Shown one piece after another: positions 1 through 40,019 of a stretch of DNA of 40,019 nucleotides (positions are counted from its first letter, which is position 1; the number at the start of each line of letters is the position of its first letter). This DNA comes from a bacterium (lineage in GTDB: Bacteria; BMS3Abin14), in NCBI GenBank assembly GCA_029210965.1, contig JARGFZ010000013.1, forward strand, positions 1-40,019, given 5' to 3'. The notes under the pieces were generated by a model, which was given only the letters and a program-made list of their open reading frames with translations, was not told the DNA's origin and made no database searches. The position numbers and the translations under genes are program-made.

Positions 1-75
1 TAAGGAAAGGGAAAACGACGCTTTTCCCTTTCCGTGGAGCGAAAAGTCCCGGATTGGACTTTTTGCGACTCTATC
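1..75 (+). repeat. Miniature inverted-repeat element, copy A (right half, cut by window start)
   Basis: This matches the right half of the complete copy at 29194-29347 almost base for base. It contains the GGAAAGGGAAAA/TTTTCCCTTTCC hairpin and the terminal GGACTTTTTGCGACTCTATC. The next six bases (76-81, AAATTT) are where the target-site duplication lies in complete copies, but its partner would be outside the window. A heptamer word (TTTGAGA, TATGAGA) follows directly at 79-92. Confidence 0.85.
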
Positions 76-103
76 AAATTTGAGATATGAGATATATTCG
101 CCC

Positions 104-1099
104 ATGAGACTCACAATCAAACTCATATTAATATTATTGGCAATAACCCTTTCCCTCCCCTTCCCGGCTGGGGCTGCGGACCCCAACGGCGAGCCCCTAC
201 CCTACCCGGAATCTCTTCTTGAAGACCTGAAATCCAAAGATGACTCTACCCGTCTTTCTGCCATCCAGGCCATCAAACCTTTCCGTGAGACCCGCTCCCT
301 CCCCTTACTTCTCGCTATTGTCATGGAGGATCCAAACAGGCAGGTTCGTCTTCAGGCAGTTGGTGCCTTGTGGAACAGGGGTGACAGCAAAGCGGCAAAG
401 ATTCTGGAAAAGGTTCTTGTGCTGGACAAGGATGAAGATGTCAGATTGGCAAGCGCTGGAGCTCTGGGGGACGTGGGGATAAAGTCCACATCTTCTATTT
501 TCCTGGTCAACACTGTTCAGTCAAGCAAGGACTATGCACTGATCGCAAGATGCCTCAGAAGCCTGGGGAAACTGGGAGACCATTCCTCCACCAATACCGT
601 TTCCGGTTTTCTTTCTCAGCAATACCCATCAGAGGTCAGGGGTACGGCCGCGGAGGCCCTTGGTTTAATGGGAGCAGAGAATAAAGTGGGCGCTTTGATA
701 GATACCCTGGAAAAAGACCCCGACAACACGGTTCGTTCTATCGCTGCACAGGCCCTTGGAAGAATCGCATCCGGTAACGCCACCGAACCTCTGGTGCGTA
801 TCCTCCTTTTCGATAGTTCCGATATCGTAAGATACCAAAGCGCAGAAGCCCTGGGTCAATTGCGGATGACCTCTTCCATTTACGACGCATTTATTGAAGG
901 CCTGAAAGATCCGGATAAAAGAGTCCGCTACACGTGTCTTGTATACGTATCTGGAAGGCTCAAAAAAGAGGATACCGGTGCGGTGGCTGAGCTCCTGTCA
1001 GATGAAAGGAAAGGGATCAGAGAGCTTTCCCACCAGACCCTCAGCCGCCGGGGGATAGTTATGGAAAGGATCGGGGATAGGTATAGGCTGGTTGAGTGA
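104..1099 (+). CDS. Secreted HEAT-repeat protein
   Basis: The protein has an N-terminal signal peptide (hydrophobic stretch after MRLTIK, ending near AGAADP), so it is probably exported to the periplasm. The rest is a run of about seven to eight HEAT/PBS-lyase-type repeats of ~31 residues, with the recurring pattern VR..AA.ALG and D.....R..A..AL. Such alpha-solenoids act as protein-binding scaffolds; no catalytic motif is visible. The frame is open from a TTG at 80, but that stretch is a heptamer array following repeat copy A, and the first ATG (104) directly precedes the signal peptide, so 104 is preferred. No clear ribosome-binding site is seen. The partner is unknown, and the convergent neighbour on the other strand gives no functional hint. 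Confidence 0.85.
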   Translation: MRLTIKLILILLAITLSLPFPAGAADPNGEPLPYPESLLEDLKSKDDSTRLSAIQAIKPFRETRSLPLLLAIVMEDPNRQVRLQAVGALWNRGDSKAAKILEKVLVLDKDEDVRLASAGALGDVGIKSTSSIFLVNTVQSSKDYALIARCLRSLGKLGDHSSTNTVSGFLSQQYPSEVRGTAAEALGLMGAENKVGALIDTLEKDPDNTVRSIAAQALGRIASGNATEPLVRILLFDSSDIVRYQSAEALGQLRMTSSIYDAFIEGLKDPDKRVRYTCLVYVSGRLKKEDTGAVAELLSDERKGIRELSHQTLSRRGIVMERIGDRYRLVE

Positions 1100-1102
1100 G
1101 CG

Positions 1103-1135
1103 ATGGTATGGGAGTAATGGGTAATGGGTAATGGG
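1103..1135. repeat. Heptamer array (TAATGGG word)
   Basis: Three perfect TAATGGG units lie at 1115-1121, 1122-1128 and 1129-1135, preceded by related sequence (GTATGGG). The array sits in the 103-bp spacer between two convergent genes. Confidence 0.75.
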
Positions 1136-1202
1136 AAAAAGTCTGAACTATCAACTGAAAAACAGAACTCCTGACCCTCTTCCCCCTTACCCTTTCCCGC
1201 AG

Positions 1203-1646
1203 TTAAAGGTTTTCCTTCAGCATCTTCTCCACAGCCTTAATGGACGGCCACAAGCTTCCAACGATCCCGCCAAAGACCTTAAGAGCGATTGCGGGCTCCT
1301 CCTTGGCGAACCGGTCAAAATCCTCCCTGATAATAACCAGAACCTGGGCCTCTTTTATGACTTTGGCTGCCACACAAGTGAGGTGTGGTGGTGCCAGGAG
1401 GGACCACTCTCCAAATGTGTCCCCTTCACCGAGGATCAGTTCCTGTCCGTTATCAACTCCGCCTGTCATGACAGCAACCTGCCCCCTCTCAATCAGGTAG
1501 AACTTGTCGCTCTTCATATTCTCAGCCACGAGAACAGTGCCCTGAATGTAGTCTTCTTCACTGACAATCCTTGAGAACAGGGCTAACTCCCGGTCGCTGA
1601 GAGAGGAAAATATCGCACTTTGTTTAAGCGGTTTGATTTTGGCCAT
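1203..1646 (-). CDS. Stand-alone cyclic nucleotide-binding domain protein
   Basis: These 147 residues form essentially one CNMP-binding (CAP-like) beta-roll. An N-terminal helix carries IFSSLSDRELALFS, followed by the GTVLVAEN and KFYLIERGQVAV strands, the phosphate-cassette region GEGDTFGEWSLLAP, and a C-terminal helix (VFGGIVGSLWPSIKAVEKML). There is no helix-turn-helix and no fused effector, so it is not a CRP-type transcription factor. The arginine that normally follows the FGE cassette and contacts the cyclic phosphate is absent; the stretch reads PPHLTCVAA. Cyclic nucleotide binding is therefore doubtful, and the domain may be a protein-protein module. The start has GGAG about 8 bases upstream. 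The next gene upstream on this strand (gamma carbonic anhydrase) is separated by an AT-rich spacer, so an operon is not certain. Confidence 0.85.
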   Translation of the reverse strand: MAKIKPLKQSAIFSSLSDRELALFSRIVSEEDYIQGTVLVAENMKSDKFYLIERGQVAVMTGGVDNGQELILGEGDTFGEWSLLAPPHLTCVAAKVIKEAQVLVIIREDFDRFAKEEPAIALKVFGGIVGSLWPSIKAVEKMLKENL

Positions 1647-1664
1647 TATTGGCTCCAGTAGTTA

Positions 1665-1692
1665 GTGATCCGTGATCCGTTATTAGTATTGC
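1665..1692. repeat. Heptamer array (GTGATCC word)
   Basis: Units GTGATCC, GTGATCC, GTTATTA and GTATTGC follow one another in register. The array lies just upstream of the cyclic nucleotide-binding gene, in an otherwise AT-rich 116-bp spacer. Confidence 0.65.
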
Positions 1693-1762
1693 GTAACACG
1701 CATACCTGTAAACCTGAAAATGCCAAATGACTACACTTGATATTTTAATTTAACTTATAATT

Positions 1763-2278
1763 CTATATATTTGACTTTAAATAACTATTTTTAAGATTAA
1801 CATAGTGTTGAGCTGTGAGGAGGATGCGCTGGGTCTCCTCCTCCCTAACCGGTCGTACAACCCTCGCCGGGATTCCCATGGCAAGGTGTCCACCGGGTAT
1901 CCTGGCACCTTCCGTTACAAGCGCCCCTGCTGCCACAACGGATCCGGAACCGATGGAAGCTCCGTCTAATACTGCAGCACCAATACCGATGAGGCAATCA
2001 TCGCCTATAGTGCAACCGTGGATAATGGCTCCGTGTCCAACTGAAACTCTATCGCCAATGGTAAGTGGAAACCTGTCTGTGGTGACATGGAGTTTGCCTC
2101 CATCCTGAATATTGGTACCGGAACCTATGCGGATCCAGTTAACATCACCACGGACAACAACACCGAACCAGAAGCTCGCATCGTCGCCTGTTTCAACGTC
2201 ACCGATAATTGTAGCGGAAGGCGCAATAAAAACGTCACTGCCAAAGACAGGTTTTTTTTCAAGGTGGGGGAAAATCAT
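1763..2278 (-). CDS. Gamma-class carbonic anhydrase family protein
   Basis: The 171-aa protein is a left-handed beta-helix with hexapeptide repeats, very close in length to the bacterial gamma carbonic anhydrase/YrdA family. Three histidines fit the metal ligands of Cam: H64 (GGKLHVTT) and H82 and H87 (GHGAIIHGC), the last two five residues apart as expected. The acidic loop that carries the proton shuttle in archaeal Cam is missing, as in most CamH/YrdA-type proteins, so activity as a CO2 hydratase is likely for the fold but unproven here. A TTG one codon upstream is possible; ATG at 2278 is preferred. A long heptamer array begins six bases before the start and leaves no obvious ribosome-binding site. 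Confidence 0.9.
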   Translation of the reverse strand: MIFPHLEKKPVFGSDVFIAPSATIIGDVETGDDASFWFGVVVRGDVNWIRIGSGTNIQDGGKLHVTTDRFPLTIGDRVSVGHGAIIHGCTIGDDCLIGIGAAVLDGASIGSGSVVAAGALVTEGARIPGGHLAMGIPARVVRPVREEETQRILLTAQHYVNLKNSYLKSNI

Positions 2279-2283
2279 CAAAT

Positions 2284-2360
2284 CAGTCCAGAGTCCAAAG
2301 TTCTGAGTTCAGGGTTCTGAGTTCTGAGTAAAGCTCTGCACTCTGATCTCTGAACTCTGA
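2284..2360. repeat. Eleven-unit degenerate heptamer array
   Basis: Eleven consecutive 7-bp units stay in register over 77 bp, drifting from GAGTCCA through GAGTTCT to ACTCTGA. It fills nearly the whole spacer between the carbonic anhydrase gene and the HD-domain gene and is one of the longest arrays in the window. Confidence 0.85.
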
Positions 2361-2367
2361 ACTGCCT

Positions 2368-2913
2368 TTAAAGTCCTATCTCATCAGCGATACCCTTAAT
2401 CGCTTCAAGGCTCAACTCCAGGAACTCCTCCAACTCCATATCGAGCTCTTCACAGGACCTGATCTGATCTCTGTCGGCACCCCTGGCAAATTGCTTTTCC
2501 TTGAAACGTTTTTTCAGGCTCTTGAGCTTGACCAGTTCCAGTTTTTTCTCGGGGCGGATCATTGCTGCCGCCGCAATCAGTCCCGTAACCGGATCGGCAC
2601 AATAGAGAGCCTTGTCTAGTAAGGTAACCCTTTCCCTGTGCCCGGCATGGGCAACAACTGCATCAAGGATCTCTTCCGGGACCCCTTTTTCCCTCAGGAT
2701 CTCCGAAGTCACATATCCATGCCGGGGAAAATTGTTTACGGTCTCATCGTAATCAAGATCATGAACCAGTCCTGCCAGACCCCAATAGTCGGGATCCTGA
2801 TCGAAGCGCCGGGCAAGAGCCCGCATAACCGCTTCGGTGGAAAGCATATGATTACGCAGGTTCGGTTCGGTTACCAGTTCAAAAACAAGATCCAGAGCTT
2901 CCTGGTGTTCCAT
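2368..2913 (-). CDS. HD-domain metal-dependent phosphohydrolase family protein
   Basis: This 181-aa protein has the HD-superfamily signature. The conserved metal ligands are visible as H22 (NHML), H51-D52 (LVHDLDYD), the histidine pair region H65/H89 (FPRHGYVT, VAHAGHR) and D107 (YCADPVTG). The layout resembles small HDIG/YedJ-like hydrolases that act on nucleotides or phosphoesters; the substrate cannot be told from the sequence. ATG 2913 is chosen because GGGAGG lies four to five bases upstream. The frame extends to 2946, but that extra part runs into a heptamer array. The C-terminal third is rich in lysine and glutamate and predicted helical. Confidence 0.85.
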   Translation of the reverse strand: MEHQEALDLVFELVTEPNLRNHMLSTEAVMRALARRFDQDPDYWGLAGLVHDLDYDETVNNFPRHGYVTSEILREKGVPEEILDAVVAHAGHRERVTLLDKALYCADPVTGLIAAAAMIRPEKKLELVKLKSLKKRFKEKQFARGADRDQIRSCEELDMELEEFLELSLEAIKGIADEIGL

Positions 2914-3432
2914 GGGGCCTCCCTGAAAGAAGATCTCAGATCTCAAATCTCAGATCTCAAAAGTTGTATCTGCATTCATCTGTATACACCACGTTGGTAT
3001 TTTTAACACAACAAGGGATTGATCTGCAAAAAGTTCCTCTTAAGCGATCAGAGCTTTAACGCAGGGTGACGCAGAGCGGCCGATTATGGCCGCACCGCAG
3101 AATTACGCAGGGTAGACCTGGGACTTGGGGTTAAGCACAGTTGCTATAAAGGCGATGTTTTTCACCACAGAGGAAAATGTGGGCACTGAGAAAACCTGAA
3201 AAAGGTTAAATGATTGTCATTCCGGGTCCTCGTTTCACTCTGCCCGGAATGACGTTTATCGGTACAAACACAGGTCTTTCCCCGTGTCTCCGCGTGGCCG
3301 CGTCTCCGTGTCCTATCTTCACCCATCACCTCGGTGTCACCCATCACCTCGGTTTCCACAATGAGGCGAGCGTGTTAAAGTTCGTGGATAAGGACTCAGG
3401 AACCAGTAATCAGAAAGGCCAGTACCCACTAT
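2914..3432. other. Non-coding spacer with arrays and inverted repeats
   Basis: No gene is supported in these 519 bp. The stretch holds a heptamer array at 2931-2958 (AGATCTC units). A hairpin at 3076-3093 has GCGGCC arms around GATTAT. An 11-bp inverted repeat at 3216-3226/3243-3253 (GTCATTCCGGG) resembles common dispersed GTCATTCC-type palindromes. An octamer array at 3280-3319 (CCCCGTGT, CTCCGCGT) is followed by an exact-but-one tandem 18-mer at 3320-3337 and 3338-3355. No promoter for the downstream penicillin-binding protein stands out. Confidence 0.7.
3280..3355. repeat. Octamer array plus tandem 18-mer
   Basis: Octamers with the pattern NNCCGNGT run in register from 3280 to about 3319. 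Two 18-bp units beginning CACCCATCACCTCGG follow at 3320 and 3338 and differ at one position. It lies upstream of the penicillin-binding protein gene. Confidence 0.75.
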
Positions 3433-5400
3433 ATGCCGCTATCAAGCAAATACAAATTATGGATCGGCCTCTCCGTCCTTGGAGCCCTCACAATTGGGGT
3501 CTTTCTGGGGACTCTTCTTGCTATTACCCAGGACCTGCCCCAGGTGGAGAGCCTCCAGACTTTTGAACCCTCCTCTGTAACAAGGATCCTGGCTGATGAT
3601 GGAAGACCTGTACGTTCCTTCTTTGTGGAACGTCGCATCCCCATTTCCATCCATGAGATCCCTGACAACCTTATAAAAGCTGTCGTTGCGGTGGAGGATG
3701 CGCGGTTCTATAAGCACTTCGGACTTGACCTGAGAGGGATACTTAGAGCCCTGTGGAGAGACGTCACCTCCCTGCGGGTGGTTGAAGGGGGCAGTACTTT
3801 AACCCAGCAGCTCTCCAAGGTCCTGTTCCTGACCCCTGAAAAAACTCTCATAAGAAAAATAAAGGAAGCCTTTCTGGCCATAAACATCGAGCGCAGATAC
3901 TCAAAGGAAGAGATCCTCTCCCTGTACCTGAACCAGATCTACCTGGGGGAGGGCGCATACGGTGTTGAAGCTGCCGCAAGAACATATTTCGGTAAGCATG
4001 CTCAGGAACTGACCCTCGCAGAGAGCGCCCTGATTGCCGGCCTGCCCCGCTCACCGGCCTTATATTCCCCCATAAACCATCCTGAAAGGGCAAGGCAGAG
4101 GATGAGGACCGTCCTCGATCGGCTGCTAACTGAAGGCTACATCACTCAAAAAGACCATGATGAAGCTGCTCAAACCGGCTTTTCTCTTTCCCCAACCCCC
4201 TCACCGGAGGATCCTGCACCCTATTTCACCGAGATAATAAGACAGGAACTGGAAGAAAAACTTGGTGCCAACCTGCTCTATCGGGGCGGGATTGTGATCG
4301 AATCAACACTGAACCTGGACCTGCAAAGGTCTGCCACGGAAGCGGTCAAAAGGGGAATTGCCGCTTATGAGGCAAGGCAGCCTGGAAAGACCGGGACACC
4401 TCCTGTCCAGGCCTCTTTCATCGCCCTGGCCCCTGCCAGTGGAGAGGTTAAGGCACTCGTAGGGGGACGGGATTTCACCTCTTCACCCTACAACCGCGCC
4501 ACACAGGCAAGACGCCAGCCTGGCTCAGCGTTCAAACCGGTTATTTATGCGGCCGCACTGGTCGCAGGTTTTCCTCCCACCACCCAATTGAATGACGAAC
4601 CTTTTGAGATTGAAATAAAAGGATCTCCTCCCTACGTTCCGGTGAACTATTCCGGGCACTACAGCGGTTCGGTTACATTGCGTTCAGCTTTGGAAAGATC
4701 GCTGAACGCTGCCTCCGTGGATCTTCTCATAAAGCTGGGATACCAGCCTGTTATGGATATGGCCCGGAGACTGGGTATTCGTTCTGAACTGAAGCCATAC
4801 CCCACCCTGGCTCTGGGTGTTTTTGATGTAAGCCTGCAGGAGATGGTGTCTGCCTATGGAATATTTGCCAACCGAGGAATTCTTGTGAGCCCCAGGTATA
4901 TAAGACGTGTCCTGAACCGGCAGGGACAGGTTTTCTGGGAGCCCCCACTTCAACTTTCAGATGCTCTGTCACCCGAGGTTGCCTATCTCACGACCAACGT
5001 TTTGGAGGGTGTTATCCAGCGCGGGACAGGAAAAAGAGCTGCTGTTCTGGGCCTGCCCCTGGCCGGAAAAACCGGGACAACGGATGATTACAAAGATGCC
5101 TGGTTCATCGGCTACACCCCTGACCTTGCTGCCGGGGCCTGGATGGGTTTTGACAAATCCGCCAGACTGGGAAATGGAGAAACCGGATCAAGGGCGGCCC
5201 TTCCCATCTGGATGACCTTTATGAAAAAAGCCATACAGGAAATACCTCCGTATGAGTTTGAGATCCCCTCCGGGATCGAGATCGTAGAGGTGGATCCGGA
5301 CTCGGGAATGCTGGCCGGGCCGAGGTGCGTCAAGCGCATCACCGAGGTGTTTCTCGAGGGGACGGCCCCGGAAGAAGTGTGTGGGATTCATCCTGATTGA
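3433..5400 (+). CDS. mrcA: Bifunctional class A penicillin-binding protein (PBP1A family)
   Basis: The 655-aa inner-membrane protein polymerises and cross-links peptidoglycan. A single N-terminal membrane helix (residues ~8-30) is followed by a GT51 glycosyltransferase domain with the catalytic E88-D89 in VEDARFYKH and the motif GGSTLTQQLSK. The transpeptidase domain has S365-x-x-K368 (PGSAFKP), S423-L-N425 and K546-T-G. It is shorter than E. coli PBP1A (about 850 residues), mostly because the linker between domains and the C-terminus are compact; all key residues are present. The start ATG has only a weak GAAAGG-like element far upstream. It appears monocistronic, followed by a heptamer array that begins inside the last codons. 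Confidence 0.93.
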   Translation: MPLSSKYKLWIGLSVLGALTIGVFLGTLLAITQDLPQVESLQTFEPSSVTRILADDGRPVRSFFVERRIPISIHEIPDNLIKAVVAVEDARFYKHFGLDLRGILRALWRDVTSLRVVEGGSTLTQQLSKVLFLTPEKTLIRKIKEAFLAINIERRYSKEEILSLYLNQIYLGEGAYGVEAAARTYFGKHAQELTLAESALIAGLPRSPALYSPINHPERARQRMRTVLDRLLTEGYITQKDHDEAAQTGFSLSPTPSPEDPAPYFTEIIRQELEEKLGANLLYRGGIVIESTLNLDLQRSATEAVKRGIAAYEARQPGKTGTPPVQASFIALAPASGEVKALVGGRDFTSSPYNRATQARRQPGSAFKPVIYAAALVAGFPPTTQLNDEPFEIEIKGSPPYVPVNYSGHYSGSVTLRSALERSLNAASVDLLIKLGYQPVMDMARRLGIRSELKPYPTLALGVFDVSLQEMVSAYGIFANRGILVSPRYIRRVLNRQGQVFWEPPLQLSDALSPEVAYLTTNVLEGVIQRGTGKRAAVLGLPLAGKTGTTDDYKDAWFIGYTPDLAAGAWMGFDKSARLGNGETGSRAALPIWMTFMKKAIQEIPPYEFEIPSGIEIVEVDPDSGMLAGPRCVKRITEVFLEGTAPEEVCGIHPD

Positions 5401-5477
5401 GGATTGAAACTTCCGGATTCAGAATTTAAACAGCATGATCCGAGAATCCCTAATCCTCAATTCTAAATGCGCAATTC
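5394..5477. repeat. Twelve-unit degenerate heptamer array
   Basis: From the last codons of the penicillin-binding protein gene, twelve 7-bp units with an ATT/ATC core keep register (for example TGATTGA, GGATTGA, GGATTCA, GAATTTA, later AGAATCC, CTAATCC, TCAATTC). A tandem 14-mer (two heptamers) follows at 5489-5502 and 5503-5516, with the shared core ACCTGAACTGT. Confidence 0.75.
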
Positions 5478-5496
5478 AGGTCCGGTAGGACCTGAA
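5475..5496. promoter_or_regulatory. Perfect 9-bp inverted repeat upstream of cytochrome genes
   Basis: TTCAGGTCC and GGACCTGAA are separated by GGTA. No T-tract follows, so it is a poor terminator. It lies directly upstream of the putative -35 element of the cytochrome operon and could be an operator. Its right arm is part of the tandem 14-mer, so chance origin from the array is possible. Confidence 0.4.
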
Positions 5497-5513
5497 CTGT
5501 AGAACCTGAACTG

Positions 5514-5540
5514 TTGACACCGGAACCCTGCCGTTATAAT
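5514..5540 (+). promoter_or_regulatory. Candidate promoter TTGACA / TATAAT
   Basis: Both hexamers match the housekeeping sigma consensus exactly, but the spacer is 15 bp, shorter than the optimal 17. Transcription would start around 5547, two to three bases before ATG 5550, implying a nearly leaderless message. Either that is real or the match is partly fortuitous. Confidence 0.4.
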
Positions 5541-5549
5541 CATGTCAGG

Positions 5550-7913
5550 ATGCCCTGTCCCAGATTTCACATCCTGATATTCTTCATCACCCTGCCCTTG
5601 CTGCTCCTGGCTTCGACGGCCAACGGCCAGTACCGCCATAAAACCCTCTTCGAGGACAGGTTCGTTCATAAACCTGTGGCTAATCAGGATTGTACTGTGT
5701 GCCACGACAACCATTTTCCTGAAGCTCCCATGCAGATTTCCAAAGCGGTTCCGGAGCTTTGCTTTAAATGCCACAAGGATCCCGGAAAAGGGAAAAAGAC
5801 CGTTCACAAGCCCTTGAATGAAGGCAAAAAGTGTCTCTCCTGCCACTATCCCCACTCAGCGCCCGCCAGGGGCCTCCTGAAGGCCAAATCACCAGGATTG
5901 TGTGTCGGATGTCATACCGGCAAGAAAAACGGCCTGCACGGGACATCACGGCTTGCCGGGGATTGTCAGCTGTGTCACGACCCCCATGCATCCGACTCCT
6001 CAAGCCTTCTCAAGGCAGTCTCCATCGGACAGTGCGATGCCTGCCACAAAAACGTAGACAAACAAACCTATAAACACTCTGCTCTCGAGGAATATGAGTG
6101 CCAGGAGTGTCACAACCCTCATACGTCTCCTCCCGAAGAAACCACTGCCTGCGAGGAATGTCATGATGACAAATCATCAGGAGCCAATGTCCACCCAGCC
6201 CTGGAGGACGGCTGCAATTCATGTCACCAGCCCCACTCCGGGACCTATCCGAACCAGTTGAATATACCGATCCTGGACCTTTGCCTCCAATGTCACAGCG
6301 AAATGAACTCAGGCAGGCACGGAAAACTCCAGGTCGGAACAGACTGTGTCCGGTGCCACGATCCCCACTCCACCCGGGGCCGCGGATTGCTTAAACAAGC
6401 AGCTCTTGCAGCCCCCTGTGGGTTCTGCCACGTGGATATCATCAAGGCCAAAAACCAGCACACACCGGTACGGGATACGAAATGCCAGCGATGCCATGAT
6501 CCCCACTCCCCCACTTTCGGGGATACACTTGTCTGCCTGGACTGCCACACAGGGATAATGGACGGCAGATACGATCACCCCCCGGCCGAGGAGGACTGTG
6601 CCAACTGCCACGACACCCACGGCTCGGACCTTGGAAACCATCTCATCGACAGTGTTCCGGCCCTCTGCCTGAAGTGCCATCCGGAGCTGAAGGGAGGCAA
6701 ACATAACAGGGTTACCCTTGGAACCGATTGCCAACGCTGTCATAACCCCCACAGCTCCCTTCTGCCAGGAATGCTCACCATCGTCAAAGAAGCCGCCACA
6801 TGCGAGTCGTGTCATCAGGGTAAAAAACCGGGTCCCATCGTTCATACACCCATACTTGAATCGGACTGCGACGAATGCCACGACCCTCACTCCGACTCGC
6901 CGGGCGAGACGATCCCCTGTGTCGACTGCCACGAATCGCTGCTGGACGGTGAATTCGTGCATGAGGCTGCTGAAGATGATTGTTCCAACTGTCACGAAAC
7001 CCATTCAGGCCAGCTGGGCAAACTCCTGAAAGGGATGATCCCGGCCATATGTCTCGATTGCCACGATGACAAGGCAGAAGGCAAACATGGAAGCACGTTA
7101 CTCAGTACCGATTGCGGCGGATGCCACGAACCCCACTCCTCCTCCCGTAAGAAACTGCTCAGGGAGTCAGGGGATCGGTCCTGCTCCGATTGCCATAAAA
7201 ATATGACCAAAGCCAAATACCTGCACTCTGCTTTGGAAGAGTACCCCTGCAGCCACTGCCACAATCCCCACACCGATCCCCCCGAAATGCCCCCCCTTCA
7301 GTGTCGGAAGTGCCATCTTGACCTCGCGGACCAGAGTGCCGCCCACGGCGCCCCCTCCTACGGAAGGTGTATTGAATGCCATGATCCCCACGGGTCGGAA
7401 TCCCCATCCCTTTTGAAGGAAAAGGGATCAGTCCCGGCTGGTGACTGTCTTGAATGTCACAAAGATGTTCGAAGAAACATTGAAAATGCCAGATACCTGC
7501 ATGAGCCTGCTGCAGAGGGAGGTTGCTCCGACTGTCACACCGTTCACAAAGGAGTTTCTCCCTTTACAGTAGAACGGTTCGATCGCAAAAAGAACGTCCC
7601 CTATGACCCTGCCTCCTACTCACTGTGCTTTCAGTGCCACGCAAGTAGCCTGGTAAACGTTAAGTTCACTGACACAGACACGGCTTTCAGAGACAAAAGA
7701 TGGAACCTCCACAACCTGCACGTGGTCAGGGACGGTGAGAGAGGTTTTTCCTGCTGGGTCTGCCACAGCTCCCACGCCTCCAGACAACCGCACCTCATCA
7801 GTATGGAGGTACCGTTTAACAAGGTCTACAACCTCAAAATTGAGTATCAATCCACTGATAACGGCGGGCAATGCAGAACCAACTGCCACAGCGTCCGGGA
7901 GTATTCCAGATGA
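5550..7913 (+). CDS. Secreted multiheme c-type cytochrome, 31 CxxCH plus one CxxxCH
   Basis: The 787-aa protein has a signal peptide (hydrophobic residues 8-22, probable cleavage near STANGQ). It carries 31 CxxCH heme-binding motifs and a final six-residue variant, C775-R-T-N-C-H780, giving 32 potential hemes. Many motifs are followed by x-PH, the doubled-CxxCH pattern of deltaproteobacterial cytochromes. After a three-heme leader, hemes are arranged in four consecutive six-heme modules of 127-132 residues, starting near residues 117, 244, 372 and 500, then a C-terminal part with five motifs. That C-terminal part (NLHNLHV, VPFNKVYNL, GGQCRTNCH) resembles the usual end of this family. The role is extracytoplasmic electron transfer; donor and acceptor are unknown. 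The frame is open from a TTG at 5514 inside the putative promoter, but ATG 5550 fits the signal peptide. It overlaps the next cytochrome gene by 4 bp. Confidence 0.93.
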   Translation: MPCPRFHILIFFITLPLLLLASTANGQYRHKTLFEDRFVHKPVANQDCTVCHDNHFPEAPMQISKAVPELCFKCHKDPGKGKKTVHKPLNEGKKCLSCHYPHSAPARGLLKAKSPGLCVGCHTGKKNGLHGTSRLAGDCQLCHDPHASDSSSLLKAVSIGQCDACHKNVDKQTYKHSALEEYECQECHNPHTSPPEETTACEECHDDKSSGANVHPALEDGCNSCHQPHSGTYPNQLNIPILDLCLQCHSEMNSGRHGKLQVGTDCVRCHDPHSTRGRGLLKQAALAAPCGFCHVDIIKAKNQHTPVRDTKCQRCHDPHSPTFGDTLVCLDCHTGIMDGRYDHPPAEEDCANCHDTHGSDLGNHLIDSVPALCLKCHPELKGGKHNRVTLGTDCQRCHNPHSSLLPGMLTIVKEAATCESCHQGKKPGPIVHTPILESDCDECHDPHSDSPGETIPCVDCHESLLDGEFVHEAAEDDCSNCHETHSGQLGKLLKGMIPAICLDCHDDKAEGKHGSTLLSTDCGGCHEPHSSSRKKLLRESGDRSCSDCHKNMTKAKYLHSALEEYPCSHCHNPHTDPPEMPPLQCRKCHLDLADQSAAHGAPSYGRCIECHDPHGSESPSLLKEKGSVPAGDCLECHKDVRRNIENARYLHEPAAEGGCSDCHTVHKGVSPFTVERFDRKKNVPYDPASYSLCFQCHASSLVNVKFTDTDTAFRDKRWNLHNLHVVRDGERGFSCWVCHSSHASRQPHLISMEVPFNKVYNLKIEYQSTDNGGQCRTNCHSVREYSR

Positions 7914-8386
7914 GGAAAACTCGCTGCATCAGGCTTGGGCTCGTAGACGTGAATCTGGTCCTGGACCTTGTTAAAGGCGCTGTACTGATCCTATGCCTGG
8001 GTCTAGGTCCAGGTCTGGTTTTTAGTGTGTCCGCCATGGCGGCAGAACCAGTCTACATGGGAGCCAAGTTCTGCAGAACCTGCCACTCCTCTGCCGACAA
8101 GGACAGATATCACCGGTGGCTCGAATCCAGGCACGCCAACACTTTTAATGCATTAAAGGGAGCCGAGATGACCGACTCCAGATGTCTTTCCTGCCACACG
8201 ACCGGGTATGGTCAGACAATTTCGGAAAAAAGTGCCAGAAAGGATCTCAGGGGAGTGCAGTGTGAAGCCTGTCATGGACCGGGAAGCCTTTACAAATCAA
8301 TGATAGTGATGAAGGACCCGGAACTGGCGAGAGCTAAAGGACTGTGGGATGTCACACGGGAGGTGTGTTTGAAGTGCCACAAGTAG
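7910..8386 (+). CDS. Tetraheme cytochrome c, c554-like
   Basis: This 158-aa exported protein has four CxxCH motifs at residues 55-59, 92-96, 118-122 and 153-157. The arrangement YMGAKFCRTCH, WLESRHANTF, RCLSCHTTGY, GVQCEACHGPGSLY is typical of the cytochrome c554-like family. It ends one residue after the last motif. The start ATG overlaps the stop of the 32-heme gene (ATGA), with GGGAG seven bases upstream, so both are one translationally coupled unit and probably work in the same electron-transfer chain in the periplasm. The signal-peptide coding region contains a 6-bp-period word array (8000-8020) that shares a perfect 14-mer with an intergenic array at 27000. Confidence 0.9.
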   Translation: MRKTRCIRLGLVDVNLVLDLVKGAVLILCLGLGPGLVFSVSAMAAEPVYMGAKFCRTCHSSADKDRYHRWLESRHANTFNALKGAEMTDSRCLSCHTTGYGQTISEKSARKDLRGVQCEACHGPGSLYKSMIVMKDPELARAKGLWDVTREVCLKCHK

Positions 8387-8399
8387 AAAGATCAAATAA

Positions 8400-8420
8400 G
8401 AATGTGGAATGTAGAATAAG
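8400..8420. repeat. Heptamer array (GAATGTG word)
   Basis: Units GAATGTG, GAATGTA and GAATAAG are in register, 14 bp after the tetraheme cytochrome stop codon. Confidence 0.6.
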
Positions 8421-8550
8421 ATCAAAAGCTTATTGTCACCAAAATCCGCCGATCTCTATTCAAATATGAAATAAGGGATTTGGAATCCGGAATTCCCTAT
8501 CCGCCAGCCCAAGGTTGTGCTTGTCATGCAGCCCTTAAAGCCTGAAAGTT

Positions 8551-8628
8551 GATGACTTCACAAAAAGTCATCAATGCGCCCCGCGCGGGGCGCCCAAATC
8601 AATGACTCACTCCGTAAGTCATTGATTT
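8551..8628 (+). repeat. Miniature inverted-repeat element, copy B (left half only)
   Basis: It matches the left half of the full copy at 29194: the terminal hairpin GATGACTT...AAGTCATC, the perfect palindrome GCGCCCCGCGCGGGGCGC, and the AAATCAATGACT/AGTCATTGATTT stem. The right half is absent, and the sequence passes directly into the end of the FecR gene, whose TAA stop (8627-8629) uses the last bases. The expected left target duplicate (AAAGTT, 8545-8550) has no partner on the right. Confidence 0.85.
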
Positions 8629-9376
8629 ATTCGGATGAACCTGATTTTTCAGCTCCCCTTTTCCGGACACCCTTGTTTGCCGGATTGGCGTTGTAATCAG
8701 CAGGGAACCCCTTGCCGTCCAGACTCGGGGGTATATTTTTGCGGTAATTATCGAGGGTCAATTCAGGATCGAACTTCAGCAGCTTCCTGAAGTCGGTGCG
8801 TTTCTCCACACGAACCGCATTCCCGGCCAACAGTTCCACCTGTGAACTCTCAGATCTCTCCAGGTCTGACACCCGGACAACACCCCGGTAAACGTTGACG
8901 GAAGTTCCTCCTTCCAGGTAGCTTACCGTGAACATTGTTCCTTTGACGCCCCCCTGAATGTTTTTTGTCCTGAACTCGAACCCACGCTCGACCCCGAGAG
9001 GATTGATATCAAATAATGTCTTACCCTCCTCGATGATGACCTTCTGGATATCCTTCTTCCTGTCCTGAGCTCCGATGGAAGGGATGGCCAATACCGTGGT
9101 CTCGTAGAGTTCGATTATTCCGCTGGCGAATTCGATCCTGGCAAATCCACCTTTCTCCGTCCTGAGGATATCCCCGGCAAGGAGCAGCATTCCCCTCTCA
9201 GCTGGCTCCCAGATGGAGTACTTCGCGCCCTTAACCATGACCGAGCCTCTGGTTTCCCTTATCTGCGGATGATAAGCCTGCCCTGGCTCCTCACTGCTGG
9301 ACATAGCCCAGAGAATTCCAGGGAGGCTAAAGACGATACTTACAGCCAACACCATTTTTCCGCCAAAAATTCTCAT
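8627..9376 (-). CDS. FecR-domain protein, exported
   Basis: The 249-aa protein has a signal peptide (MVLAVSIVFSLPGILWAM) and a FecR fold. The FecR pattern is seen in RGSVMVKGAKYSIWEPAERGMLLLAGDILRTEKGG split over the domain start, then ARIEFASGIIELYETTVL and GGVKGTMFTVSYLEGGTSVNVYRGVV. The C-terminal ~60 residues are charged and low in complexity. In this kind of neighbourhood FecR proteins often pair with CHASE2-domain signalling proteins, and a broken CHASE2 gene lies directly upstream on the same strand. It is therefore probably a periplasmic partner or ligand of that sensor rather than a ferric citrate regulator. ATG 9376 is preferred because GGGGTGA precedes it; the frame continues to 9463. 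The stop codon lies at the junction with repeat copy B. Confidence 0.82.
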   Translation of the reverse strand: MRIFGGKMVLAVSIVFSLPGILWAMSSSEEPGQAYHPQIRETRGSVMVKGAKYSIWEPAERGMLLLAGDILRTEKGGFARIEFASGIIELYETTVLAIPSIGAQDRKKDIQKVIIEEGKTLFDINPLGVERGFEFRTKNIQGGVKGTMFTVSYLEGGTSVNVYRGVVRVSDLERSESSQVELLAGNAVRVEKRTDFRKLLKFDPELTLDNYRKNIPPSLDGKGFPADYNANPANKGVRKRGAEKSGSSE

Positions 9377-9597
9377 GACTATCACCCCATGACCTTTTTT
9401 AATAAATGGTACTTGGTCAAAGGAAAAACAGCAATAAATACCAAGTCTGACATAGAGTAACAAATCTGTAACCTGTTGTTATCCCTGAAGTTTACAGAAT
9501 AATTGGCAGATCATTCCTGATAAATATATGAATTATAGGAATTTTTTCCAGGTGTACTATGAAAAATTATCAGGGTCGAACCTTGTGTTTTCCAGTT

Positions 9598-11719
9598 CTA
9601 ACCCTCGGCAGAGGGCGCGATACATCTAAAGAAAAGGTCCAAAAGATCCGGATCGATGGGTCCCTGAACCTTTTCGGAGTAAATCCACGGCGTTTTCGAC
9701 GCCAAGGGGGTTCCTGTAGGGCCTGAAACCCACCAGCGCTTCGTAAACCTCCATGATGGAGAAGATTCGTGCCAGAAGAGGAATTTCTTAGCCTTTGAGC
9801 CCGTCGGGGTACCCTGTGCCGTCAAATCGCTCATGGTGGTGCCTGATGATCATCTTCACCTCAGGGGGAAAGGGAAGGCCGCTGACGATATCGCTGCCGA
9901 TGACGGGGTGCCCCTTTATGATCTCATACTCCTCCTCAGACAGCTTTATTTCCTTGGCGAGGATCTTGTCCGGGACTCCGATTTTGCCTATGTCGTGCAG
10001 GAGAGCCCCCACGTGAAGGGATTCGATCTGCTCCCTCCCAAGACCGCATATCCTGCCGAATTTTTCCAAGTAATCCAGGGAAAGTTCTGAGTGGGCACTG
10101 GTGTACTGGTCCTTGGAATCCAGTGCCCGTGAGATGGCTCTGATGGTGTTGACGTACAGATCTTTGACCCTCAGGTCCAGGGAAAGGGATTCCATAAAAT
10201 ACGCCGTCTGTGTGGCGAAAGACAAAAGCAACCGTACATCTTCATCTTCGGCACCTACAGCCTTGCGCGACTCGGCGTACAGAACGCCAAGGGTCGTTCT
10301 GACCGTGCCTATGGGAACCAGAATGGCTGTACTCCCCCCTTTTTGTCCCAGGGTTAAACAGACTCCCTTCTCCAGGACCTCCTGGAGGAGTTCAGGGTCA
10401 GGCTCCCGGCTCTGGTCACCTATGACAGTACGGACATCAACCGGGGTTCCGGACCCATTTTCCAGAGTAAAGACCTGCAGGGTTGTGAGATCCAGGAGTT
10501 GTCCACAGAGGACTAAAGGCACAAAGTGTGACTCCTGTCCCTTCTCCTCGGCCATACGCAGTGCTACTATGCTTAAGAATGCCTCTGTCTTTCCGCGCTC
10601 CCTCTCAAGGACGAAATCGACCCTTCTGGCCCTGGCTGTCATCTGCACCGGGTACATGATAAGGCACACCAAAAGAAGGGGCACTGCCTGAATGAACTGC
10701 CCTGCCCCAGCGGTGAATACAGCGGTTCCAGTTACCACAGCCAATAAAAACGCCAGGATCAGAGCCCCGCCCTTCCAACTCCTGGTGGCCATAAACCAGC
10801 CTGAGACAAGGGAAAGCAGGACGAAGGCGATGATTGCCGAAACGTTCCCCTGCTGCTGATACCATGATCCGTTGAGCACTGTATCCAGAACGGCGACCTG
10901 GATGAAAACGTCAGGTATTACCCCAAGAGGCGTGAGCCAGAGATCGTGAAGGTCCGCTGAGGTCGCACCCAGGAGCACTACTCTGTCCTGGAATACGCCT
11001 GTCTCGAATTCGCCTTGCAGAACCTTCCGGAAGGGGAGCACTGTGAAAGTTGGCTGAGCCAGCACTTTCATATTAATCAGTGCGCCGGTGGGGATTGCCG
11101 TTGACGGAACCGGTTCGATCATCGCCGCCCCGACGGCTCCCAACGGCCTGTAAACCACATCGATGAAATCTATGGAGGGCGGCATCCGCCGTACTACTCC
11201 GTCCAGATCCACCCCGAATGTGATACTCCCCAGAGACATGGCAGCGCTCTGCAATGCAGGATAGGGCAAAGACACATTTCGAAGTAAAACGCCGTCATCG
11301 GTGATCTTTTCATTCATCTGTGCCGCAAGGACTACCGTGCCGAACTGCTGAACATAACGCGCAAGATCATCGTCCTGTTCCGGATCCGGCCCAATGGATG
11401 AAAAATCTATATCCATGAGGACCCCCCTCGCCCCGTCACGGTAGAGGTTCTTCAGAACAGTGATATAATACTCCCTCTGTATAGGCTAACGACCCATTTC
11501 CTTTAGGGAGTTCTGGTCCAGTGCCACGACAGTTACCGGAGGTACACTCCCGGGCCCATGTCCCGGCAGGAAGCGGTAGCGAAGGTCTATGGTGAGGAGT
11601 TCCATCCTCTCCAGTGTCCCCGCAAGGAACAGACCCGATACAATGAGGGATACGGCCAAAGATATGATAAAAATATTCAGGTGTTTTTTCAAAAAACCCT
11701 CCGCTGACCACCACCTCAC
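9598..11719 (-). pseudogene. CHASE2-GAF-HD-GYP cyclic-di-GMP phosphodiesterase, interrupted by two stops and a frameshift
   Basis: One reading frame runs through CHASE2 sensor, membrane helices (about three), GAF and HD-GYP, but is broken. A TAG at 11486-11488 interrupts CHASE2 after DQNSLKEMGR, where the family has a tryptophan (GRWP); in the same frame the homology continues as PIQREYYITVLKNL. A TAA at 9788-9790 cuts the HD-GYP domain after GYPDGLKG; the frame continues EIPLLARIFSIMEVYEALVG and RPYRNPL. Near 9655 the homology moves to another frame (GPIDPDLLDLFFRC), which stops at 9598. The longest intact part, 9788-11416, still holds most of CHASE2, GAF and the HD-GYP catalytic residues (LLHDIGKIGVPD, IIRHHHERFDGTGYP). 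The likely native start is GTG 11719 or TTG 11692, the latter with GGAGGG upstream. Decay of a former sensor is the simplest reading. Confidence 0.82.
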
Positions 11720-11734
11720 ATCTCATAGCATTAT

Positions 11735-11758
11735 GTGAATCGTGAAGAGTGAACCGTC
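11735..11758. repeat. Heptamer array (GTGAATC word)
   Basis: GTGAATC, GTGAAGA and GTGAACC are in register in the 83-bp spacer between the broken CHASE2 gene and the coiled-coil gene. Confidence 0.6.
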
Positions 11759-11802
11759 CCGCCATTGGTGGGATACGCTGTTTAAAGTTCACTGAGTGAC
11801 GA

Positions 11803-12714
11803 TTACTTCTTTTGCTGCAACTCCATCAGCTCTTTCTCCAGTTCATTCAGTTCCATATTCAATTCTTTTTTCTCCAGTTCCAGTTCCCGCTGCTCGTCCC
11901 GCAGCTCATTGATCTCACCTTCCAGATCCCGGGATTCTTCCCTCAAATCTCTGATGTCTTCACGCAGATCGTTTATTTCAAGGTTGAACACACCGATCGC
12001 ACGGTCAAGATCGGAAATATCAGCGTTTACATCACCGATCCGGTCCTGAGGGGGATTACTCTTCCTGAGCAGTGAATCCCTCTTGTCAAGAAGCTCTTGC
12101 CTTTCCGAAGAAAGTTCTGTCCGCTCATCCCTTAATTCATCGATCTGTTCCTGCAGGTCATCGACACGCCTTTTAGTAAGATTCTTTTCCCTTTTGATTT
12201 TTTCCTGCAGGGATTGAAGATCCTTTGCCAGACCTACTGATTCCACATCAAGTTCGTTTATCTGTTCTTTCAGATCCACTTTTTCATCTTCCATAAGTTC
12301 CAGTCTTCTTTTGCGCCTTTTTTCCCTTAGCTCTACTGTGCGCCCCTGGAACTGTTTTCTTAATTGTGCGGCCTCTTCCGGATCAAGTTTTATGGTGACC
12401 ACCGGGTCTCCAATTCTTATACGGGCGAACTTTTCCTGGTCAAAAGGCCCGGACCAGAATCTGTCCATCAGGATCTCCTGGGGAAAGAACTCTGCGATCT
12501 GAATTCCGGCAGAGTCGATGACGGCAAAGTTCATCTGGGCGCTGATGCCGTCAGCAGATCCCAGTCGAAGAGAGATACTTCTGGATTCCCTGTTGGTGAA
12601 GTCGACATTGAGGCCTTCGGTCAGATCGGATGCCTGGACACCGGGGAGGAAAAGTGCCAGGAGAAGAATGGCGGTAGTAATATGGGTAAATTGAAACGAT
12701 AAAGATATCCGCAA
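11803..12714 (-). CDS. Exported coiled-coil protein of unknown function
   Basis: From the TTG at 12714 the product is 303 aa. A signal peptide (FTHITTAILLLALFLPGVQA) is followed by a ~110-residue globular part (VDFTNRESRSISLRLGS, IRIGDPVVTIK). The last ~170 residues form a nearly unbroken heptad coiled coil of E, L, R, D and K, such as EINDLREDIRDLREESRDL. I do not recognise a family. The frame is open to an ATG at 12855, but the extra 47 codons are mostly spacer and heptamer array. GAGGGA seven bases before TTG 12714 supports that start. It lies between the RND operon and the CHASE2/FecR genes on the same strand and may belong with the latter. Confidence 0.75.
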   Translation of the reverse strand: MRISLSFQFTHITTAILLLALFLPGVQASDLTEGLNVDFTNRESRSISLRLGSADGISAQMNFAVIDSAGIQIAEFFPQEILMDRFWSGPFDQEKFARIRIGDPVVTIKLDPEEAAQLRKQFQGRTVELREKRRKRRLELMEDEKVDLKEQINELDVESVGLAKDLQSLQEKIKREKNLTKRRVDDLQEQIDELRDERTELSSERQELLDKRDSLLRKSNPPQDRIGDVNADISDLDRAIGVFNLEINDLREDIRDLREESRDLEGEINELRDEQRELELEKKELNMELNELEKELMELQQKK

Positions 12715-12757
12715 GGTTGTTTCCCTCGCTGAGCTTTTTCCAGTCCTCAAAATAATG

Positions 12758-12785
12758 GTGAATAGTGACCAGTGAAACGTGAATA
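12758..12785. repeat. Heptamer array (GTGAATA word)
   Basis: Four units in register: GTGAATA, GTGACCA, GTGAAAC, GTGAATA. Its presence argues that the frame upstream of 12714 is not coding. Confidence 0.75.
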
Positions 12786-12901
12786 GTTTAAGAAGCCCGA
12801 TGGCCTTGAATTGCTTGACTGTGGTTGTATGCGGTTCATACTGATCACCCTTCACGCTTCAATTTTCATACGACCCTCAGCTTTCGATTCTTAATTTAAT
12901 C

Positions 12902-15900
12902 CTACCCTTCCTCCACCGGTTCTCCTTTTCCATAACTCATTATCTTCCTTACAATACCACGAATGGAAAAGGTTTCGCTGATGGAGTAAAGCACCGGCAC
13001 CACAATAAGGGTAAGAAGTGTGGCGACCGCAAGACCGAAAATAACGGCAACCGCCATGGGCCCCCACCATTGGGCCGATTCTCCGCCGACCTGAAGACTC
13101 ATGCTCCTGAAATCGAAGCTGATCCCGATGGCCATGGGAGTCAGGCCCAGGATCGTCGTTATGGCAGTGAGCATGACAGGCCGGAATCGGACCGTACCCG
13201 CAGTCACCAGGGCATCGTACAACTCCATACCATCCTTCCGCAGGAGGTTGATGTAGTCAATGAGAACGATGGCGTTGTTCACAACGACCCCGGCAAGGGA
13301 GATAACCCCTATACCGGTCATGATGATCCCGAAGGGCATACCGGTGATCATAAGACCCATAAATACTCCCATAAGGGAGAGAACAACGGAAGAGATGACG
13401 ATGAGTGATTGCGCCAGGGAGTTGAACTGTGTGAGCAGGACCAGGAAGATAAGGAATATTGCGATAATGAAAGCCCTGCTCAGGAATTCAGTGGACCGCT
13501 GCTGTTCCTCCTGATCACCGGCATAGTTGACCGAATAGCCGGCAGGAAGCTCCAGACTGCTTAGCTTCGACTGCACGTCCTGGAGAATTTCGATGGAACT
13601 TCGGCCGGCCGTGTTTCCCGAGATCCTTATCAGGCGTTTCTGGTCCAGGTGCCTTATGGAGCCATACCCGGTCCTCATTTCCACGGTAGCCACCGAGGAG
13701 AGAGGAACGGGTTCCCCGGAGGCAGTGGGAATGATCAGGCTCTCGATCTGGGAAAGGGTCTGACGGTTTTTTTCCGGTAGCCTGGCAATGATATCGTACT
13801 CATCCTCCCCTTCACGATAATCGCCTATTTTCCAGCCGTTGACGGCGGCCTTGATTGTGTTGGAGATCTCGATAGTGGACAGACCAAGAAGGGCGGCCTT
13901 TTCACGATCAACATGAAATGCGATCTCCGGCTTGGCCCTGGAAAGATCGTCCTTAACGTCCACAAGGCCCTGTACGCCCTCAATCAGGTTCTTGGCCACC
14001 TCCACCAGTTCGGCCAGGACCTCCACATCGGCTCCGATAAATTCGATCTCCACCGGGGCTCCAACGGGCGGTCCCATTTTTTCCTTGGCCACCTTGATGT
14101 CAGCTCCGGTGATGTTACTGAGCATCTCACGCATGCGGTCCACTGCGATGATGGAACTTTCACTGCGCTCTTCCCGCTCCACAAACTCAACAGAGACGGT
14201 GGCACTCCTCGAGTCACCCCCCTCGCCGGACTCGGAAGCCACTCCCACCTCCCCGGTCATGTACCTGATATCCTTTTCACCCCCGATGATCGACTCCACC
14301 TCCAGGGCAAACCCGTTTGTGGTATCAAGGTTGGTGCCCTGGGGGGCCTCAACCTGAACCAGGGCACGGTTTGGGTCGGTTTCCGGAAAGAGCTCCACCT
14401 CTGGGTCCGAGGCTATGTAGGCACCGATCGTTCCGAAAAGCATCGCTATGGAAATGACCACGACCGCGAGCTTGCTCAGCCAGCTTTTCAGAGTCAGCTG
14501 TAGTGTCTTCCGGTACCCGCGGATGAGAATGGGGTAACCCCTGTCTTTTTTACGGCGTCCGGGACGGGCCCTCATGGTGGATGCCGCCACCACGGGGTTG
14601 ATGACAAGGGCAACAAAGAGAGAGCTTGTCAGCACGATGATAAGAGTCCTGGGCAGGTAGCTCATGAACTCCCCCATGATATCGGGCCAGAAAAGCATGG
14701 GGCCAAAGGCGCACAGGGTCGTAATGGTAGAAGCGATAACCGGCCAACCCACCTCGGCGGCCGCCGTTTTTGCAGCCTCGACGGGGTCCTTCCCCTCCTC
14801 GATGTGGCGGTAAATGTTCTCCACGATGACGATGGCGTTGTCCACCAGCATACCCAGGGCCAGAATGAGGGAGAACAGGACCACCATGTTGAGCGTAATA
14901 CCCATTGCCTGGAGTATGGTGAACGATATGAAGAAGGAAAAGGGAATGGCCAGGGCCACAATAAAGGAACTTCTGACGCCCAAAAACAGGAACAGTACCG
15001 TGAGGACAAGGACAAGGGCCGTGAGGATATTGTTCTCCAGCTCATTCACCATCCGCTGGATATCCTTGGATTCGTTGAGAGTGACCGTAAATTCCACGCC
15101 GAGGGGAAGCACAGACCGGGCGGCGTCAAGTATGGCGAACGCATGTTGGGATACATTGATGATGTTCTCACCCGTTCGTTTTTTGATAGACAGGGTAACG
15201 CTGGAACGACCGTTCAGCCTCGACACATCGGTCGCATCCTCGAAGGTGTCTCTGATGGTGGCCACATCCTTCAGGTAGATGGGCCTTCCTTCCCGCGCCA
15301 CGAGAACCAGGTTGTCGATGTCGGACGGGTCGGTGAACTCTCCCGGTACACGAAGCATGTACTTTCCACGACCCAGATCGATACTGCCGCCCGGGACGTT
15401 GACATTCTCGCGCTGAACCAGGGATAGGATCTCGGTAAAGCTGAGCTTGTAGGCTGCCATGCGGTCCGGATCGAACTCCACCCGGATCTCCCGCGCACGC
15501 ACACCTGTGACGTCCACCTCGAGCACCCCTGGAATTTCTTCGAACCGGTCCTCGAACTCCTCCGCGATCTGCTTGAGAACACGTTCGCCCAGATCACCCG
15601 ATATAGCCACCTTCATGATGGGGAACTCTGAAAGGTTGATCTCGATAATGGCCGGATCGTTTTCCAGGTCGTCAGGCAGATCTCTCTTGGCCTGGTCCAC
15701 CTTATCCCGGACCTTCTGTAAGGCGTCGTCAATAATCACATCCGGCATGTACTCTACCGTGACCATGGAAGCGCCCTCAGCGCTCACCGATCTTATCTCC
15801 TTGACATCTTTTAACGACTTTAACTTCCGCTCCAGGGGAATGGTAATGAGGTTTTCCACATCTTCTGAAGCAGCTCCCTCATAGGTGGTCTGCACAAGGA

Positions 15901-16033
15901 TGATGGGGATCGTTATGTCCGGGTTGGATTCTCTCGGCAAGGTCACATAGGAATAGAGACCGACGATAGAGACAACGATCATCAGAAAGAATACGGTGCT
16001 GCGTCGCGATACGGCTGCGTTGGTCAATAACAT
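12902..16033 (-). CDS. RND family efflux transporter permease
   Basis: The 1043-aa inner-membrane pump has the AcrB/MexB architecture: a first membrane helix (FFLMIVVSIVGLYSYVTLPRES), two large periplasmic loops and twelve predicted helices. The motif LGMLVDNAIVIVENI in the fourth-helix region carries the conserved aspartate of the proton relay. The second half has GVVVNNAIVLIDY. It begins 16 bp after the adaptor gene and is the last member of the tetR-tolC-adaptor-pump operon. It would export small molecules using proton motive force. Sequence features favour the hydrophobe/amphiphile (HAE) type over heavy-metal exporters, but the substrate cannot be predicted. Confidence 0.95.
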   Translation of the reverse strand: MLLTNAAVSRRSTVFFLMIVVSIVGLYSYVTLPRESNPDITIPIILVQTTYEGAASEDVENLITIPLERKLKSLKDVKEIRSVSAEGASMVTVEYMPDVIIDDALQKVRDKVDQAKRDLPDDLENDPAIIEINLSEFPIMKVAISGDLGERVLKQIAEEFEDRFEEIPGVLEVDVTGVRAREIRVEFDPDRMAAYKLSFTEILSLVQRENVNVPGGSIDLGRGKYMLRVPGEFTDPSDIDNLVLVAREGRPIYLKDVATIRDTFEDATDVSRLNGRSSVTLSIKKRTGENIINVSQHAFAILDAARSVLPLGVEFTVTLNESKDIQRMVNELENNILTALVLVLTVLFLFLGVRSSFIVALAIPFSFFISFTILQAMGITLNMVVLFSLILALGMLVDNAIVIVENIYRHIEEGKDPVEAAKTAAAEVGWPVIASTITTLCAFGPMLFWPDIMGEFMSYLPRTLIIVLTSSLFVALVINPVVAASTMRARPGRRKKDRGYPILIRGYRKTLQLTLKSWLSKLAVVVISIAMLFGTIGAYIASDPEVELFPETDPNRALVQVEAPQGTNLDTTNGFALEVESIIGGEKDIRYMTGEVGVASESGEGGDSRSATVSVEFVEREERSESSIIAVDRMREMLSNITGADIKVAKEKMGPPVGAPVEIEFIGADVEVLAELVEVAKNLIEGVQGLVDVKDDLSRAKPEIAFHVDREKAALLGLSTIEISNTIKAAVNGWKIGDYREGEDEYDIIARLPEKNRQTLSQIESLIIPTASGEPVPLSSVATVEMRTGYGSIRHLDQKRLIRISGNTAGRSSIEILQDVQSKLSSLELPAGYSVNYAGDQEEQQRSTEFLSRAFIIAIFLIFLVLLTQFNSLAQSLIVISSVVLSLMGVFMGLMITGMPFGIIMTGIGVISLAGVVVNNAIVLIDYINLLRKDGMELYDALVTAGTVRFRPVMLTAITTILGLTPMAIGISFDFRSMSLQVGGESAQWWGPMAVAVIFGLAVATLLTLIVVPVLYSISETFSIRGIVRKIMSYGKGEPVEEG

Positions 16034-16049
16034 TGGGTGTTCCCCTCCC

Positions 16050-17177
16050 CTATTCCTCGATCACTTTTACAGCGCCGCCATCGACCACAAGCTGCTGTCC
16101 CTTGGTCACGAGGTGTTCGTTTACCTGGATACCTCCGAACACAACCACCTTCCCGTTTAATATGGGACCAAGACGCACTTGCCGTCTGACAGCTGTACCA
16201 TCCTCCACTACGAAAACAAACTTCTCACCGTCCTTGTCGATGACCGCGTACAGCGGGACGACAATGACGTCCTCAAGGACCTGGCGGACAAACTTAACCC
16301 GGACGATCATTCCGGGCCTCAGGAAATCGTCACTGTTGTCGATCTGGACTTTGGTCCTGTATGTACGGGTCTTCTCGTTGGCAAGGTAGCTGACGAGGAT
16401 GATCCTTCCTGATCGCCCCACCTCTCCCTTACCGTTGGCTCCCGAGGGGAGAACCACAACCTTCTGTCCCGTCCTCGTATACGGAACGTCCTTCTCGGGT
16501 ACATCCACAACCACTTTCAATTTGTCGATCTTGACGATAACCGCTGCCGGCGTACCCATATTCCCGTATTCACCGCGATCGACCAGGAGGCGTTCGAGAA
16601 TACCGTCGATGGGGCTGATTATTGTGCTCCTTTCAAGGGCGATCCTGGTCTCAGTCAGACTTGTATTGGCAGATTGAAACGCCTGATAGACCTCATCTCT
16701 TTCCCTTTCGCTAATGAGCTGTTCCTCAAGAAGGGAATCGGCCCGCTCAAGCTGTTTTTTCCTCACATCGTAGTCTGTGCCGTTCCTGGCATGCTGGGAG
16801 AGGAGAGACTCCTTGTCTATTCTCAGGATCTCGTCACCGGCCTTCAGGCGGTCACCCTCCCTGGGGCCGATCCATACTATGGGGCCTGGCTGCTCCAGGG
16901 ACAAGGTGAGGTCCTCCCAGGCTTCCAGCGTCCCCGGGAGGGTGAAGGTTTCCTCAGCATTTTCCGATTGGAGGATCTGAACAGCCACGTTGACCGGTTT
17001 TTTCTCAACCTCGGTCACCGTTTCAGGGACAGCTTCCACCTCTGCAGCCTGAGTCTGCATTTTACTTTTCCGGATAGCGACCCCCGCCACCACCAGGACC
17101 ACGGAAATCAGGATCAGGGCGATGATTAATACAGGTTTTTTCACACCTTTTTTCATTGGGCTGACCTCTCCGTTCAT
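16050..17177 (-). CDS. RND efflux periplasmic adaptor (membrane fusion protein)
   Basis: The 375-aa protein has an N-terminal membrane anchor (VLIIALILISVVLVVAGVAI) and the lipoyl/barrel-sandwich pattern of HlyD/AcrA-type adaptors: PGTLEAWEDLTLSLEQPGPI, later IDGILERLLVDRGEYGNMGT, with an alpha-hairpin between. It connects the pump to the TolC-like channel. ATG 17177 overlaps the stop of the channel gene (ATGA) and has GGAGCGGGG upstream; a second ATG at 17156, with GGAGAGG before it, is equally possible. Confidence 0.93.
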   Translation of the reverse strand: MNGEVSPMKKGVKKPVLIIALILISVVLVVAGVAIRKSKMQTQAAEVEAVPETVTEVEKKPVNVAVQILQSENAEETFTLPGTLEAWEDLTLSLEQPGPIVWIGPREGDRLKAGDEILRIDKESLLSQHARNGTDYDVRKKQLERADSLLEEQLISERERDEVYQAFQSANTSLTETRIALERSTIISPIDGILERLLVDRGEYGNMGTPAAVIVKIDKLKVVVDVPEKDVPYTRTGQKVVVLPSGANGKGEVGRSGRIILVSYLANEKTRTYRTKVQIDNSDDFLRPGMIVRVKFVRQVLEDVIVVPLYAVIDKDGEKFVFVVEDGTAVRRQVRLGPILNGKVVVFGGIQVNEHLVTKGQQLVVDGGAVKVIEE

Positions 17178-18517
17178 TTCCCCGCTCCGAAGACGCTCAG
17201 ATCGAGGGATCCAATGGTATACAGGAGGGCGGCCCGGGCCGTCCTCACAAAATATTTATAATTAACTTCCAGATTTTCGGCCTCGGCAAGGCTCTCTTCC
17301 GCATCAAGTACTTCCAGGCTGATGGCCGCCCCCAGGTTGAACCGGGTATTTGCCAGTCTGTGGTTCTCCCTTGCCGTGTCCAGATTATCCGCTACCAGCT
17401 GTTCCTGTACCTTTAGGGTCTTGAGTGTCAGCCAGGCCTCCTCAATACCCAGTTCAGCGGCATCCACCAGACTGCCGTAGGCCTCCTGGGCCTGCCGGAC
17501 CCTGGAAAGGGACTCCTCAGTCTGCAATTTGACAAGGCCACCCTGGAAAAAGGGCCAGGTCAGGTTGATCCCAATCTGGCTCTCGGGGGCAAAGGTATCG
17601 TCATCTGAATACTGGGTATAGGAACCTGTTATATCTACATCGGGATAACCGTTCCTGCTCGTCAGTTCAGCCTGCTCCTCCGATATCCTGACAAGTTCAC
17701 AACCCTGAGCCAGGTCCGGGCGATCGCTCATAGCCTGCTTGATCAGGTCAGAAAGGTCCATGTCCTCGGGCCACCTGACATAGGGCGGGATCTGGACGCG
17801 AACCGACATGTCGAGGCCTATGAGTTTGGACAGTCTCGCTTTTGCCAGAACTTCCGCCGTCTGGGCCTTAACCCTTTCCAGCTGAACCGAAGACAGGGCT
17901 GCCTGGGCAGCGAGAACACTGGTTCGTGGCATATCGCCCAGATCCACACGCGCCTGGGCCTGCCTCAACTGCTCCTGCACCCTCTCCACTCTTTTTTCAC
18001 TTACCTTGAGGAGGTCCTCGGCAGACAGCAGTTCATTTGATCTGGCTATGAGATCCAAAAGAACGCTCTGCCTGACAAATTCCAGCCCATGCAGGGCCGC
18101 GTTCAGGGTGTACTCGGCACCTCTTTTAGCCACCCAGACGCGGCCTCCGTTGTACACGGTCTGGTTGAGGTTGATCCCCCAGTTGCTGCCATCACTCCCT
18201 GTGCCATCCGAATAGTTGAGGTCTAAATAACCTGCCGTGGCCGTCAACTTTGGAAAAAGGACCGTAACAGCCTGTTTCTTCAGCAATTCCCCCTGCCTGA
18301 CACTCTCCTCGGAGCTTCTGATGTCATGGTTGGATTCAAGAGCCATCTCATAAGCTTCCTGGAGGGTTAGCTCCATTACATCCGAAGCGGATAACTCCCC
18401 TGTAAATAGGATCGATACAGCAAATATGATCGATAGAGACAGGAACATTTTGAAAACAGCGCTTAGCCCCCTGGAGGGTACAAGAGAAAGTTCACCTGTC
18501 CCGGGTCTAGCTGACAT
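17174..18517 (-). CDS. TolC-family outer membrane efflux protein
   Basis: The 447-aa product has an N-terminal export signal (FKMFLSLSIIFAVSILFTGELSAS) and the duplicated OEP domain. The characteristic start is LTLQEAYEMALESNHDIRSSEE, and the second half has LTWPFFQGGLVKLQTEE. It forms the outer-membrane channel of the tripartite pump. ATG 18517 is chosen because AGGAGG lies eight bases upstream; the open frame reaches 18652. The start overlaps the end of the tetR gene by 11 bp, indicating co-transcription. Confidence 0.93.
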   Translation of the reverse strand: MSARPGTGELSLVPSRGLSAVFKMFLSLSIIFAVSILFTGELSASDVMELTLQEAYEMALESNHDIRSSEESVRQGELLKKQAVTVLFPKLTATAGYLDLNYSDGTGSDGSNWGINLNQTVYNGGRVWVAKRGAEYTLNAALHGLEFVRQSVLLDLIARSNELLSAEDLLKVSEKRVERVQEQLRQAQARVDLGDMPRTSVLAAQAALSSVQLERVKAQTAEVLAKARLSKLIGLDMSVRVQIPPYVRWPEDMDLSDLIKQAMSDRPDLAQGCELVRISEEQAELTSRNGYPDVDITGSYTQYSDDDTFAPESQIGINLTWPFFQGGLVKLQTEESLSRVRQAQEAYGSLVDAAELGIEEAWLTLKTLKVQEQLVADNLDTARENHRLANTRFNLGAAISLEVLDAEESLAEAENLEVNYKYFVRTARAALLYTIGSLDLSVFGAGK

Positions 18518-19133
18518 GGCTTCTACCTCCTGTATTTTTGAGCTGCTCTTTCTCAGACATTTCCGCGGTACACAAACTCCTGGAGCAGAACTGAACGATC
18601 TCGGTATCAAGGTCGGGCAAGGGCAAAAGGCCCTGGGTCTGAATGTGAACAATCCCGCTTAAAAGGATGTGGATCAGAAGGGCCGTGATGTAGGCGGGAA
18701 CTTCCCTGATACTCCCATCGGCAATACCCCTTTCGATGCACTCCGATTTGATTTCGATGATCTGTCCCATGAGGCCGCAGAAATATTTGTGAAGATCCTT
18801 GTCCTCTCTATCCAGGGACCATGTCTCACGGGATGCTACCACGATGGATTCGTAATGTTCTTTCTTAAAGCGCTGGCTGAAATATAAAACCCTTTCAAGC
18901 GCTTCCCAGCCGGTGCCGGGTCCAGCCGCGGTCTTCCTGACTCCGCTTATGTATTCCGTAACAAGTTCGTCGCAAATGGAAATGAGTAGTTTCTCTTTAC
19001 TCTTGAAGTGATGGAAAACCGTGCCCTGGGCAACATCGGCCTGGGACGCTATTTCCGAAACAGCGGTTCGGTTGTAACCTTTGCGAGCAAACAGTTCCGT
19101 GGCCGCCTTCAGTATGGCTTCTTTTTTGGACAT
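18507..19133 (-). CDS. TetR/AcrR family transcriptional regulator
   Basis: The 208-aa regulator has a typical N-terminal TetR helix-turn-helix (KAATELFARKGYNRTAVSEI, then VAQGTVFHHFKSKEKLL) and a helical ligand-binding domain. It is the first gene of the efflux operon, so it very probably represses its own promoter. A palindrome with perfect 8-bp arms sits between the -35 and -10 elements of that promoter. GGAGGG lies about seven bases before ATG 19133. The inducer is presumably a substrate of the pump. Confidence 0.94.
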   Translation of the reverse strand: MSKKEAILKAATELFARKGYNRTAVSEIASQADVAQGTVFHHFKSKEKLLISICDELVTEYISGVRKTAAGPGTGWEALERVLYFSQRFKKEHYESIVVASRETWSLDREDKDLHKYFCGLMGQIIEIKSECIERGIADGSIREVPAYITALLIHILLSGIVHIQTQGLLPLPDLDTEIVQFCSRSLCTAEMSEKEQLKNTGGRSHVS

Positions 19134-19155
19134 TTAATTCCCTCCTTTACGGTTC

Positions 19156-19184
19156 CATATATCACTGACTGACTGGTCAGTCAA
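19156..19184 (-). promoter_or_regulatory. Promoter of the efflux operon with TetR operator
   Basis: On the minus strand TTGACT (19179-19184) and TATATG (19156-19161) are spaced by 17 bp. Between and overlapping them lies TGACTGAC-TG-GTCAGTCA (19166-19183), an inverted repeat with perfect 8-bp arms of the kind bound by TetR/AcrR dimers. Repressor binding here would block RNA polymerase. It lies 23 bp upstream of the tetR start. Confidence 0.8.
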
Positions 19185-19771
19185 TATGTTTACGGTAATT
19201 TTTGTGCCACGGTGGGAAATATTCCGGATTAAGTGAATTCCATCACGCTAACGCATACCTGGGTTAACCAACGGTTATTATAAAGGGAATGTTTTTTCAC
19301 CACGGAGGCACCGGGGAAAAAAAGAAGAGCTTGATTTTAAAAAAGGCACCGGTCCTTTAAGTTGAGAAAATCTAAAAGAAGTTAAGCGTTCGTCAATTCG
19401 AAAATTTCCACTTCGATACTTGATGGACTCGCAAAAAGTCCAATCCGGGACTTTTCGCTCCACGGAAAGGGAAAAGCGTTGTTTTCCCTTTCCTTACAGA
19501 TCAATTACTTACGGAGTGAGTCATTGATCCGGGCGCACCGCGCGGGGCGCATTGATGACTTTTTGCGATTCTATCATACTTAGACACCTGAATTCAGTCT
19601 TTATCCGCCTTTCTCCCAGGTGGTTTCAGATTTAACCCTGTGTCACCCTGTGAACCCTGTGGTGAAAGCTTTAAGACTTTGGCAGTGATCGGTTTTTAGA
19701 AGCAGGACTCATTTGCAGGAATTATTTTCCAGGATGAGCCTAACTTTTTACATTAACAACACACCTTAACT
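19185..19771. other. Non-coding spacer containing repeat copy C
   Basis: No gene is supported. Apart from the mobile element at 19422-19575, the stretch shows a TTCACCACGGAGGCACCGG-like word (19295-19316) and a ~10-bp-period array of CCCTGTG words at 19636-19662. Nothing else is recognisable. Confidence 0.6.
19416..19581 (-). repeat. Miniature inverted-repeat element, copy C (complete, with target duplication)
   Basis: The element proper is 19422-19575 (154 bp), in the reverse orientation relative to the copy at 29194. It starts GATGGACTCGCAAAAAGTC and ends GACTTTTTGCGATTCTATC. Perfect 6-bp direct repeats ATACTT flank it at 19416-19421 and 19576-19581. The internal hairpins GGAAAGGGAAAA/TTTTCCCTTTCC, the GTCATTG stem (with one mutation) and the GC-rich palindrome are present. 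Confidence 0.9.
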
Positions 19772-20725
19772 CTATGAAAAGGTGATTCTTTCATCTTCAA
19801 AATCAACTTCAAAAACGGGCTCCTTTATCCCGGTGCGGGAGACCGGTTTGGGCTGCGGTATCTTGTTGAACCCCTTTTCTACTGGTATGTACTCCTTGAT
19901 GAAATGCTTTGCATGATAGATCGTGATGAGCTTTTCCACGGTGAGGATCGCGCCGAAAATTAGCCCCAGGTAAAGTTGGCTAATATCCCGGTCCGGCGAC
20001 ATGAAGTATTGGAGAAGAAAGATGAAGGTGAAGAAAATAAGCACCAGTTCAGTTATTGCATCCCCCACTCCCAGCCACGGGTGCCGGGTGTAGAAATACC
20101 CTCCTCCAGGGAGAAAAACAGAATATAGCCTCGCCGCTCCCGGTTCCTTGAACTCGAACCGGCACCGTGGGCAGATAAACTGTTCTCTCGCCAGGGGCGC
20201 GACACATTTTGGGCACAAGTGCTGCCTGCCCCCGTGCTGGGAAGAACTGGATGAGGTGATAACCAACCCTTTTAAAAGCTGGACCAACCGTTTGCCGTTC
20301 CTTAGCTGGGAAAAGATCTCTTTCGTGCCGTTCTTGTAACGAAAGGTCACCCGGCGCTTGCCTTTAAAGCTCTCGATATCCAGAAACCGGACCTGGGCTA
20401 CCGAATCGCGGGGCTTAAACCGGTAATTCGATGGAAAGTGCAGCACCCTCCTGTCGGTAAGAACGAGCAGGCACCTCTTGATGTGGTAGATCCACGCACC
20501 CGTGGTCAGTTGTTCCACCATCGTGAATGGGGACGCACCCCTCGCGGCTAGGAGTATCTCCTCACCTTCTTCCAGGATGTGCTGCAGATCTTCAACGTAA
20601 TCCCTGAGGTACTTAAGCTGCTGTTTCTTGATCTTTTCCTGGAACTTGCCTTTGGCGTTGGAAAATGCGATCTCACCTTTTATGGGCAGGTACCGGAAAA
20701 CATCTTCAAGATTTTTTATTTTCAT
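19772..20725 (-). CDS. Uncharacterised membrane protein with PH-like region and zinc ribbon
   Basis: The 317-aa product has an N-terminal half with the pattern LLVLTDRRVLHFPSNYR and VTFRYKNGTKEIFSQLRNG, reminiscent of bacterial PH-like domains. A zinc ribbon with two CxxC pairs follows (LCPKCVAPL, FICPRCRFEF), then two hydrophobic segments near the C-terminus (ELVLIFFTFIFLLQYF and YLGLIFGAILTVEKLI) and a short charged tail. The zinc ribbon and membrane pair suggest a membrane-associated regulatory or scaffold protein; no enzymatic motif is seen. ATG 20725 has GGAGG about five bases upstream; the frame begins at 20746. It stands alone between two spacers. Confidence 0.75.
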   Translation of the reverse strand: MKIKNLEDVFRYLPIKGEIAFSNAKGKFQEKIKKQQLKYLRDYVEDLQHILEEGEEILLAARGASPFTMVEQLTTGAWIYHIKRCLLVLTDRRVLHFPSNYRFKPRDSVAQVRFLDIESFKGKRRVTFRYKNGTKEIFSQLRNGKRLVQLLKGLVITSSSSSQHGGRQHLCPKCVAPLAREQFICPRCRFEFKEPGAARLYSVFLPGGGYFYTRHPWLGVGDAITELVLIFFTFIFLLQYFMSPDRDISQLYLGLIFGAILTVEKLITIYHAKHFIKEYIPVEKGFNKIPQPKPVSRTGIKEPVFEVDFEDERITFS

Positions 20726-20858
20726 AAATCCTCCGGAAAATAACAAAATAGTTTTCTAACAGGGATGAAGGGTATAGGGAAAATCAGTGCAGGGTCCAAC
20801 GTCTAATACCCTCGGTGTTGATCTACTCCCCTTTATCCCTGTTAAATGCCCTGGGTCG

Positions 20859-20901
20859 AGATTGCCGCGGCCAGTAAATACCAGGGCCTCGCAATGACAG
20901 T
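20859..20901. repeat. Dispersed palindrome fragment (ATTGCCGCGG...CCTCGCAATGACA)
   Basis: It ends in CCTCGCAATGACA, as does the fragment at 32939-32977, and both begin with GATTGC or GGGATTGC. This resembles the widespread CATTGCGAGG-type intergenic repeat of many bacteria. It is degenerate, and the inverted arms are only partly matched. Confidence 0.5.
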
Positions 20902-20942
20902 ATTTTAGTCGCTCTCCACCTTCCGCACTATACCTTGATTTC

Positions 20943-21018
20943 CCTATAGCCTATAGCCCATAGCCTATTGCCCATTGCCTGCTCTCCCCCGTTGGACGTT
21001 GGGCATTGGACCTTGGAC
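20943..21018. repeat. Two heptamer arrays (CCTATAG and GTTGGAC words)
   Basis: 20943-20977 holds five units drifting from CCTATAG to CCCATTG. 20991-21018 holds GTTGGAC, GTTGGGC, ATTGGAC and CTTGGAC. Both are perfectly in register, in the spacer after the aminopeptidase gene. Confidence 0.85.
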
Positions 21019-21026
21019 TGTTTTAT

Positions 21027-22136
21027 TTACCATCCCCTCTTACCATTATCCAGCAGCATCCTTCTCCCCCCTCCCGTCTCCCAGACAGCGACAAGGGTCG
21101 CGTCGAAAAGCACGAAATCCTGGTGAAGAGGAGCCTTGACGACACCACCGAAGGTGTGGTTGTCCCCGAAGGCCACATGAACGGTTCCGAGGATCTTTTC
21201 CGACTCCAGAACGTTGTCAGGTCTGGTTGCCGCCTGATTAGTGCCGATGCCCAATTCAGCGATATTTGTATTGTTGGGATGGGCAGACAGTAGCTCCTTC
21301 AGCCAATTGACCTCATCTGATATGTCCCCATTCACCGACACAACCTTTCCACCCTCGATCGTTACAGTGAGAGGGCTTTTGAACCTTGCCAGGGGACCCC
21401 ATTCAAGCACCAGGATCCCCTCGGCGGTTCCCTCCACAGGCGCCAGAAAGACCTCTCCAGCAGGCAAATTACCGAACTTGCCATTCCGGGTCAGCATACC
21501 ATCGTCCGGAGTGACCGGTCTTTCCTTTATCCCCAGAACCAGACGGGTGCCGTTGGGTGAACTTATCTCGCATCTATCCGCTCCCTCAAGAGCCCTGGCC
21601 AAAAGGTTGGTGGACACTGCCAACTGTTCCCAATCCACATCCATGGAACCGAAAAACATCTCTCTTTCAAAATTGGGCATGCTGGCGTATCTCACTCCGC
21701 ATGCCTGATTCAAAAGTTTTCGAAAAGAGGTGTGGCTAGTTGAAAAACGGGTCACAGCCACCACGACAGCGGCTCTGGCACCACCTGAACCCTCTATGAT
21801 ACGCGATGCGCTTTCCAGTGTCCTGAGATCCCCTGCTTTGGATAACAGGGGAGCCAAAAGGCCCTCTGAATCAAGGCGGTCAACGACCTGCTCCCCGAAC
21901 AGGGTCTCCCAGACCTCCCTGGGCGGCTCCTGTCCGTGTCCCCCTGCCGGATCGAAAATCAATGTCCGGGTGCGAGGGTGCAGCTTTTGGGCAGCTTCCC
22001 CGACCTCCTTTGCAAGCTTTCCCCCATCCCCCGCGGAATCACCCAGGATAAGGAGCCGTTCGTCTTCTTGTAGACCCATATTGACAGAAAGGAGGGATTG
22101 GACGGCATTTTCGATGGAAGGTTTATCGCTCGACAT
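21027..22136 (-). CDS. M29-like aminopeptidase
   Basis: The 369-aa protein resembles the thermophilic/leucyl aminopeptidase M29 family. The C-terminal catalytic region shows NIAELGIGTNQAATR, ESEKILGTVHVAFGDNHTFGG and PLHQDFVLFDATL, with the conserved Glu, Glu-His and His-x-Asp metal ligands. The N-terminal half is the family's less conserved Rossmann-like domain. It would remove N-terminal residues from peptides using two divalent metals. Length is slightly below the usual ~400 residues, and the central region is divergent, so exact specificity is uncertain. GAGGA lies about nine bases upstream of ATG 22136. Confidence 0.8.
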   Translation of the reverse strand: MSSDKPSIENAVQSLLSVNMGLQEDERLLILGDSAGDGGKLAKEVGEAAQKLHPRTRTLIFDPAGGHGQEPPREVWETLFGEQVVDRLDSEGLLAPLLSKAGDLRTLESASRIIEGSGGARAAVVVAVTRFSTSHTSFRKLLNQACGVRYASMPNFEREMFFGSMDVDWEQLAVSTNLLARALEGADRCEISSPNGTRLVLGIKERPVTPDDGMLTRNGKFGNLPAGEVFLAPVEGTAEGILVLEWGPLARFKSPLTVTIEGGKVVSVNGDISDEVNWLKELLSAHPNNTNIAELGIGTNQAATRPDNVLESEKILGTVHVAFGDNHTFGGVVKAPLHQDFVLFDATLVAVWETGGGRRMLLDNGKRGW

Positions 22137-22382
22137 GATTAATATCCTCGCTTAGATCTCAGATCTTAAATACATAGTCTAAATCAGCCTCACGCCCGTT
22201 CGACACGCTTAAAGCGTGACTCGTTAAAAACTAAAATAAGCCACGTAAAACTATATCAAAACAAAGGGTACAACCCTGATTATATATCCCATGATTCTTG
22301 CTTCAATTTAGATTTGGCTTTTCTTTGCATCTTGGCGTCTTAACGCGAGGCCGACTTTAGTTCTCTCTTGCGTTCTGTGTTC

Positions 22383-22547
22383 AACATTGTCAGGGTCGCA
22401 AAAAGTCCATTATTGGCTTTTTGCTCCTCGGAAAGTGAAAAGTGTCATTTTCACTTTTCTTACAAATCAATGACTTACACCCGCAGTCATTGATTTGGGT
22501 GCCCATACGGGGCGCCTTGATGGACTTTTTGCGAGTCCATCAACATT
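22383..22547 (-). repeat. Miniature inverted-repeat element, copy D (complete, with target duplication)
   Basis: The element is 22389-22541 (153 bp), in reverse orientation, with a 6-bp direct repeat AACATT at 22383-22388 and 22542-22547. It is the most diverged full copy. Its pyrimidine/purine stem reads AAAGTGAAAA/TTTTCACTTT where other copies have AAAGGGAAAA/TTTTCCCTTT, a compensated base-pair change. The ATCAATGACT/AGTCATTGAT stem keeps its arms around a different loop. Confidence 0.9.
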
Positions 22548-22578
22548 CTACATTCTGCGTTCTGCGTCCTGCGTGCTG
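22544..22578. repeat. Heptamer array abutting copy D
   Basis: Five units in register, CATTCTA, CATTCTG, CGTTCTG, CGTCCTG, CGTGCTG, begin at the end of copy D and stop four bases before the response-regulator stop codon. Confidence 0.85.
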
Positions 22579-22606
22579 GGGATCAGGATTCCTTCCTGAT
22601 CCCCAG
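22576..22606 (-). terminator. Strong hairpin spanning the response-regulator stop codon
   Basis: CTGGGGATCAGGA and TCCTGATCCCCAG form a perfect 13-bp stem with a 5-nt loop. The TGA stop of the NtrX-like gene lies inside it. There is no U-tract after it, so it may act as an RNA-stabilising end or Rho-related structure rather than a classical intrinsic terminator. Confidence 0.5.
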
Positions 22607-23980
22607 TTGCTTCATCTTCCGGTGGAGGTTGCTCCGCTCAAGTCCCACCGCATCGGAAGTTCTCGAGATATTCCACTCATTCTCATCAAGACGGCGTGTG
22701 AAGAAACCTTTTTCAAACATCTTTCTTGCCTTGCGATAGTCGGTCTCCTCCACGGCGCTTTCAGCCGCACCGGCAGGCCCTGAGCCCCTATCCGTAATGG
22801 AAGAAGGCACCATGCCAAGATCGATCACCTCCCGTGCGGATATGATCGCCAGTCGTTCCGCTACATTACGCAGCTCACGCACATTGCCTGGCCAGGCATA
22901 TTCAACAAGGGCTTTTTCTGCTTCAGGACTGAAAACCAGGTCCGGCTTGCTGTAGATCTGTCCATATTCAGACAGGAAGCGAGTCAACATCTTAGGGATA
23001 TCCTCCCTGCGCTCCCTCAGGGGCGGCAGGTGGAACGGGAAGACGTTCAAACGGAAGAACAGATCCTCTCTGAACTCCCCTCTTTCAATACAGGTCTTAA
23101 GATCCTTGTTGGTAGCTGCTACCACCCGGACATCCACGGAAATATCCCTGTTGCCGCCAACTCTCTGGAAGGTTTTCTCCTCCAGGACTCTAAGGATCTT
23201 GGCCTGAGTGGCGAGGCTCATGTCGCCGATCTCGTCCAGAAAGAGTGTGCCGCAGTGGGCCAAGTCGAATTTGCCCATTTTCCTTGAAGAGGCACCTGTG
23301 AAGGCTCCCCTTTCGTGACCGAAAAGCTCGCTTTCTATGAGGGTCTCAGGAATCGCCGCGCAGTTTACAGCCACGAACGCCTCTCCGCTCCGCCGGGAAG
23401 AGAAGTGAATGGATCTGGCCAGCAGCTCCTTCCCGGTTCCGTTCTCTCCGGTAATCAAAACGGAAGCTTGTGTCGGCGCAACGATCCTGACCTGCTCCAG
23501 CATAGCGGTGATAGCCGGAGATACCCCGATAAACTCCGATTCGCTCCCACCCTCACCTTTCAGAGCCCTGTTTTTCTCGAGAAGCGCGCGCTGGCTTAGA
23601 GCGTTTCGAAGGACAAGCTCAAGTTTATCTATGGAGAGAGGTTTTTCCAGGAAGTCGTAAGCACCCAGCTTGGCAGCCTTCACTGCTGTTTCAATGGTTC
23701 CATGACCGGACATTATGATCACGGGCAGATCCGCATCGAGTTGTTTGATCCCCCTCAGTACTTCAATTCCATCCAGATCGGGCATCCAGATATCCAGGAG
23801 TACACTGTCGGGTTTGTCCGCAGACACCCTTTTAAGTCCCTCCTGCCCATCAGACGCCTCAATAACAACAAAGCCCTCATCCTCCAGAATAGACCGGATA
23901 CTCTCACGAACCCTTGGCTCATCATCCACGATGAGGATCAGATCTGAGGGCCCGTGTTCTCCTGCAACTTCCCTTTCCAT
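22583..23980 (-). CDS. Sigma-54-dependent response regulator, NtrX-like
   Basis: The 465-aa protein has three domains. The receiver has the phospho-acceptor D63 in LLDIWMPD and the acidic pocket VDDE. The AAA+ activator has Walker A GENGTGKE, the sigma-54 contact loop GAFTGA, Walker B TLFLDEIGDM and the arginine-finger region LRERREDIP. The C-terminal Fis-type helix-turn-helix contains ISRTSDAVGLERSNLHRKMK. It activates RNA polymerase-sigma54 when phosphorylated by the adjacent NtrY-like kinase. ATG 23980 has GGAGG upstream; the frame is open to 24061 inside the kinase gene. It follows the kinase stop by two bases. Confidence 0.94.
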   Translation of the reverse strand: MEREVAGEHGPSDLILIVDDEPRVRESIRSILEDEGFVVIEASDGQEGLKRVSADKPDSVLLDIWMPDLDGIEVLRGIKQLDADLPVIIMSGHGTIETAVKAAKLGAYDFLEKPLSIDKLELVLRNALSQRALLEKNRALKGEGGSESEFIGVSPAITAMLEQVRIVAPTQASVLITGENGTGKELLARSIHFSSRRSGEAFVAVNCAAIPETLIESELFGHERGAFTGASSRKMGKFDLAHCGTLFLDEIGDMSLATQAKILRVLEEKTFQRVGGNRDISVDVRVVAATNKDLKTCIERGEFREDLFFRLNVFPFHLPPLRERREDIPKMLTRFLSEYGQIYSKPDLVFSPEAEKALVEYAWPGNVRELRNVAERLAIISAREVIDLGMVPSSITDRGSGPAGAAESAVEETDYRKARKMFEKGFFTRRLDENEWNISRTSDAVGLERSNLHRKMKQLGIRKES

Positions 23981-23982
23981 CT

Positions 23983-26175
23983 CTATATCCTCCTGGTAGG
24001 ATCCACATCCACCGGTATCTGAATGGTAAACACCGCACCGCCCATGGGACCTGGAGTACAATCCAGCCTCCCGCCATGTTCTTCCACGATGCGCTGGGCT
24101 ATTGCCAGTCCGAGTCCTGTTCCGTCCTCGCGAGTGCTGAAATAGGGGTCAAATATCCGGTCCATTAGATCCGCTGGAATACCGGAACCGTTATCGGACA
24201 CAGAAACAGCCACCATCCCCTCCTCAATGATGCTGGTGGAAATACGCACGATACCCTCCTCACCGCGATCCTGGACAGCCCTGATGGCGTTGTCGAGGAG
24301 GTTGATAATGACACGCCTCATCTGTTCGTCATCGTAACTGATCCTTCGGAGGTTTTTTTCCAGGGATACCTCAACTGCCCCTCCCCCTTCACCACCAACC
24401 CTGAAAAGAGCTGCAGCCTCCTCAACGGCATTGTTAATATCACCCGGCACCAGTTTCAATACCGGCAAGCGGGCGAACTGACTGAATTCATCCACAAGGT
24501 GACGCATAGCATCCACTTCCCGGACGATTGCATCGGTTCCCTCCCTGAGAACACGATCATCGGCCTCATCCAGACGGCCAATAAGCTTCCTTCGTATCCT
24601 TTGAGCTGATAACTGGATGGGCGTTAATGGATTTTTGATCTCATGGGCGATCCTCTTGGCAGCTTCTGACCATGCTGCCTTGCGTTGGGCGTTTACCAGC
24701 ATTGTCATGTCCTCGATGACGAATACTGTTCCAATGTTTTTCCCTGGAGCGTCCTCCATGACGCTGACGGTGACAAAAAGGATGAGGGGAGTACCTTGAA
24801 CAACTATCGGTATCTCCCTTCTTATTCTGGCTACACCTTCTTCCCTGAGTTCGCCGAGCATCCCATCGATGAGAGCCGCGTGCTCCAGAGTCAAAACTTT
24901 GGAATAATACTTTTCCAGCACATCTTCTGCCTTGACGTCAAACATCCTCTCGGCAGCCCGATTGAAGGTATTGACCCTACCCGCAAGGTCCATGGAAACA
25001 ACCCCGGTACCAACGTTCCTGAGCACAGTTTCAATATAGGTCCTTCGCTGTTCGTTTTCACGGTAGGCCTTATCAAGTTTCCTGTTAGCACCGTCAAGCT
25101 CCTCAGTCATCCTGTTGAAAGCCTGGACCAATATCCCGATCTCATCCGACGCCTCGCTGTCGATCCGTACCGTAAGATCGCCGGAGGCCACCTTCTCAGC
25201 TCCTTCGGCCAGGAGACCAAGGGGAACGGTGATGCCCCTGGCAAGGTAGAACCCTAGCCATACTGCCGAGAACAGGATGAGCAGGGTGATCAAAAGCAGG
25301 TAGGACATATAGTTGAGCCTGATAGGGCGTTCCTGGAGCCTCATCTCCGTATAGCTGCGGTAGGTTCGGCTGAGGGTCTCGGATTTAAAACGAACTTCCT
25401 CGGGAAAATGCAGGGAAACCACAACGGCGCCCTGTCCGTCAGGCAGGATGAGGGGAGCCGATGCCCTGATGTACTCGCCTTTATCCGCGCTGCTTACGTT
25501 GTCGACAACCCTGCCCACAAGGGCGTTCTGTACGAGGCTGCTCTGATTATCCACAAAGTTTTGAGGGCTGGTACCGTCCCAGGCCCTGGCCATGAAACCA
25601 CCAGATGCATCAAACATGTCAACCATGGACAGAGCGTATTCTTTCCTTATCTCCTCCAGAAGGTCTTCCAGATCCTTACCCTCAGGTGGGGACTCAAGGC
25701 GGCTGCTTACCCTCTGGGCAAGGACCCTGGAACGATCGGTCAAGGTGGAATAGTAGTCCCTGGACACACTGAGAGCGCCCTCAACAGCCTGATCCACGTT
25801 GGGATTAAACCAGTACCCTATGCTGTCGGTGATAAACCCCTTGGCCACAAAGAAGAGGAGGATCGTAGGGATCAGGGAAAAACCCACGAAGATTAGAACC
25901 AGGCGGGTCCTGAGGTGATATCCGAAAACCCGTGCCCGTCCCTCGTAGAACAGTTTGATGGCGTTTCTGGCGAGCAAAAAGACGAGAACTGTTAAAAGGA
26001 TGATGTTTATATTGATCAGGAAGAAGATGAACAGGTTGCCACCCTTGGGATCTAAATCCCGCATGGATTTGTACCTGCTACCGAAAAAGAGGACCAGGGC
26101 GATGAGAAGAAGGATCACGACAATAGCCGTAAACCTGCTTCGGTTGTCCCTGAATTTAAGCGACCAGAACCTCAT
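23983..26175 (-). CDS. NtrY-like membrane sensor histidine kinase
   Basis: The 730-aa kinase has two or three N-terminal membrane helices (TAIVVILLLIALVLFFGS; FLININIILLTVLVFLLA), a sensor region, another helix, then HAMP (LLAEGAEKVASGDLTVRI), PAS (TVLRNVGTGVVSMDLAGRV), the HisKA box with phospho-accepting H511 (AAKRIAHEIKNPLTPIQ) and HATPase_c (NLLDNAIRAV, DNGSGIPADLMDRIFDPYFS). This is the NtrY layout common in deltaproteobacteria. ATG 26175 is preferred over 26184 because GAGGAG sits nine bases before it but directly abuts the upstream ATG. It starts 13 bp after the DUF4390 gene; the three form one operon. The signal sensed is unknown. Confidence 0.93.
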   Translation of the reverse strand: MRFWSLKFRDNRSRFTAIVVILLLIALVLFFGSRYKSMRDLDPKGGNLFIFFLININIILLTVLVFLLARNAIKLFYEGRARVFGYHLRTRLVLIFVGFSLIPTILLFFVAKGFITDSIGYWFNPNVDQAVEGALSVSRDYYSTLTDRSRVLAQRVSSRLESPPEGKDLEDLLEEIRKEYALSMVDMFDASGGFMARAWDGTSPQNFVDNQSSLVQNALVGRVVDNVSSADKGEYIRASAPLILPDGQGAVVVSLHFPEEVRFKSETLSRTYRSYTEMRLQERPIRLNYMSYLLLITLLILFSAVWLGFYLARGITVPLGLLAEGAEKVASGDLTVRIDSEASDEIGILVQAFNRMTEELDGANRKLDKAYRENEQRRTYIETVLRNVGTGVVSMDLAGRVNTFNRAAERMFDVKAEDVLEKYYSKVLTLEHAALIDGMLGELREEGVARIRREIPIVVQGTPLILFVTVSVMEDAPGKNIGTVFVIEDMTMLVNAQRKAAWSEAAKRIAHEIKNPLTPIQLSAQRIRRKLIGRLDEADDRVLREGTDAIVREVDAMRHLVDEFSQFARLPVLKLVPGDINNAVEEAAALFRVGGEGGGAVEVSLEKNLRRISYDDEQMRRVIINLLDNAIRAVQDRGEEGIVRISTSIIEEGMVAVSVSDNGSGIPADLMDRIFDPYFSTREDGTGLGLAIAQRIVEEHGGRLDCTPGPMGGAVFTIQIPVDVDPTRRI

Positions 26176-26188
26176 TGAAGTCATCTCC

Positions 26189-26770
26189 TCAGAAGGTAAA
26201 ATCCAAATAAACCCAGGAGGTTTCCTGGTTGAATATGGTGGTAAAAAAGAACAGATATCCCAGAACGGAAGGCAGCTCCGCTGAACGAAGAGTCGCCATC
26301 ACCCTCACACGGTAACGACGGTTCCTTTCCAGTTTTTTAAGGGGATAAAGGCGCCAGTCGACAATGCCCGTCAGCCACCCCAGCGCTTCTTCCTGGTCTT
26401 TGGTCGTCTTCACGAGAGGTTCCCGCCCATACCCATCCCCCTCACCCTTGAACAGGTAGAGCTGTTTGACTGGATCGAACTCAAGAGTGTGGATGATCTC
26501 TCTATTCCTGACTGTCTTCACTCCCAGAAGAGATCCCTTCGTGGTCAGACGGATCCGGTAGCTTAAGGTCAGTGGAACACCTCCGCGCAGAGCCTCTCGC
26601 ATCTCTTCACCCAGCTCGGTCACCAACTGAGCAGAAAGCAGGATATTATCCTCTCCCTGATGCAACTTAAGGTCGCTGATATGGGGCTTTACTTCGGCCG
26701 CGTTTACGTCCGAAGCGAATGACAGGATCAGGATGCTGATCGACAGGATTTGAATGAAATGTTTTTTCAT
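26189..26770 (-). CDS. DUF4390 family exported protein
   Basis: The 193-aa product has a signal peptide (FIQILSISILILSFASDVNA) and a beta-rich body (LKLHQGEDNILLSAQLV, LTLSYRIRLTTKG, RYRVRVMATLRSAELP) typical of DUF4390. Proteins of this family characteristically precede an NtrY-like kinase, as here. The signal peptide and linkage suggest a periplasmic or inner-membrane-associated accessory of the kinase, but no function is established. ATG 26770 (MKKHFIQ) is preferred over the start of the open frame at 26788. Confidence 0.85.
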   Translation of the reverse strand: MKKHFIQILSISILILSFASDVNAAEVKPHISDLKLHQGEDNILLSAQLVTELGEEMREALRGGVPLTLSYRIRLTTKGSLLGVKTVRNREIIHTLEFDPVKQLYLFKGEGDGYGREPLVKTTKDQEEALGWLTGIVDWRLYPLKKLERNRRYRVRVMATLRSAELPSVLGYLFFFTTIFNQETSWVYLDFTF

Positions 26771-26800
26771 AGGATAGTTCCGCGTCACTCCAACGTTAAC

Positions 26801-26910
26801 TACCTCGCAAAAAGCCTCTTCGCGCTTCCCAGGGGATCACGCCTTAGGCATGATCCCCCATCAGTCCCGCCAGTGGCGGACCTGTTTGATGGACTTTTCG
26901 AGAGTCCATC
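26801..26910 (+). repeat. Variant element copy E: same ends, different internal hairpins
   Basis: The right end (TTGATGGACTTTTCGAGAGTCCATC) and left end (CTCGCAAAAAGCC) resemble the termini of the 154-bp element, but the interior is different. It has a hairpin GGGGATCA...TGATCCCC with inner GCC-TTA-GGC (26832-26858) and a second hairpin around GTCCCGCC/GGCGGAC. No flanking duplication is visible. It lies between the divergent DUF4390 and M48 genes. Confidence 0.65.
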
Positions 26911-27149
26911 AAGATTAAAACATCAAGCCTGAGGAAACAAGACAAAAGTGTTGCAAAAACAACACATAGAATTTTATGAGCAAAATTTAATGTGCTAGTC
27001 CTGGACCTAGACCTGGACGCTGACTTGGTTATAATAGGAATGATGAAGGAAAAAGGATGACGGAGGAAAAATGGTGAATTATTCGTACTCCCTCATCCCC
27101 TATTCCTTATTCTGATGCTGGGACTACTACCAAGGACTAGGACCAAACA
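26911..27149. other. Divergent spacer upstream of the M48 gene
   Basis: It holds a small hairpin GTGTTG-CAAAAA-CAACAC (26948-26965) and a 6-bp-period array (27000-27026: CTGGAC, CTAGAC, CTGGAC, GCTGAC). A TATAAT at 27030-27035 has no matching -35. A second related word stretch follows (27118-27145). A promoter for the M48 gene is likely here but not convincingly located. Confidence 0.5.
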
Positions 27150-28469
27150 ATGAATCTTTTTGACATCCCCCTTTCCCGTAGACGCTTCCTCGCTCTTGCC
27201 GGCATCTCGACCGGAAGTCTGATCTTAGGTTGTGCCGTAAACCCCGTTACAGGGAAACAGCAGCTCATGCTGGTGTCCGAGGGTGAGGAGAAGCAGATAG
27301 ACCGTGTGAACAGTCCCCACCAGTTCTCCGCGGATTATGGGCCTATCCAGGATAAAAAACTTTCAACCTATATCAGCGGTGTCGGAAGCTCCGTTGGCGC
27401 CGTCACCCACCGCCCGGACCTTCCCTATCGCTACATCCCACTTAACGCCGCCTACGTCAACGCCTACACCTTTCCAGCAGGCAGCATCGGGATCACCCGC
27501 GGTATCCTCCTGGAACTCAATAGCGAAGCGGCCCTGGCTGCCCTCATCGGTCACGAATTGGGACACGTCAACTCTCGACACACGGCTCAGGCCATGAGCA
27601 AGGGGGTTTTGACCTCTCTCGCCATTGCAGGTCTATCTTCAGCAGCCGCAGATCTGGGATCAGGGGCTGAGCAGTTAGCTGGTGGTCTGGGACAGATCGC
27701 AGCGGGTGCTCTTCTTGCCAGCTACAGCAGGGAGAACGAACGGGAGGCGGACGCCCTGGCCCTCAAGTACATGGTCAAGGCCGGGTACAGCCCCCAGGGT
27801 CATCTTGACCTCATGGACATGCTAAGAAGCCTCAACAATCAAAAACCCAGCGCCATCGAGCTCATGTTCGCAACCCACCCCATGAGTCAGGAACGTTATG
27901 ATCAATCCCTGAAAACCATTGGAACTATGGATTCTTCAAGGATGAATCTTCCCCTGTACCGGGAACGGTATATGGACAATACTGCCTCACTAAGGGCTAT
28001 TGCCCCCGCAATAGAGCAGATGGAGATGGGTGATCAACTCATGAAAGGAGGAATGTTCAGTAAAGCGAAGGACCACTACGGGGATGCCCTGAGAAAAGCC
28101 CCTGGGGACTACGCTGCATTTCTGATGATGGCCAAGTGTCAGTTAGCTCTCAAGGACTATTCACTTGCCCAACGTTACGCTGAAGATGGGACTGAGGTCT
28201 ACCCCGGAGAACCCCAGGCGCTGCACCTACTCGGGATGTCCGAACTTCTCCTCAAAAGGTACGACTCTGCCCACGAAAGGTTCCTGGCCTACAAAAAGAA
28301 GCTCCCGGGCAACCCCAACACTGTCTTTTATATCGGGCTGTCAGCGGAGGGCATGGAAAAGCAGGAGGAAGCTGCCAACAGGTACAATTCATACCTCAAG
28401 GCGGTGAACAAGGGGGAAAAGGCCCAGTACGCCTACTCAAAGTTAAAAGAATGGGGATACATTAAATAG
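27150..28469 (+). CDS. M48-family metalloprotease lipoprotein with C-terminal TPRs
   Basis: The 439-aa protein has an N-terminal signal with SRRRFLALAG (twin-arginine-like) and a lipobox ending at C28 (LILGC), so it is probably a periplasmic lipoprotein. The M48 catalytic core shows H135-E-L-G-H139, with a third ligand in ENEREADALAL. The C-terminal ~150 residues contain about four TPR-like repeats (KDHYGDALRKAPGDYAAFLM, SLAQRYAEDGTEVYPGE). The architecture matches BepA/YfgC-type proteases that maintain outer-membrane protein assembly. It is alone on this strand and spaced from the next gene by arrays. Confidence 0.93.
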   Translation: MNLFDIPLSRRRFLALAGISTGSLILGCAVNPVTGKQQLMLVSEGEEKQIDRVNSPHQFSADYGPIQDKKLSTYISGVGSSVGAVTHRPDLPYRYIPLNAAYVNAYTFPAGSIGITRGILLELNSEAALAALIGHELGHVNSRHTAQAMSKGVLTSLAIAGLSSAAADLGSGAEQLAGGLGQIAAGALLASYSRENEREADALALKYMVKAGYSPQGHLDLMDMLRSLNNQKPSAIELMFATHPMSQERYDQSLKTIGTMDSSRMNLPLYRERYMDNTASLRAIAPAIEQMEMGDQLMKGGMFSKAKDHYGDALRKAPGDYAAFLMMAKCQLALKDYSLAQRYAEDGTEVYPGEPQALHLLGMSELLLKRYDSAHERFLAYKKKLPGNPNTVFYIGLSAEGMEKQEEAANRYNSYLKAVNKGEKAQYAYSKLKEWGYIK

Positions 28470-28550
28470 TCTAGAGTGCAGAGTGTTAAGGTAAAGGCGG
28501 TTTTGAGGTTTGAGGTTTGAGTACTGGGTACTGGGTGCTGGATATTAAAG
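28469..28550. repeat. Heptamer arrays after the M48 gene
   Basis: 28469-28489 carries GTCTAGA and GTGCAGA. From 28502 seven units stay in register while the word changes: TTTGAGG twice, TTTGAGT, ACTGGGT twice, GCTGGAT, ATTAAAG. The change of word without loss of register is notable. Confidence 0.85.
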
Positions 28551-28614
28551 TATAACGTTAGCTTTCACTTTCAAGTTGCTTAATTTGTTAATATATTTGT
28601 GAAAGAGGTACGAT

Positions 28615-29016
28615 ATGCGATTCTTAACCAACTGGTTCCTTTACGCTCTGGCCATTGGCATCACCGCCTGGATCCTGCCTGGGGTTCACCTCAACGGGGT
28701 CTTCGCAGCCCTGGTCACGGCTGCCATCCTTGGCTTCGTAAACGGGGTCCTGCGGCCTGTTTTGTTTATCTTTACCTTTCCCCTGACCATCCTTACCCTG
28801 GGCCTCTTCACCTTTGTGCTTAATGCACTCATGGTCCTGCTGGCGGCGGCCATCGTTCAGGGGTTTATCGTTGACGGCTTCTGGTGGGCAGTACTCTTCT
28901 CTCTGATCATGTCTGTGGTCATCTATCTCCTGGGTGAGGCTACGGAACCGCCTGAGAGGACCATACGGTATGTGAGGCAGGGACCGGATGGGAGAAGGGA
29001 GAGGGATGTCAATTGA
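28615..29016 (+). CDS. Holin-superfamily-IV-like four-helix membrane protein
   Basis: The 133-aa protein has four hydrophobic helices (FLYALAIGITAWILPGV, AALVTAAILGFVNGVLRPVL, LTLGLFTFVLNALMVLLAAA, WWAVLFSLIMSVVIYLLG) and a charged, arginine-rich tail. This is the pattern of the phage holin family 4/PF04020 proteins, which are common chromosomal genes in bacteria and usually not phage-linked. No phage genes lie nearby. GAGG lies about seven bases upstream of ATG 28615. Function in the host is unknown. Confidence 0.88.
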   Translation: MRFLTNWFLYALAIGITAWILPGVHLNGVFAALVTAAILGFVNGVLRPVLFIFTFPLTILTLGLFTFVLNALMVLLAAAIVQGFIVDGFWWAVLFSLIMSVVIYLLGEATEPPERTIRYVRQGPDGRRERDVN

Positions 29017-29135
29017 GCGCATCGGGCTCAATTGACAGTACGCAGGTCGCAGGGCGAAGAGCGCAGGAAAAGCAAGTTGAGACTTGATTACTAAGGCTTA
29101 ATCTGAGGGGGAGTTTAATTGGTTGGGGTACGAGG

Positions 29136-29177
29136 AGTGATTGAGGATTGAGGATTATTGAAGCGTGATTCGTGAAC
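29136..29177. repeat. Six-unit heptamer array
   Basis: AGTGATT, GAGGATT, GAGGATT, ATTGAAG, CGTGATT and CGTGAAC are in register, 11 bp before the target duplication of copy F. The rest of the 29017-29135 spacer shows nothing recognisable. Confidence 0.8.
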
Positions 29178-29187
29178 CGGAATTTTT

Positions 29188-29353
29188 AAGTTTGATGACT
29201 TCGCAAAAAGTCATCAATGCGCCCCGCGCGGGGCGCTCAAATCAATGACTCACTCCGTAAGTCATTGATTTGTAAGGAAAGGGAAAACGATGCTTTTCCC
29301 TTTCCGTGGAGCGAAAAGTCCCGGATTGGACTTTTTGCGACTCTATCAAGTTT
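29188..29353 (+). repeat. Miniature inverted-repeat element, copy F (complete, reference copy)
   Basis: The element is 29194-29347 (154 bp), flanked by AAGTTT at 29188-29193 and 29348-29353. In order it contains a terminal hairpin (GATGACTT, loop, AAGTCATC), the 18-bp palindrome GCGCCCCGCGCGGGGCGC, the AAATCAATGACT/AGTCATTGATTT stem, the 12-bp stem GGAAAGGGAAAA/TTTTCCCTTTCC, and a last hairpin CGAAAAGTCC/GGACTTTTTGCG. No open reading frame of note is present. Confidence 0.92.
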
Positions 29354-29377
29354 GATGTCTGAAGTTTGAAGTTTGAT
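29350..29377. repeat. Heptamer array abutting copy F
   Basis: GTTTGAT, GTCTGAA, GTTTGAA, GTTTGAT in register begin within the target duplication of copy F. A hairpin CACGCC-AAA-GGCGTG follows at 29443-29457; the remainder up to 29468 shows nothing else. Confidence 0.8.
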
Positions 29378-29468
29378 GTTGTTGTAATCGTACTGGATAC
29401 CCGGCTCTTGATCTTTCCCCGTTTCGCCGATTCCAAACTTGCCACGCCAAAGGCGTGATTTCCCCGTT

Positions 29469-29838
29469 TCAGCTCTCTTTGCGCCTCCTCATCCAAAAAT
29501 ATTGTATCAATTCGTTGGTGTAAACCGCAAAGAGAGCTATGGCCGCCCCTCCCCCCACGTATGCCCCTATGAAGGGTTTGCCGATATCAGCCCAGGTGTA
29601 GACAACGGCCGCGCTAAATGCGGCCAGAAGTACTTTGGAATTGGTAAGCAGGAAGGAATATTTTCTGTCTGAAAACCGCCACTGGAGCAAAAAAAGCGGG
29701 AAAGGCCAGGATGTTCAGCCAGCCGCCGATCTCGTCCAGATCCACGTATTCCCTGGCGTACATAATAGAGGTTCTGGTCTCTGTGTTTGGATCGGCCGCA
29801 TCCCTGTCAATGGGCACAGTGTAAGAGCAGCTTGACAT
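29469..29838 (-). pseudogene. Small membrane lipoprotein-like gene broken by a T-run frameshift
   Basis: Two overlapping frames encode one coherent ~123-aa protein if one T is removed from the seven-T run (A7 at 29689-29695 on the plus strand). The first part reads SYTVPIDRDAADPNTETRTS and YAREYVDLDEIGGWLNILAF. The second continues LLQWRFSDRKYSFLLTNSKV with two hydrophobic helices (VLLAAFSAAVVYTWADI, GGAAIALFAVYTNELIQYF). Upstream of ATG 29838 the frame encodes LLLLSFFLPMSSC, a lipoprotein-like signal, but has no ATG, GTG or TTG before it runs into an octamer array, so the original start may be lost. A sequencing error in the T-run is possible. I do not recognise the family. Confidence 0.6.
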
Positions 29839-29900
29839 GGGCAGGAAGAAGGACAGGAGCAGCAGGTTGGCCGCTATGATCTTAAGAAGCGGATAAACAG

Positions 29901-29964
29901 GACGCGAAGACGCGGAGACGCGGTGAGGAAAGATCTTTCTCCGTGTCCCCGTGTCTTCGTGTCA
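29901..29964. repeat. Eight-unit octamer array
   Basis: Octamers GACGCGAA, GACGCGGA, GACGCGGT and GAGGAAAG, then CCGTGTCC, CCGTGTCT and TCGTGTCA, keep an 8-bp register throughout. The first half is close to the reverse complement of the second in word type. It lies directly before the stop of the isocitrate dehydrogenase gene. Confidence 0.85.
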
Positions 29965-29989
29965 AGCGGTTCCAATCAGTCTCCTGCAC

Positions 29990-32230
29990 CTAATTCCCCG
30001 CCGCGAAGCCATCAAGGATAGAGTTGAAAGTGGCGCTGGGGCGCATGGCCTTTTCTGCCTTCTCCAGATCGGGGTGGTAGTAGCCGCCTATGTCCTGGGG
30101 ATCACCCTGGGCGCCGATGAACTCGGCGTTGATCTTCTCCTCGTTGGCCTCGAGCTCCTTCGCCAGCTTTGCAAAGCGCGCCTGGAGCTTCGTGTTTTTG
30201 GCCTGCTTGGCGACGGCCTGAGCCCAGTAGAGAGCGAAGTAGAAGTGGCCTCCGCGGTTGTCTATCTCGCCGAGTTTCCTGGCAGGTGTCCGATTATTTT
30301 CAAGCCACTTGGCGTTGGCGGCCTCCACCGACTGAGCCAGTTCGATGGCCTTTTCGTTGTTCATGACCTCGCCCAGGTGCCTGAGAGATTCGGCCAAGGC
30401 GAGAAGCTCCCCGATGGAATCCCAGCGCAGATACCCCTCCTTGACGAACTGCTGAACGTGTTTGGGTGCCGAGCCCCCGGCCCCGGTCTCGAAGAGGCCG
30501 CCTCCGTTGAGCAGGGGCACGACGGAAAGCATCTTGGCGCTGGTATTGGCCTCCAGGATGGGGAACAGGTCCGTGTTGTAGTCTCGAAGGATATTCCCTG
30601 TAACGGAAATGGTGTTCTTTCCCTCCCGCATCCGCTCGAAGGAGAACCGCGTAGCCTCTGCGACGCCCATGGTGTAAAACTCCAGTCCCTTGGTGTCGTG
30701 GTCCTTCAAATAAAGATCGACCTTCTTGATGAGTTGGGCATCGTGAGGCCTGTTCTTGTCGAGCCAGAACACCGCCGGCCATCCGGTGGCCCGAGCCCTG
30801 GTCACAGCAAGCTTGACCCAGTCGCGAATGGCCTCATCCTTGACGGTCGGTGCCCGCCAGACGTCCCCTTCCTCAACCTGGCTTTCCAGAATGGTCCTGC
30901 CCGCGGCATCGACAATGCGCATCGTCCCCTTGCCTGGAGCCTGGAACGTTTTGTCGTGGGAGCCGTATTCCTCAGCCTTTTGCGCCATGAGACCGACGTT
31001 GGGTACGCTTCCTATGGTGGAGGGATCAAGGGCGCCGTGTTTCCTGCAGTTCTCAATTGCCTCTTGGTAGAGTCCCGCATAGCTGTGGTCAGGGATGGAT
31101 GCCTTGGCATCGTAGGGTTTGCCGTCGGGACCCCACATCTTCCCGCCATCGCGGATCATGGGGGGCATGGAAGCATCGATGATGATATCGCTGGGTACGT
31201 GGAGGTTGGTGATCCCCCGATCCGAGTCCACCATCGCAAGACGCGGGCGCTTGACGTAGACCGCCTGGATGTCCGCCTCGATCTCGCCCCTCTTGCTCTC
31301 GGGCAGCTTATCCAGCCTGGCGTACAGGTCCCCGATGCCGTTGTTGGGGTCAAACCCGATCTCCTCGAGGGCTTTGGCGTGTTTTTCCAGGACCTCTCTG
31401 TAAAAAACCTTGACGCAGTGCCCGAAGATAATGGGGTCGGAGATCTTCATCATGGTTGCCTTCAGGTGCAGGGAGAAAAGCACATCTCTTTTCTTTGCAT
31501 CCTCGATCTGCTCTTCGAAAAACTTCACAAGGGCCTTTTTGCTCATGAAGGTGGCGTCCACAACCTCGCCGGCTTTAAGGGGCAGGCCTTCCTTCAGGAC
31601 CTTCACCTTACCCTTGTCGTCCACGAATTCGATCTTGGCGGTGGTGTCCCCGGACATGGTCGTGGATTTCTCGTTGGAATAGAAGTCCCCTGATTTCATG
31701 GTGGACACGTGGGTCTTGGAGTCGGGCTTCCATTCATGCATCCGGTGTGGGTGCCTGCGGGTAGCCTGCTTCACGGCTTCAGCCAGACGGCGGTCCGAGT
31801 TGCCCTGGCGCAGCACCGGGTTGACCGCGCTCCCGAGTACGACGGCGTAACGCTCCTGGATCTTCCTCTCGGCCTCGTTTTTCGGCTCTTCCGGATAGTC
31901 GGGAACGTTATAGCCCTGCTCCTGGAGTTCCTTGATCGCCGCCGTGAGCTGGGGGATAGAGGCGCTGATGTTGGGAAGCTTGACGATGTTGGCGTCTTTG
32001 GTCAGGGCCAGCTTCCCCAGGGCCGTCAACTCGTCGGGGATCTTCTGATCCTCGGTCAGGTTCTCCGGAAAGTTGGCGATGATCCGGCCCGCCACGGAGA
32101 TATCCCTCAGCTCCACCTCGATCCCGGATTCCTTTGCGAAAGCCCGGATGATGGGGAGCAGGGAGAAGGTTGCCAGCATGGGGGCCTCATCAGTTAAGGT
32201 CCAGCTGATCTTAGGTGTTTTTGTTGTCAT
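29990..32230 (-). CDS. icd: NADP-dependent isocitrate dehydrogenase, monomeric type
   Basis: The 746-aa enzyme oxidatively decarboxylates isocitrate to 2-oxoglutarate with NADP. Length and sequence fit the large monomeric class (about 740 residues), not the ~415-residue dimeric one. The substrate-binding motif [16 protein letters not shown] (residues 133-148) carries the serine, asparagine and arginines known from the Azotobacter enzyme. Further family blocks are [36 protein letters not shown] and [25 protein letters not shown] lies seven bases before ATG 32230. It is monocistronic, with its own near-consensus promoter about 200 bp upstream. Confidence 0.97.
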
Positions 32231-32434
32231 GTTTTTCCTCCTGGATATTGATCAATACATTTTTGGCAGCAGCTGTGAGCTGTGCTGAGAGCTCAAAATG
32301 ACGCCTCGTGAAATTTCCAGCTCACCATGTCTTCAACATGGCTGGCCTTCACTATGGGACGAGAGCCTGACCCAGGCGTCCCAGTATTTGTTTATATTAA
32401 ACAGGGGCTTAAAAAGTATACAATATACAGTATA

Positions 32435-32463
32435 CATATATCTGCCGATAGCAGTTCTGTCAA
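32435..32463 (-). promoter_or_regulatory. Near-consensus promoter of icd with overlapping GTATAC palindromes
   Basis: On the minus strand TTGACA (32458-32463), a 17-bp spacer and TATATG (32435-32440), followed immediately by TATACT, form a strong housekeeping promoter. At the predicted start point two GTATAC palindromes (32416-32421 and 32430-32435) are spaced by 8 bp, a possible operator. Confidence 0.7.
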
Positions 32464-32589
32464 TGATATTTCCGTGGAAAAGCCGTGATTCGTAACTCGC
32501 TTGCCACGCCGACTTGTCACGGCGAAGTTCGAAGAACGAAGACGGAAGCCTTACGCGAAGGAGGGTGATCCGTAATTCGAAAAACATGT

Positions 32590-32624
32590 GTTTGAAGTTT
32601 GAGGTTTGATGTTTGATGTTTGAT
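32590..32624. repeat. Five-unit heptamer array (GTTTGAT word)
   Basis: GTTTGAA, GTTTGAG and three GTTTGAT units are in register. The same word flanks copies F and G. Confidence 0.88.
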
Positions 32625-32686
32625 ATTGCTGGAATCGTCTCCCCTACCGAATCATGTATGAGCACTCTTATCTTGAACGCTAAATA

Positions 32687-32896
32687 TTATGGCTTCTTTC
32701 CACCTATTAGCCAGACCGTGTAAAAAAAAAGGAGGCCGCCTGTTACTATGAGCCACTCACCCCAGACATCCAATTGAAAGATATTTAACTCCCATTGGCC
32801 GTTGACAATGGCCAGGGAACCGACAAAATAGAGGTAAGCGCAGCCGATTAATTGAACAATTAAGAGTAATCCCTTTATCCATCCAGGTATTTTCAC
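32687..32896 (-). CDS. Small two-helix membrane protein
   Basis: The 69-aa product has two hydrophobic helices (GLLLIVQLIGCAYLYFVGSL and WLIVTGGLLFFYTVWLIGG) and a lysine-rich end (GGKKP). The start is GTG 32896 with a weak GAGAGA upstream. Coding is supported only by the hydrophobic pattern and the lack of array sequence inside the frame. No family is recognised. Confidence 0.5.
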   Translation of the reverse strand: MKIPGWIKGLLLIVQLIGCAYLYFVGSLAIVNGQWELNIFQLDVWGEWLIVTGGLLFFYTVWLIGGKKP

Positions 32897-32938
32897 AGGT
32901 TCTCTCAGAAATCCATATTCTCAGAACAGTTGGAACCG

Positions 32939-32977
32939 GGATTGCTTCGGCCCGGGCCGCAGCCTCGCAATGACAAT
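32939..32977. repeat. Dispersed palindrome fragment (GGGATTGC...CCTCGCAATGACA)
   Basis: GGGATTGCTTCGGCCCGGGC is followed by CCTCGCAATGACA, like the well-known CATTGCGAGG-type intergenic repeats. A related fragment lies at 20859-20901. Confidence 0.55.
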
Positions 32978-33018
32978 CTATTAAGGTGTACAAAATACTC
33001 GTTCTGGTTTTCCTACTG

Positions 33019-33084
33019 GATTCTGAATTCTGGCTCCTGAATTCAAGTTTTTCCAGACCTTAGACCCTAGACACCAGACACTAC
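33019..33084. repeat. Two heptamer arrays before the flavodoxin gene end
   Basis: 33019-33046 holds GATTCTG, AATTCTG, GCTCCTG and AATTCAA. 33057-33084 holds ACCTTAG, ACCCTAG, ACACCAG and ACACTAC. The second overlaps the last codons of the flavodoxin-like gene. Confidence 0.8.
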
Positions 33085-33582
33085 AAACTCCTCGATCCGG
33101 TCAATGAACGGATCGACGCTTCCCATTTCCATTCTATCGAATCCCGTCGTTTCCCTCCCTATCTTCTCATAGAACGCCAGGATCCTGGATTCGTCCTCGT
33201 CGTCCAGTTCCTCCATGAGCATGCGACCGCCCAGGACGGCTACCGCGAAGGGCTCCGAGGGCAGGAAACGGGTGAGTTTTTCAAGGTTCTTATTCCCCCC
33301 CTCCCCTGCCTTGGGATTCCAAAGGGTGTCTCCGCACACCACAAAGGCGGCAAAAGGCTTACCAGCCAGGAGATCCTGGTACTTGTCAAGAAACGCCTCC
33401 ATCTCCGGAAGAACCGAATATGCGTATATCGGACTACCCAAAACGATGAAATCCGCCCTCGAAACCGCATCAGATGATGCTTCAGACGCCCTCAGAGCCT
33501 CTGTACCGAGCTTTTGTGCCATAAGGGAGGCATACTCGGCCGTGGAACCGTATTTACTCGCGAAAACGATCATTCCCTTCAT
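33067..33582 (-). CDS. Flavodoxin-domain protein (HemG-like)
   Basis: The 171-aa protein has the flavodoxin fold. The FMN phosphate loop is SKYGSTAEYA near the N-terminus, then IVLGSPIYAYSVLPEMEAFL and FVVCGDTLWNP. Size and motifs resemble the flavodoxin/menaquinone-dependent protoporphyrinogen oxidase (HemG-like) group rather than electron-carrier flavodoxins. It would bind FMN in the cytosol; its partner is not evident. The last four codons lie in a heptamer array, so the C-terminus may have been altered by array growth. Confidence 0.85.
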   Translation of the reverse strand: MKGMIVFASKYGSTAEYASLMAQKLGTEALRASEASSDAVSRADFIVLGSPIYAYSVLPEMEAFLDKYQDLLAGKPFAAFVVCGDTLWNPKAGEGGNKNLEKLTRFLPSEPFAVAVLGGRMLMEELDDEDESRILAFYEKIGRETTGFDRMEMGSVDPFIDRIEEFVVSGV

Positions 33583-33595
33583 CGTTTTCGCTCAG

Positions 33596-33704
33596 GTTCC
33601 AAATTCCACGTTCCAGGTTCCATATATTTCACCGACATTATATCTCCATGTTCCTGCGTCCGAGGTTTTTCTTCAGGTTCGAACTTCAAACCTCAAACAT
33701 CAAA
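33596..33704. repeat. Heptamer arrays between the flavodoxin gene and copy G
   Basis: 33596-33623 holds GTTCCAA, ATTCCAC, GTTCCAG and GTTCCAT. 33684-33704 holds CTTCAAA, CCTCAAA and CATCAAA and runs into the left target duplication of copy G. The right flank of copy G continues with CATCAAA, CTTCAAA (33857-33870). Confidence 0.85.
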
Positions 33705-33866
33705 CTTGACAGGGTCGCAAAAAGTCCGTAATCGGCTTTTTGCTCCTCGGAAAGGCAAAAGCGTCGTTTTCCCTTTCCTTACAAATCAATGACTTACGGA
33801 GTGAGTCATTGATTTGGGCGCCCCGCGCGGGGCGCATTGATGACTTTTTGCGAAGTCATCAAACTT
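33702..33866 (-). repeat. Miniature inverted-repeat element, copy G (complete, inside a heptamer array)
   Basis: The element is 33708-33860 (153 bp), in reverse orientation, with AAACTT at 33702-33707 and 33861-33866. Heptamer units of the same word and orientation flank both sides, as though the element inserted into an existing array. Internal stems match copy F apart from one mismatch in the purine stem. Confidence 0.92.
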
Positions 33867-33883
33867 CAAACTTGTTCTTTCGC

Positions 33884-34026
33884 CAAGTCGCTCAGTCGGT
33901 CAGTCGTTTTCTCCCCCCTCCCCCATGCTCCCAAGCACCCATGCTCCCTTTTCCCCGTATCGCCGTGTCCCCGTGTCAGATGGTTTCTCTACGTTTCCCC
34001 GACACCCCGATACCCCGTTACCCCGA
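33884..34026. repeat. Long octamer arrays overlapping the SMUG1 gene end
   Basis: 33884-33907 has CAAGTCGC, TCAGTCGG and TCAGTCGT. From 33923 thirteen octamers stay in register to 34026, drifting from CCATGCTC to CCGTGTCC and TACCCCGA. The last two units include the stop and final codon of the uracil-DNA glycosylase gene. Confidence 0.85.
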
Positions 34027-34755
34027 AACGTTGAGCGGGAATTCAATGCCGATCTCCGCCAGCTCCCGCTCAACAATCTCCGCCCAACCTTTATTAGCGG
34101 CCGGATTCGCAGGGCTCGGGTGCGTAATCCTCCCAATTTGGACATCCATCCCCTCCAGGGCCGCAACAGATCGATCGTAGGCGAACTTGCCGATCCCGAT
34201 GACCCATTCAGGAGTCAAAAGTTCAACTGTGCTCTTCATCGCTCCGTCGCAAAGTCGAAACAATCGGACTTTATCCTCGGCTCTCAACTTATCCGGTGTA
34301 ATATTTTTGCCTGTTTCGTCAAAAATAGCCAAAGGACAGTAGTTAACAACAAAGAAATCCTTGAAGAACTCTTCGGCCGGTCCGAACCGATCCCTTGCCC
34401 ATCCCCATAGCCTTGATCCGCTCACTTCACTCCTGGTGCTGGCAAACCCGTCGATGGGCCTTTTGGTGTGAAGGCGTTTCGGCTGACCAATGTGGCCCTG
34501 GATCCCCATCCAGTCGCGTACGACACTCACATCTCCAAAGGGAACCCCTGTCTGCAGCATCCCCCAGGGGCCCGGGTTCATTCCTACGAGAACTACCCTC
34601 TTTGGAGATTGACCGAACTGATCAAAATATAGGGACAGCAGTCCACGGGCATACTCGGTGGGATCGTAAACAAACCCAACTGGCTGGCTGAAAGATAGCT
34701 TTCTCAGGCTTTTACTCAGTTGGTCGGAAATATATAGAAGTTTACTGGATTCCAT
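34018..34755 (-). CDS. SMUG1-type uracil-DNA glycosylase
   Basis: The 245-aa protein has the two diagnostic SMUG1 motifs: VLVGMNPGPWGMLQTGVPFG, with the catalytic-water asparagine, and the C-terminal intercalation motif THPSPANPAANK. It removes uracil and oxidised pyrimidines from DNA. SMUG1 (family 3) is typical of animals and has been described in a limited number of bacteria, including Geobacter. ATG 34755 or GTG 34761 may start translation; neither has a strong ribosome-binding site. It is alone on this strand between spacers full of repeats. Confidence 0.93.
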   Translation of the reverse strand: MESSKLLYISDQLSKSLRKLSFSQPVGFVYDPTEYARGLLSLYFDQFGQSPKRVVLVGMNPGPWGMLQTGVPFGDVSVVRDWMGIQGHIGQPKRLHTKRPIDGFASTRSEVSGSRLWGWARDRFGPAEEFFKDFFVVNYCPLAIFDETGKNITPDKLRAEDKVRLFRLCDGAMKSTVELLTPEWVIGIGKFAYDRSVAALEGMDVQIGRITHPSPANPAANKGWAEIVERELAEIGIEFPLNVSG

Positions 34756-35032
34756 TGCCACAATATATCGTATGTATCTGAATGATACTAGTCAGCCAGC
34801 GGGCATCTCAGAATTCAGATTTCAGATCTCAGAACAAGACTCAAAACCACCACCAGATGCCATATAACTCCTCTGAGATTTGAGATTTGAGATATGAGAT
34901 CCGTCCCAAACTCCTGTCTTGACAAAAGTGACAAATTTCCCCAGAATATCGTTAGTGTCAAGTTACGGTCGACACTTTTGGCCTGCCTTTTATTGGAATC
35001 GGCGTCATGCTGCCAGAGGAGATTGATATCCC
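34756..35032. other. Divergent spacer with mirrored heptamer arrays
   Basis: Heptamers CATCTCA, GAATTCA, GATTTCA and GATCTCA (34804-34831) and, 43 bp on, GAGATTT, GAGATTT, GAGATAT and GAGATCC (34875-34902) are of opposite orientation and could fold back on each other. Further right, AGTGTC/GACACT (34954-34959, 34971-34976) and CAAAAGTG/CACTTTTG (34923-34930, 34973-34980) form inverted repeats upstream of the J-domain gene. A TTGACA at 34919 lacks a good -10. Confidence 0.6.
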
Positions 35033-35746
35033 ATGAGCCCCGAGATCGCTTCCGCCCTGCGCCTCCTCTACGGAGACCAGATAACGGCCAGACCGGATAT
35101 GCTCAGAACCCTTGATCCCGAGGGGCTCAAGACCGCGTTTCGAAAGCGCGCCATGGAGCTTCACCCCGACAGGGCTAAGATCATCGGTAAAAGCAGCGAT
35201 GAACTCAGTGAGTTGTTCAAGGATATCCAGACAGCCTATGAACAGCTCCGGGAACTGCTGGGCCCTTCCTTCGAGACCTCACGGCATTTCAGAAAAACGG
35301 ACAAGACCAACACGGGATGGACCAAAGCACCGGGCGAACACTACTGGGAAGCGAACATCCCCCGATCAAAGCTGCTTTTAGGTCAGTTCCTTTATTATGC
35401 GGGGCTGGTCACCTTCAACACTCTTGTGTCAGCTATCACCTGGCAGCGTCAGCAAAGACCCACCTTCGGAAAAATAGCGGGAATGTGGGACTACCTATCT
35501 GAAATCCAGGTGAGAGAGATCATGGCCTCCAGAAAATCGGGAGAGAAACTCGGGGAAGCAGCCATTCGCCTTGGATACCTCTCCCCCTTCCAGCGCACCG
35601 CTGTTATCGGTTTCCAGAAGTGGCTCCAGCGGCCCATCGGAGAGTTCTTCCAGGAGATAGGTATTCTTGAGGAAGCGGAGATCGTTTACCTCATCGGGCT
35701 TATGAAGAAACATAATAGGAGAGTGGAAAGAGGCAACTGGCTCTAG
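35033..35746 (+). CDS. J-domain protein with helical C-terminus
   Basis: The 237-aa protein has a J-domain near the N-terminus with the HPD signature at residues 44-46 (FRKRAMELHPDRAKII), so it can probably stimulate a DnaK-type ATPase. There is no G/F-rich or zinc-finger region. The C-terminal part has a hydrophobic stretch (LLLGQFLYYAGLVTFNTLVS) and two helical units that resemble each other (GEAAIRLGYLSPFQ and GEFFQEIGILEEAE), a pattern also seen in the N-terminal domain of type II secretion ATPases. I infer a specialised co-chaperone; its client is unknown. No strong ribosome-binding site is visible; GAGG lies about 15 bases before ATG 35033. Confidence 0.8.
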   Translation: MSPEIASALRLLYGDQITARPDMLRTLDPEGLKTAFRKRAMELHPDRAKIIGKSSDELSELFKDIQTAYEQLRELLGPSFETSRHFRKTDKTNTGWTKAPGEHYWEANIPRSKLLLGQFLYYAGLVTFNTLVSAITWQRQQRPTFGKIAGMWDYLSEIQVREIMASRKSGEKLGEAAIRLGYLSPFQRTAVIGFQKWLQRPIGEFFQEIGILEEAEIVYLIGLMKKHNRRVERGNWL

Positions 35747-35795
35747 GGTCTGGGGTCTGGTTTTTTCTGCGCCCTTCGCCCTCCGCCCTTCGCCC
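35747..35795. repeat. Seven-unit heptamer array
   Basis: GGTCTGG twice, TTTTTTC, TGCGCCC, TTCGCCC, TCCGCCC and TTCGCCC are in register from the J-domain stop codon to the terminator. Confidence 0.8.
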
Positions 35796-35797
35796 TG

Positions 35798-35859
35798 AAA
35801 AGTACAAACGAAAAGAGCCCGGCTTTTGGCCGGGCTCTTTTCGTTTCGTTTGTACTTTT
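35798..35859. terminator. Bidirectional intrinsic terminator
   Basis: A ~26-bp stem with a TTTT-containing loop has the core GAAAAGAGCCCGGC / GCCGGGCTCTTTTC and outer AAAAGTACAAAC / GTTTGTACTTTT. The right arm carries an extra five bases from a CGTTT duplication. It ends both the J-domain gene and the convergent rubrerythrin gene. Confidence 0.9.
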
Positions 35860-35860
35860 C

Positions 35861-36355
35861 TCAGTCGATCTTCATGAAATGATCCTTGCTCATCCCACAG
35901 ATGGGACACCTGTCCGGTGCCTCACCTTCCACAGTATTGCCGCAAACATCACAGACAAAATAGGTGGTCTCTACAAGTTCTACCATGGCATCGAGTGCCT
36001 TCTGGTAGAGCTCTGCGTGGATCTTTTCCACTGCGTTGGCGTACATGAAACTCATCAAGGCGGCCTTGTTATCCTCTTCCTTGGCATCCGCGATCATCTG
36101 GGGATACATGCTGGTAAACTCATGAGTTTCCCCGCCGATGGCTTCCTTCAGATTGTCTGCCGTTCCTCCGACGCCTTTCAAAACCCTCAGGTGCGCATGG
36201 GCGTGGACAGTTTCGGCAGCCGCGGCGGCACGAAACAAACGCGCTACCTGGGTGAGTCCCTCTTCATCTGCCTTCTTCGCAAAAGCCAGATACTTCCTGT
36301 TAGCCTGGGATTCCCCGGCAAAAGCTTCGGCAAGGTTTTTTTCTGATTTGCTCAT
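35861..36355 (-). CDS. Rubrerythrin
   Basis: The 164-aa protein has an N-terminal ferritin-like diiron domain (EAFAGESQANRKYLAFAKKAD, AAAAAETVHAHAHLRVL) and a C-terminal rubredoxin-like domain with two CxxC pairs (VCDVCGNT, RCPICGMS). It reduces hydrogen peroxide in the cytosol of anaerobes. GGAGG lies about eight bases before ATG 36355. It is monocistronic and ends in the shared terminator. Confidence 0.96.
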   Translation of the reverse strand: MSKSEKNLAEAFAGESQANRKYLAFAKKADEEGLTQVARLFRAAAAAETVHAHAHLRVLKGVGGTADNLKEAIGGETHEFTSMYPQMIADAKEEDNKAALMSFMYANAVEKIHAELYQKALDAMVELVETTYFVCDVCGNTVEGEAPDRCPICGMSKDHFMKID

Positions 36356-36378
36356 TGTTGTTACCTCCCTCTAAATCC

Positions 36379-36561
36379 GTGAATCGTGATTCGTAATAAG
36401 TGATTAGAAAAAAAATTCAGTGCGCTTTTTGAAACTCGAAATCATCTTGTATCAATCTGTAATCAGAACAGTTAGAGTGCCACAAAATTCGAATTCATAC
36501 AAGGGTTAACAGCTTATTGATCCACGTTTTTTCCAATCACGAGTCACGAATCTCAAATCAC
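36379..36561. repeat. Two heptamer arrays of opposite orientation
   Basis: 36379-36406 holds GTGAATC, GTGATTC, GTAATAA and GTGATTA. 36534-36561 holds CAATCAC, GAGTCAC, GAATCTC and AAATCAC. The second is the reverse complement type of the first. Together they bracket the 211-bp spacer between rubrerythrin and sdhB. Confidence 0.8.
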
Positions 36562-36566
36562 GGACC

Positions 36567-37337
36567 TTAAAACACCAACGCCTTCAAATACTCCCTGTTC
36601 AGCCTGGCGATAAACTTCACGTCGATCCCTTTCGGGCACGCCGCCTGGCACTCGTAGTGGTTTGTGCAGTTGCCGAAACCGCACTCCTGCATGGCCCCAA
36701 GCATGCTGTTCACACGCTCAACTGCCTCAACCTTGCCCTGGGGCAGTTCGGCCAACTGGGACACCTTGGCCCCCGTAAAGAGCATGGCTGCCCCGTTGGG
36801 GCAGGCGGCAACACATGCGCCGCATCCAATACACTCGGCAGCATCCATGGCATAATCGGCCTTTTCCTTGGAAATGAGGATGGAATTACCGTCAGCCGCA
36901 GCCCCGGTGCGCACTGAGGTATAACCGCCAGCCTGGATGATCTTGTCCAGGGCGCCCCGGTCCACCACGAGGTCCTTGAGGATGGGGAAGGCTTTGGCCC
37001 GCCACGGCTCTATATAAATGGTGTCCCCATCCTTGAACTTGCGCATGTGCAGTTGGCACACGGTGGTCCGTGTCTGTCCGCCATGGGGAAGTCCGTTGAT
37101 GACCTGGGAGCAGGTTCCGCAAATACCCTCCCTGCAGTCGTGGTCGTATACGATAGGCTCCTTCCCCTCCTTGATAAGGTCCTCGTTCACAACATCGAGC
37201 ATCTCCAGGAAAGAATGGTGTTCGGTGATCTCCCTGGCAAGGTAGGTCTCAAAGCGGCCCGGCTCGTTGGGCCCCTTCTGGCGCCAGACGATCAACTTCA
37301 GGGTCATCGTCCTGTGATCATTATTGGATGGGCTCAT
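36567..37337 (-). CDS. sdhB: Succinate dehydrogenase/fumarate reductase iron-sulfur subunit
   Basis: The 256-aa protein has a plant-type [2Fe-2S] site with C68, C73, C76 and C94, a [4Fe-4S] site C169-x-x-C-x-x-C-x-x-x-C179, and a third cluster site with C219, C224, C230 and C234. It passes electrons between the flavoprotein and the cytochrome b subunit at the membrane. Its ATG overlaps the sdhA stop by one base (TAATG), typical of coupled translation; ATG 37307 is an alternative. The extended cysteine spacing ([12 protein letters not shown]) is normal for the type B enzymes of deltaproteobacteria. It is the last gene of the sdhCAB operon. Confidence 0.96.
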
Positions 37338-39256
37338 TATTTGTAACTCCTTACTGCGTAGTGAATATTTTCGAACGTGAGAGGCTCCTTGTGGAGTTCG
37401 GGTTCATTGCTGTTACCCTTATACTCCCATGCCGCCGAGTAGCTGAAGTTCTCGTCGTCACGCTCGGCCTCCCCTTCCCCCGTCTGGTGCTCGACTCTGA
37501 AGTGAGCCCCGCACGATTCATCGCGGTTCAGCGCATCGCGACATAGCATCTCGCCGAACTCAAGAAAATCAGCGACCCGGCCGGCGTTTTCCAATTGCTG
37601 GTTCAATTCAGAACCGGTCCCGGAAACCTTGAGGTCCTCCCAGAACTCCTCGCGCAGAACCGGGATCTTTTCGATGGCCTGGCCGAGGCTCTCAGCGCTG
37701 CGCGCCATTCCCGCGTATTCCCACATGATGGCACCAAGTTCCCGCATGAACTCTGCCGGTGTCCTTTTTCCGCCTATTGACAGGAGCTTTTCCACACTAC
37801 CCCCGACCTCGTCCATGGATGCCTTGCACTCGGCAGCATCCTCTTTGAGCATGCCGGGTGTCGTCTGGGCCAGGTAGTCAGCGATGGTGTAGGGAATGAC
37901 GAAATAGCCGTCGGCAAGCCCCTGCATCAGGGCGCTGGCCCCGAGCCGGTTGGCTCCGTGGACAGAGAAGTTGGCCTCGCCCAGAACGAACAGCCCGGGA
38001 AGGTTGCTCATGCAGTTGTAGTCCACCCACAGACCGCCCATAGCATAGTGGGGAGCCGGGTAAATGCGCATGGGTACTTTATAGCCGTCCTCGTCGGTGA
38101 TCCTCTCGTACATTTCGAAAAGATTGCCGTACCGTTCACGGATCACATCCTCGCTCAGACGTTTGATTGAGTCTCTGAAGTCGAGGTAGACCCCGCGCCC
38201 TCCAGGCCCCACGCCCCGCCCATCATCGCACTGCTCCTTGGCGGCCCTGGAAGAGATATCACGGGGAGCGAGGTTACCGAAAGAGGGGTATTTCCTCTCA
38301 AGATAATAATCGCGGTCTTCCTCAGGGATCTCGTTGGCCGAACGGGTTTCATTCTGTTTCCTGGGGACCCATATCCGGCCGTCGTTGCGGAGGGACTCTG
38401 ACATGAGGGTCAGCTTGGACTGGTAATCCCCTGCCTGGGGAATACAGGTGGGGTGGATCTGTGTGTAACAGGGGTTGGCCATGTAAGCGCCTTTTTTGCA
38501 TGCTTTCCAGATTGCGGTGGCACTGCAGCCCCTGGCGTTGGTAGACAGGTTGTACACGTTGATGTATCCGCCTGTACAAAGAACCACGGCGTCCCCCACA
38601 TGGGTGCGTATCTTACCTGTTACAAGGTCACGGATGGTGATCCCCTTGGCTTCCCCATCCACGAGGATAAGGTCGAGCATCTCGGTGCGGGGGTAAAGCT
38701 TGACCGTCCCCAGCTTGATCTGTCGAGAAAGGGCCGAGTAGGCACCGAGGAGAAGCTGCTGTCCCGTAAGACCGCGGGCGTAAAAGGTTCGAGAAACCTG
38801 GGCGCCGCCGAAAGATCGGTTATCCAGGTACCCGCCGTAGTCCCGGGCGAAGGGCACACCCTGGGCCGCGCACTGGTCGATGATGTTGTTGCTCACCTGC
38901 GCAAGACGCCACACGTCGGCCTCACGGGCCCTGAAATCGCCGCCCTTAACCGTATCGTAAAAAAGCCTCCGGATGCTGTCGCCGTCGTTGGGATAGTTCT
39001 TGGCGGCGTTGATCCCACCCTGGGCTGCGATGGAATGGGCCCGGCGGGGCGAATCCTGGTAGCAGAACGTCTCCACGTTGTACCCCAACTCCCCGAGGCT
39101 GGCGGCAGCCGAAGCCCCGGCAAGGCCGGTACCGACGACCAGTACCTTATATTTGCGCTTGTTGGAGGGGTTAACCAGCTTCATGTCGAAACGGTGCTTG
39201 TCCCAGGTGTTTTCAATGGGTCCGGTTGGACTTTTTCCGTCGAGTATCACAATCAT
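37337..39256 (-). CDS. sdhA: Succinate dehydrogenase/fumarate reductase flavoprotein subunit
   Basis: The 639-aa flavoprotein has the FAD dinucleotide motif [14 protein letters not shown] (42-55) and the covalent FAD-binding histidine H74 in [15 protein letters not shown]. Later come [11 protein letters not shown] in the active site and the C-terminal [20 protein letters not shown]. It interconverts succinate and fumarate. The 639-residue length fits the single-cytochrome (Wolinella/Geobacter/Bacillus-like) class. It starts five bases after sdhC, with GGGGG before ATG. Direction in vivo (oxidation or fumarate reduction) cannot be told from sequence. Confidence 0.96.
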
Positions 39257-39261
39257 GCCCC

Positions 39262-39927
39262 CTATTTGGCCAGGATGCCGGTTAGGATGAGGAACGGGAT
39301 CGCCCCGAAACCAAGAAGGAATACACCCGCGATGAATTTTCCCATCAGGTTGAACTTCGGCAATGTCCTATCGTTGTTTATCCCCAGAGTCTGGAAAAAG
39401 CTCTGGATACCGTGGCTCGTGTGAAGGAAAAGGACAACCATGGAAAAAATGTACAGCGCGGACACCGCCGTTATGCGCAGACTGCTGACCACCATGGTGA
39501 AGACGTCAAAGCGCCCCACTTCATCAGTAGCAAGAACGATATCGGGAGTAATGCGAACGGTAAATTGAAGCAGATGACCCACGATAAAGGAAAGCAGCAA
39601 AAGCCCGGTCCAGATCATGGTCTTGCTGGCGAAGGTGATCTTGAGCTTTTTGGACACGGCGTATTTCCCCGGATTAGCGCCCCAGTTCTCCAGGGTCAGG
39701 ATGACGCCAAAGAGGATGTGGACGCTGATCATGAGCAACATGAACGCCCTGAAAACCCACACGAAGGGACCCAGGTCGTGGAGATGCTGCGCATACGCGT
39801 TTATCCAGCCCGAACCCACGAAGATCGTGGAATTCCCGACGAGATGAACGATTACGAAGCCGAGCAGGAAAAACCCGCTCACCGCCATCAGCACCTTTCT
39901 GCCAACGTTACTCCTGAGCAATGACAT
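39262..39927 (-). CDS. sdhC: Succinate dehydrogenase/fumarate reductase cytochrome b subunit
   Basis: The 221-aa membrane anchor has five predicted helices (for example [59 protein letters not shown]) with histidines suited to hold two hemes b, as in the b558 family. It exchanges electrons with the quinone pool. ATG 39927 has AAGGA about eight bases upstream; ATG 39948 is also open. It is the first gene of the operon; the upstream sequence is element copy H, so its promoter is in or beyond that element. Confidence 0.94.
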
Positions 39928-39958
39928 GGCATATTCCTTTTGTCTCATGGTTGACTAT

Positions 39959-40019
39959 AATAGGGTCGCAAAAAGTCCAGGCGGGTCTTTTTGCTCCACG
40001 GAAAGGGAAAAGTGTCATT
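39959..40019 (-). repeat. Miniature inverted-repeat element, copy H (cut by window end)
   Basis: The sequence from AGGGTCGCAAAAAGTCC through GGAAAGGGAAAAGTGTCATT matches the start of reverse-oriented copies D and G. It begins about 31 bp upstream of the sdhC start codon, so sdh transcription probably starts within or passes through it. The loop GTGTCA matches copy D rather than F. Confidence 0.85.

Follow-up and report, generated by a model that had tools for sequence, protein, structure and literature searches.

Paired, polar arrays of tandem heptads at gene ends in a bacterial lineage: putative DNA-level marks of gene boundaries

Many of the longer intergenic spacers in the genome of the uncultured bacterium studied here have, at their edges, tandem arrays of seven-base (sometimes eight-base) words which, in their most regular form, are four units long, occur as inverted pairs, and point with a fixed polarity at the nearest gene end. 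What was observed directly comprises the architecture of the arrays, their copy number, polarity and location, the vocabulary that they share and their turnover. From these sequence patterns we infer that a protein might read the arrays and that they might have a role at gene boundaries. We tentatively favor, at somewhat short of even probability, a reading of the arrays as putative sequence-specific, polar and often paired recognition sites, which would mark gene boundaries at the level of DNA. Earlier work repeatedly noted tandem heptads in bacterial spacers and ascribed them to slippage, to regulator sites or to repeats that spread horizontally. With the rules described below, namely arms of four units, units of six bases and a loose seventh, pairing in inverted order, a polarity set by gene ends rather than by transcription and a shared but swappable vocabulary, the writer or reader of a polar gene-edge mark becomes a testable question. 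Whichever answer held, a protein system that marks boundaries or a repair pathway that caps ends, it would be new biology and would account for the fast turnover of spacers in these lineages.

The window, i.e. the whole stretch of 40,019 nucleotides that was analyzed, is part of a draft genome of 3.19 Mb (G000; 157 contigs, 99% complete). Among the loci found, the nearest relative to bear a name is the MAG 'bacterium isolate PFL40', with a penicillin-binding protein that is 93% identical. The sequence sampled comprised the window and 800 kb more of G000 (837 kb in total), 800 kb of the congener G002 (a one-contig genome), about 170 kb of the congener G001, smaller pieces of other family members and 215 kb of Desulfobacterota-type MAGs. 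Genes were called with a home-made caller based on codon usage, which missed some genes and gives exact stops and approximate starts. Lag identity was compared with dinucleotide shuffles, individual sites were tested against 2000 shuffles, and arrays were counted by drift-tolerant detection at periods 4–13 in intergenic and coding DNA.

A preliminary description of the window had proposed that degenerate heptamer arrays fill its spacers, and would have been refuted by a lag-7 signal no higher than in shuffled spacers; autocorrelation gave the opposite result, and the description was confirmed in part. The lag-7 identity of intergenic DNA in the window is 0.329, as against 0.255 ± 0.006 in dinucleotide shuffles (z = 12.2), with harmonics at lag 14 (z = 8.0) and lag 21 (z = 4.4). 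Lags 8–13 in the same spacers lie at or near background (|z| ≤ 2.1), and coding DNA of the window displays codon periodicity only, without the lag-7 signal. In the 837 kb of G000, 244 intergenic and 20 coding arrays were counted at 7 bp, and 63 and 5, respectively, at 8 bp, as against 10 and 7 at 9 bp and 18 and 14 at 6 bp; the remaining periods between 4 and 13 gave fewer than 10 in spacers. The 800 kb of G002 contain 330 arrays at 7 bp and 56 at 8 bp. This 7/8 bp spectrum recurs in several Desulfobacterota-type MAG loci, and was not seen in most of the Bacillota, Nitrospirota or other loci retrieved. Octad arrays accompany the heptads in the window at 3279–3312, 29901–29963 and 33913–34026 (TCTCCGTG, GACGCGGA, CCCCGATA). 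The paired ones obey the same bracket rule as the heptads, as in the arm GACGCGGA on the plus strand (29901–29926) and its partner TCCCCGTG/TCTCCGTG on the minus strand (29938–29963).

At the level of single sites, the stretches 2284–2360 and 5394–5477 have lag-7 identities of 0.69 and 0.52, respectively, with 0 of 2000 shuffles as high in either case. The arrays reported at 1115, 2931, 12758, 20943, 22544, 29350, 32590, 33684, 34875 and 36379 were likewise confirmed, while one at 11735 (GTGAATC), which lies inside an ORF, is not above chance (p = 0.075). The two long stretches had been taken for single arrays of 11 and 12 units, but each instead consists of two arms of opposite orientation that could fold together: AGTTCTG... 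and then CTCTGAACT... in the former, and GATTGAG... and then ...CTCAATTC in the latter. The leading families of arms are built of a six-base core followed by a loose seventh base (TGAGATN, CTGCGTN, CTTTGGN and GTTCACN); in TGAGATN the core positions are conserved at 96–100% and position 7 at 43–46%. Exactly four units are present in 51 of 68 TGAGATN, 20 of 27 CTGCGTN and 19 of 21 CTTTGGN arrays in G002, and in 26 of 45 TGAGATN arrays in G000. The phase in which an arm ends is also fixed, with C following all 34 four-unit CTGCGTN arrays (CT in 32) and all 26 CTTTGGN arrays. Minor word families are smaller and show less regularity, and arrays of 8–13 units also occur.

The arms are arranged as brackets. 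Of the cases in which two arrays lie 30–100 bp from each other, 11 of 30 in G000 and 22 of 44 in G002 are inverted partners, as against 4% of random pairs. Within a family, inverted partners no more than 250 bp apart stand in a constant order (55:1, octads included), and TGAGAT pairs invariably read ATCTCA and then TGAGAT (22:0), across spacers of 13–197 bp. Arrays at spacer edges point their word outward at the nearest gene end, by 62:1 for TGAGATN, 24:0 for CTGCGTN, 16:2 for CTTTGGN, 8:0 for GTTCACN and 14:2 for CTCCTGN; TGAGATN arrays are found about 4–5 bp after stops and 16–17 bp before starts. An unsupervised comparison of polarity gave an agreement of 95% in G000 and 84% in G002, as against 50% when flipped. 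Start-side and stop-side arrays agree in orientation in 177:14 and 438:77 comparisons of similar words; hence, polarity is set by gene body versus spacer and not by transcription. In the Desulfobacterota, heptad arrays at edges lie at a median of 5–12 bp from gene ends and, with other words, similar words are mostly co-oriented (18:5, 5:0 and 2:0, all small numbers). The inward purine fraction at edges in G000 and G002 is 0.56–0.61 for heptads and 0.65–0.71 for octads; a purine asymmetry as a general signature of end addition was nevertheless rejected, as it fails for some words. Replacement of intrinsic terminators by arrays was also rejected, since no difference was seen in terminators next to arrays.

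Several spacers of the window illustrate these arrangements. The spacer 2282–2367 has a left arm on the plus strand (2285–2329; AGTCCAG AGTCCAA AGTTCTG AGTTCAG GGTTCTG AGTTCTG), whose first two units resemble CCAAAGN, the word bracketing the same spacer in G002, and a right arm on the minus strand (2334–2363) with an inverted copy of the left-arm word (CTCTGAACTCTGAACT). Four TGAGATN units, read on the minus strand (2931–2959), immediately precede the ribosome site (GGAGGC) of an HD-domain gene and stand about 17 bp upstream of its ATG at 2913; G002 has the same array in the same place, and G001 has TGGAATN there. The longest-ORF start of this gene (2368–2946; TTG at 2946) would fall within the heptad array, and the ATG at 2913 behind GGAGGC is the likely start. 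The plus-strand GTAATGG array (1114–1138), 14 bp after the stop of the gene at 80–1099, has a possible partner in a weaker facing array, CCCTCTTCCCCCTTACCCTTTCCC, on the minus strand (1175–1198), 4 bp from the stop of the gene at 1203–1646. A bracket running from GATTGAGGATTGA... to ...CCTAATCCTCAATTC (5401–5477) immediately follows the penicillin-binding protein gene, which has its stop at 5400. In the divergent spacer 34762–35032, a TGAGATN bracket is made up of the left arm TCAGATTTCAGATCTCAGA on the minus strand (34808–34833) and four TGAGATN units on the plus strand (34874–34900). Another pair combines CGTGAATCGTGATTCGTAAT on the plus strand (36378–36407), at 22 bp from the rubrerythrin gene start, with TCACGAGTCACGAATCTCAAATC on the minus strand (36537–36559), where the pattern continues to about 36562 and so comes within 4 bp of the stop of the gene at 36567–37337. 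The arms GAATGATGAAGGAAAAAGGATGACGGAGGA (27038–27067, plus) and TCCCTCATCCCCTATTCCTTATTC (27089–27112, minus) are weak, each with a score of 9. Further plus-strand arrays comprise CCTATAG/CCCATAG (20943–20979); CGTTGGA (20990–21018), 8 bp from the stop of the gene at 21027–22136; CTACATT/CTGCGTN with the outer CTG of its family (22540–22578), facing the gene at 22583–24061 at 4 bp from its stop; a CAGNACG-like array (29036–29066), 20 bp after the stop of the gene at 28615–29016; five units of GTTTGAT (32590–32627); and TTCCAAN (33597–33622), 14 bp from the start end of the gene at 33067–33582. Two arrays abut a MITE-like repeat: GTTTGAT on the plus strand (29350–29380) and its reverse, ATCAAAC, on the minus strand (33678–33705).

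The words are drawn from a shared vocabulary. Each spacer had been thought to hold its own word, but words recur, with 85 distinct ones in 157 arrays of the first 437 kb sampled, as against 142.6 ± 3.2 expected from letter-shuffled words. Nor are they private to one genome, as 79 of 146 arrays in the sister species G002 use a G000 word (14 expected). Clustering yields about 37 (36–37) heptad and 15–18 octad families, which recur genome-wide. In the G000 genome, the pattern TGAGATNTGAGATNTGAGAT was counted 168 times and its reverse 0 times; the pattern occurs 153 times in G002, 41 in G001, 55 in G006 and 19 in G004, and was absent from the other genomes tried. The vocabulary of G000 and G002 includes 61 of 73 words from G001 and 14 of 18 from G006. 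A vocabulary common with the Desulfobacterota was rejected, with 9 of 57 words shared as against 11 expected by chance. The vocabulary is a property of the lineage, and the grammar is wider. The supposed drift of words along an array holds in part: arrays can change word in register, as at 28502–28541 (plus strand), where two to three TTTGAGG units give way to two to three of TACTGGG, and at 22540–22578, but in the main families the variation is mostly confined to one fixed loose position of the seven.

Comparison of relatives revealed that the words turn over at sites which keep their arrays. Between G000 and G002 (about 77% protein identity), a stop-side array is present at the same gene edge in both genomes in 19 cases, as against 9.4 expected from marginals that take no account of spacer length, and the same word is found at only 3 of 25 shared edges (1.5 by shuffling). 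Between G000 and G001, in which gene ends are 93.5% identical, 14 edges have arrays in both and the word is kept at 4. Upstream of the penicillin-binding protein gene, TGAGATN is present in G000 (at the HD-gene edge) and in G002 (at both edges), and TGGAATN at both edges in G001. Several loci have, in a relative, a new word that is common to the two arms. In spacer 2 of locus L105, the right flank aligns up to a bracket of the GAAGGAN type in G000 and of the GTGTAGN type in G001; in spacer 19 of this locus, which encloses the parS-like GTTTCACGTGAAAC, TGAGATN is replaced by TGGAATN on both arms, while the left arms align base by base and one odd unit (ATTTCAT) is common to both versions. The spacers between arms are essentially single-copy, with almost none repeated, and no target-site duplication was found around the brackets. 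As words turn over while the bracket stays, the grammar appears to be maintained and the word to be replaceable. A shared vocabulary swapped from place to place in this way speaks against simple copying slips, and points to a putative gene-boundary mark. The parS-like site (GTTCCACGTGAAAC; GTTTCACGTGAAAC in G001) lies inside a TGAGATN bracket at about 19293–19544 of L105.

Under the boundary-mark reading, the layout would be gene end, inward word four times, spacer, outward word four times and gene end. One arm would consist of about four units (30–33 bp), each with roughly six conserved bases and a loose seventh, and a protein would bind with one subunit or dimer per step of 7 bp (or 8 bp), cooperating along the array. 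The boundary role might be, for example, a one-way block to polymerase leaving the gene, or an insulator. It is the facing of an arm toward the gene end, at start or stop alike, that suggests a boundary mark rather than a promoter or RNA element. Position 7 is complementary between the two arms in 5 of 33 cases (10 expected), and coding-strand mismatches number 94 for G.U and 118 for A.C; these two features together argue for recognition on DNA and not by folding. Against recognition sites, the roughly 37 word families would need many readers, word change at loci 93–97% identical in their genes is faster than expected for a fixed regulon, and the lack of a difference in the intrinsic terminators beside arrays also counts against this reading. 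In the quarter to 40% of two proteomes covered, no expanded family of small DNA-binding proteins was found. Dedicated RHH paralogues were rejected as readers, there being too few (RHH_1 0–3 per genome). The broadest form of the idea, in which paired one-way brackets of four heptads or octads mark where genes end with any word of the lineage vocabulary, both arms are rewritten in concert, and the same grammar holds in at least two distant bacterial groups, is rather unlikely to be correct in full.

The most substantial rival, although doubtful, regards the arms as REP-like elements, i.e. short sequences that move or are copied, or else as caps placed on the ends of broken DNA. In the capping version, a break in a spacer would be eroded to the gene edges, the same word would be copied onto both 3' ends from arms elsewhere, and the ends would be rejoined around filler DNA; polarity would then come from 3'-end synthesis, and the arrays would need no function. 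Copying or capping accounts for polarity relative to gene ends whatever the transcription, for the same word on both sides, for arms about 5 bp from stops, for single-copy spacers and the replacement of whole spacers between relatives, and for a vocabulary inherited within the family while positions turn over. Repair-like end capping gives the best account of polarity and of the turnover of spacers, but does not explain the pattern of conserved core and loose base, as copying should carry the seventh base along with the core, yet this base is randomized and the core is not. The rival also has to contend with the lack of target-site duplications, the near lack of repeated spacers, and the left arms of L105, which align base by base with an altered word and were thus changed in place. 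A TIR transposon or MITE was rejected for want of target-site duplications and a shared interior, with spacers essentially single-copy. The enzymes sought for such mobilization did not turn up in array-bearing relatives: no Y1 transposase match was found in G001 (91% complete) or G009 (98% complete), which disfavors RAYT mobilization, and no reverse transcriptase (RVT_1) match in G001, G002, G004 or G006, which disfavors reverse-transcriptase templating. G000 itself has two RVT_1 matches (C36:24593–25141 and C11:45053–45709, one frame with internal stops), which were not found in its congeners.

That each pair folds into a transcript hairpin, acting as a terminator, as a stabilizer or in the control of translation, is improbable; other forms of this idea have been put forward for the TAACTGA repeats. 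The arms of the pairs analyzed are at least 70% complementary, some fold strongly (-33 and -35 kcal/mol), and many arrays immediately precede a ribosome site or follow a stop. However, the G.U counts and position 7 noted above speak against pairing, starts and stops have opposite words on the sense strand, the same arrangement is seen in single arms and in divergent and convergent spacers, and the window has no Rfam match. We regard as highly improbable a further mechanism, replication slippage on 7–8 bp words (simple-sequence repeats) with drift by mutation. Period 7 dominates long simple-sequence repeats in many bacteria (Mrazek 2007, as cited in PMC4679880), and arrays of 8–13 units do exist, but slippage does not account for the four-unit mode, the fixed loose position, the fixed polarity, the inverted partners or the shared vocabulary. 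A contingency-locus simple-sequence repeat, which would have near-identical units, variable copy number and no polarity, was rejected on similar grounds. The preliminary description had offered slippage or templated extension as the cause. The former is disfavored by the copy number of four, the same loose position in hundreds of units, the shared vocabulary and the polarity, whereas templated extension would give polarity and may apply, although a reverse transcriptase, the obvious enzyme for it, was not found in G001, G002, G004 or G006. The view of the preliminary description that a process which keeps the period and changes the word is at work, distinct from the classic fixed-word STRR, is sustained.

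The closest known system is that of Geobacter metallireducens, with dispersed, mostly paired tandem heptads and octads (GTTGCTYN, TCTCCGTS, MTYCTGA and GGACCGG) predicted to be global-regulator sites of classes 1–3, hypothetically protein-binding, along with the four-heptad elements Gmet_H4 (Aklujkar 2009, PMC2700814). The arrays described here share with them three to five tandem units of 7–8 bp and pairs on opposite strands at variable distance. The window words include TCTCCGTG and ATTCTGA-like ones, and TCTCCGTS is also a class 2 consensus of Geobacter metallireducens. The approximately 37 heptad and 15–18 octad families, the gene-edge polarity rule and the swapping of words at orthologous sites set our arrays apart, the last two not being found for the Geobacter sites in the parts of PMC2700814 consulted. 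The TAACTGA repeats of Beggiatoaceae (MacGregor 2015, PMC4679880) are intergenic heptads, in two to six copies in BOGUAY, near start codons; they use one fixed word, mostly before starts, with related heptamers rare, in contrast to the many words at starts and stops alike seen here. Cyanobacterial STRR and the GGGAATC-type repeats of Xanthomonas and Nostoc (PMC4692102) are degenerate intergenic heptads, some inverted. The latter are G-rich and single-word with 2–26 units, unlike our arrays, which are not G-rich and mostly have four, and STRR comprise one or few fixed words per genome, as against 36–37 heptad families. REPINs and BIMEs (PMC3116915, PMC2817692) likewise form inverted pairs of extragenic sequences, of 20–40 bp, around a spacer, but are made of palindromic REPs linked to RAYT, whereas the arms here are direct tandem heptads and no Y1 transposase of the RAYT type turned up in G001 and G009, which both bear arrays. 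The ParB(omega)-parS system of pSM19035 (PMC9499535) has contiguous non-palindromic 7-bp units, each bound by one RHH dimer, with at least four required for full activity, and our arrays resemble it in their contiguous 7-bp units, at least four in number. A cooperative binder with one 7-bp step per subunit is thus a known solution, which by analogy might apply here; however, the omega/ParB sites are a plasmid centromere with the single word WATCACW, which is absent from our main families, and the genomes have only 0–3 RHH_1 proteins each. In the passages of this literature that were covered, the polarity rule, the four-unit standard and the concerted replacement of words were not found.

Two other elements occur alongside the arrays. 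The MITE-like repeat is about 157–160 bp long and highly structured, with ends TTGATGACTTCGCAAAAAGTCATCAA ... GGACTTTTTGCGA and the inner sequence GCGCCCCGCGCGGGGCGC, and has copies in the window at 1–77, 8549–8628, 19419–19568, 22392–22543, 29191–29350, 33705–33863 and 39960–40012. It occurs at 37 places in the 837 kb of G000 and at 3 in the 800 kb of G002, and several G001 contigs end in it. An origin of the arrays from this repeat was ruled out, as only 5 of the 37 copies adjoin an array. In spacer 1 of L108, a heptad array that runs without a break in G000 contains a copy of the repeat in G001. The second element, TTGTCCGCCATAGCTGGTCG...GCGTTAGCGACGGCGGA (L116 10981–11050 and L137 4692–4761), has TGAGATN flanks that are direct, and not inverted, in both G000 and G002.
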